Positions 1 through 64,000 of a DNA stretch of 64,000 nucleotides are shown here, piece by piece. The stretch is from Streptomyces sp. NBC_00358. GTDB lineage: Bacteria; Actinomycetota; Actinomycetes; Streptomycetales; Streptomycetaceae. The position numbers and the translations under genes are program-made. The stretch covers positions 310,001-374,000 of the forward strand of contig NZ_CP107976.1 of the NCBI RefSeq assembly GCF_036099295.1. The letters run 5' to 3'. Position 1 is the stretch's first letter. Every line of letters begins with the position of its first letter. The notes under the pieces are model-generated. The model was not told where the DNA came from. It was given only the letters and a program-made list of their open reading frames with translations, and ran no database searches.

Positions 1-51
1 TCGTGGTCATGGTGATCTGGTCCTTTCGTGCGTGCAGGTTGTGGTGCGTGG

Positions 52-870
52 TCAACGGGAGAGCGTGGCGACGGCCTCGGCATGGACACCGGGCGCAGCG
101 GCCAGGAAGCTCTCGCTCTGCGGGGTCCAGGGGCGGCCCTCGGCGTCGGAGATCTCCCCGCCGGCCTCGGTGACGAGCAGCGCCCCCGGCAGCAGGTCCG
201 CGCGGGCGCCGGAGTACTGCCAGAAGGCGTCGATCCGGCCGGCGGCCACGTTCAGCAGGTGCAGGGTCGCGGGTACGGCGGCGCGGACGACGAGCGCGTC
301 GAAGAGCATCGCGGTGATCGAGGAGCCGACGCGCCGTACGACCTTCTCGTCCTCGTCCGGCCGGGCCTGGCTTGTGGCCACGATGCCCAGAGCGAGGTCC
401 GCGGTCCGGGAGACCTGCAGTGGCCGGCCGTCGAGGTGGGCGCCCGCGCCTGCGAGCGCGGTGTAGGTCTCGCCGGTCAGCGGCAGGTGGACCACGGTGA
501 GCACCGGCTGGTTCTCACGCACGAGGGTGGCGGTCACCGCCCACTCCGGAAGGGCGTGCAGGTGGTTGACGTTTCCTTCTGCCGGATCCACGACCCACCA
601 CTCGCCGGGCGGCAGCGCCCCGCCGTCCAGCTCGTCCTCCACCCAGCCGGCGTTCGGGCGCAGGCGCGTGAGGCCGGGGCGCAGGATGGCGAGGGCCGTG
701 TCGTCGTTGGCGGCGAGGGCGCGCATCAGCTCTTCGCGGGTCTCGTAGCGGACCACCTCGCCGAAGCGCTCGCGCAGCGCGGATCCGGCAGCGCGCACGA
801 CGATGGCGGTCTGGCTGAGCAGGTCGGCGTCGGGGGCGGCGACGTCGGTGGTCTGAAGCGTTTCGGACAT
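52..870 (-). CDS. Inositol monophosphatase-family protein
   Basis: A 272-aa protein with the fold signatures of the inositol monophosphatase/FBPase superfamily, metal-dependent phosphatases of small sugar or nucleotide phosphates. The central motif reads WVVDPAEGNVN where the family normally has DPxDGTxN, so the second metal-ligand Asp is Glu and the Thr is Asn. The C-terminal part keeps an Asp followed by LLPGALLVTEAGG, matching the usual WDxAAG...EAGG. The ATG at 870 has GGGAG seven bases upstream. It is transcribed divergently from the LysR gene at 1008, which is a natural candidate regulator. Family membership is fairly sure. The substrate is unknown, and the altered motif leaves catalytic activity uncertain. 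Confidence 0.75.
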   Translation of the reverse strand: MSETLQTTDVAAPDADLLSQTAIVVRAAGSALRERFGEVVRYETREELMRALAANDDTALAILRPGLTRLRPNAGWVEDELDGGALPPGEWWVVDPAEGNVNHLHALPEWAVTATLVRENQPVLTVVHLPLTGETYTALAGAGAHLDGRPLQVSRTADLALGIVATSQARPDEDEKVVRRVGSSITAMLFDALVVRAAVPATLHLLNVAAGRIDAFWQYSGARADLLPGALLVTEAGGEISDAEGRPWTPQSESFLAAAPGVHAEAVATLSR

Positions 871-1007
871 GGCGGTACTCCCGTGTGAGGAGGGGTGATG
901 AGGCTGGTCGGGCCAGGCGGTGCGTTCCGTCTTGCGCTCTCACCTCGAAGGTATAGAGCCCCTTCATTAACTTCAAATGCATGTCAAGCACGGCTAGGAT
1001 TACTCGC

Positions 1008-1913
1008 ATGCAATTGGATTTGAACCTGCTCACCGCCCTCGACGCGCTGCTGGAGGAGGGGAGTGTGACCGGGGCGGCCGCACGCCTGCACGTCACCGCC
1101 CCCGCGATGAGCCGGAGTCTGGGCCGAATCCGGCACGTGACCGGGGATCAGATCCTGGTGCGCACGGGGCGCACGATGACCCCGACGCCGTATGCGATCG
1201 CCGTCCGGGAACAGGTGCACGAGCTGCTGCACCAGGTCCACGGTGTACTGGCACCGAGCCGTGAACTCGACCTGGCAACGTTGGAGCGCACTTTCACCCT
1301 CCGCTGGCACGACTCCCTGGTCGCCATGAGTGGCCCCGCCCTGCTCACGGCCGTTCGCGGACAGGCTCCAGGCGTGCGCTTGCGCTTCGTCGCGGAATCG
1401 GGCACCGACACCCCCGAGTTGCGGCGCGGCGAGGTCGACCTGGAGGCGAACGCCAACCGCCCCGGCGCACCGGACATCCGTGCCGAGAACGTGGGCGAGA
1501 CCCGCCTCGTCATCGTCGTGAGGCGGGGGCACCCACTCACCCGCGTCAGGACCCTCACGGCAAAGCAATACGCCGCCGCCGAGCACGTCACCGTCTCACG
1601 ACGTGGCAACCTCAGTAATGCCCTCGACGACGCCCTCACGCGGCTCGGCCTCACCCGCCGTGTGGTGGCGACCGCGCCCACGGAAGCGACCGCCTTCGAG
1701 TTCGCGCGTGGCTCCGATCTCCTGATCAGCGTCCCAGAAGCCACCACGCGCTCCACAGTCGCCGACCTCGGCCTGGTCGTCCTCCCCCTCCCCCTCGAAC
1801 TGCCGTCGGCACCGGTATACCTGTCATGGCATCAGCGTTACGACACCGACCGCGCCCACGCCTGGCTGCGCGGCCTGGCGCGAACCGCGCTGGCCGTGTG
1901 CGAGGCGCCGTAG
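1008..1913 (+). CDS. LysR-family transcriptional regulator
   Basis: A 301-aa LysR-type regulator. The N-terminal winged helix-turn-helix (residues 1-60) shows the family pattern LNLLTALDALLEEGSVTGAA followed by the recognition helix region TAPAMSRSLGRI. The rest is the periplasmic-binding-protein-like effector domain (about 90-295). An in-frame ATG lies 27 bases earlier, but the start at 1008 leaves the normal short LysR leader (MQLDLNLL). It is divergent from the phosphatase-like gene, the classic LysR arrangement in which the shared region of about 137 bp carries the operator. I could not identify a convincing T-N11-A operator by eye. Effector and targets are unknown. Confidence 0.88.
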   Translation: MQLDLNLLTALDALLEEGSVTGAAARLHVTAPAMSRSLGRIRHVTGDQILVRTGRTMTPTPYAIAVREQVHELLHQVHGVLAPSRELDLATLERTFTLRWHDSLVAMSGPALLTAVRGQAPGVRLRFVAESGTDTPELRRGEVDLEANANRPGAPDIRAENVGETRLVIVVRRGHPLTRVRTLTAKQYAAAEHVTVSRRGNLSNALDDALTRLGLTRRVVATAPTEATAFEFARGSDLLISVPEATTRSTVADLGLVVLPLPLELPSAPVYLSWHQRYDTDRAHAWLRGLARTALAVCEAP

Positions 1914-2106
1914 TCGGCGTCGTCAGGCCGCTTCACCCATGCGTCCACGCGACCACCTTGATCTCGCACGGCCGGCCGCCGCGCGGGACCCCGCAGTGGT
2001 TCACCAGGCTCCGGTGGGGGGCGTACCCGACCACCTGAAGGCGGTCGCGAAGGCCCGAGTTCGCCGAGGATGCCCGCGATGAGGAGACGGTGGCGGTCTT
2101 CGAAAG

Positions 2107-2280
2107 ATGGTGGTCGACCGGCTGATCGCGCGCTGGGAGGCCCACCTGCTAGAGAAGACGCTGTGGCGGACGCTCTACGAGACGGGATCTCGCCGGGCGC
2201 CGGACCCCGGTGAACGTCAAGGGCAGCCGGGCGCGCGAGGGCTTCGTGCCGGAGACCGTCTACGGCCTCTGGTGAGCTCG
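2107..2280 (+). pseudogene. Possible tyrosine integrase remnant
   Basis: One frame reads RLIARWEAHLLEKTLWRTLY then ETGSR. This resembles the stretch before the first catalytic Arg of actinobacterial tyrosine recombinases (typically LREKTLWRMLYETAAR). The similarity then breaks off, with no second half, HxxR box or catalytic Tyr. The assignment rests on one short motif and is tentative. If right, it is the oldest of several recombinase traces in the window. The rest of the stretch from 1914 to 2372 shows nothing else I can support. Confidence 0.3.
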
Positions 2281-2372
2281 CGTGTTCAGGTGTCGGGTAT
2301 TCGTGGCCGAGCCCAGACGGAGCTCGCGCTGAGTGATCTGCGCGAGCTCGGCGGTGCCCCGCAGTCTGCTGG

Positions 2373-2463
2373 TCGGCGGTTGGCGGTTGGCGGTTGGCGG
2401 TTGGCGGTTGGCGGTTGGCGGTTGGCGGTTGGCGGTTGGCGGTTGGCGGTTGGCGGTTGGCGG
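2373..2463 (+). repeat. Perfect heptanucleotide tandem repeat
   Basis: Twelve perfect head-to-tail copies of TTGGCGG occupy 2380-2463, preceded by one imperfect copy (TCGGCGG) at 2373. The array ends about 50 bp before the likely GTG start of the next gene. A 7-bp unit is not a multiple of three, so a change in copy number shifts any frame reading through it. Three units (21 bp) would encode AVGGWRL. Slipped-strand variation is plausible. Confidence 0.97.
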
Positions 2464-2513
2464 TTGCCATGATGGGCGGCTGTAAGTTCTCAGGTGTTTC
2501 TGGAGGTGCGGCC

Positions 2514-3086
2514 GTGGCGTTCGAGACCGAAGCCGATTTCGGACTCGCCGAACGCGATGAGTGGTCTTATGCGCCGGCAGTCGGCGTCGGACCGCTCCGG
2601 TTCGGCATGACCGTCGACGAAGTGGTCGAGGCGGCTGAGATCCTCGGCCGGACGGAGGTCAGCGATTGTGTACGGGACTACGCGATCTTCTCGCCGACTT
2701 GGAAGATCGAAGTACACCGTCACGGGGTGGCTTCTCAGCCTGCTGTCACGGCCTATGTGAGTCAAGGCGTGGGGCTGTTCTGCGTCGCCGCCGACGCTGG
2801 GCAGGGCCCCCAGGTCGCGTTCGACGGACTCCCGCTGGTCGGGCGAGACCTGTCGGAGCTGGAAAGCGATGCAATCGCGTATGCCGAGGCGATGGGCGTG
2901 CACCTTCGCTACACGCCCGAGGGCTACGCAGGACCGGATGACCCCGGGGTCCTCATGCGCGGGCAACTCGTCGGGCGGGTTCTCCGCTCGCGTCCGCTGT
3001 TCATGGTGACGCGTGACGGCGCGAATACGGAATGGGACTCGGTGCCCTCCGACGAGTACCACGTCAAGGGCAAGCCCATGGCCTGA
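2514..3086 (+). CDS. Conserved hypothetical protein (GPLxxGM family)
   Basis: A 190-aa soluble protein of unknown function. I chose the GTG at 2514 because GGAGGT lies six bases upstream (2502-2507). Earlier ATGs at 2469 and 2472 sit against the heptanucleotide repeat without a ribosome site, and a longer start would translate the repeat. Near the N-terminus GVGPLRFGMTVDEV resembles IGPLHCGMPLTEAED in the product of the gene at 18673, so the two may be distant relatives. There is no signal peptide or membrane segment. Such small proteins often sit in accessory regions next to toxins, but nothing here proves an immunity role. Confidence 0.7.
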   Translation: MAFETEADFGLAERDEWSYAPAVGVGPLRFGMTVDEVVEAAEILGRTEVSDCVRDYAIFSPTWKIEVHRHGVASQPAVTAYVSQGVGLFCVAADAGQGPQVAFDGLPLVGRDLSELESDAIAYAEAMGVHLRYTPEGYAGPDDPGVLMRGQLVGRVLRSRPLFMVTRDGANTEWDSVPSDEYHVKGKPMA

Positions 3087-3161
3087 GGTGGTGTGACGGA
3101 CAGTGATGCTCGGGACTCCCCCGCCGCTGTTTGACCTCGCATTGTGACTGCGGGTTTCCGC

Positions 3162-3698
3162 CTACTCCAGATGGAGAGCTGCCAAGCGGGGCAGTCGGCG
3201 AGTCATTTCGTTGTGGTCATCGAAAGCGAAGTTCCAGGTGGGGTCGAGCTCCGGGTAGCGGATGGTGGGTGGGCTCGCGGGAAGCTGATCACCAGTCGCC
3301 GAGATGTGTGCGTTCCAGGCGATGCCCAGCATGTCCTCACCCTCCAGGTCGACGCCGTCGGCCGCGCAGGCTTGAACGATGGGCAGTTCTGCCAGGGCAT
3401 CGGGGTCGGCGACTGCGAGCTCGAAGACTTCACGGCCCTGAGCGATCAGCCAGCCGCGGAAGTAGTCGAAGCCGTCGTCAGAGCACCCACCGTTGGCGAT
3501 GTAGGCAGCGGCCCACAGAGGATTGGTGTAGGAATCAACCATCAGGTCCCACAACACTTGCTCAGCGGCGACGATCTCCTCGACCGGCCGGGAGGCCAGT
3601 AGCGAGGTCGCATTGCGCGCGACCGCTTCGCCGTCGTTCGGGTCGGTCGCCTGGTTGCGGGCTGCCTCAATGAGCTGCCAGAACTGCTTTTTGTTCAT
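3162..3698 (-). CDS. DUF4240 domain-containing protein
   Basis: A 178-aa protein matching the DUF4240 pattern: an N-terminal MNKKQFWQLIEAAR, a central LWAAAYIANGGCSDDGFDYF followed by RGWLIAQGREVFE, and a conserved ADPDALAELP segment. DUF4240 proteins are small cytoplasmic proteins, common in Streptomyces, often in repair or toxin-immunity-like neighbourhoods, with no assigned biochemical function. I preferred the ATG at 3698 over a start six codons upstream because it begins exactly at the family N-terminus. Neither start has an obvious ribosome site. It converges with the gene at 2514. Confidence 0.82.
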   Translation of the reverse strand: MNKKQFWQLIEAARNQATDPNDGEAVARNATSLLASRPVEEIVAAEQVLWDLMVDSYTNPLWAAAYIANGGCSDDGFDYFRGWLIAQGREVFELAVADPDALAELPIVQACAADGVDLEGEDMLGIAWNAHISATGDQLPASPPTIRYPELDPTWNFAFDDHNEMTRRLPRLAALHLE

Positions 3699-3982
3699 GG
3701 AGGCAGAGCCTGTCACCTGGCACTGACATCGCCGGTTGCGGGCGCTTGGCCCGTAAGAGCAGCCACGTCGCTCCTGTCAGCGTGTGTGATCGCCGGGGGC
3801 GATCGGCTCCAGGTTCACCGACTTCGGTGACCAGGCGGCTGGCAGTCTTGTCGTGGTGGCCCAGCGCCCTTCGCGATGATGGGTGCCGGGGCTTCGAGGA
3901 CAAGCTGGCGGATCGCGGAGGTGCTGCCGCGCTGCGGCGGAACGCCGAACTTTCGTGTGCAGCAGTTGGTGCCCGACAGCGC

Positions 3983-4138
3983 AACCACACGGTCCAGACC
4001 CGGGCTCTGCACGCCGACCTGCGATGGCGCAACAAGAACGCCCGTCACCCCGACGTCCTCGCCGCCCAGCGGAAGGAGCGTGCTCGCATCCGCAGGGGGA
4101 AGGGCATCCGTCGGGGCGGACGATCGCTCGCCGCGTGA
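3983..4138 (+). pseudogene. IS630-family transposase C-terminal remnant
   Basis: The last 51 codons before the stop at 4136-4138 read NHTVQTRALHADLRWRNKNA then RHPDVLAAQRKERARIR, the characteristic C-terminus of actinobacterial IS630-type transposases. No DDE catalytic region precedes it. The sequence upstream (3717-3982) shows no convincing homologous frame. It is a truncated relic ending directly against the small gene at 4139. Confidence 0.7.
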
Positions 4139-4378
4139 TCAGTCGCTGACGTTCAAGGTCGCGTACTCCCGCACGCCGAGCCCGGCCAGCACGGAACGAA
4201 CCCGTTCCAGTGCCACCCCGCGATCGAGGCTTCCCTCGATCTCCAGGTCGAGATGACAACGTCCCGCCCCGCTGCCCGCGCCCGTGATCTCCCCGTCGGG
4301 ACCGAACACGGTGTCCAACGCTTCCTCGACCTCATCTCGGTCGATGGGCAGACCGGCGAAGACGATCTCAACGAACAT
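4139..4378 (-). CDS. Small conserved hypothetical protein
   Basis: A 79-aa acidic protein. AGGAGG lies seven bases before the ATG at 4378, good support for translation. Predicted secondary structure alternates beta and alpha: MFVEIVFAGLP, then an acidic helix, then CHLDLEIEG, then a helix and the ending YATLNVSD. This resembles a compact ferredoxin-like two-layer domain. No catalytic motif, signal peptide or membrane segment is seen. The family was not recognised. The gene is divergent from the NAD-salvage operon across a region of about 270 bp. Confidence 0.6.
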   Translation of the reverse strand: MFVEIVFAGLPIDRDEVEEALDTVFGPDGEITGAGSGAGRCHLDLEIEGSLDRGVALERVRSVLAGLGVREYATLNVSD

Positions 4379-4592
4379 CGCGTTCCTCCTCTCCGGCCCG
4401 GCGAACCATACCGGTCACGGCACCAGACAGGGGCTCCCCGATGAGGACGGCCCCACCAACAGGCCGCTCCCGCAAGCGGCTTCGCGCACCTCGCGGGCCG
4501 CGCCCGGACACCATAGGGGCAGGCCCCTGGCCCGGTGCACTCCCCCGCTGCGCGGTGACGTGGCGGCGCCCCAGGCGTCACTGGTTTCTCCC

Positions 4593-4622
4593 TTGCCTCC
4601 ATCCGCTCACCCTATTTATAGT
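4593..4622 (+). promoter_or_regulatory. Candidate promoter of pnuC-nadR-nrtR
   Basis: TTGCCT (4593-4598) and TATAGT (4617-4622) are separated by 18 bp and match vegetative -35 and -10 hexamers at four and five of six positions. The predicted transcript would start about 20 bp before the pnuC ATG. It is the only good promoter-like pair in the 270-bp gap. Confidence 0.45.
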
Positions 4623-4636
4623 CATGGCGACCATTA
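4616..4636 (+). promoter_or_regulatory. Candidate NrtR operator
   Basis: A 21-bp imperfect palindrome, TTATAGTC-ATGGC-GACCATTA, has arms matching at 6 of 8 positions. It overlaps the -10 box and abuts the AAGGAG ribosome site of pnuC. NrtR-family repressors bind palindromes of about 21 bp in front of NAD-metabolism operons, and the third gene of this operon encodes an NrtR-like protein. The length and position fit autoregulation. The match to a species-specific consensus is not established. Confidence 0.4.
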
Positions 4637-4647
4637 AGGAGTCGTCC

Positions 4648-5256
4648 ATGAACTGGAACCTCAGCTGGACCGAAGCGCTCGGCTTCGCCACCGGCGCCGT
4701 CTGCGTCTGGCTGGTGGCCCGTCAGCACATCGCCAACTGGCCCGTCGGCATCGCCAACAACGTCTTCTTCATCGTGCTCTTCCTGCAGGCCGGCCTGTAC
4801 GCCGACGCCGGCCTCCAGGTCGTCTTCATCGCGCTGGCCGTCTTCGGCTGGTGGACCTGGGCCCGCGACCGCGGAACCGCGACCGCCGGCGCCCTGCCGG
4901 TGCGCCGCACCACGGGTGCCGAATGGGCCTGGCTCGCCGCCGCCGGAGTGCTGGGCACCGGCGCCCTCACCCTGCTGCTGGACCGGGCCACCGACTCCAC
5001 CGTCCCCTTCTGGGACGCGCTCACCACCGCCCTCTCCCTGACGGCCACCTACGGCCAGTGCCGCAAGCTGCTGGAGTCCTGGTGGCTGTGGATCGCCGCC
5101 GACCTGGTCTACATCCCGCTGTACGCCTACAAGGGCCTGTACTTGACCTCGCTTCTGTACGTCGGCTTCCTCGCCCTGTGCGTGGCCGGCCTCCTCGGCT
5201 GGCGGCGCAGCCTCGCGGGCGTCGCCCCCCGCCCCGCCACGGCGGTGACCGCATGA
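4648..5256 (+). CDS. pnuC: PnuC-type nicotinamide riboside transporter
   Basis: A 202-aa integral membrane protein of the PnuC family, which imports nicotinamide riboside by facilitated diffusion. The pyridine-precursor signature WPVGIANNVFFIVLF is followed by FGWWTWARD and several hydrophobic helices (seven expected in the family). The C-terminal YGQCRKLLESWWLWIAADLV resembles the substrate-binding W-W-x-x-x-D helix. The ATG at 4648 has AAGGAG seven bases upstream. An upstream open frame lacks this site. The stop overlaps the nadR start (ATGA), so the transporter and the kinase/adenylyltransferase are translationally coupled. Confidence 0.92.
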   Translation: MNWNLSWTEALGFATGAVCVWLVARQHIANWPVGIANNVFFIVLFLQAGLYADAGLQVVFIALAVFGWWTWARDRGTATAGALPVRRTTGAEWAWLAAAGVLGTGALTLLLDRATDSTVPFWDALTTALSLTATYGQCRKLLESWWLWIAADLVYIPLYAYKGLYLTSLLYVGFLALCVAGLLGWRRSLAGVAPRPATAVTA

Positions 5257-6344
5257 GCGCCGCCACCCGCCCGTACGAGCACGGCCTGGTGCTCGGCAAG
5301 TTCTATCCGCCGCACGCCGGCCACCACCACCTCGTCCGCACCGCCCTCGCGCAGTGCGACCGGCTGACCGTCCTGGTCTGCGCCGCCTCCGTGGAGTCGG
5401 TACCGCTCGCAGACCGGGTGGCGTGGATGCGCGAGGCCCACCCGGAGGCCGAGATCGTCGGCGCCGTCGACGACCACGCCGTCGACCTGCACGACCCCGC
5501 GGTGTGGGACGCCCATATGGCCGTCTTCCGCTCCGCTGTTCCGAAGCCGGTCGACGCCGTGTTCACCTCCGAGTCGTACGGCGCCGAGCTGGCCCGCCGG
5601 TTCGACGCGGCCGAGGTCAGCGTGGACCTGGACCGCACCACGTACCCGGTCTCCGGCACGGCCGTACGCAAGGACCCGGTGGGCTGCTGGCCGTTCCTCG
5701 GTCCGGGCGTGCGCGGCGCCCTCGCCCGGCGCGTGGCCGTCCTCGGCGCCGAGTCCACCGGCACCACCACCCTCTCCCGAGCTCTCGCCGACCACTACCG
5801 CGCGCGCGGCGGCGTCTGGACGGACACCGGCTGGGTGGCCGAGTACGGTCGCGCCTACAGCGAGGAGAAGCTCGCCACTCTTCGGGCGGCCGACCCCGAA
5901 GCCGACTGGGCGGACGTGGAGTTCACCTCTGAGGAGTTCCCCGTCATCGCGCGCCGCCAGGACGATGACGAACAGCGGGCGGCCCGCGGCGGTTCCCCCG
6001 TGCTCTTCTGCGACACCGACTCCTTCGCCACCGCGATCTGGCACGAGCGCTACCTCAACGCGCCCAGCCCCGAGGTGATGGCCGTCGCCGCCCGCACCCC
6101 GCGCCACCTGTACCTGCTCACCGACCATGAGGGCGTGCCCTTCGAGGACGACGGCCTGCGCGACGAGCCGCACCTGCGCCCGTGGATGACCGGCCGGTTC
6201 CGGGAGGAACTGGAGCGCACCGGCCGCCGGTTCCTGCTGGTCACCGGCAGTCCCGAGGAGCGGTTGCGCACCGCTGTGGCGGCGGTGGACGGCCTGCTCG
6301 CCGAGGGCTGGCACTTCGCAGACCCGCTCCCGGAGCACCGGTGA
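5253..6344 (+). CDS. nadR: NadR-type NMN adenylyltransferase / ribosylnicotinamide kinase
   Basis: A 363-aa two-domain protein. The N-terminal nucleotidyltransferase domain (about 1-160) has GKFYPPHAGHHHLV and SGTAVRKDP, matching the GxFxPxHxGH and ISxTxxR signatures of NMN adenylyltransferase, which makes NAD from NMN. The C-terminal part (about 170-355) is a P-loop kinase-like domain matching the ribosylnicotinamide kinase half of NadR. Its P-loop reads GAESTGTTTLS, so the usual Walker Lys (GxESxGKST) is Thr. There is no N-terminal DNA-binding domain. ATGA overlaps join it to pnuC and GTGA to the next gene. The pathway is uptake of nicotinamide riboside, phosphorylation, then adenylylation. 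Confidence 0.88.
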   Translation: MSAATRPYEHGLVLGKFYPPHAGHHHLVRTALAQCDRLTVLVCAASVESVPLADRVAWMREAHPEAEIVGAVDDHAVDLHDPAVWDAHMAVFRSAVPKPVDAVFTSESYGAELARRFDAAEVSVDLDRTTYPVSGTAVRKDPVGCWPFLGPGVRGALARRVAVLGAESTGTTTLSRALADHYRARGGVWTDTGWVAEYGRAYSEEKLATLRAADPEADWADVEFTSEEFPVIARRQDDDEQRAARGGSPVLFCDTDSFATAIWHERYLNAPSPEVMAVAARTPRHLYLLTDHEGVPFEDDGLRDEPHLRPWMTGRFREELERTGRRFLLVTGSPEERLRTAVAAVDGLLAEGWHFADPLPEHR

Positions 6345-7069
6345 CGGCCGCCCCGTACGACCCGTCCGCGTACGAGCCCTTCTCGGTGACCGTCGACCTC
6401 GCCGTGCTCACCGTGCGCGCCGCCGTCCTGCACGTACTGCTGATCCGGCGCGGCCAGGATCCGTACGCGGGGTCCTGGGCTCTGCCCGGCGGCTTCCTGC
6501 TTCCCCGCGAGTCGGCCGAGGAGGCCGCCCGCCGCGAACTCGCCGAGGAGACCGGCCTGGCGCCGTCCCTGGTCGACGGCCTCCATCTGGAGCAGGTACG
6601 CACCTACAGCGACCCGGACCGCGACCCGCGGATGCGGGTGGTCTCCGTGGCCTTCGCCGCGCTGGTCCCCGATCTGCCCGAACCCGCGGCCGGCGGCGAC
6701 GCCGCCCAGGCCCGCTGGGTGCCGCTCGCCGAGGCCGAGGCCGCCGCCCTCGCCTTCGACCACGACCGTATCCTCGCCGATGCCAGCGATCAGGTCCGAT
6801 CCCGGCTGGAGTACACCTGCCTGGCCACCGCCTTCTGCCCGCCCGAGTTCACCCTCGGCGAGTTGCGGGCCGTCTACGAGACCGTCTGGGACACCGGCCT
6901 CGACCGCCCCAACTTCCGACGCAAGGTGCTCGCCACCCCCGGCTTCGTGGAGGCCGTCCCCGGCGGCGCCCGCCTGACCGGCGGCCGCGGCAAACCCGCC
7001 GCCCTCTACCGCGCCGGTACGGCCACCGCCCTGCACCCGCCCCTGCTGCGACCGGAAGGCCCCCGATAA
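6341..7069 (+). CDS. nrtR: NrtR-like Nudix transcriptional regulator
   Basis: A 242-aa protein with an N-terminal Nudix domain and a C-terminal winged-helix region (about 155-235; FTLGELRAVYETVWDTGLD, NFRRKVLATPGFVE), the NrtR arrangement. NrtR repressors sense ADP-ribose or related NAD products and control NAD synthesis and salvage. The Nudix box GGFLLPRESAEEAARRELAE is complete (GX5EX7REUXEEXGU). Hydrolase activity may therefore be retained, unlike in NrtR members that lost it. The GTG start overlaps the nadR stop by four bases. Its location in the operon it probably controls, and the palindrome at 4616, suggest autorepression. Confidence 0.87.
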   Translation: MTAAPYDPSAYEPFSVTVDLAVLTVRAAVLHVLLIRRGQDPYAGSWALPGGFLLPRESAEEAARRELAEETGLAPSLVDGLHLEQVRTYSDPDRDPRMRVVSVAFAALVPDLPEPAAGGDAAQARWVPLAEAEAAALAFDHDRILADASDQVRSRLEYTCLATAFCPPEFTLGELRAVYETVWDTGLDRPNFRRKVLATPGFVEAVPGGARLTGGRGKPAALYRAGTATALHPPLLRPEGPR

Positions 7070-7155
7070 CACCCGCGTACACCGGCCGACGCCCCGCCGA
7101 GAACCACTCGGACTCGAAGTTCAAGATCGGGCCACCAGTACGAAGGGGGCGGCTG

Positions 7156-7455
7156 ATGCACGGCCGAGGATGGAAGTTGGCCCTGATCGCGGCCGCGGCG
7201 GTGCTGTCGGTCTCCGCGTGCGTGGGCTGGGGCGGCTACCCGCCGGCGAAGAACGTCCACGAATCTCAACTCATAGGCACCTGGCGCGCCCGAGATTGCG
7301 GCACCACAGTGGTCTTGCACCCAGAGGGAGCGGCATCCGCCACCGGCATCCCTACCGAGATGGAACTCGACTCCAAGGTCACGCACAGGGTCAACGGGGA
7401 CGGCACCTGGAGGATCGACGAGGTCGGCGGTGAGCAGCAACTCGACGTAGCCATG
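7156..7455 (+). pseudogene. Lipoprotein gene, 5' fragment
   Basis: The frame begins MHGRGWKLALIAAAAVLSVS with a lipobox LSVSAC, so Cys22 would be lipidated. It continues through ESQLIGTWRARDCGTTVVLH and GDGTWRIDEVGGEQQLDVAM, a pattern familiar from small secreted Streptomyces lipoproteins. After about codon 100 the frame runs on to 7647 but loses family character. The expected ending, a strand pair and GDPDDMNWCVLTRQ, is found at 20895-21047 instead. I therefore read this as the first part of a gene broken by inserted DNA. The exact break, near 7455-7460, is inferred. Confidence 0.6.
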
Positions 7456-7671
7456 GGGTACGTGGCTTTGTTCATGTTCAGCAGCAGCGTTTGTCTGCCG
7501 GTTTGGGCGTCAGTTGGTGATCACTGGGTCTCGGAATGTTCACGAGAGATAGCGTCAGCGCATGGACCAGCGCGGCCTGGACCGCTGGCTCGGGTGTCAG
7601 GGGGACATGTTGGCGCCCCGGAAAGACGTTCGCCGCCTGCCGTCTAACCTCTCCTCTTGAGGGGTGGGATT

Positions 7672-8097
7672 ATGGAAAAGTCGATCTTGGTTGAGTCCAT
7701 CAGGTACTCCGCCGTGTGCCAGGGGTGCGGTGCCGAGGCGGAGTGGTGCGGTGTTCAGGCGCTGGTGGGTGAGGCCCTGCGGTGGGATGTTGAGTCGACG
7801 TGTCCAGCCTGCGGGTTTGCCCTGGCTGTGTGTGACGGTGACCTGCCGGAGGAATTGCGTGGCCGACTGCTCTCCGAGCACGGGCGGGCAAGGCTGCGGG
7901 TAGCCCCGCCGACGAGGAACGCCGCCATCATGCGGGTGCTGCGGGCCGAACTCGGCATCGGCCTGGACGGCGTCCGGGCCGTGCTGGAGCAGGTCTTGAC
8001 CGGGCAGTACTCAGGGACCCTGCCCGAGATGGAGCTCCTGGCGCGGAAGCTGCGGGCATCAGGCATCGAGGCGGCCGCTTCGCGGACGGTGGATTGA
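7672..8097 (+). CDS. Hypothetical protein with two CxxC motifs
   Basis: A 141-aa protein. The N-terminal half has CQGCG (about 18-22) and CPACG (about 45-49), spaced like a zinc ribbon. The C-terminal half (residues 85-140) is helical: NAAIMRVLRAELGIGLDGVR, then LPEMELLARKLRASGIEA. The ATG at 7672 follows a GAGGGG ribosome site and is preferred to an upstream in-frame start. Its stop abuts the probable left end of the IS21-type element. It lies between the halves of the lipoprotein gene, so it may have arrived as a passenger on a mobile element. Function unknown. Confidence 0.6.
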   Translation: MEKSILVESIRYSAVCQGCGAEAEWCGVQALVGEALRWDVESTCPACGFALAVCDGDLPEELRGRLLSEHGRARLRVAPPTRNAAIMRVLRAELGIGLDGVRAVLEQVLTGQYSGTLPEMELLARKLRASGIEAAASRTVD

Positions 8098-8136
8098 GTG
8101 AGCCTGCCGGGCGGAACGACTGGGTTCGGCGAGGCC

Positions 8137-8163
8137 GGCCCGCCGCCCGGAGGGCGGCGGGCC
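8137..8163. terminator. Perfect 12-bp GC hairpin
   Basis: GGCCCGCCGCCC (8137-8148) and its exact complement GGGCGGCGGGCC (8152-8163) flank a 3-base loop. It lies between the gene ending at 8097 and the convergent 3' end of istB. It lacks a T-run, as is usual in high-GC actinobacteria, and could terminate from either side. Confidence 0.6.
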
Positions 8164-8186
8164 GTCGAGGTAGGCAGTGGCAGGGA

Positions 8187-8336
8187 TCAGCCGGCCTTGG
8201 CTGCCTCCTCGGCGCGGGCTCGGGTGCTGGCGAGGCGGTAGGAGTCGGTGCCGGTCTCGATGATGGTGCCGTTGAAGGTGAGACGGTCGACGATGGCCGC
8301 GCAGAGGCGGGGGTCGGTGAACGTCTTGGTCCAGCC
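8187..8336 (-). pseudogene. istB: istB 3' fragment (IS21 ATPase)
   Basis: The reverse strand encodes GWTKTFTDPRLCAAIVDRLT then FNGTIIETGTDSYRLA, the C-terminal 49 residues plus stop of IstB. Joining it to 11973-12620 gives one uninterrupted 265-aa frame with ESFG followed directly by GWTKTF, the normal IstB sequence. The break is therefore a clean insertion. Confidence 0.88.
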
Positions 8337-8348
8337 ATCTGGGGCTGG

Positions 8349-8358
8349 CACTTGTTCC
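8349..8358 (+). repeat. Element 1 left terminal inverted repeat
   Basis: CACTTGTTCC lies 12 bp inside the left junction and is the inverted partner of 11957-11966 with one mismatch. Confidence 0.6.
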
Positions 8359-8475
8359 CTCACAAGAGTTGCTGCTGCCACCTGGCCGTATCCGCCTCCT
8401 GCGGTCCTCGTTGGTTCTCGTGGCAGTGCCCCGGTTTTCGAGGTGCTGCCTGAACAGTTCAGGTGCGAGGAAGGT

Positions 8476-9546
8476 GTGCCGGTGGCCGAGGCGAGACTGC
8501 AGGTCATCACGGGCGGGGCTGTCCCGCAGGAACCGCTGGTCACCGACCCATGGCAGTTCCAGATCGCATGCGTCGACGCGTTCGTGGCCTCTTGGCGGGC
8601 CCGCGGGTTCAGCCCGGTGACCATTGACAACGACATCGGACTGTTGGAGCGGACGCTGAAGGCTCTGGGGCGGCCCGCGTGGGAGGTGACGCCGGAGGAC
8701 ATCGACCGCGTGGTCGGTGATCTGGCCCTCCAGGGCCGCAAGACCTCGACCCGGCGCGAGTATGTGCAGATCTTCAAGGGCTTTCACCGGTTCCTGCAGG
8801 CCCGCAAGGCGGTCGAGATCGAGGCCGCGTTCGGCGTCCGGCTGGTCTGCCCGGTCGACGAGTTCAACGCTTCGCGGCATGTAGGCGACGACTCTCCGGC
8901 CCTGCTGCCGCCGCCGACGCCGGAACGAGTTGGTGAGTTCTTCGACTTCATGAAGCAGCGGATCGCGACCGCGCGAAAGTACGGACCCGCGGCCCGGGAC
9001 TATGCGATGTTCCGGACGCTGTATCACGCCGGACTCCGCTCGGAGGAGGCATCGCTGCTGGAGAAGCCGGACCTCCACTTCTCCCGCGGCCCGTTCGGCA
9101 AGCTCCACGTCCGCTTCGGCAAAGGTGCCCACACCTCCGGACCGCGACCACGCTGGGTGCCTATGCTCGATGGCCTCGACCTGGTGCTGCGGTGGTTCCT
9201 GGAAGACGTACGGCCCAAGTTCCCCGACTCGCCCGTACTGTTCGCCGACGAGTCCGGCGGCAACCTCCACCGCGGAACCATCCGCAACCGGCTGCGGTAT
9301 CTCATGGAACTCGAAGGACGACCATCGGCTGACCGGTTCAGTCCTCATGCCCTGCGGCGGGCATGCGCGACCCACAACTACGAACGCGGCGTCGACCTCG
9401 TGGCGATCCAGCAGTTGCTGGGGCACTGGACAGTCAGTTCGACCATGCGATACGTCCGGCCCTCCGCGATGTTCATCGAGGACGCCTATCAACGGGCAGT
9501 GGCCAGCACCCTGGCCGAGCTGAGCGGGAAGGACACCATCGCATGA
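8476..9546 (+). CDS. Tyrosine recombinase (TnpA-like)
   Basis: A 356-aa integrase. The N-terminal core-binding domain (about 25-125) carries SPVTIDNDIGLLERTLKALG. The catalytic domain has the full set of active-site residues: Arg in YHAGLRSEEAS, Lys in the RFGKGAH beta turn, HALRRA for HxxR, GHW for the second His, and Tyr in STMRYVRPS. The frame is open further upstream, but that part crosses the istB junction at 8337, so the true start must lie inside the element. GTG at 8476 (GAGG five bases upstream) or GTG at 8482 fit. The stop overlaps the next ATG (ATGA). It probably performs excision and insertion of this element. Confidence 0.85.
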   Translation: MPVAEARLQVITGGAVPQEPLVTDPWQFQIACVDAFVASWRARGFSPVTIDNDIGLLERTLKALGRPAWEVTPEDIDRVVGDLALQGRKTSTRREYVQIFKGFHRFLQARKAVEIEAAFGVRLVCPVDEFNASRHVGDDSPALLPPPTPERVGEFFDFMKQRIATARKYGPAARDYAMFRTLYHAGLRSEEASLLEKPDLHFSRGPFGKLHVRFGKGAHTSGPRPRWVPMLDGLDLVLRWFLEDVRPKFPDSPVLFADESGGNLHRGTIRNRLRYLMELEGRPSADRFSPHALRRACATHNYERGVDLVAIQQLLGHWTVSSTMRYVRPSAMFIEDAYQRAVASTLAELSGKDTIA

Positions 9547-9857
9547 AGATCCAATGGCGGCTGCGGATGGCCGCCGCCCAGCGCGAGGTGTGGACCGGAA
9601 CCGAGCTGCGGCGGCTACTGGCCGAGAAAGCCGGCCTGGAGCTGTCCTCCGCATCGGTCTCCGCACTGTTCACCAAGGAGCCCTCGCAGGTGAAGATGAC
9701 CACCCTGGCAGCCTTGTGCACCGCACTGGAGTGCACCCCCAACGACCTCATCGAGGTCGACACCACCCCCGTCCAGCGGCCGATCGCCCCGCCCCGGCCC
9801 GTGGCTGACCTCCCGAAGGCCGCGTCCTCCCGGGGCCGGTCGATGCCGCCCCTGTGA
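9543..9857 (+). CDS. Small Xre-type HTH protein
   Basis: A 104-aa protein coupled to the recombinase by an ATGA overlap. Residues 5-70 form a Cro/Xre-like helix-turn-helix domain: GTELRRLLAEKAGLELSSAS, VSALFTKEP, MTTLAALCTALECTPNDLIE. A Pro-rich tail follows. In comparable three-gene recombinase elements a small middle protein assists or regulates recombination, and this one occupies that place. It might regulate the element promoter, act as a directionality factor, or do both. Confidence 0.75.
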   Translation: MKIQWRLRMAAAQREVWTGTELRRLLAEKAGLELSSASVSALFTKEPSQVKMTTLAALCTALECTPNDLIEVDTTPVQRPIAPPRPVADLPKAASSRGRSMPPL

Positions 9858-9869
9858 CGGGCGGCCGCG

Positions 9870-11507
9870 ATGGGCAAGAAGCAACGCGACTGCATCAGCT
9901 GCGGTGCCCCAGTCGGCTATCTCGACCGACCACACTGCTGCCGGTGCTGGCGCCAGATCAAGGAACAGGCCGCGAAAGCGAGCTGTCCTTCCTGCGGCCG
10001 CGAGCGCGTACTCCAGGAGGACACCGGCCGATGTGTGCTCTGTTCACGGGTCTGCGAACAGTGTGGCCGCCCGGTCCGGTCCGCGCAGAACCGTCTATGC
10101 CGCGACTGCCGGAACAAGGCCCGGCGGCTGGCGGCCCAGCAGCCGTGTCCCCGCTGCGGCAAGCTGGGCTATCTGCGCGAGGAAACCGGCTGGTGCGGTC
10201 CCTGTTCTCATCCAGGATCGTCGAAGCAGCCGCCGCGGGCCTGCCGTGGATGCGGGCAGTTGCGGCGCCATGAAGGACTGGGCCTGTGCTCGGCCTGCTG
10301 GCAAAAACACCCCGGCCGTCCATTCCTCCGAGGCGAACACCTCCACGATCGGCTGACCGATCCGCCGGAGTGGCTGGCCGCTTTCGTCGCCCACGTCGCG
10401 GCCCGCCACTGCGTCTCCAGGGCCTGCGGCTTCATCACCGACCTGGGCCGTCTCCTGGAGGACGAGCACTCCAACTCACCCCGGGCCCTGCTGGAGCGTT
10501 CCCGCAGGCCCGGACGGTCGATGGGCTCCTTCGCCCGCTCGCTCGAGGACTTCTTCACCCTCCGCGGCCTGGCCCTGCCCACCGACCAGGCCGAACGGCT
10601 CGCCGCCGGTCGGCGACAGCGCCGTCTCGATGCGGTTCCCGAGCCGCTGCAGCAGTCTGTCGTTGCCTTCGACGCCTCTCGGATGCGAGCCCAGGACCGG
10701 GCCCGCCGGGCCGGCACCCGGCCTCGCAGCGATCACACCCTGGAGACCGCCCTGGCCACCATGCGTGACCTCGCGCTCTTCCTCGTGACCCACCGTGGGA
10801 AGGACGACTGGGCCCTGGTGGACGTGCACGACATCGAAGCCTTCCTGGCCACCTTGCCCAAGGCCCGCAAGCGCCGGCTGATCGTGCTGCGGCAGTTCTT
10901 CCGCTTCGCTCGCGCCCAGCACATCGTGCTGATCGATCCGACCCGGACCCTGACCGCGAAGGAGCCGAACAACTTCCGCGGTAGGACGCTCACCCTGGAC
11001 GAACGGCGCAAGCTCTTCCGCCGCTGGACCACTGACGAGCGCGTGCACCCGCACGAGGCCCTGGTGGGCACCCTTGCCCTGCTGCACGGAGCCTCCAGCT
11101 TGGAGGTCCGGCTGCTGCAGATTGCCGACGTGGATCACCAGGCCCAAGCGGTCCGCCTCGGCAAGCGGCCTCATCGCATTCCACTGGATCCGGCCTCCTG
11201 GATGACACTTCAGCGGTGCCTGGCCCATCGCGATGGCTGGCGGACCGACAACCCTCACGTGATGGTCACCAAAGGAACGAAGGCCGGGCGGAGCCCGGCC
11301 TCAACTGCCTACCTTTCCCACGTCCTTGACGACTGCGGGTTCCCGCCCCGCATGATCCGCAGCACCCGTCTCGTCGACCTTGTGACCACCATGGATCCCA
11401 AGCTCGTCGCCGCCGCGTTCGGCATGGACCCGCAGGCCACAATGATCTATCTCGGCGACCACGTCGAGGAGGGGCGCCTTCCTGCCTCGGAGACCAGCAG
11501 GAAATGA
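9870..11507 (+). CDS. Zinc-ribbon tyrosine recombinase-like protein, degenerate
   Basis: A 545-aa protein. Residues 8-150 contain about six CxxC-type pairs (CISCG, CCRC, CPSCG, CEQCG, CPRCG, CRGCG), suggesting tandem zinc ribbons. Residues 275-530 resemble a tyrosine recombinase: DHTLETALATMRDLALFLVT is a core-binding helix, LLHGASSLEVRLLQIADVD is in the place of the first catalytic Arg motif, and RSTRLVDLVTTMD with FGMDPQATMIYLGDHV is in the place of HxxR...Y. The first Arg (normally GLRxSEL) is replaced and the HxxR His is absent, while a Tyr remains. It is probably a DNA-binding partner of the first recombinase rather than an independent enzyme. Confidence 0.7.
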   Translation: MGKKQRDCISCGAPVGYLDRPHCCRCWRQIKEQAAKASCPSCGRERVLQEDTGRCVLCSRVCEQCGRPVRSAQNRLCRDCRNKARRLAAQQPCPRCGKLGYLREETGWCGPCSHPGSSKQPPRACRGCGQLRRHEGLGLCSACWQKHPGRPFLRGEHLHDRLTDPPEWLAAFVAHVAARHCVSRACGFITDLGRLLEDEHSNSPRALLERSRRPGRSMGSFARSLEDFFTLRGLALPTDQAERLAAGRRQRRLDAVPEPLQQSVVAFDASRMRAQDRARRAGTRPRSDHTLETALATMRDLALFLVTHRGKDDWALVDVHDIEAFLATLPKARKRRLIVLRQFFRFARAQHIVLIDPTRTLTAKEPNNFRGRTLTLDERRKLFRRWTTDERVHPHEALVGTLALLHGASSLEVRLLQIADVDHQAQAVRLGKRPHRIPLDPASWMTLQRCLAHRDGWRTDNPHVMVTKGTKAGRSPASTAYLSHVLDDCGFPPRMIRSTRLVDLVTTMDPKLVAAAFGMDPQATMIYLGDHVEEGRLPASETSRK

Positions 11508-11543
11508 CGAGAGACCGTCCCGGAGGCCGGACAGAATGCGGGC

Positions 11544-11918
11544 ATGACCGTCTTCTCCTGCATGAACTGTCGGCAGCAAATCAGCCCTGACCTCCGGGAA
11601 GTACCGATGCCCCCGCCTGTCACGGAGGATGCCCCGGGACACAGGTTCTTGCCATCGCTGATGCCGCGCGGGTCGTATGCAGTCAGCCCTCACAACGGCG
11701 TGTTCGTCCTCAACCCAGACGATGTCTCGGGAGTAGCCAGACACCCTGACCGTGGGCGCCTCAATGGATGCTGCGGACTCGACGGCCTGGATGGCCCCAA
11801 CCTCGTCTGCGATGCCTGCGGAGCCGAGGTCGGCACCCAGCAATCGGACTGCTGGTCTCAACAGCTGATCGCGCTGATACCCGACGCGGTGACCGCAACC
11901 GTCTCTCCATCCGCCTGA
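11544..11918 (+). CDS. Passenger gene: CxxC-containing conserved protein
   Basis: A 124-aa protein at the right end of element 1, ending 54 bp before the junction. It has an N-terminal CMNC and a C-terminal pair, GLDGLDGPNLVCDACGAEVG then DCWSQQ, which I recognise as a conserved small-protein family of Streptomyces chromosomes. Two CxxC pairs suggest a structural zinc site. It has no evident recombination function, so it looks like captured cargo. Function unknown. Confidence 0.6.
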   Translation: MTVFSCMNCRQQISPDLREVPMPPPVTEDAPGHRFLPSLMPRGSYAVSPHNGVFVLNPDDVSGVARHPDRGRLNGCCGLDGLDGPNLVCDACGAEVGTQQSDCWSQQLIALIPDAVTATVSPSA

Positions 11919-11956
11919 ACCCGTGAAGTTTCGGCAGCACCTGGCACGGGTTCGCC

Positions 11957-11966
11957 GGAACATGTG
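11957..11966 (-). repeat. Element 1 right terminal inverted repeat
   Basis: GGAACATGTG lies 6 bp inside the right junction and is the inverted partner of 8349-8358 (9 of 10). Confidence 0.6.
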
Positions 11967-11972
11967 CGCTTT

Positions 11973-12620
11973 GCCGAACGACTCGTTGGAGGCGATGGCG
12001 ACGCTGTTCTTCTCCTCGCGTTCGGTCAGGACCTGGAAGAGGAGTTCGGCGCCGCGCCGGTCGAGTTCCATGTAGCCGAGTTCGTCGATGCAGAGCAGGT
12101 CGACACGTCCGTATCGGGCGATCGTCTTGGAGAGCTGCTTCTCGTCGGCGGCCTCGACGAGCTCGTTGACCAACTTTGTGGCCAGCACGTACTTGACCCG
12201 GTAGCCAGCCATCGCCGCCTCGGTTCCCAGCGCGATCAGCATGTGGGACTTGCCGGTTCCGGAGTCGCCGATCAGGCAGAGCGGCTGGCTCTTCTTGATC
12301 CATTCACAGCTGGCGAGCGTGTGGATGGTCGCCGCGTCGAGGTTCGGGTTCGCGTCGAAATCGAAGGTCCGCAACGACTTGTCCCGAGGGAAGCCGGCCG
12401 CCTTGATCCGTCGTTCTGACCGGCGCCGGGACCGGTCGTCGCACTCGGCCATCAGCAGCTCGGCGAGGAACCCGCGGTAGGTCATCTGATCCTTCAGCGC
12501 CCGGTCGGCGATGTCGGAGAACTCGTTCCTGATCGAGGGAAGCCGCAACAGGCGGCAGGCGGTGTCGATGGCCGTGTTGGCGGCCTGCTCGGTCAAGCCT
12601 CGCTGGCGGGGCAGGGTCAC
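11973..12620 (-). pseudogene. istB: istB 5' fragment (IS21 ATPase)
   Basis: This is the first 216 codons of IstB, the AAA+ ATPase helper of IS21 transposition. Walker A reads GDSGTGKSH, Walker B is VDLLCIDELGY, and the sensor region is SVAIASNESFG, where homology stops at 11973. The frame continues into foreign sequence to 11301. The GTG start at 12620 overlaps the istA stop (GTGA), the normal IS21 coupling. With its last 49 codons displaced to 8187-8336, IstB is inactive here. Confidence 0.9.
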
Positions 12621-14239
12621 TGTGCTTCTCCCTCGCGGTGTTCACCGCCGCTGGCGCGACGGCGTCGGAGCAGTTGGTCGTAGTGGGTCACCGAGGGCAG
12701 CGGCCTGGTGTCCGGGGGAAGATGCGCGAGCCGCCACTCGTGCAGAAACGTCACGGTGGCCGCGCCCGGGGTTCCGGCCGGTTCGTCCTCGGCCTGGGCG
12801 ATCTTGCGGGCTTCCAGCGCGACCGCGTCCGCGGTCAGGGCTCCTGCCCGCAGGGCCATCGCGAGTCCGGCGACCAGATGCTCGTGCGGCAGGTGGCGGG
12901 CCAGCAGCAGCACCTCGATCAGCGCCCTCGTCCCGGCCGTGTCTCCGTGGGCCTTGACCGCCGCGGCCCACCAGGCGTCATGGACCGGGGTGAACTTGCC
13001 TGCCGAGCGGGCCTGTTCGAGCGCGGTGGCGCCGGGGAAGGCACCCGGCTTGCGGATCAGGGCCTCCAGGTAGTGGTCCAGATCCAGGCGGCAGCCGCCC
13101 TTCGCGATCAGCCGCTCGTGCCGGGCCACTTCCACGTTCCGGTCGTAAACCATCAGGTGAGAGGCGTGCAGCACGACCCTGACCCGCTTGCCGATCAGCC
13201 GGACCGGCACCGAGTACCGGTTCGTGCGGACCGCGATCTGGCTGTAGCGGTCGACCCTGGGAGTGAAGAGCCGGCCCGTTTCGAACGGTTCCTCGGGCAG
13301 CGGCATCAGCAGTGGCCGCTCGACCTCGAAGTACTCGTCGATCGTCCGCGGCCGCGAACCGATCCGGCGCCGCCCGTCGTGAAGATCCCACTGGTCGACG
13401 AGTTCGTTCAGCTCGGCCAGCGAGTCGACCTCGGGCACCAGGGTGAAGTGGTTGCGGCGGAAGTAGCCGATCTGTCCCTCCACTCCGCCCTTCTCGTGGG
13501 CGCCCTCGATGCCGGGCCGGCAGTAGAAGCTCTCGATCCCGAAGTGCGACCTGAAGGCGATCCACCGGTCGGCCTCCACCCTGGCCCGGCTCAGCCCCAG
13601 CACCTGGGCGACGGCGGCCTTCAGGTTGTCGTAGCGGACCTTGCTCCGCGGGACCCCGCCCAGCGTCCGCAGCGCGTGAACGTGCCCTTCGAAGAAGGCT
13701 TCCTGGCCGCAGGACGCGAAGACGCGATGGACGGCCTTGCCCGAGTAGGACAGGCGGAAGGAGAACAAGTAGCAGGTCACAAGCTCGCCGGCGAGGCGGA
13801 TCGTGACGTCGCCGAAGTCGACCTCGGCCTCCATGCCGGGCTGGTGGGTCTGCGGGATGAACGCTTCGACCGGGGCCTTCCCCGACTCGACGAGGATCTG
13901 CGGCTTCCGGTCCGAGACGTAGCGCCGGACCATTTGGTAGGAGACGTCCGCGGCGTGTTCCTCGACCAGGCGGTGGAAGATCCGCGTGATCGTGTGCCGC
14001 TGCTTGCGCGGCGCGTCCAGATCCGCCTGAAGCATCCCGTCGATCACCAGCTTGTAGGGGTCCAACGCGGTCGGCCGCGGCGGCAGCTGCTTCCGCGGCT
14101 CCGGCCAGACCGAGTCCACGGCCTTGCGAACCGTCCGCCACGACACGTTGTACTTGCGCTCGATCTCCCGGATCTTCATGCCGCCGCGGTGGTCACGCCG
14201 AATCGCCGCGTACAACTCGACCTTCGACATCTGCGGCAT
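12617..14239 (-). CDS. istA: IS21-family transposase IstA
   Basis: A 540-aa DDE transposase. The N-terminus carries a helix-turn-helix (KIREIERKYNVSWRTVRKAV). The catalytic core shows EAEVDFGDVTI (first Asp), KVRYDNLKAAV (second Asp) and EKGGVEGQIGYFRRNHF (Glu). The C-terminal beta-barrel domain has RYSQIAVRTNRYSVPV. It is full length for IstA. The ATG at 14239 reads MPQMSKVELYAAIR. The gene looks intact, but transposition normally needs IstB, which is broken. Confidence 0.93.
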   Translation of the reverse strand: MPQMSKVELYAAIRRDHRGGMKIREIERKYNVSWRTVRKAVDSVWPEPRKQLPPRPTALDPYKLVIDGMLQADLDAPRKQRHTITRIFHRLVEEHAADVSYQMVRRYVSDRKPQILVESGKAPVEAFIPQTHQPGMEAEVDFGDVTIRLAGELVTCYLFSFRLSYSGKAVHRVFASCGQEAFFEGHVHALRTLGGVPRSKVRYDNLKAAVAQVLGLSRARVEADRWIAFRSHFGIESFYCRPGIEGAHEKGGVEGQIGYFRRNHFTLVPEVDSLAELNELVDQWDLHDGRRRIGSRPRTIDEYFEVERPLLMPLPEEPFETGRLFTPRVDRYSQIAVRTNRYSVPVRLIGKRVRVVLHASHLMVYDRNVEVARHERLIAKGGCRLDLDHYLEALIRKPGAFPGATALEQARSAGKFTPVHDAWWAAAVKAHGDTAGTRALIEVLLLARHLPHEHLVAGLAMALRAGALTADAVALEARKIAQAEDEPAGTPGAATVTFLHEWRLAHLPPDTRPLPSVTHYDQLLRRRRASGGEHREGEAQ

Positions 14240-14333
14240 GACCAGGCCCTTTCACCAGGAGCATCCCGATGCTCCCGTGGCAAGCACCCCGGCGACTTCA
14301 AAACTCGGGCTCTGGCTCATTTTCCGTGATCGG

Positions 14334-15008
14334 TCACTGAGAGTGTCCGGTGCTGGGAAGAAGCAAGCTCCGTAGTACGGCGGCGACGCTGCCGGGCTGG
14401 CTGATGAAGGGTGAGTGGCTCGTGTGCCACGTCAATGTGCTGGAACAGCGCCTGCTCATCTCCCTCTGCAGGTCGGGTTCAATCGCGCGATCCTGAGTGC
14501 AGATGACGTAGGTGGAAGGTGTGTTCTGCCACGATTGGCATTCCGGTACGCCGCGGCCACATCCCGGTTTCTGGGGTCGCAGCAACGACGCTGCCCAGGT
14601 CGCACGTTCGATCGGGGCGTCGGCGTAGAACACTTCTATGGCCGCCGCGGGATCCACGTGGGTCACGCCGTCTCCGTCTTGCACGATGGAGGAGGCGAGG
14701 ATCTTGGTCGAACCACCGAGACGAGCCGCGCTCTCGCCCTCAGCAGGCACAAAGGCTGCCAGGTACACCAAATGAGCAGCACCTGTCAGGCCGGTGATGA
14801 CTGACCCGCCGTAAGAGTGGCCTACAACCAGGGGCGGCTGTTCCATGGCATCAACGACTGCTTGCACCGCTTCGGTGTCGGCCTGAAGCGAGCCACGATG
14901 CAGTTCCGGAACAGCGACCTCGACTCGGGCAGCAGCCAACTCCCCGACGACCAGGTTGAAGTGCTGGGGGTCGTGGTACAGGCCGTGTACCAACACCACA
15001 CCACTCAC
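14334..15008 (-). CDS. Alpha/beta-fold hydrolase
   Basis: A 224-aa alpha/beta hydrolase of the short esterase-like class. It starts VVLVHGLYHDPQHF (oxyanion loop HG), has the nucleophile elbow VVGHSYGGSVI (Ser about 83), YLAAFVPAEGES, a late acidic region CTQDRAIEP and HTSHSPFIS with the catalytic His. I chose GTG at 15008, which follows GGGGGA and gives the usual family N-terminus. Earlier in-frame starts run into ISL3-derived DNA. It sits between the IS21 and ISL3 elements, and its last codons touch the IS21 end, so its extreme C-terminus may be altered. Substrate unknown. Confidence 0.75.
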   Translation of the reverse strand: MSGVVLVHGLYHDPQHFNLVVGELAAARVEVAVPELHRGSLQADTEAVQAVVDAMEQPPLVVGHSYGGSVITGLTGAAHLVYLAAFVPAEGESAARLGGSTKILASSIVQDGDGVTHVDPAAAIEVFYADAPIERATWAASLLRPQKPGCGRGVPECQSWQNTPSTYVICTQDRAIEPDLQREMSRRCSSTLTWHTSHSPFISQPGSVAAVLRSLLLPSTGHSQ

Positions 15009-15073
15009 GAAGATCCCCCGATTCAGCAGAGCATTCACTTCTCCCGCAGCCATGATCACCTGCGCGCCGCCGA

Positions 15074-15145
15074 TCACGCCAGAAGCACACGTTTGCGCAG
15101 GAGGGCGAATCCGGCTCGGCCGAACATCTGGCGCTTGAGCATCTT
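15074..15145 (-). pseudogene. ISL3 transposase 3' fragment
   Basis: The reverse strand reads KMLKRQMFGRAGFALLRKRV then LLA and stop, the well-known C-terminus of ISL3-family transposases. It continues exactly from HVNRI at 19176. Joined, the two pieces make one 539-aa frame with no gain or loss of bases. Confidence 0.9.
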
Positions 15146-15154
15146 AAAAGTTAC

Positions 15155-15165
15155 GTGGAATCTGC
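15155..15165 (+). repeat. Element 2 left terminal inverted repeat
   Basis: GTGGAATCTGC, 9 bp inside the left junction, pairs with 19160-19170 with one mismatch. Confidence 0.7.
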
Positions 15166-15212
15166 CGGGGTGATCATGTCTCCCTGGTGTAGCCACGAAC
15201 TTGGGAGACGGC

Positions 15213-16283
15213 TTGAGCGCCGCTGTGGGAGTGACGGAGAAGTGGCCGGTGCTGGGGCGCCACGAGAGGGCAGCGGGCTGGCTGCAAGTGTGGTGCGATC
15301 TTGGCCGTGCGCCTCGGACGATCGATGCCTACGCCCGCGGGCTGGCCGAGTACCTGGTGGTGTGCGAACGAGAGGGGGTCGACCCACTCGCTGCCAGTCG
15401 GGCTCATATTGCCCTTTATGTAAGGGAGTTGACTGCGCGGCCGAGCCGTCGGGGCGTGAACGTGGTCTCGATCGATTCGGGGTCGGGTCTGGCGAACGCC
15501 ACGATCCAGCAGCGGCTGGTGCCGGTGCGGTTGTTCTACGACTTCCTGATGGAAGAGGGACTGCGGGAGTCCAATCCGGTGGGTCGGGGCCGTTATACGC
15601 CGGGCCGTCGTTGGGGTGGGCACCAGCGTGGCCTGGTGCCGCGGCTGACGAAGCTGCCGTGGATCCCCAGCGAACAGCAGTGGTTGGGAATCTTGGAGGT
15701 CGCGCGGGGGGAGCCGGTCCGCAACCGGGTGATGCTGGCTTTGGCCTACGATGCCGCGCTGCGGCGCGAAGAGCTGTGCTCGCTGCGGACCGATGACCTG
15801 GATCCGGCTCACCGTACGTTGCGGGTACGCGCGGAGACGACGAAGAACCGACTGGAACGGGTGGTGCCGTACTCGGCGTCGACCGGCGTGCTGATGTCGG
15901 CCTACCTTGCCCACCGGGCCACGGTCAGCCGGGCGAGAGGCCCGCTGTTCCTCTCCGAATCACGGCGCAACTACGGCCAACCGCTGAGCCTGTGGACGTG
16001 GTCGAAGGTGATACGGCGGATCGCCGTGACGGCCGACGTCCCGCAGTTCTCCACGCACACCACCCGGCACCTGTGTCTGACCGATCTGGCCCGGATGGGC
16101 TGGGAATTGCACGCGATCGCATCCTTCGCCGGCCACCGTCACACCGACTCCACGCTTCAGTACATCCACCTGTCCGGCCGGGACCTGGCCGATAAGCTCG
16201 CCCGCGGCATGGAGCACATCCACGCGTGGCGAATAGAGGCGCTCGCCTCCTCGAACGGCACGTTGCCGGAGGTGGCACGGTGA
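15213..16283 (+). CDS. Tyrosine recombinase (Tn554 TnpA-like)
   Basis: A 356-aa integrase-family recombinase. The core-binding domain (about 20-125) includes TIDAYARGLAEYLVVCEREG. The catalytic residues are complete: Arg in AYDAALRREEL, Lys in the ETTKNRLER turn, HTTRH for HxxR, GHRH for the second His and Tyr in STLQYIH. The start is uncertain. TTG at 15213 has GGGAG about five bases upstream, TTG at 15201 is in frame, and no ATG is near. The stop overlaps the GTG of the next gene (GTGA). Size and order match TnpA of Tn554 (about 360 aa). Confidence 0.85.
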   Translation: MSAAVGVTEKWPVLGRHERAAGWLQVWCDLGRAPRTIDAYARGLAEYLVVCEREGVDPLAASRAHIALYVRELTARPSRRGVNVVSIDSGSGLANATIQQRLVPVRLFYDFLMEEGLRESNPVGRGRYTPGRRWGGHQRGLVPRLTKLPWIPSEQQWLGILEVARGEPVRNRVMLALAYDAALRREELCSLRTDDLDPAHRTLRVRAETTKNRLERVVPYSASTGVLMSAYLAHRATVSRARGPLFLSESRRNYGQPLSLWTWSKVIRRIAVTADVPQFSTHTTRHLCLTDLARMGWELHAIASFAGHRHTDSTLQYIHLSGRDLADKLARGMEHIHAWRIEALASSNGTLPEVAR

Positions 16284-18619
16284 GTACATCCCGGCTGGCC
16301 CTGCCTGAGGAGAACGGCCCCGAACGCTGGTCCTGGCCGATCATCCCAAACCACTACGACACTGCTGTCGAGATCCGGCCCGCCGAGGTACTGGCAGTGA
16401 GCGAACTCGGGGTGCGGAATCTGCGCCGGCTCAAGGACCACGACCCGTCTGCTGCCAGCTGGCGAGTGATCCGCCGTCTGCTGGTCCCGCTGGAGGCGGT
16501 CAACGCCGCTCTGGACTCGCCACCCACCCCACACCGTCGGCGCGCCATGCTCGACGTGATCGCTGTGCTGCTGACACGTTGCGCGGAGACCGGCCGAACC
16601 TTTTGGGGATGGACCTCGCAGGAGTGGATCCATCTGCTCGGCCGCAACCAGACCGAGTTCCACCAGCACGCCCCGGGCTGGGTCAACGACGAGGTCCGCC
16701 CCTATCTTGCCGCGCACGCCTACCTGTTGGGCTCCTTCAACGAATTCCACCGACTCGGCAGCTTCCAGCGACTCACCCTGTCCTGGCGGATCTTCGGACG
16801 CGGCCTGGTGAGCAGCGAGATCGCCCGCATCCGCGCGGTCCTCGCGTCCTGGGGCTATCAACTGGGGCGGGACGACGACACGCTGCTGCCGATGGTCGTC
16901 TGCCAGCTGCTTCTCCTCAACCGGAGCCCGCATCTGGAGGATCTCGACACCTCGCTGTTCGACCGGGTCCGGCGCGAGAAGATGCTGGCCGGCTCACAGC
17001 GCTACACGCTGCACGCCACGCAGCGAGCGGTTGCCGAACTCGGGTTCTGTGATCCTCCGCAGCCCATCACTGGCCGCCAGTCGGTACGGGCGACCGGCGG
17101 CGCGAAGACGTGGGAGCAATGGGTCGATCGCTGGTACGCCACCTCTACGCTCACCCCGGGCGTCCGTGGCGCCATGCGTTCCGCCCTCCTCAGGGTGGGC
17201 CGGTGGATAGCCGCGGAAAAGCCCGACGTTGCTGACCCGACGGACTGGACGCGGCAGACCTGCGCGACCTGGATCGCCGCAGTGGACCGGATGAGGGTCG
17301 GTGACTACGTTCAGCGGACGGCTGGCCTGGGGGACCGTCTCGGCAAGCCGCTCGAAGCGGCGACCAAGGCCGGGCAGATCACCGCGCTGCGAACGTTCTT
17401 CAGGGACTGCCAGGAATGGGAGTGGCTGCCCCGCAGCTTCGACCCACTGCGCTCGTTGGCGATCCCTCGCAGCATCACAGCCCTCCTCGGCCCTGACCCG
17501 CGGGTGATCGCCGATGAGGTCTGGGCGAAGCTTCTGTGGGCGGGTTTGAACCTGGAAGCCGCTGATCTCCCGCAGTCCCAGGCCGGGCAGTTCTACCCCT
17601 TCGAACTGGTCCGCGCAGTCACACTGACCTGGCTGTTCTCCGGTCAACGCAGCAACGAGATAGCCCGATTGAGGGTGGGCTGCATCCGTTGGCAGCACGA
17701 CGGCACCCCCATCACCGGTGACTCGCAGCAGGTCCTAGCCCGCGACACCGTCTGTCTCCTCGACGTCCCGCCCCACAAGACCGGCACCGCCTTCAGCAAG
17801 CCGGTCGACCCGATCCTCGGCCAGGCCGTCGATGCCTGGCAGGCCGTCCGCCCGGATCAACCGAAGTTCACTGACCGCCGCACCGGCGAGCGCGTCGACC
17901 TGCTGTTCGCCATCCGGGCCCGCCGCGTCTCCACGCACTACATCAACAACACGGTCATCCCGATGCTCTGCCGCAAGGCCGGAGTCCCGGACGCCGACGT
18001 CCGCGGGAACATCACCAGCCACCGGGCCCGGTCCACCATCGCCAGCCAGCTCTACAACGCCAAGGAACCGATGACGCTGTTCGAACTGCAAGCCTGGCTC
18101 GGACACCGATCACCGCAATCCACCCAGTACTACGCGAAGATCACCCCGAACACCCTGTCCAAGGCATACTCCGAGGCGGGCTACTTCGAGCGGAACGTCC
18201 GCACGATCGAGGTCCTGGTCGACCGGGACGCGGTCGCCTCCGGTGCCGCCGCTGGCGGTGAGCCCTGGCAGCACTACGACCTCGGGCACGGCTACTGCAG
18301 CTACACCTTCTTCGAACAGTGCCAGCACCGCATGGCCTGCGCACGCTGCGACTTCTACACCCCAAAGGAATCCACGCGATCCCAACTGCTGGAAGCCAAA
18401 GGAAACTTGCAGAAGACGGCCGTGTCCATCCCGCTGACCGACGACGAGCAGGCAGCCATCGAGGACGGCCAGGCGGCCCTAGACCGGCTACTTGACCGCC
18501 TCGCCGACACACCCACTCCGGCCGGCCCGACACCACGCGAACTGGACGTGCCAGCGACAACCCGCCTCCTGCCGCTTGTCGACGTCCGACAGGGCGGGAC
18601 GGGTTGCGCATCGCGCTGA
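16280..18619 (+). CDS. Large tyrosine recombinase (Tn554 TnpB-like) with Cys-rich tail
   Basis: A 779-aa recombinase translationally coupled to the gene before it. Residues 1-280 are an extended helical N-terminal region. The core-binding domain follows (about 285-400). The catalytic domain has LFSGQRSNEIARLRVGC (Arg), HKTGTAFSKP (Lys), SHRARSTIASQLY (HxxR), LGHRSPQSTQYYAKI (His and Tyr), so it looks active. The last 110 residues carry a cysteine cluster, CSYTFFEQCQHRMACARCDF, probably zinc-binding, then a helical tail. TnpB of Tn554 is a comparable large partner. This one is longer because of its N-terminal region. Confidence 0.82.
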   Translation: MSTSRLALPEENGPERWSWPIIPNHYDTAVEIRPAEVLAVSELGVRNLRRLKDHDPSAASWRVIRRLLVPLEAVNAALDSPPTPHRRRAMLDVIAVLLTRCAETGRTFWGWTSQEWIHLLGRNQTEFHQHAPGWVNDEVRPYLAAHAYLLGSFNEFHRLGSFQRLTLSWRIFGRGLVSSEIARIRAVLASWGYQLGRDDDTLLPMVVCQLLLLNRSPHLEDLDTSLFDRVRREKMLAGSQRYTLHATQRAVAELGFCDPPQPITGRQSVRATGGAKTWEQWVDRWYATSTLTPGVRGAMRSALLRVGRWIAAEKPDVADPTDWTRQTCATWIAAVDRMRVGDYVQRTAGLGDRLGKPLEAATKAGQITALRTFFRDCQEWEWLPRSFDPLRSLAIPRSITALLGPDPRVIADEVWAKLLWAGLNLEAADLPQSQAGQFYPFELVRAVTLTWLFSGQRSNEIARLRVGCIRWQHDGTPITGDSQQVLARDTVCLLDVPPHKTGTAFSKPVDPILGQAVDAWQAVRPDQPKFTDRRTGERVDLLFAIRARRVSTHYINNTVIPMLCRKAGVPDADVRGNITSHRARSTIASQLYNAKEPMTLFELQAWLGHRSPQSTQYYAKITPNTLSKAYSEAGYFERNVRTIEVLVDRDAVASGAAAGGEPWQHYDLGHGYCSYTFFEQCQHRMACARCDFYTPKESTRSQLLEAKGNLQKTAVSIPLTDDEQAAIEDGQAALDRLLDRLADTPTPAGPTPRELDVPATTRLLPLVDVRQGGTGCASR

Positions 18620-18672
18620 TATCGGAGTGCGCACAGGCGCGGAAGAGTGTCACAGTCACTGCCGTGACCTTG

Positions 18673-19155
18673 ATGAACGTGCTCGTCGACTTCGCTCGAA
18701 CTGGCAGGATCGGGCCGCTTCACTGCGGAATGCCCCTGACCGAGGCCGAGGATCTCCTCGGTCGCGGGCGCCCCCACCCCGCCCTCCTCATGAAGGGCCC
18801 CGACATCGATGGCTATCCCTATGCATGGGGAGGCCTTCGACTGGTCGTCACCCAGAGGGCTGTCAGCGGCATCTGGATCGACCTCTGGCCCGGATCAACG
18901 GCGAGTCTCCCGCCGCTCGTCCTGCCTGATTCCGAGTCGTTCGAGGCCACTGTGCTCCGTGAGGAACTGATCACGGCCCTCGACACCGCAGGCTGCCACA
19001 ACGAGGTCAACCCCGTCCTCACCTTCGGCGAGCAGTCGAGCATCCCCACCCAGCCCGCCGAGGTCTGCGCTGTCTTCAGCCTGCCCGGCCGGGACCACCA
19101 TGTTCCACACCGCGATCGGCACTACCTCGACGTGATGCACAAGCACACGGCTTGA
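18673..19155 (+). CDS. Passenger gene: GPLxxGM-family hypothetical protein
   Basis: A 160-aa soluble protein at the right end of element 2, ending 20 bp before the junction. The N-terminal motif GRIGPLHCGMPLTEAEDLLG followed by GPDIDGYPYAWGGLRLVV is typical of a widespread small-protein family of Streptomyces. TFGEQSSI occurs near the end. The ATG at 18673 gives the usual family start (MNVLVDFARTGR). No strong ribosome site is seen. The final 20 residues may be partly element-derived. It has no recombination motif, so it is probably cargo. Function unknown. Confidence 0.6.
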   Translation: MNVLVDFARTGRIGPLHCGMPLTEAEDLLGRGRPHPALLMKGPDIDGYPYAWGGLRLVVTQRAVSGIWIDLWPGSTASLPPLVLPDSESFEATVLREELITALDTAGCHNEVNPVLTFGEQSSIPTQPAEVCAVFSLPGRDHHVPHRDRHYLDVMHKHTA

Positions 19156-19159
19156 CATC

Positions 19160-19170
19160 GCTGATTCCAC
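19160..19170 (-). repeat. Element 2 right terminal inverted repeat
   Basis: GCTGATTCCAC, 5 bp inside the right junction, is the inverted partner of 15155-15165 (10 of 11). Confidence 0.7.
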
Positions 19171-19175
19171 AGAAT

Positions 19176-20723
19176 GATGCGGTTGACGTGTCCTTCGACG
19201 ACGCCGGAACTCCAGGGCAGGGTGAGGCCGGCGATGACCGCATCGCGGTCACGGTCGATGCCGGCGGCGAGTGTGTGGAGGCCAGGGAGATCGTCTCGCC
19301 GGACTGCATCGAGCCACTGCGGCAGCCGTTCACCTTGGCGCTCAGTGAGCATCTGGCCGAAGGAGCGGACGTGGCCGGTGAGGGCGTCCAGTTCAGGGCA
19401 GTGGACCAGAACGGCTTTGAGCCGAAGGTGCTCCGTCTCGTTGAGAGTCTCCGGCCGGCGAAGGATCCATCCGGCGACGACGCGGGGTGACGGTGGCCGA
19501 GCTGTGACGGGGCCCGACGAGAGCCGCTTCTCCCGGAAATAGGCGCGAACCCGCTGGTAGCTGCCCTGGTAGCCGAGTGGCACGATCTCTTCCCACACGG
19601 TCCAGGCGTTCGTGCAGCCCTGGTTCCAGCGGTCATCCAGGTAGGGCTTGAAGGCGTCGAGTTTGGACGGCCGGCCCTGCCATTGGCCGTGGAACAGGTC
19701 CTCCGGGGTGGCTGCGTCGGCCAAGAGTTTGACGGTGCGGGAGGTCATACGGAGTTGGCGGCCGATCGCCCTCCGGCTGAGCCCGGCGGCGAGTAGTTCG
19801 TGGACGGTCGCGTGCTTGGCGCGGGTGCGGTCGGCGAAACGATGCCCGGTAGGCCACGGCGAGCCGGACGGGTCTGTGAACTTCTCCGGCTGGGGGACGG
19901 ACTGGGCTGGATCCGGCGCCAGGACCCGCAGGCACCCGCGGTGGTCTGCGACACAACGCTCAGCGGCCTCGCTCAGGTTGTGCCAGAGGTGCCACCTGTC
20001 CGCGACCTGCACCGCCTGGGGCGCCCCGGCGGTGGCCCCTTCGGCGAAGAACGGTGCCCGGTCGCGGCATACGACCTCCACCCCGGGCCGCTTCGCGAGC
20101 CAAGCGGCCAGACTGGAAGCCTCCCGGTCGGGCAGCAGGTCCACCGGACGCCTGCTTTCGACGTCGACCAGGACGGTCCCGTAGTGACGCCCTTTGCGGG
20201 TCGCGTACTCATCGACCCCGACCACGCGCGGGGCGGGAACTTCCGGGTCGGGCAAAGCTTCGACCAGCCTCAGCACCGTGCTGCGGCTGACGGACACGCC
20301 AAAGACTCTCGCCATGCGGGCCCCGGCCCGTCCGGCGAGCGCGAGGCCGACCGCGGCCAGCGCCGACCGCAGGCGCTCGGTGCGCCGGCCGTATCGACGG
20401 GTCAGCCCCTGCATCTGCTCAGCGAAGGTCCGGCGCCCGCAGGAGATGACCGGGCAGAGGAACCTGCGGACACGCAAGCAGAGGACGACCCGTCTGCCAC
20501 CGCTGGGCACGTCAGCGGGAAACCGCAGGTAGGAGCTGTGAATCCGCCGTGACCAGCACAGACAGCCCGGGCAAACGGACTCGGCCGCCGTGCTCCGAGC
20601 CTCGATGCGCACCGACTCATCGTTCACGTCGACCGACAGCACCGCCACGTCCGCGATCGACGGGAACAGCAACTCCTCCAGCCGTAGCACCACTTCTTCC
20701 ACGAGCCGAACCGTCAGCCACAC
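19176..20723 (-). pseudogene. ISL3 transposase 5' fragment
   Basis: The first 516 codons of an ISL3-family transposase. It has an N-terminal zinc-binding segment (VCPGCLCWSRR, then CPVISCGRRTF) and a helix-turn-helix. The DDE residues lie in VVGVDEYATRKGRHYG (Asp), AVQVADRWHLWHNL (Asp) and WSSGVVEGHVNRI (Glu). The frame reads on to 19122 through 18 foreign codons (ILWNQRC...) from the inserted element. The true C-terminus is at 15074-15145. All three catalytic residues remain, but the conserved C-terminal tail is lost. Confidence 0.9.
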
Positions 20724-20894
20724 CGAACCGGAGGCAGGCTATTTTCGGGCAACCTGCCCCGGGCCTGCTCGCCCAACAATCGTCACTCAGCGTGGATAGT
20801 CCACGGAAAGTGCGCCAGAGCCAAAACTCGTGAACATCACCCGACCGTGGATCTGGGCGCCTCCCAAACCCGTGAACAACGGGCTTCACAACCC

Positions 20895-21047
20895 GTGAAT
20901 AAAGCCAGGTACGAGCACATCTCGTTCGACCTTTACCGGGACAAGGGGCGCTTGCTGGTGGGTCTGACCGTAGGGGATCCCGACGATATGAACTGGTGCG
21001 TCCTGACCAGACAGTCGAAACCGGCAGCCGATGCTCCCGGCACATGA
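20895..21047 (+). pseudogene. Lipoprotein gene, 3' fragment
   Basis: The frame reads ARYEHISFDLYRDKGRLLVG then LTVGDPDDMNWCVLTRQ and stops. GDPDDMNWCV is the typical ending of the Streptomyces lipoprotein family whose first part lies at 7156-7455, and the two pieces cover complementary halves without overlap. There is no signal peptide or ribosome site here. A chance unrelated paralogue fragment is possible but less economical. Confidence 0.55.
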
Positions 21048-21440
21048 AGCGCAGCAACCACCCCAGACGCAGCCGAACGTGAGCAACCCCAGCCCCTGGC
21101 TGACCATTGGAATCGAGGAGACCTCGGACCGGGAAACGCGTCGCAGGCGGTTCAGAGGACATGGGCGCCTTCTGACATGAACGACTGACACCAACAAGCG
21201 CGAACAGTGGCGGTCGATGCCGGACAGATCGTTGCCACGAACATCCCCGCCCACCATCCGAAGTCGCCGCCGCGGAACCGGAGACCATCCGGATGAAGCT
21301 CTACCACCTGCCCGCCCGCATGACCACCCACGCCCGACCTCCGCGACTGGCCGCGACTGTGCAGGGTCCCTTGCCCGTGTTGCGGTTCCTCGGCGAGGCC
21401 GAGGTCGACGGACTTCAGCCGGCCGTGGCACCGTGCGCCG
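21048..21440. other. Intergenic stretch without recognised gene
   Basis: About 390 bp between the lipoprotein tail and the convergent DUF5132 gene. Open frames exist on both strands, as expected in high-GC DNA, but none has a ribosome site, family motif or consistent codon use. I see no repeat, hairpin or promoter worth naming. Confidence 0.5.
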
Positions 21441-21674
21441 TCACCTCACCGCCGACTCCACACCACCTGTGCGAGCCGAACTCGCCATCTTCTCGGCAGC
21501 AGCCAGGGCGGTGAGGCCCTGGATCTCCTCCCCGGCCTCGATGACTGCACGCTTGACTTCAAGGGTCAGGCCGACCGATGTCTTGATGACGCCTCGCACC
21601 AGCGGTTTCGCCACTCTTTTGGCCAGAGGGGCCGCAATCACGCCGACGAGGAAGGGAGGGACAGCAGGGAGCAT
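21441..21674 (-). CDS. DUF5132 domain-containing protein (copy 1)
   Basis: A 77-aa protein beginning MLPAVPPFLVGVIAAPLAKR then VAKPLVRGVIKTSVGLTLEV, the DUF5132 signature: a short hydrophobic N-terminal helix ending in basic residues, then KRAVIEAGEEIQGL. Related genes lie at 25506 and 57144. The ATG at 21674 follows GAAAAGGG. The family is small, probably membrane-associated and of unknown function. Confidence 0.78.
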   Translation of the reverse strand: MLPAVPPFLVGVIAAPLAKRVAKPLVRGVIKTSVGLTLEVKRAVIEAGEEIQGLTALAAAEKMASSARTGGVESAVR

Positions 21675-21908
21675 GTGTGAACCCTTTTCTTGTGTGCACA
21701 GCACGACTGCCGGCGCCTCACGAGCCGATACCGTCCGGCCGACAAAGCTGGGCAGGAATGTCACCCCCCACCAAAAGCACGATAGTCGGACCTTGGCCGA
21801 TGTGCCCGTAGACGCCGGCACTGTTCATTCGGTCGGGCGGAAGCTCGCCGGAGCGGACCGTGGCTGCGCAACGGGATCAGAACGGCTCCGGCGCTCCCGG
21901 CCCGCACT

Positions 21909-21927
21909 AGGCGCTGTTTCTCGGATC
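21909..21927 (+). repeat. IS5-family left inverted repeat
   Basis: AGGCGCTGTTTCTCGGATC pairs with the complement of 22896-22914 with one mismatch in 19. The outer AG/CT is part of the CTAG target copy, so the element proper starts at 21911. Confidence 0.9.
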
Positions 21928-22912
21928 TCCTGACGGGGCTGGGGTGTTGAGGTCACGCTGGTGGTATGGGTCGTGGGGATCTGACGAATGCGGAGTGGGA
22001 TCGACTGGAGTCGTTCTTGCCTCGTGGTGGTGCGCGTGGGGGTCGGTGGAGTGATCACCGGCGGGTCATCAACGGGGTGCTGTATCGGGTGCGGACAGGT
22101 GTGCAATGGCGGGACCTGCCGGAGCGGTTCGGACCGTGGGAGACGGTCTACAAACGGCATCGACGCTGGTCAGCCGACGGAACGTGGAAGATGCTCCTGT
22201 CGCGTGTCCAAGCGGCCGAGGACGCCGCCGGCCAGATCGACTGGGATGTCTCGGTCGACTCGACAGTGGTCAGAGCCCATCAACATGCCGCCGGCGCGAG
22301 GAAGACGTCCCCGGCCACGGTCGCTCAAAAGGGGGCCGGTCCAGGGACGAACCAGGTCGATCCCATCCTGCGGAAGTTGGCCATCCGATTGGAGGAGGTG
22401 GTCAGCTCGGCGAGTGCCTGGGACGTTCCCGCGGCGGGTTCACCACCAAGGTCCACCTCGTCGCCGACGGACGATGCAGGCCCCTCGCCTTCGTCCTGAC
22501 CCCCGGGCACTACGGTGACGGTCCCCAGTTCGAACGCGTCCTGGAGCAGATCGCCGTGCCCCGCAGCGGAGTCGGACGGCCCCGCAAACGGCCCGACCAT
22601 GTCCTGGCGGACAAGGCCTACACGTCCCGCAGCAACCGCCGTTACCTGCGACGACGCGGAATCCAGCACACCATCCCGGAACGACTCGACCAGCAAAGAC
22701 ACCGACACAATCGAGGCTCCCGAGGCGGCCGGCCCACCGGCTTCGACAGTGAGCGGTACAAGAAGCGCAACACAGTCGAACGAGCCATCAACCGCCTGAA
22801 AGGCTTCCGCTCAGTCGCCACACGCTACGAGAAACGCGCCTACATCTACCTAGGCACCGTCACCCTCGCAGCCCTCCTCATCTGGCTCCGCACATGATCC
22901 GAGAAACAGTGC
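21911..22912 (+). mobile_element. Complete IS5-family (IS427-like) insertion sequence
   Basis: A 1002-bp element with near-perfect inverted ends, flanked on both sides by CTAG (21907-21910 and 22913-22916), the preferred target of the IS427 group. It carries one transposase read through a -1 frameshift. The element appears complete and recent. Its right CTAG includes the stop codon of the hydrolase gene at 22913, so insertion left that protein unchanged. Confidence 0.9.
21966..22897 (+). CDS. IS5-family transposase, programmed -1 frameshift
   Basis: The first frame (from the ATG at 21966) encodes the N-terminal DNA-binding part, LTNAEWDRLESFLP to GVQWRDLPERFGPWETVYKR, and the first catalytic region WDVSVDSTVVRAHQHAAGAR. 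The second frame (to 22897) continues GRSRGGFTTKVHLVADG, HVLADKAYTSRSNRRYLRRR and the Glu region RYKKRNTVERAINRLKGFRS. The switch fits a -1 slip on A-AAG-GGG at about 22327-22333, a canonical XXXYYYZ heptamer. The fused product of about 310 aa has the IS5 DDE set. Frameshift control of transposase is known in this family. Confidence 0.88.
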
Positions 22913-22914
22913 CT
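22896..22914 (-). repeat. IS5-family right inverted repeat
   Basis: GATCCGAGAAACAGTGCCT, the inverted partner of 21909-21927 (18 of 19). Confidence 0.9.
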
Positions 22915-24025
22915 AGTCCAGCAGCGAGTCCACCACCTGCACAACGAAATCCGGTACGCGGTCCGGGAAGTCGTGGCCGGTTCCCTCTGGGGTGTAGACC
23001 CTCCGCCCCCTGCTGGAGGCCGCGAGGAACCGTTCTCTCACGGTGAGGAAGAAGTGCCGGACCCGGGCGCTCTCCTCCGGATCGTCGACCGCGTCGAAGA
23101 TCTCGCCGCCGCCCGTCAGATCTCGTGGCGCCACGAGGAGGAGGGGCAGCGAGCCGAGCTCGCCGTCGTGTACGGCAGTCTGCCAGCCGTCTCTGGTGAT
23201 GCCGTCCGGCGACAGCTCTCGCAGGATCGATGCCGCGGCGCAGCTCGCCTTGGTCCTGAGCTCGATCTCGGCGAGAACCTGCGCCGGGTCGTCGGAGGTG
23301 TGTGTCTCCTCCCTGCCCGCGAGAGGGTGGAGGCCGAAGAGGTGACGCAGCGCGAGGACGGTCTGGTCCCTCGGGGCACGTCGCAGGGCCGGAAGCGCCG
23401 GGCCGAAGGCGACGGCATCGGGCGGGGTGGGATCGAGCAGTACCAGACCGGCCACCAGGTCAGGGCGGCGCCTGGCGGCGTTGGCCATGAGCAGTCCCCC
23501 GAACGAGTGCCCCACGAAGACGTAGGGCCCCTTTTCACCGGCCTGTTCCAGCGCCGTGAGCAGTTCGACGGCTTCTGCCGCCGTCGTGCGCGGGAACGGG
23601 CCCGGGTCGCTCCAGCCGGACCCCGGACGGTCCACCAGGACCGAACGCATCCGTTCCCGTGCCAGCGCGTGCAGCCGGTACATGGCGTATCCGCCGGCAT
23701 GGCCGCCCGGCATCCAGACCACGGTGGGCCTCGGTCCGGCGTCTCCCTCGGCCAGGACATGCATGCGGTAGCCGCCCACGTCGGCCATTCGCCCGGGTGG
23801 CGGATACCTCCCGCGTATCCGGCCCACATGCACCAGATGGCGGAACGACCCGAGACCGAGTGCGAGGGCCACGGCCCACAGCACACCGCCGAGAATCCGC
23901 CGGCCGGTACCTCTGGATACACACCGTGCACCCGCGGCCGCCGGCAGCAGAGCGATGCCCAGCCCGGCCCAGTCCCGGCTGAGCAGCCGGAGTATCGCGT
24001 CGACGGTACGTCTTCCCGGTCGCAT
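22913..24025 (-). CDS. Membrane-anchored alpha/beta hydrolase
   Basis: A 370-aa protein. Residues 15-70 include a hydrophobic segment, LGGVLWAVALALGLGSF, predicting a membrane anchor. The catalytic domain (about 85-365) has VVWMPGGHAGG near the oxyanion site, VDRPGSGWSDP, the nucleophile elbow FVGHSFGGLLM and a final GTGHDFPDR with the His. The ATG at 24025 follows GAAGGGA and is preferred to a longer start 24 codons upstream. It is the last gene of the minus-strand biosynthetic cluster, about 260 bp after the thioesterase gene. It might process the peptide or be a resistance factor, or be unrelated. Substrate unknown. Confidence 0.8.
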   Translation of the reverse strand: MRPGRRTVDAILRLLSRDWAGLGIALLPAAAGARCVSRGTGRRILGGVLWAVALALGLGSFRHLVHVGRIRGRYPPPGRMADVGGYRMHVLAEGDAGPRPTVVWMPGGHAGGYAMYRLHALARERMRSVLVDRPGSGWSDPGPFPRTTAAEAVELLTALEQAGEKGPYVFVGHSFGGLLMANAARRRPDLVAGLVLLDPTPPDAVAFGPALPALRRAPRDQTVLALRHLFGLHPLAGREETHTSDDPAQVLAEIELRTKASCAAASILRELSPDGITRDGWQTAVHDGELGSLPLLLVAPRDLTGGGEIFDAVDDPEESARVRHFFLTVRERFLAASSRGRRVYTPEGTGHDFPDRVPDFVVQVVDSLLD

Positions 24026-24285
24026 GGTCCCTTCTCCGTCCCAGCCTTCGCGGCCGCTGCCGGGGACACCGCACGTCTCAGCGACCGGTACGACCATCGT
24101 CCCCTGGGAACCCCGCGGGCGCCATGCGCGGTGCCGGGACCCCGCCTTCCGTCACAGCCGGGCAGCCGCTGACACCGTACGGACCCTGCCAGGAACCGAC
24201 CGCGCACGGTCGGGGAGCTGTGGGTGTGCGCCGTGGACTTCCAGGTTCTCGATACGGGCGTTCGCCATCCGGCCCGGCCTGCGCC

Positions 24286-25035
24286 TCACGCGCGGGCAAG
24301 TCGTGCTGCCACGTCCGCGACTACTTCGGCCTCCCGGGGTGCGAGGTAGAAGTGATCCCCTGGGAACGGGCACAGCTCGAAGGAGCCCGGGGCGGCGAGG
24401 CCGGACCAGGCGAGGACCCCGTCGAGCGCGCAACTCGGATCGTCCTGGCCGACGTACGCGGTGATTGGCGCCTTGACCGGGGCCGGATTCGGGGGGTCGT
24501 AGCCCTCGATCAGCCGGTAGTCCGAACGGAGGGCGGGCAGCAGCAGGTCGCGCAGCTCCGGGATGTCGTAGGCCTCCGAGTGCAGGTCGCCGAGGTGCCG
24601 GACGTGGGTGATCAGGGTTTCGTCGTCGGCGTCGTGCAGCGCGGCGCGTTCGGCCCACCCGGGGGCTTCGTGTGCGGAGACCAGCAGGTGCTCGGGGACC
24701 ATGCCGCGGGTCTCCAGCCGCAGGGCCACCTCGTAGGCGACGCAGGCGCCCATGCTGTGCCCGAAGAGCGCCAGCGGCCGGTCGAGCCAGGGCCGCAGTG
24801 CGTCCTCGATCGTGTCGGCCAGGGTGGCCATGTCCTCGATGCAGGCTTCCGCGAGCCGGTCCTGACGGCCGGGGTACCGCACGGCGAGCACCTCGACGTC
24901 CGTCGGCAGCAGCGCGGGCCAGCCGTGGAACAGCTGTGCCGTGCCGCCGGCGTGCGGGAAACACACCAGTCGGAGCCTGGGCTCCGCCGCACGCCGGTGA
25001 ACTCGGAACCACTTCCTCGCGTCGGTCGCCGTCAT
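24286..25035 (-). CDS. Type II thioesterase
   Basis: A 249-aa stand-alone thioesterase of the editing kind, which removes wrong acyl groups from NRPS carrier domains. Motifs are RLVCFPHAGGTAQLFHGW near the start, the nucleophile elbow LFGHSMGACVAYE (Ser about 95), and FPGDHFYL with the catalytic His about residue 230. The ATG at 25035 overlaps the stop of the 63-aa gene before it (ATGA), showing translational coupling. Its place in the NRPS cluster supports a housekeeping role for that synthetase. Confidence 0.93.
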   Translation of the reverse strand: MTATDARKWFRVHRRAAEPRLRLVCFPHAGGTAQLFHGWPALLPTDVEVLAVRYPGRQDRLAEACIEDMATLADTIEDALRPWLDRPLALFGHSMGACVAYEVALRLETRGMVPEHLLVSAHEAPGWAERAALHDADDETLITHVRHLGDLHSEAYDIPELRDLLLPALRSDYRLIEGYDPPNPAPVKAPITAYVGQDDPSCALDGVLAWSGLAAPGSFELCPFPGDHFYLAPREAEVVADVAARLARA

Positions 25036-25223
25036 CGCCGACGGATCCCGCGCAGGTGCAGGGAGCCGATCCCGGCGAGAAAGGCGGGAGGCTGCTCCAC
25101 CGCCTTCGTGGATGCGTATGCGGGCCGCACGGTGTGGCGCCGGCAATCGGTTACGAGGAGTCTGCAGGCACCGCCTTCCTGGATGAGTTCCGCGGAATAC
25201 AGGGGGGTTTTGGTCGCATACAT
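25032..25223 (-). CDS. Small cluster protein B (63 aa), paralogue of 28027
   Basis: A 63-aa protein starting MYATKTPLYSAELIQEGG, with a good ribosome site (GGAGGCAGG) just upstream. It resembles the 62-aa product at 28027: LYSAELIQEGGACRLLVTD against LYAAELVEEDGTYKLVVQD, then TVR against TVQ, and both end in an arginine-rich tail (RGIRRR, RGRR). The first 30 residues look like a beta hairpin. It is coupled by ATGA to the type II thioesterase. I do not recognise the family. There is no leader-core architecture that would mark a RiPP precursor. Confidence 0.65.
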   Translation of the reverse strand: MYATKTPLYSAELIQEGGACRLLVTDCRRHTVRPAYASTKAVEQPPAFLAGIGSLHLRGIRRR

Positions 25224-25505
25224 CTGACCTGCCTCCATCAGAGGGTGTCGTGATGGCCGATACGGCGCAGCCCACCATGTCGCCGGTGGCGTGGCGGTCG
25301 CATGCGAGAGGCCGGGACGACGAACGGCCGCTGTGTCCGCCGAAGACTCCATGGAGCAAAGTCAGCTTTGGCGTGGAAGGCCTTGAGCGGAAAGGAACGG
25401 GGTTGCTCCGGACGGGACTTGGCGGTCTCGACCGGTTACGCAGACGAAAACGTGCCCGTGCCCATCGGGACGAAGCAGAGTCACACGGAGAGTCGGCGGG
25501 CAGAC

Positions 25506-25913
25506 TCAGTGCGCCTTGGTGGCGACCGAACCGGCGCCACGGGCCTTGGCGGCGGCCGAACCGGCGCTACGGGCCTTGCCGGCGGGCTTGGCCTGGCGGC
25601 CGGTCCGTCCCTCGTGGGCCTTTGCCGCTGCGGGCGCCGGCTTGGCGGCCGCTCCGGCCCGGCCCGCGGTGCCGTCCTCCGGGGCGCCGACACCGTGTCC
25701 GGCTCTCGGTGCCGTCTGGGCTGCGAGCACCTCGGCAGTCGCCTCGGCGGCGAGATCATGGATGCCCTCGCCGGCTTCATGGACGGCCCTCTTGACCTCG
25801 ATTCCCAGGCCCACCGACGCTTTGACGACCCCTCGCACCAAAGGCTTGCCCAGCCTCTTCACCAGGGAGACGGCGATCAGACCGATCAGGAAAGGAGGTA
25901 CTACAGGCGGCAT
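25506..25913 (-). CDS. DUF5132 domain-containing protein (copy 2), basic tail
   Basis: A 135-aa protein. Residues 1-60 are DUF5132: MPPVVPPFLIGLIAVSLVKR then LGKPLVRGVVKASVG and EVKRAVHEAGEGIHDLA. Unlike the copies at 21441 and 57144 it has a 70-residue tail rich in Ala, Lys, Gly and Arg (KPAPAAAKAHEGRTGRQAKP and similar), recalling histone H1-like tails, so it may bind nucleic acid or membranes. The start at 25913 follows AGAAGGA. It lies inside the minus-strand cluster, about 280 bp from its neighbour, and may have its own promoter. Confidence 0.75.
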   Translation of the reverse strand: MPPVVPPFLIGLIAVSLVKRLGKPLVRGVVKASVGLGIEVKRAVHEAGEGIHDLAAEATAEVLAAQTAPRAGHGVGAPEDGTAGRAGAAAKPAPAAAKAHEGRTGRQAKPAGKARSAGSAAAKARGAGSVATKAH

Positions 25914-26042
25914 GGCACAACATCCTTCTCTTCTGCCGAGGAGGTGATGACTGGATGGACGCACTCCGCTTCAGCGGACCCGCACGTTCCATCACAGAGA
26001 GTATCCAAGGGCGGGTAAGCGACTACGAATTCCCCGTGGCCT

Positions 26043-27803
26043 TCACTCATTCGAGTAGAGCGGCTTTCCCTGGAAGTCTGTTCGGCCGTATGCCCCGTGC
26101 AGTTCTCTCTCCACCCGTCGGCGCAGGACGGAAAACGGCAGTGTGCCGCCGGTCAGCACGGTCTCGTGAAAGGCGCGCACGTCGAACGCGGCGTCGGCGC
26201 CGCGTTCGCACGCTGCCCGCAATGCCGTGAACTCCGCATGACCCGCCCGGTACGTCAGCGCCTGCCCCGGCAGATCGGTCGCGTAGCGCAACGACTCGGT
26301 CGTGATCTGCCGTTCGGACTCGGCTGCCGCGTGGGCCCGCATGAAGGTGCGTGCCTCCTCCAGTGTCATCGTCCCGAGGTTGAGGCCGGTGTCGACGACG
26401 AGGCGCTGCGCGGTGAACCGTTCATGGGCCAGTCGTCCGTACGCGTCCCACGGGTCGTCGTACAGCCCCATCTCCCAGGCGAGCCCTGCCGCGTACTCCG
26501 CCCAGCCCTCCTCGAACCCGCTGAAGGCAGCCAGCTCGCGCCGCAGGTCGGGCAGCGCGGTGTTCTCGGCCTGGCGGGCGAGGTGGAAGTGATGTCCGGG
26601 CGACAGCTCGTGGTAGATGAGCGCGGCCGCGCCGAGCAGTGACCGGTGTGCCAGGTCCGAGGCGTTGTAGCGGTAGCGTCCCACCGGTTGCGCGGCGGTC
26701 GGCGGTTCGTAGTACCCGAACGTCATCGACCCCTCCAGCGCCGGGTCGAGACGGGCCACGTCGTAGGGGGCGCGTGGCAGGACCGCGAACCAGCGCGGCA
26801 GCAGCGGCGTGAGGCGGTCGAGGTGTCCGCGGTAGCGGGCTTCGACCTCCTCCGGGGTGGCGGCGTACAGGCGCGGCTCGGTCGCGAGCCGTTCGTTGAA
26901 CTCCGCCTCAGTCCCCGCGAAACCGAGCGTGTCGCGCATCTCCCGCATCCGCTCGCCGAGTTCGCGGCAGTGCTCCCGGCCGAGTTCGTGGAGGCGCTCG
27001 GGTGGTGTGTCGCCGGAGGTGTACGTCCTGACGAAGGACCGGTATGCCGCCTCGCCTTCCGGGTAGCGGGCCCAGCCGACGGCCTGCGGTGCCCGCCGGA
27101 GGTAGTCCGGGTCGCCCACGAGGGCGATGATGCGGTCGAACGCGGGCTCCAGTTCGGTGGCCACGAGCCGCTCGACCGTGTCGCGCAGGTGCCCCCGGCT
27201 CGCCGCTTCGAGCCGGGTGAGCCGCTCGTCGTCCACCCGGACGCACTGTGCCGACGACGCCCGCAGGCGGGTAAGTGTGGTGTGGACGCCGGTCAGGGCC
27301 GGAGCGGGGATGTGAAAGCCCCGCTCCGCCTGCCCGGCGGCCTTGTCGCCGATCGTCGCGACGCAACGGGCCAGGTCCCGTACGAGGGTCACGTACCGGT
27401 CCGCGTCGGCTCGGTGCTCGAAGCGGAACGGGCGGAAGACGGTGTCACCGTACTGCTGGAGCCGGAAGAGCTGGTACGGCGTCGCGGTGGGGGTGAGCCA
27501 GTGGAAACGTCCCGCCTCCGCTTCCTGTTCGGCCAGTGCCCGGAGGAAGCCCGCTGTGTCGGCGGCGGGACCGGACAGCTCCGCCGGTCGCAGCGCACGC
27601 AGCCGGTTCAGCACCCCGGCAGCGAACCCGGCGCGCTCGTCGGCCTCCTCCGCGGACACCCCCGGCAGCGACTCGACCGGCAGCCCGCGGCGCGTGCGCA
27701 GCGACGGCTCGCGTGCGAGCAGGAAGTCCCAGTACGAGGTCGCGAGTCGGTCGATCTCTCGCGCCGTGGAGTCGTCCGGGGAGCCTCCTGGATTGATGAC
27801 CAT
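26043..27803 (-). CDS. DUF885-family metallopeptidase-like protein
   Basis: A 586-aa protein of the DUF885 family, zinc-peptidase-like enzymes. The signature IYHELSPGHHFHLARQ (about residue 393) contains HExxxGHH-type metal ligands. AFSGFEEGWAEYAAGLAWEM follows with a conserved Glu, and helical repeats dominate. A GTG start at 27926 would add 41 Pro/Thr-rich residues. I chose the ATG at 27803, which matches the usual N-terminus (DRLATSYWDFLLAREPSLRT). In a peptide cluster it could trim or degrade peptide product or precursors. A metal enzyme would not be hit by a serine-protease inhibitor. Role inferred only from position. Confidence 0.75.
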   Translation of the reverse strand: MVINPGGSPDDSTAREIDRLATSYWDFLLAREPSLRTRRGLPVESLPGVSAEEADERAGFAAGVLNRLRALRPAELSGPAADTAGFLRALAEQEAEAGRFHWLTPTATPYQLFRLQQYGDTVFRPFRFEHRADADRYVTLVRDLARCVATIGDKAAGQAERGFHIPAPALTGVHTTLTRLRASSAQCVRVDDERLTRLEAASRGHLRDTVERLVATELEPAFDRIIALVGDPDYLRRAPQAVGWARYPEGEAAYRSFVRTYTSGDTPPERLHELGREHCRELGERMREMRDTLGFAGTEAEFNERLATEPRLYAATPEEVEARYRGHLDRLTPLLPRWFAVLPRAPYDVARLDPALEGSMTFGYYEPPTAAQPVGRYRYNASDLAHRSLLGAAALIYHELSPGHHFHLARQAENTALPDLRRELAAFSGFEEGWAEYAAGLAWEMGLYDDPWDAYGRLAHERFTAQRLVVDTGLNLGTMTLEEARTFMRAHAAAESERQITTESLRYATDLPGQALTYRAGHAEFTALRAACERGADAAFDVRAFHETVLTGGTLPFSVLRRRVERELHGAYGRTDFQGKPLYSNE

Positions 27804-28026
27804 GGCGCCAGTGTGCGCCTTGAGGTGACGCAGCGTCAGCAACGGGGCCGTGAACCGCGCGTCGGGCGGCGCCGTCGTGTCAGCCGTGCCGGCCGGTTGC
27901 GGCGGCGGCGTGTCGTCGACGCGCACTCCTGTGGCTGACGTTCGGCCACAAGCGCCCGTCCACGAAGCCGGTGCCGGCCGGCAGTTGATCTGCGGGCGAC
28001 ACCGGCCTCATTGATCCGGAAGCGGT

Positions 28027-28215
28027 CTACCGGCGGCCGCGTGCCGACGCCGAGCCGAGCTTGGAACTCAGCACCGACAGGAGTACCGGGAGCCTGGCCA
28101 CGGCGGATTCGGGAACCGGGGTGACCTGGACCGTGTCCCGGACCACGTCCTGCACCACGAGTTTGTAGGTGCCGTCTTCCTCGACGAGTTCGGCGGCGTA
28201 GAGCAGTGTTTCCAC
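28027..28215 (-). CDS. Small cluster protein A (62 aa), paralogue of 25032
   Basis: A 62-aa protein starting METLLYAAELVEEDGTYKLV and ending SASARGRR. It starts 32 bp after the SRPBCC gene stops, in the same direction, so it is probably co-transcribed. It shares its N-terminal block and basic C-terminus with the product at 25032 (see there). Residues 35-52 are hydrophobic (ARLPVLLSVLSSKLG), perhaps an amphipathic helix. Not a recognised family. Two copies in one cluster argue for a real, selected function. Confidence 0.65.
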   Translation of the reverse strand: METLLYAAELVEEDGTYKLVVQDVVRDTVQVTPVPESAVARLPVLLSVLSSKLGSASARGRR

Positions 28216-28247
28216 CAGGGGTCCTTCGGTCGTGTCGTGCGGCGGGG

Positions 28248-28991
28248 TCAGGCGCCGTTGAGCCAGGCGTTCCAGGCCTTGGTGGCCAGTTCTTCGTCCG
28301 CGTCCTCGGCGAACAGGTGGTGGCCCAGCCAGATCGGCCAGTTCCAGGAGCTGCCGTTGAAGAACCGGTACAGCGCGTCCGGGCCTCGCAGGCCGACGAA
28401 GTCAGGGCTCAGCCAGTCCACGACCACCTCCGTCGAACCGCCGTCCGCGCCCGGGAGGTCGAGCGACAACCGGTCGCCGACGGCCGCGTCGTCGTCGAGG
28501 CCGAGGCGCCGGCGCAGGGCGGCGAAGTCGGCGGGGTCTTCGGTGGACTCGCCACGGGCGGCCCTGACGTAGACGGCGGGGCGGCCGGCGAAGTGCCTCA
28601 GGTACTCGGGGAGGGAGTGCTGGTAGAAGTCGACGTGCTTCTCGGCCGCGTCCGCCTTCGTGTCCCAGTTCCAGGTGTCGTCGACCACGCCCGTGTGCAC
28701 CCAGTGGATTCCCATCCGCAGGTGGCTCGCGCCGTCGTCGGCCGGCTCGATGCGGTAGGTGAGCGTGTTGGAGAACCCGCCGTCCTGGGTGGCCCGAACC
28801 GCGAAGTGGTGCGGCGGCTCCCACGCCACGACGGTGCTGTCGCCGCGCGTGGCCTTTCCGCCGACGCGCGGCTCGACCTCCATCGGGTAGAGCCAGCCGA
28901 GGTTGCCGGCGCCGGTGGCGACCGCGTCCCAGACCTGTTCGGGCGTGGCGGGCAGGTCCTGTTCCCGGCGGACCTCGAGCTCTCGGGCCAT
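28248..28991 (-). CDS. SRPBCC (AHSA1-like) domain protein
   Basis: A 247-aa protein. Residues 1-140 form a START/SRPBCC helix-grip fold of the AHSA1 type (MARELEVRREQDLPATPEQVW, VVAWEPPHHFAVRAT, LTYRIEPADDGASHLRMGIH), which usually binds hydrophobic ligands. The second half (150-245) is a less defined extension, perhaps a second domain (EVVVDWLSPDFVGLRG). The ATG at 28991 follows GAAGGAGAAG and is preferred to an ATG eight codons earlier. It lies 27 bp after the P450 gene. A role in binding or modifying the peptide is possible but unproven. Confidence 0.75.
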   Translation of the reverse strand: MARELEVRREQDLPATPEQVWDAVATGAGNLGWLYPMEVEPRVGGKATRGDSTVVAWEPPHHFAVRATQDGGFSNTLTYRIEPADDGASHLRMGIHWVHTGVVDDTWNWDTKADAAEKHVDFYQHSLPEYLRHFAGRPAVYVRAARGESTEDPADFAALRRRLGLDDDAAVGDRLSLDLPGADGGSTEVVVDWLSPDFVGLRGPDALYRFFNGSSWNWPIWLGHHLFAEDADEELATKAWNAWLNGA

Positions 28992-29018
28992 GGGCACTTC
29001 TCCTTCGTCGTTCATGGG

Positions 29019-30266
29019 TCAGTAGGTGAGCGGAAGCGCGGTGAGTCGCCGTTGCAGCGGGTTGGGCCGCCAGTCGAGTTCCGCGTCGCCGGCCAGCCGC
29101 AGGTGCGGGAGCCGACGGACCAGCGTGCCGACGGCCACCTCCGCCTGGAGCTTGGCCAGCGGGCCGCCGAGGCAGAAGTGCGGGCCGTTGCCGAAGCTGA
29201 GGTGCCGGTTGCCCGGGCGGGTCAGGTCGAGCCGGTCGGGGTCCTCGAAGCGCTCGGGATCCCGGTTGGTCGCGGCGAGGAACAGGTAGGCCAGCTCGCC
29301 CTCGCGCAGCGTCCGCCCGCCGATCTCGACGTCCTCGGCGGCGACCCGGACGATCGCCTGGGTCGGCGTGTCGTAGCGGGCGAGCTCGTCGACGGCCGTG
29401 CGGATCAGCGTCGGGTCCTCGCGCAGCCGGGCCAGCTGGTCGGGGTGGCGCAGCAGGGCGAGCATGCCGTTGCCGACCAGGTGGGTGGTGGTCTCGTCGC
29501 CGGCGGTGATCAGGACGAAGCAGGTGGACAGCAGCTCGGAGTCGGTGAGCCGGTCGTCCTGCGCCTGGGTGGCGACCAGGGCGCTGATGAGGTCGTCGCC
29601 GGGGTCGGCCCGGCGGCGGCGGACGAGCCGGGCGAGGTACTCCTCGTACTGCTCGATCGCCGCCTCGGACTTGTCGATGTCCTCGCTCAGCCGGCCGAAG
29701 CGGTGGAACCAGGTCTTGACCTGCGGGAGGTCCTCGGGCGGGATGCCGAAGAGCTCGCAGACGACGGACAGCGGGAGCGGGGAGGCGACCGCCTCGATCA
29801 GGTCCATGGCCGGCCCGGCCGCGACCGCCTCGTCGATGAGCCGGTCGACGATCCGCTGGATGCCGTCGCGCAGATCTTCGACGCGCCGGGCGGTGAAGGC
29901 ACGGTTGGCCAGCCTGCGCAGCCGGGCGTGGTCCGGCGGGTCGGTGTTGCTCATCACCCGGCCGAGCCGGTCGGTGAGCCGGCTGAAGGCCTTGAGGTCG
30001 CCGCCGAGCGCACTGTAGGCGCGGGTCATCCGGTCCCGGTCGTTGGACAGCCGCAGGTCGCTCAGGGCCGCCTCGACGTCGGCGTACCGGGTGAGGTACC
30101 AGATGCCCTGGGCGCTGCGGTGGACCGGGTCCTCGCGGCGCATGCGGGCGTAGAACGGGTACGGGTCCCGGCGTGCCTCGGGCGTGAGCAGAGCCGTGGC
30201 GAGGTCGTCGGACCGGGCGAGGCCCGCGCTGGCGCGGGCCTCGTCGGTGGTGTCGGTCAGGTTCAC
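29019..30266 (-). CDS. Cytochrome P450, candidate Pro-to-Ahp oxidase
   Basis: A 415-aa soluble bacterial P450. The I helix has ITAGDETTTHLV, the K helix ELARYD gives ExxR, and the haem loop is LSFGNGPHFCLGG with the Cys ligand. The GTG at 30266 follows the MbtH stop by 11 bp. An open frame extends further but overlaps MbtH. In Ahp-cyclodepsipeptide pathways the Ahp residue arises by oxidation of a Pro residue, and a cluster P450 is the expected catalyst. Module 4 of the adjacent NRPS is predicted to load Pro, so this P450 is the best candidate. Other hydroxylations cannot be excluded. Confidence 0.92.
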   Translation of the reverse strand: MNLTDTTDEARASAGLARSDDLATALLTPEARRDPYPFYARMRREDPVHRSAQGIWYLTRYADVEAALSDLRLSNDRDRMTRAYSALGGDLKAFSRLTDRLGRVMSNTDPPDHARLRRLANRAFTARRVEDLRDGIQRIVDRLIDEAVAAGPAMDLIEAVASPLPLSVVCELFGIPPEDLPQVKTWFHRFGRLSEDIDKSEAAIEQYEEYLARLVRRRRADPGDDLISALVATQAQDDRLTDSELLSTCFVLITAGDETTTHLVGNGMLALLRHPDQLARLREDPTLIRTAVDELARYDTPTQAIVRVAAEDVEIGGRTLREGELAYLFLAATNRDPERFEDPDRLDLTRPGNRHLSFGNGPHFCLGGPLAKLQAEVAVGTLVRRLPHLRLAGDAELDWRPNPLQRRLTALPLTY

Positions 30267-30277
30267 TGCGAGCCGCG

Positions 30278-30493
30278 CTACCGCTGGGCGTTCATGGCGT
30301 CGGCGAGGCTCTTGGGCCGCATGTCGGTCCAGTTCCGCTCGACGTACTCCAGGCAGGCGGCGTGGGTGTCGGGTCCGTGGGCGACGTTCCAGCCGTCGGG
30401 GACGTCCGCGAACTGCGGCCACAGCGAGTGCTGGTTCTCGTCGTTGGTGAGCACGAGGAAGGTGCCGTCCTCGTCGTCGAACGGGTTGGTCAT
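30278..30493 (-). CDS. MbtH-like NRPS accessory protein
   Basis: A 71-aa MbtH-family protein, which binds and activates adenylation domains. The signature residues are present: [34 protein letters not shown] and [12 protein letters not shown]. It starts 5 bp after the NRPS stop, with the AGGAGG ribosome site inside the end of the NRPS gene, so the two are made together. Confidence 0.97.
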
Positions 30494-30498
30494 GGGAA

Positions 30499-54522
<24,024 letters not shown>

Positions 54523-54639
54523 GGGGGGATACCTCCGGGAGGGGGACAGACGTGGGGGGAGAGTGGGGGGAGGGCACGCCAGGGAGCACCGGCCGCGGTG
54601 ACGTCACGTGGCGGGCGGCCGGTGGTACGGCTGGTGGGG

Positions 54640-56937
54640 TCAGGCGACGAGTTCTCCGGCCTGGAGCTGCCAGAGGGATGCGTAGAGTCCGTGCAGGGCG
54701 AGGAGTTCGTCGTGGGTGCCCTGCTCGGCCACGACGCCGCCCGTGTCCATGACGTAGATCCGGTCGGCGTGACGGACCGTGGAGAGCCGGTGGGCGATGA
54801 TCACCATCGTCCGGTCGGCGGCGAAGACACGGAGCGTGCGCTGGATGGCGGCCTCGGTCTCGTTGTCCACGGCGGAGGTGGCTTCGTCGAGGATCACCAC
54901 CGGCGCGTCCTTGAGGATCGCGCGCGCCAGCGCGATCCGCTGCCGCTGGCCGCCGGAGAGGGCTGCGCCGCGTTCGCCGATCACCGTGTCGTAGCCGTCC
55001 GGCAGCGTCGCGACGAAGGTGTGGGCCTCGGCCATTCTGGCCGCCTCGGCCAGGGCCTCGTCCGAGGCGCCGAAGCTGCCGTAGCGGATGTTGTCGGCGA
55101 TGGTGCCGTCGAAGAGGAAGGGGTCCTGCGCGACGAAGGCGATCGCGTGGCGCAGATCCTGCCTCGGCAGGTCGCGGACGTCCCGCCCGTCGAGCAGCAC
55201 GCTGCCCGACTCCGTTTCCACGAAGCGCATCAGCAGCTTGGCGACGGTCGTCTTGCCGGAGCCGGTGCAACCGACGAGGGCGGTGACCTGCCCGGCGGGA
55301 ATGGCCAGCGAAAGCCCCTCCAGCACCGGCGGCCGGTCGGGATAGGCGAAGGTCACGTCGTCGAGGACGATCTCGCCGCGCACCTTCCGGGCGTCGAGCG
55401 CCGCGCCGTCGCCGTCGACCTCGAGGGGGAGGGCTTGCAGCCGCCGGACGCGGTCGTAGGCGACAAGCGTGCGCTGGTACTGGTCGACGATGCCGCCGAG
55501 CCGGTTCATCCGCAGCAACACCATCTGGGGCAGCCCGATGAGCGGGCTGAACACCTCGAACGGCAGGCTGCCGTCGAGCACCGCCCGGCCGCCGATCAGC
55601 AGGGTTCCGGCCATCGAACTGGTCGTGCAGACCCGGACGATCTCGGCGTGGCGGATCGTGCTCCGGTCGGTCCGCCGGCTGCTGTCCTGGACCTCCCCGC
55701 TCAGCAGGTCGATGCGCTCGGCCTCGTAATCCTCGGTGCAGAAGCTCTTGACGGTGGCACCGGCGTCCAACGTGTTCACCAGTTGGCTGTGCAGCTTGGC
55801 CCGGTGCTCGCCGGAGACTGCGTAGTCGGCCGCGACTTTGTCCTGGTAGTGGAACGACAGCCAGGCGATGACCGGGATGGGCAGGAACGCGATCCAGGCG
55901 ATCTGTGGCGCCAGCAGCAGGAAGAGTGGAACCAGGAGGGTCAGGCTGGTGCCAAGGTGCAGCAGGTCGCCCGCCGAGGTGGCGAAGAAGGTGCCCAGTT
56001 GACGGACGTCGTCGGTGAGCGCGCCGGCGATCCGGGTGGTCCGCTCGCCTTCCAGGTGCCGTAGTTCGAGGTGCTGCACGTGGGCGTACGTCCGGTTGCG
56101 CCAGTCGTGCTCGATGTCCTGGCCGAGTCGGCGCCACTGGAGGTTCGAGGCGTACGAGAGGCCCGCCACGGCGGCACAGGCGGCGGCCATCAGCCCAGCC
56201 AGACCGAAGAGTTGGGTGGACGCGGTGGTCAGGCCGAGGCGAGCCAGTGGAGCTGCCTCACCCTTGATGAGGACCAGTCCGGTCCAGCCGAGGAAGGTAC
56301 CGAGCGCCATCTCCGAGACCTGGCAGGCGACGGACAGGGCAACGGCCTCGTAGAGACGGCGTCGGTGCGGTCCGACGATCTCCAGCAGGGGATGACGTTC
56401 GGCGCCGGGCCCGGCCGCTTCCCGGGGCGCGTCGGCCGTTCCGCGCCAGGCCTTCCGGAGGACGGCCGTGGTCAACGCGGCCACCCCGCCCACTGCCACC
56501 AGTTGCCTGCTCAGCGCCGACCCCTTGATCAGCGCGACCCCGGCCGCGACCCCGCCGCCGACGGCGAGCACCGGTCGCACGACCAGGCCGCGGTCCACCT
56601 GCGGGGCCGGTGCGGCGACGGGGCGGGCCGGTGTCGGGCGTCCCGCTCCGGTCGGATCCTCCGCGACCAGGGTGACGGCTCTGCGGACGATCCGGCCGAC
56701 GTCCGTGGCGCGCAGCCGTGCATCGTGCCGGACGAGCACCCCGCCGGTGACCGGGTTGGCCCGGGCCTCGGTGATCCCGGGAACGCGGCGCAGCGCGGCG
56801 GCGAGGAACTCGGCCGTCCGTGGCCGTCCGAGCACCAGCTTGACGTCCCAACGCTGACGGCCCGGAGTGACCGAGCGCGGGTTCACGTCCCATTCCGCGG
56901 ACCGGAATCCGGCTGCGGCACCCAGTAGCGATGACAT
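54640..56937 (-). CDS. ABC exporter with N-terminal HMA-like domain
   Basis: A 765-aa half-transporter of the export type. Residues about 25-85 (GRPRTAEFLAAALRRVPGIT, NPVTGGVLVRHD) resemble a heavy-metal-associated ferredoxin-like domain but lack its CxxC metal site. A transmembrane domain follows (about 190-480), then an ATPase (500-765) with Walker A GCTGSGKTT, signature ALSGGQRQRIALARA, Walker B VVILDEATSAVD and the H-loop HRLS. The ATG at 56937 was chosen (a GTG lies four codons upstream). It is the first gene of the cluster, 117 bp before the NRPS, and most likely exports the peptide. The N-terminal fusion is uncommon for an NRPS exporter. Confidence 0.88.
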   Translation of the reverse strand: MSSLLGAAAGFRSAEWDVNPRSVTPGRQRWDVKLVLGRPRTAEFLAAALRRVPGITEARANPVTGGVLVRHDARLRATDVGRIVRRAVTLVAEDPTGAGRPTPARPVAAPAPQVDRGLVVRPVLAVGGGVAAGVALIKGSALSRQLVAVGGVAALTTAVLRKAWRGTADAPREAAGPGAERHPLLEIVGPHRRRLYEAVALSVACQVSEMALGTFLGWTGLVLIKGEAAPLARLGLTTASTQLFGLAGLMAAACAAVAGLSYASNLQWRRLGQDIEHDWRNRTYAHVQHLELRHLEGERTTRIAGALTDDVRQLGTFFATSAGDLLHLGTSLTLLVPLFLLLAPQIAWIAFLPIPVIAWLSFHYQDKVAADYAVSGEHRAKLHSQLVNTLDAGATVKSFCTEDYEAERIDLLSGEVQDSSRRTDRSTIRHAEIVRVCTTSSMAGTLLIGGRAVLDGSLPFEVFSPLIGLPQMVLLRMNRLGGIVDQYQRTLVAYDRVRRLQALPLEVDGDGAALDARKVRGEIVLDDVTFAYPDRPPVLEGLSLAIPAGQVTALVGCTGSGKTTVAKLLMRFVETESGSVLLDGRDVRDLPRQDLRHAIAFVAQDPFLFDGTIADNIRYGSFGASDEALAEAARMAEAHTFVATLPDGYDTVIGERGAALSGGQRQRIALARAILKDAPVVILDEATSAVDNETEAAIQRTLRVFAADRTMVIIAHRLSTVRHADRIYVMDTGGVVAEQGTHDELLALHGLYASLWQLQAGELVA

Positions 56938-57143
56938 GCGTACAATCACCTGTTTGCGGAGGTCACGGGTAATCCGTCAACGGGCGCGACGGAATTCGGC
57001 GCACGGCGGATTCACTGCGACGGAGCGGAAAGTCCGAGAGGGAGGAAGAGGCGCGGCCGAAAGGCCCACGGCCGACCGCCGCGAGGACCCGTCTTCCGAG
57101 GTCGACAGGAAGACGCGCCCAGGCGGCGGGCATCAGGGCGTCA

Positions 57144-57449
57144 CTACGCCTTCGCGGCACCGACGGTCGCGCGGATCTTCGGAGTCCTGGCCTCGTCCTT
57201 CTCGGCGTTCGAGGCTGCACCCTCGGCAGGCCGTTGGTCGTCGGAGACGATCTGCGCCGCCACCATCTCGGCAGCCACCTCGACCGCGAGGTCGTGGATG
57301 TTCTCTCCGGCCTCTTGGGCCGCTTTCTTCACCTCCATGACAAGACCGACGGATGTCGTGACGACACCGCGCATCAGTGGCTTGAGGACACGCTTGGCCA
57401 GTGGCGCGACGATGAGACCGATCAGGAACGGCGGAACGACGGGCGGCAT
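57144..57449 (-). CDS. DUF5132 domain-containing protein (copy 3)
   Basis: A 101-aa protein with the same N-terminus as copy 2, MPPVVPPFLIGLIVAPLAKR, then VLKPLMRGVVTTSVGLVMEV and KKAAQEAGENIHDLAVEVAA, and a charged tail. The ATG at 57449 follows TTGGAG. It lies upstream of the exporter gene across a gap of about 200 bp that probably holds the cluster promoter. Function unknown. Confidence 0.75.
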   Translation of the reverse strand: MPPVVPPFLIGLIVAPLAKRVLKPLMRGVVTTSVGLVMEVKKAAQEAGENIHDLAVEVAAEMVAAQIVSDDQRPAEGAASNAEKDEARTPKIRATVGAAKA

Positions 57450-58240
57450 GATGCTCCAACTTCTCTACGCAGATGTATGACAGGGGACCCAGGGCACTGC
57501 GCACTCCGGAGCACGCACAGCGGGGAAGGCGGAAGCACCCATTTCTCGGAATTCTCGATATCCAGTGCCGGACTCTCTGCCGGGTTGAATTCCTTGTCGA
57601 TGAGGTAAACCGTCCGCTTGTCGATCACCGTAGCCCAGTCATGACTGTCGAGGCCAAACGGTCTCGGCGGGTTTCACTCATGCGAGTGCCATCCCTGTTC
57701 CGACCGTCACGAATTGCTGTAGGGGAACTCACCGAGCGAAGTGCTTTTCTCATTTACCTATTACCGCTGATCTGCTTCACGGTGACTTCGGAGTTCGCGC
57801 GCCCCCTCCCCTCCGGCGCCGGGCGGGAAATGACAGCGCGACTCCTCCCGGCACCGCTTCGCGGAAGGCCCGCGCGTCCCGGACCCGGCACTCACCGCGG
57901 TCCGGCCGCCGCCGTACGCGCCCGGCCTGAGCCCGTTCGAGGTCGCCGTCCGGTCACCCGCGCGCAGAGCAATGACCCACACCGCCTGCGACACACCGAC
58001 GGGCTCGACCGCACACTCCGCCGCGCGTTACGCAGGATCCAGCTCCGGCCCCACCTGACGGCGGTCGCCTCACCGCCACCGCCGTGCCCCGCGACTCACC
58101 TCACCGAGCCCGCCCTGAAACGCTCAGCGATCGAAGAGACTTCCCGCGCACGCGTCCTGAGTCACGTCGCAGGTCCGACCGTTCACGGACGAGTGAACTC
58201 CCGGCCGGCCACTGGCGCACCGGCTGCCGCGAACGCCAGC
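57450..58240. other. Divergent intergenic region, no gene recognised
   Basis: About 790 bp between the divergent DUF5132 and glutamine-synthetase-like genes. The first 350 bp are noticeably less GC-rich than the surroundings, as expected for promoters. A reverse frame at 57422-57628 (MIDKRTVYLIDKEFN...) has no family match. A plus-strand frame is open through the region into the next gene but shows no domain. I could not place promoters with confidence. Confidence 0.5.
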
Positions 58241-59590
58241 ATGATCGGCATGGCCACCACGTACCCCCGAGCTGAGCGGGCCGCCCAGGCCCGGGCGGCC
58301 GAAGCCCAGCTCGCCGCCGACGGAATCGACGGGGTGGTGTTCGGCTGGGTCGACAACGCCGGGCTGACCCGGGTGAAGTCCGTCCCGCTCGCCCAGCTCG
58401 AACACGCCGCCGAGTACGGCGTCGGCGCCGTACCCTGCTTCGACGTCGCCCTGGTCGACGACTCCATCACCACCGCGCCTTCGAGTACCGGCCCGGTGGG
58501 CGACCTGCGGCTCGTCCCCGACCTCGACCGGCTCACGCCGCTCGCCGCCCAGCCCGGCTGGGCCTGGGCCCCGGCCGACCGCTACACCCAGGACGGCACC
58601 CCGCACCCCGGCTGCCAGCGCCGATTCGCCCGCCAGGTCACCGAGGCCGTCGAGCGGCGCGGGCTGTCGGTGCGAGCCGGGATCGAGATCGAGTGGGTGG
58701 TGGCCGACCTGTCCGAGGCCCCGGCGACGGTCGGGCCCGCGTACGGGATGACCCGTTTCATCGAGCACTCCGACTACCTGCGGGAGGTGCTGCGCGCCCT
58801 CACCGCCCAGGGGCTGGCCGTCCTCCAGCTCCACCCCGAGTACGCCGCCGGGCAGTTCGAGGTCTCGGTCGCCGCCGAGGGGCCGGTCGAGGCGGCCGAC
58901 ACCACGATGCTGGTGCGCCACACCATCCGGGCCGTCTCCGCCCGGCACGGCCTGCGGGTCTCGTACGCGCCCGTCTTCACCGAGGGCTCGGTCGGCAACG
59001 GCGGCCACCTTCATCTCAGCCTCTGGCGAGAGGGCCGGAACCTCGGGCACGGCGGCCCCGGCCGCCACGGGCTGCACCCCGACGCCGAGCAGTTCTTCGC
59101 GGGCGTGCTGGCCGAACTGCCCGCCCTGCTCACCCTCGGCGCGCCCAGCGTCGCCTCCTACCTGCGGCTGGTCCCCTCCCGCTTTGCCGGGGCCTACCGC
59201 TGCTGGGGTCTGGAGAACCGTGAGGCGGCGCTGCGCCTGATCACCGGCTCCGCCGCCGGGCAGGCCAATGCCGAGTTCAAGTGCTTCGACGCCGCCGCCA
59301 ACCCGTACCTGGAGATCGGCGGCGTGCTGGCCGCCGGACTCGCCGGCCTGGACGCCGGCCTGCCCCTCCCGCCCGAGACCCCGAGCGACCCCGCCTCCCT
59401 CGGCGCGGCCGAGCGCCTCCCTGCGAGCCTGCCGGAGGCTATCGACGCCTACGAGAAGTCCGCACTGCTGCGGCAGGCCCTCGGTCCCGAGTTGTACGAG
59501 GCCGTGCTGGCCGTCCGGCGGGCGGAGGCGGAGCTGTTCGCGATGCACACGGATGCGGATGTCATCGAGGCCGTCCGCTGGCGCTACTGA
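58241..59590 (+). CDS. Glutamine synthetase-family ligase
   Basis: A 449-aa protein of the glutamine synthetase fold, which joins glutamate to ammonia or an amine using ATP. The N-terminal beta-grasp domain (about 20-110) includes GVVFGWVDNAGLTRVKSVPL. The catalytic domain has GIEIEWVV (metal-ligand Glu), QLHPEYAAGQFEVS, GSVGNGGHLHLSLW (the His/Ser ATP-metal loop), SRFAGAYRCWGLENREAALR and NAEFKCFDAAANPYL. Ordinary GlnA residues are only partly kept, and the family includes gamma-glutamylpolyamine synthetases. The facing decarboxylase, which could make a polyamine, makes such a role attractive. Two ATGs (58241, 58250) are possible starts. Confidence 0.8.
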   Translation: MIGMATTYPRAERAAQARAAEAQLAADGIDGVVFGWVDNAGLTRVKSVPLAQLEHAAEYGVGAVPCFDVALVDDSITTAPSSTGPVGDLRLVPDLDRLTPLAAQPGWAWAPADRYTQDGTPHPGCQRRFARQVTEAVERRGLSVRAGIEIEWVVADLSEAPATVGPAYGMTRFIEHSDYLREVLRALTAQGLAVLQLHPEYAAGQFEVSVAAEGPVEAADTTMLVRHTIRAVSARHGLRVSYAPVFTEGSVGNGGHLHLSLWREGRNLGHGGPGRHGLHPDAEQFFAGVLAELPALLTLGAPSVASYLRLVPSRFAGAYRCWGLENREAALRLITGSAAGQANAEFKCFDAAANPYLEIGGVLAAGLAGLDAGLPLPPETPSDPASLGAAERLPASLPEAIDAYEKSALLRQALGPELYEAVLAVRRAEAELFAMHTDADVIEAVRWRY

Positions 59591-59629
59591 CGAGCCCAGG
59601 CTCTGCTCCTCCGGCTCCCCACGTTCCTG

Positions 59630-59656
59630 CCCGAGGCGACTGCCGGCCGCCTCGGG
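59630..59656. terminator. Bidirectional hairpin terminator candidate
   Basis: CCCGAGGCG (59630-59638) and CGCCTCGGG (59648-59656) form a perfect 9-bp stem with a 9-base loop, 40 bp after the glutamine-synthetase-like gene and before the convergent operon end. No T-run. Confidence 0.5.
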
Positions 59657-59747
59657 TGGAGTGCCGAGGGTGGCGAGGGCGCCGGGGATCGTCACGGTGG
59701 CGTCGGCGGTACTGCCGCCGAGACCGGCGACTACCCCGGCATTGTGA

Positions 59748-59912
59748 TCAGTCGCGCTGCTGCGGTCGGTCTGTCCGGGCAGGACGGACGCCTTCGCGAC
59801 TCGGCAAGTGTCCAAGAACCCAGGTGGCGTACTGGAATCCGCGGACGAAGAAGAGTGCCTTGACGGTCAGTTGAGAGCGGCGGAACTCGTCGGACACGAA
59901 GGACATCCGCAT
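59748..59912 (-). CDS. Short coupled reading frame, perhaps a truncated gene
   Basis: A 54-aa frame beginning MRMSFVSDEFRRSQLTVKAL then FFVRGFQYATWVLGHL. Its ATG shares a base with the GNAT stop (TGATG), so translation is probably coupled. The start recalls the N-terminal helix of serine O-acetyltransferase-like proteins (DLxRSxLTVKAxLFVxxFR), but no hexapeptide repeats follow and the last 20 residues are low-complexity. It is either a small protein or the head of a gene that lost its body. Confidence 0.4.
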   Translation of the reverse strand: MRMSFVSDEFRRSQLTVKALFFVRGFQYATWVLGHLPSREGVRPARTDRPQQRD

Positions 59913-60469
59913 CAGCCCACTTCGGCTCTGGGAGAGGATCCGAGAGCCGAACCGGTAACAGCGGGTGCCAGCGGCTTCGCCATGTAGACCGCCTCGGCAC
60001 CGTAGCTCGCGGGCAGCCCGATCTCGGGCCGGGCCCGGTAGCCCAGCCGGGACCACAGCGCCTCGGAGCCGCGCACGGCGACCAGAGAAAGGGTCCGGTA
60101 GCGGGCCGCCCGCCCGGTCTCCTCCAGATGCCGCTGCATCCGGCAGGCCAGGCGCCGGCCGCGCGCCCGCTCGACGATCGCCACGTCATGGGTGTGCAGG
60201 TTGCTTCCCCCGTCGCCCTCCTGTGCCGCGCCTTCCTCGGCCAGGCTCAGGTCCGGGCAGCGGAACAGCGGGTACGGCAATGCGAGCAGATAGCCTCCGA
60301 AGCCACCCGCGTACTCCAGTACGAAGCAGGTCGAGGGCGAGGCGCGGTGCCGGGAGCGGAGCGCCTCCCGCCCTTCGGACAGGCCACTCGCGGCGTAGGC
60401 GCGTTCCTCCAGCGCGACCACCTCGTCCCAGTCCTCCTCCCGAAACAGCCGGATCCGGGTGTCGGTCAT
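59912..60469 (-). CDS. GNAT-family N-acetyltransferase
   Basis: A 185-aa acetyltransferase. It starts MTDTRIRLFREEDWDEVVAL, has SPSTCFVLEYAGGFGGYLLA as the central strands, HDVAIVERARGRRLACRM corresponding to the acetyl-CoA loop (Q/RxxGxG/A region, weakly kept as RARGRRLA), and a terminal LVAVRGSEALWSRLGY typical of GNAT. The ATG overlaps the decarboxylase stop (ATGA), so the two are coupled. It could acetylate the amine made by the decarboxylase. Substrate unknown. Confidence 0.8.
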   Translation of the reverse strand: MTDTRIRLFREEDWDEVVALEERAYAASGLSEGREALRSRHRASPSTCFVLEYAGGFGGYLLALPYPLFRCPDLSLAEEGAAQEGDGGSNLHTHDVAIVERARGRRLACRMQRHLEETGRAARYRTLSLVAVRGSEALWSRLGYRARPEIGLPASYGAEAVYMAKPLAPAVTGSALGSSPRAEVG

Positions 60470-61785
60470 GCGCCTCCTCCGTCCGGAGCCGGGCCTCCGA
60501 CGCAGGCGTACGGCAGCGGCGCGAAGCCGTTGAACCCCCGGGTGGCATAGGCGGCGGCGTACGCGCCGCAGGAGTGGACCCACACCGGGTCGCCGGAGGT
60601 GATCGCGTGCGGGACCCGTACCAGGCCGTCCTCCTGGGCGTACGCGTCGTCGCTGTCGCAGGTCGGGCCGGCCACCATGGCGTCGACGAACTGCCCACCG
60701 GAATGGGTGGGGAACTCCAGGCGGTACTGCAACTGATCCATCTCGTAAAGGCCGTTGAACTTGCCGCAGCTCAGGTAGAGCCAGTCCTCGCGGGTGCCGT
60801 CGAGCCGGTGTCGGGAAGAGAGCCGGGCGACGTGGGCGCGGATCGCTCCGTGGTCGGCGACCAGGTGGCGACCGGGCTCCAGCAGGAAGTCCAGCGGGGC
60901 GGCGTTGACGGCACGCAGCCGTTCCATGCCCTCGCGGATCACCACGAACATCTTGTCCAGCGGCGGTTCCAACGGCCGGCCGCGCCGGTCGAGGACGCCG
61001 AGGGCGGGCAGTCCGCCGCCGAGGTTGATCCGGTCCGGGGTGATGCCGCGCCGGCTGAGCGCCTCCAGGACCGCCGCCAGCGAGTCGATCGCCGCAACCC
61101 AGGCCTCGGCGGTCATCTGCTGGGAGCCGACGTGCACCGACAGGCCGGAGGGCACCAGCCCGGCGCTCCGGGCGGCGCCGAGCACCCGCAGGGCGTCCTC
61201 GGGCGAGCAGCCGAACTTGCGGCTGAGACCCCACAGCGCGCCCTCGCCGGTGGTCGCCAGTCGGCAGAACACCCGGGAGCCAGGGGCGTGTTCGGCGATC
61301 GCGCCGACGTCCTCCAGGCAGTCGGTGGCGTAGTCGCGTACACCCAGCCGGTAGGCCTCGGCGATGTTGCGGTCGGACTTGACGGTGTTGCCGTAGTGGA
61401 TCAGCCCGGGGGCCACCCCGGTGCGCAGCGCCTGGGCGATCTCCTGCGGGCTCGCCGCGTCGAAGCCGGAGCCGAGCCGGGCGAGGTGGCCGAGCACCTC
61501 GTCCACCGGGCAGGCCTTCATCGCGAACCGGACGGCGACGCCGGGCAGTTCGGCGCACAGGGCGGAGTACTGGCGGCCGATGCCGTCCAGGTCGTAAATG
61601 ATGGTGTCCTCGATGGCGGCGGCGAGCGCGGCACGCAGGGCGGGGTGGTCGTGCTGGTCGGGGAGGGACGCGTTGGATGCGTCGACGGTGCCCGGCATGG
61701 TTGGGGCGTGATGGCCGGCTCTGCCGTGGTCGGCCGTCCGACGCGGTTCGGCGATCTGGCGTACGTCGGTGGTCTGAGGTTTCAC
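60466..61785 (-). CDS. PLP-dependent ornithine/arginine/DAP decarboxylase-family enzyme
   Basis: A 439-aa fold-type III PLP decarboxylase. The PLP Lys lies in VRFAMKACP (about residue 80). The substrate channel HYGNTVKSDRNI, the phosphate-binding glycine loop NLGGGLPALG and the catalytic Cys motif VAGPTCDSDD are all present. GPTCDSDD is typical of ornithine/lysine decarboxylases that make putrescine or cadaverine. The GTG at 61785 follows GGGAG. The coupled GNAT gene and the facing glutamine-synthetase-like gene suggest a small amine-modifying pathway. Whether it serves the peptide cluster is unclear. Confidence 0.85.
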   Translation of the reverse strand: MKPQTTDVRQIAEPRRTADHGRAGHHAPTMPGTVDASNASLPDQHDHPALRAALAAAIEDTIIYDLDGIGRQYSALCAELPGVAVRFAMKACPVDEVLGHLARLGSGFDAASPQEIAQALRTGVAPGLIHYGNTVKSDRNIAEAYRLGVRDYATDCLEDVGAIAEHAPGSRVFCRLATTGEGALWGLSRKFGCSPEDALRVLGAARSAGLVPSGLSVHVGSQQMTAEAWVAAIDSLAAVLEALSRRGITPDRINLGGGLPALGVLDRRGRPLEPPLDKMFVVIREGMERLRAVNAAPLDFLLEPGRHLVADHGAIRAHVARLSSRHRLDGTREDWLYLSCGKFNGLYEMDQLQYRLEFPTHSGGQFVDAMVAGPTCDSDDAYAQEDGLVRVPHAITSGDPVWVHSCGAYAAAYATRGFNGFAPLPYACVGGPAPDGGGA

Positions 61786-61977
61786 GTGTCAACTCCCGGT
61801 CCGACTGGATGAATGATGCCAAGGGCCTGCCGGCCCGCATGAGATGAGGCGAGGGAGTCCAAAGGTCGGCTGTGACGCCTGACCTGGACTCCCTCCACGC
61901 CGCACTCTATGCACTTCCGCGGCCTGCATTTCACCTGCTCCGCACCCTGCGCGGCCCCCGCCACCTTCGCGCTGACC

Positions 61978-62290
61978 AGCGCAAAGGCCGACGATCATGC
62001 TTGTCCCCCAGCGCGGTCAGCCCTTGTCCGGCCTGCCGCTCACTGCCGCAGTACGCCACCGCGTCATCGGCACAGCGCTCGAACTGCGCGGTGGGGAACG
62101 CCCGGTCCAACCGGGTATCGAACGCGTAGTGCACGAACATGTTTTGCCGGCACTGGCGAGACAGCGGACCCTTGAGGAGTCCCCCGATCCCGCTCCCGCT
62201 CCCGCAAGGTGCCGCCGGGCAGTTGCAGCGCGCATTGAGCCACCGCTCGGCATACAGAACCACCCGAACGGCGTCGGTGTGAGCCTCCAC
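61978..62290 (-). pseudogene. Group II intron reverse transcriptase remnant
   Basis: The reverse strand has one frame with NMFVHYAFDTRLDRAFPTAQ then FERCADDAVAYCGSERQA, matching the palm of group II intron reverse transcriptases (FLHYAFDxWLDxxFP...FERYADDxVxHC). The catalytic YADD has become CADD. The preceding GTPQGSAVSP motif is in another frame (about 62150-62200), so the gene is frameshifted and truncated. No intron RNA ends were identified. Confidence 0.7.
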
Positions 62291-62647
62291 GACCTTGACG
62301 ATCAGATACCACCGGACGCTGCGGGCTCGTCGGCCCCTCGACCTGCTCGGCGAACGTCGTCGCCGGACACGGCGGATCGAACCACCTCAACCGCGCACCA
62401 CGAGTTCGACCCCCGCCGGGACTCCTTCGACGCGCGCGTCAGCGAGCCGGCGTGCATACCGGCCGCGCACACGCCGCGACACCACTCCTCATCTTGAGCA
62501 CAGCGCCGTCGGCACTGCGAAGTACACACAGAACGCGACCGTCCCAGCCGCGCGCTCGATCGACTCGATCACCGCACTGGCCGGGACTGGCCGAATGCCG
62601 CAGCAATCGATACGCCGAAGAGGTCCGAACACCCTGGCTGCGTACCT
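62291..62647. other. Decayed stretch without recognised gene
   Basis: About 350 bp between the reverse transcriptase and IS110 remnants. It may contain further degraded parts of either element, but I find no motif I can assign. Confidence 0.4.
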
Positions 62648-62770
62648 GAAGAAGGGGATGAACGGGGCCTGGAAAATGCCCCGTTCGGCGACCTCGGCCA
62701 GCCGGACCGCATCCAGCTTGTCGGTGTCGGGCCGACCGAGGACGTTCTTCACCTCGGGTGCGTGTCCCCG
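62648..62770 (-). pseudogene. IS110-family transposase remnant
   Basis: The reverse strand reads EVKNVLGRPDTDKLDAVRLA then EVAERG, the DEDD-domain segment of IS110 transposases (VKNVPGRKTDKLDAVWLAKVAERG). Neither the N-terminal domain nor the serine-containing C-terminal domain is present. Confidence 0.7.
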
Positions 62771-62861
62771 TTGGGTGAGGTTAGCGGGGTCGCCCGTGTC
62801 CGGTGTGATGCCCGTCTCGTTGCGATAGGTGGTTGATCAACTGGCGCGGGAGGTGGGTCGG

Positions 62862-63372
62862 ATGAGCTGTGCTGAGGTGCTTCGGCTACTCCGGGAGCGG
62901 GAGGCCGCCTGCCACAGCGAAGCGGCACGGCTTGGGGCCGAGGATGAGCGGATCACAGTGCGGCCGGTGATGAGTGAGCAGGAGCCGGCCCGGATCTCAA
63001 CGGCGCGCGAAGTCGTCGGTGAACTGCCGCGCATCGAGCCGGTGCCGGTATCCCCTACCGGCTCCACCGGCATGGTCCCCGACCCCGCGCCGGGGCGGAC
63101 ATCCGCCGGACTCCCAGGCCCTGGAACATCTGCGTGCGGTACTGGCCTGGTATGCCGGTCCGGTGTATTGCCGACAGGCAGTGGAGGGTCTCGGCCCGAA
63201 GGTGGTGCCCCGCCGAACGGAAGCGATCCGACACCGTTCGAAGAAGGCCGTTGCGGCGAAGCCGACAGTGCGGACTCCGGGCGGGTTGTTCACCGTGACG
63301 CGTGGCACGGTCGCGCGGCGAGCGGGTGAACGTGCGGCAAGAGGACGGTCTTCTCCTCGTCGGCCGGGCTGA
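62862..63372 (+). pseudogene. Frameshifted hypothetical gene
   Basis: An N-terminal coiled-coil part (MSCAEVLRLLREREAACHSE to ISTAREVVGELP) lies in the frame from 62862. A second frame from about 63115 encodes LEHLRAVLAWYAGPVYCRQA, then VPRRTEAIRHRSKKAVA and GGLFTV. Together they resemble a Streptomyces family with an N-terminal helix and a C-terminal winged-helix-like KLKRLV...PGLF region. The two halves are in different frames, so the gene is broken. Confidence 0.45.
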
Positions 63373-63425
63373 TCTGCCTGACCGCGCAAGAAGGAAGACC
63401 TTCGCCCCGACAGTTGGAAGGTGCC

Positions 63426-64000
63426 ATGAGCGCGCGTCGTCTGCTACCCAACGATGAGTCCCTTGACCTCATCAGGCTGGTCCGGAAACTGGCGGCCGAT
63501 GAACTCGCGTCGCGAGCGGATGCCGATGAGGCGAACGAGGCATTCCCTCGTGACGTGTTCAGGCTCCTCGGACGCGTCGGCCTGCTCGGTTTACCGTACT
63601 CCGAGGCTTACGGCGGCAGCGGCCTGTCGTACGAGGTGTACCTGCAGGCTGTCGAAGAGATCGCGTCCGTGTGGGCTTCGGTCGGCGTAGGCGTCTCCGT
63701 GCACGTGCTGTCGTGCTTCGGCCTGGCGACGATGGGCACCGAGGAGCAGAAGCAGGAGTGGCTGCCCGCGATGCTCGGTGGCGAGTTGCTGGGTGCCTAC
63801 TGTCTCTCGGAGCCGCACGCCGGCTCGGACCCGGCCGCGCTGCGGACCCGGGCCCGTCTCGACGGTGATCACTACGTCCTGAACGGTGCGAAAGCCTGGA
63901 CGACCCACGGTGGCCACGCGGACTACTACAAGGTCATGGCCCGCACCTCGGAGGACCGCACGGGTATCTCGTGCTTCATGATCCCCGCTGGCACCGAGGG
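63426..64000 (+). CDS. Acyl-CoA dehydrogenase (partial, runs off the end)
   Basis: The first 191 residues of a flavin-dependent acyl-CoA dehydrogenase. It starts MSARRLLPNDESLDLIRLVR. It has LGLPYSEAYGGSGLSYEVYL, then MLGGELLGAYCLSEPHAGSD, the classic FAD and substrate signature (A-x-C/A-L-T/S-E-P-x-A-G-S-D), and HYVLNGAKAWTTHGGHADYY (NGxKxWxT). The ATG at 63426 follows GGAAGG. The catalytic Glu region is beyond the window. Substrate unknown. It lies next to decayed mobile DNA. Confidence 0.92.
   Translation, partial: MSARRLLPNDESLDLIRLVRKLAADELASRADADEANEAFPRDVFRLLGRVGLLGLPYSEAYGGSGLSYEVYLQAVEEIASVWASVGVGVSVHVLSCFGLATMGTEEQKQEWLPAMLGGELLGAYCLSEPHAGSDPAALRTRARLDGDHYVLNGAKAWTTHGGHADYYKVMARTSEDRTGISCFMIPAGTE

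Follow-up and report, generated by a model that had tools for sequence, protein, structure and literature searches.

Two tyrosine-recombinase elements of Streptomyces that probably specialize in the transposition genes of other mobile elements

Two small elements in the genome of Streptomyces sp. NBC_00358, here called A and B, are very probably autonomous units that use their own tyrosine recombinases to enter a fixed, short site in the transposition genes of other mobile elements. Both lie within a 64,000-nucleotide stretch of contig NZ_CP107976.1 (the window), to which all coordinates refer. An initial annotation of this DNA had placed them inside the coding sequence of insertion sequence (IS) genes, at conserved motifs and in the same orientation. 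This was borne out: uninterrupted relatives have empty sites at conserved transposase codons, and both elements are on the + strand and both interrupted target genes on the − strand. As also proposed, insertion into transposase genes is shared by two distinct recombinase sets. Where A1-type and B1-type recombinases can be aligned, they share only about 24% identity (L053), and the element tips differ too; A and B are therefore two systems.

Element A (8337..11972, + strand) is 3,636 bp long and interrupts istB without a target duplication, as judged from tips common to its relatives and from empty sites. Read across the insertion point (slash), the istB product is ...SNESFG/GWTKTFTDPRL.... The N-terminal part of istB lies at 11973..12620 (− strand), and homology of uninterrupted copies begins at this base. 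The C-terminal part, including the stop codon, lies at 8187..8336 (− strand; frame GWTKTFTDPRLCAAIVDRL...; PF01695, E = 1e-6). The adjacent istA (12617..14239, − strand) encodes an IS21 transposase (NF033546, over the cut-off). In a search with istB, uninterrupted copies typically started matching at query bases 38-41, base 38 being the first after the right tip of A. The site is contiguous and free of A in 17 of the 19 IS21 relatives read in same-genus genomes, including one (L228) that is 3 bp shorter; of the remaining two, L236 contains A and L234 is rearranged.

The left terminal repeat of A, GCACTTGTTCC (8348..8358, + strand), stands 11 bp from the end and is also present in relatives; its partner, GGAACATGTGC (11957-11967), stands 5 bp from the right end. 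Together with B, whose repeats lie 10 and 4 bp from the ends, this upholds the asymmetry noted earlier, with distances that had been given as 12/6 and 9/5 bp. Element A also has an inner repeat, AGGTGCTGCC (8441..8450, + strand), with an inverted partner, GGCAGCACCT, at 11933-11942, and a right-end inverted repeat, AACCCGTG...CACGGGTT (11918..11952, + strand). By eye, the former is also found in relatives and the latter has similar counterparts there.

Three genes on the + strand precede the right-end gene of A. A1 (8476..9546) encodes a tyrosine recombinase of 356 aa (PF00589) with intact homologues, and A2 (9543..9857) encodes a Cro/C1-type HTH protein of 104 aa (PF13443, HTH_26) that is present in relatives. 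A3 (9870..11507; 545 aa) combines a zinc ribbon with a tyrosine-recombinase-like part. Its Pfam matches are DZR_2 and a SAM-like domain only, with no Phage_integrase match; the catalytic H-x-x-R was not seen by eye, and NCBIfam profile searches returned weak, partial matches to Xer.

Element B (15145..19174, + strand; 4,030 bp) lies in an ISL3 transposase gene, likewise without a target duplication, as judged from empty sites. Its left repeat, GTGGAATC (15155..15162, + strand), pairs with GATTCCAC (19163-19170). B1 (15201..16283, + strand) encodes an ordinary tyrosine recombinase of 360 aa (PF00589, PF02899). B2 (16280..18619, + strand) encodes a large one of 779 aa (PF00589), in which the catalytic positions are among the invariant columns of B2 proteins. 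For B, NCBIfam returned generic tyrosine-recombinase models only, below the cut-off.

The main part of the interrupted transposase gene, through ...GVVEGHVNRI, occupies 19175..20723 (− strand) and is recognized by its homologues and by DDE_Tnp_ISL3 (E = 1.9e-4, just under the curated cut-off). Its C-terminal end, (K)MLKRQMFGRAGFALLRKRVLLA, lies at 15074..15144 (− strand) and is contiguous with the rest in uninterrupted copies. A search for ISL3 relatives returned 15 loci, among them the genome's own interrupted copy (L204) and one that stops short of the site (L218); all 13 relatives read, from same-genus genomes, have a contiguous site free of B. The complete ISL3 unit (14308..20822, 6,515 bp) comprises element B and a passenger alpha/beta hydrolase gene (14334..15077, − strand; PF12697), and is flanked by the 8-bp sequence AAAACTCG at 14300-14307 and 20823-20830.

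Element B is present three times in this 9.3-Mb, single-contig genome. Two copies lie inside identical 6,515-bp ISL3 units whose 8-bp duplications differ (AAAACTCG versus CGAGAATC), and the third (L009) lies in another ISL3, with a transposase 76% identical. The window and L009 are 100% identical over 15144-19178, while the adjoining ISL3 sequence falls to roughly 60-85% identity per 100 bp. Because B is identical where the neighboring ISL3 has diverged, B has moved by itself, and the pattern of the three copies indicates that B alone and the B-carrying ISL3 have both moved recently.

The insertion of B keeps 516 residues of the ISL3 transposase and replaces the last 23 with 17 new ones, behind the motif that presumably holds the last catalytic residue. 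We found no full-length, uninterrupted relative of this transposase above 41% identity in the genome; what remains is the 76% copy, which also carries B, and fragments. Since the interrupted unit was nonetheless copied, with different 8-bp duplications, either the shortened transposase may be functional or a helper may have been present earlier. The earlier suggestion that the host IS is inactivated is thus doubtful for ISL3, and it remains plausible for istB and IS3.

To survey the targets of A, we searched 392 same-genus genomes with the left-tip pattern, allowing up to 2 mismatches, and used the reversed pattern as a control. The pattern gave 33 sites in 29 genomes, compared with 2 for the control. 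In 28 of the 30 loci returned, the tip is flanked by an IstB-type C-terminus that starts at one shared codon and in every case runs antisense to the element; the other two (L159 and L165) have neither this flank nor an A end. When the element side was judged blind to the flank, 27 of the 30 loci ran on into the A left end, all of them within the 28, and L166 has the istB flank and left tip with the rest of the element decayed. Pfam alone named IstB in 23 of 29 scanned frames, a set that includes L159 and L165; the targets in L163 and L164 are of a divergent IstB type and were recognized by eye. Three further tip sites that were fetched later (L189, L196, and L197) have the same kind of flank by eye. 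L056 was considered as a divergent istB target and rejected, because the IstB in question (32%) is part of an IS21 that has interrupted A1. A relative of A on a Rhodococcus plasmid has nearly the same tips and adjoins istB.

The target IstB proteins of L037 and L038 share 36% and 35% identity with that of the window, and the A1 proteins there are 94% and 93% identical to ours. Near-identical recombinases beside IstB proteins of about 35% identity imply that the site was chosen anew and not inherited with the IS. This bears on the view that each element landed once in an ancestral IS and was later spread by the IS only, with no real targeting. The copying of the ISL3-B composite as a unit in this genome fits such a history. 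However, the unequal divergence of element and target contradicts it, both in the near-identical A modules just described and in the B copies that are 100% identical within two clearly different ISL3s, and the same site is used in both orientations with a 6-bp offset. We regard this explanation as very improbable and have rejected it.

For B, we identified B2 relatives in 32 of 295 same-genus genomes, our own counted. Scanning 84,980 genomes turned up 194 relatives, and we examined the best 80. These 80 are mostly from Actinomycetota (Streptomyces, Nocardia, Nonomuraea, Rhodococcus, Mycobacterium, Frankiaceae, and others), with a few labeled Pseudomonadota, Chloroflexota, or others; the closest named one among them is from Streptomyces (L057, 93%). 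Together with the same-genus and own copies, the best 80 of the 194 yielded 97 non-duplicate loci, 78 classifiable by target and 19 not. Duplicate records (L077, L095, L096, and L129) were removed, and the right tips of L020, L021b, L026b, L103, L027, and L129 were judged unsafe and excluded from target reading.

The 78 classified targets are ISL3 (29), IS3 (16), Tn3 (6), IS5 (5), DUF6233 (5), IS256 (3), istB (3), a tyrosine recombinase gene (3), ISL3 at another site (1), B2 itself (1), and others (6). Classes were assigned from blastp clusters of the frames touching the junction together with Pfam and inspection by eye, and L021a, which has Tn3 on its left and B2 on its right, was classed by its left flank. 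Pfam alone, applied to 73 frames of these loci, named ISL3 in 20, Tn3 in 6, rve in 6 (rve_3 5, rve_2 5, and HTH_21 5, overlaps not resolved), IstB in 3, DDE_Tnp_1 in 3, Mutator in 2, and DUF6233 in 2, and gave no target name for many loci. As a raw count, transposition genes of IS or Tn elements account for 63 of 78 loci, or 67 with recombinase genes included, and 11 loci (the five DUF6233 and the six others) fall outside both. With istB in 28 of 30 loci for A, where the other two are not A ends, and 63 of 78 for B, the habit is a general one, as the initial annotation had suspected. Its statement that transposase genes are the targets holds for most copies; some B clades use other genes (DUF6233 and, in distant relatives, umuC on plasmids).

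Within a class, B relatives enter the same codon: ...EGHVNRI/K in ISL3, ...LYL/ATVID in IS3, ...RTLxL/... in Tn3, and ...RGHF/P in IS256. IS5 is the only class with two sites, which are split by clade: GFxVLPR/RW (L028, L036, and L116) and a site near EYPP..VYG (L026a and L083). One ISL3-targeting relative uses a different ISL3 site, and three distant members (L134-L136) lie in istB a few codons upstream of the A site.

On a B2 tree of 93 rows, target class changes 12 times, compared with 42.2 times in shuffles (0 of 200 as low); this is a quick tree with SH-aLRT support only, and near-copies increase the clustering. The IS3, DUF6233, tyrosine recombinase, and IS256 classes each require one change. 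Since the classes follow the tree, target choice is a heritable property of the recombinase lineage, one that crosses bacterial genera. Transposase genes might instead be struck merely as abundant, insertion-tolerant DNA, as IS genes exist in multiple, dispensable copies, DUF6233 genes are entered too, and IS5 is struck at two sites. We consider this highly unlikely, and reject random insertion, because each class is entered at one codon (two for IS5), positions scattered within genes were not seen, and the classes track the recombinase tree. The proposed survey of targets was thus largely supportive, with targets that are nonrandom by codon and by clade; however, 53 of 74 B copies lack the passenger expected at the right end.

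A more serious contender, which we rate somewhat short of an even chance, is that the recombinases read a DNA motif incidental to coding constraint, so that the sites are attachment-site accidents kept by selection for harmless sites. Other clades do use DUF6233, umuC, and unnamed genes, and elements of the Tn554 kind generally insert in conserved genes. On the other hand, the 63 transposition genes among 78 classified targets come from several separate clades, and the distinct element A does likewise. A DNA motif common to the B target classes was looked for by eye and not found.

The end bases of B in most copies are TANNAGTTAC...CACAGAA. Both orientations were found in the ISL3, IS3, and Tn3 classes, with cut points 6 bp apart and these 6 bp at the right tip (by eye); this offset of opposite insertions implies a 6-bp core. 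The left spacer, TANNAG, is near-fixed in the B family, and the bases flanking the right tip continue the target gene; thus, no donor footprint is seen. TANNAG was itself considered as a donor footprint and dropped because its conserved bases mismatch the target cores. A T duplicated at insertion was also dropped, as IS256- and ISL3-class examples assign the T to the element (by eye).

A and B apparently work like two-recombinase site-specific transposons. In our model, A, with A1, an HTH protein, and a degenerate recombinase-like A3, is an istB specialist. B, with the ordinary B1 and the large B2, belongs to a large family in which each lineage is specialized on one gene family, mostly transposases. 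A circular intermediate would integrate by a 6-bp staggered exchange, such that the 6 bp of the target end up beside the right tip and the element retains TANNAG as its left spacer. Target genes that are abundant, dispensable, and horizontally traveling would provide many safe sites along with free transport, as may have happened when an interrupted ISL3 took B to a new place.

As previously described, each element in the window ends with a small gene on the + strand. That of A (11544..11918) encodes 124 aa and that of B (18604..19155) encodes 183 aa; neither has a Pfam or NCBIfam match or a named family, and relatives of A have other genes in this slot. Cargo is usual for A: of the 21 copies in which A3 and the right end could be read, 19 have it and 2 do not. 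The 19 cargos form seven groups without blastp links, and the recombinase module stays alike. One group has barstar (PF01337), one includes DUF6228, and the others are nameless; in L045, L048, and L194, the slot is about 1 kb and seemingly holds two genes. For B, the expectation of a passenger in other copies failed: 21 of 74 copies have more than 200 bp in the slot, and the other 53 end within 200 bp of B2, some as contigs of about 3.5 kb that run from tip to tip with B1 and B2 only. This count omits L020, L021b, L026b, L103, and duplicates. Its 21 positives include L027 (3.4 kb, with an uncertain tip), L073 (where the slot holds another transposase gene), and L120 (which lacks an ORF there), and the window and L009 are one and the same element. 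B cargos include a DSP-type phosphatase of polymorphic-toxin type (PF22785, L017), DUF6193, DUF4240, and unnamed ones.

The right-end genes were originally called chromosomal-type, a label that fits the A gene better than the B gene. Among the 24 non-own loci returned for the A gene, which are part of a larger set of matches, 2 have an A right tip, and a third (L246) adjoins an A3 remnant. For the B gene, 6 of the 12 non-own loci also contain a B-like right tip. The right-end genes could also be counterparts of tnpC and part of the transposition machinery. Passages in PMC10214605 and PMC5385486 describe a small last gene needed for recombination in Tn554, SEs, and GInts. Yet 53 of 74 B copies do without the gene, and in 19 A copies it takes seven unlinked forms, including barstar and DUF6228; a machinery role is therefore hardly credible and was rejected. 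The cargos resemble single immunity-type genes; except for barstar, this is a guess. Eight cargo proteins received no name from NCBIfam, so the immunity role rests on the barstar match (PF01337), the phosphatase model (PF22785, L017), and size.

Tn554 carries cargo and targets radC. The initial annotation had likened the site choice of both elements to that of Tn554, and a conserved site entered without target duplication agrees with this. Like the Tn554 family (TnpA, TnpB, TnpC), B has an ordinary and a large catalytic tyrosine recombinase in tandem and enters a conserved site in a gene, leaving no target duplication. Compared by description, B differs in having no third gene, tnpC (in 53 of 74 copies, the element ends no more than 200 bp beyond B2), in targeting mostly transposase genes, and in that the 6 bp beside its right tip are the target's own, with no donor footprint. 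SEs and GInts are described as exchanging strands with a 6-bp stagger (passages in PMC10214605 and PMC5385486). According to the same kind of passages, SEs share with B an ordinary and a large tyrosine recombinase, a 6-bp spacer, and few target sites, and an SE is reported to have inserted into insJ of IS3 in one case. SEs differ in having four core genes (intA, tfp, intB, and srap) where B has two, and in carrying donor-derived 6 bp at the right end, where B has the 6 bp of the target, with a near-fixed TANNAG on the left. B has neither a tnpC nor a donor footprint and thus falls outside Tn554 and the SEs.

GInts (ginABCD), as portrayed in sections of PMC5385486, resemble our elements in their recombinase operon, variable cargo, and 6-nt staggered cuts, and several unrelated GInts insert in ssb genes. 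They differ in having four genes, all required; compared by description, no ginABCD operon was found, as B has two genes and A has a recombinase, an HTH protein, and a recombinase-like protein. The word "transposase" is absent from the main text of PMC5385486. In rulB integron-like elements (sections of PMC4542609), recombinase genes lie on one side and variable genes on the other, and active site-specific integration into a umuC-type gene was demonstrated. A umuC-type target occurs in the B2 relatives L200 and L201, though not in B itself; by description, the rulB elements differ in having three recombinases and a homologue of tetR, and a 3-bp repeat is reported for them. RIT (recombinase in trio) elements recall A, which has three genes, two of them recombinase-like. 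However, the middle gene of A encodes an HTH protein, A3 has no Phage_integrase match in Pfam, and the terminal repeat is about 11 bp compared with the 34 bp given in a passage of PMC10214605. A fits none of the named families tested.

A literature search that covered few subscription journals returned no report of elements specialized on transposase genes or on istB. We tentatively picture, with confidence a little below even, a two-gene family and a distinct three-gene family whose niche is transposition genes. Their lineages would be fixed on conserved-motif codons of one transposase family, an exchangeable slot would hold single immunity-type genes (barstar and others), and interrupted ISs would carry the elements onward, the truncated ISL3 transposase still working. 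The findings add a second tier of parasitism to the bacterial genome, one that may be costly to IS elements, and reveal a vehicle for single orphan genes. The roughly dozen target changes on the B2 tree, each to one or two codons, amount to a natural experiment in which tyrosine recombinases have come to use new sites, and make two-recombinase target choice testable.

Among 72,556 plasmid records, 628 also contain B2 relatives, and in 412 the match spans 80% of the query; these hundreds of records suggest relevance beyond Streptomyces. Many of those listed are about 35-43% identical and come from Klebsiella, E. coli, and their relatives. The two left flanks examined, from an E. coli plasmid (L200) and a Pantoea plasmid (L201), are umuC-type genes (IMS domain, PF00817). 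Transposase genes are therefore the main but not the only choice, and what the targets share may be that they are conserved genes carried about by mobile DNA. In the E. coli plasmid copy, WYL, ThiF, and hypothetical genes follow.

The ISL3 unit interrupted by element B (15145-19174), which carries the large tyrosine recombinase B2, spans 14308-20822 of the window. It is present in two identical copies of the whole unit, flanked by 8-bp duplications that differ between the copies. An alpha/beta-hydrolase gene sits between the transposase and the terminal repeat of this unit. At L073, a B element is bordered on either side by the same ISL3 half, with the two halves oppositely oriented, an arrangement resembling the outcome of recombination between two inserted copies. 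B elements at L021 and L026 are nested within, or immediately abut, further B elements, and B2 itself is among the insertion sites.

Several contigs of ~3.5 kb (L078, L080, L081, L086, L094, L099, and L106) consist almost entirely of a single B element, tip to tip. Together with the high coverage given in the contig name of L080, this suggests that B is multicopy per genome.

Relatives of B also occupy non-transposase targets. One clade (L068, L070, L071, L117, and L027) is inserted near the N-terminus of DUF6233 genes. On an Escherichia coli plasmid (L200), a B-type recombinase locus lies within a umuC-type gene; the recombinase is followed by WYL, hypothetical, and ThiF genes. Its counterpart on a Klebsiella plasmid (L199) is followed by WYL, hypothetical, and Mov34/MPN genes. 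The genes following the recombinase on these plasmids possibly constitute a defence system.

For element A, which lies in istB of an IS21-type element (8337-11972), tblastn detected no A genes downstream of the istB-located left tips at L188, L189 (+ side), L191, and L198; these tips are decayed or non-autonomous A copies. At L056 (1556-3922), the usual nesting order is reversed, with the tyrosine recombinase gene A1 of an A element split by an inserted IS21-type element.
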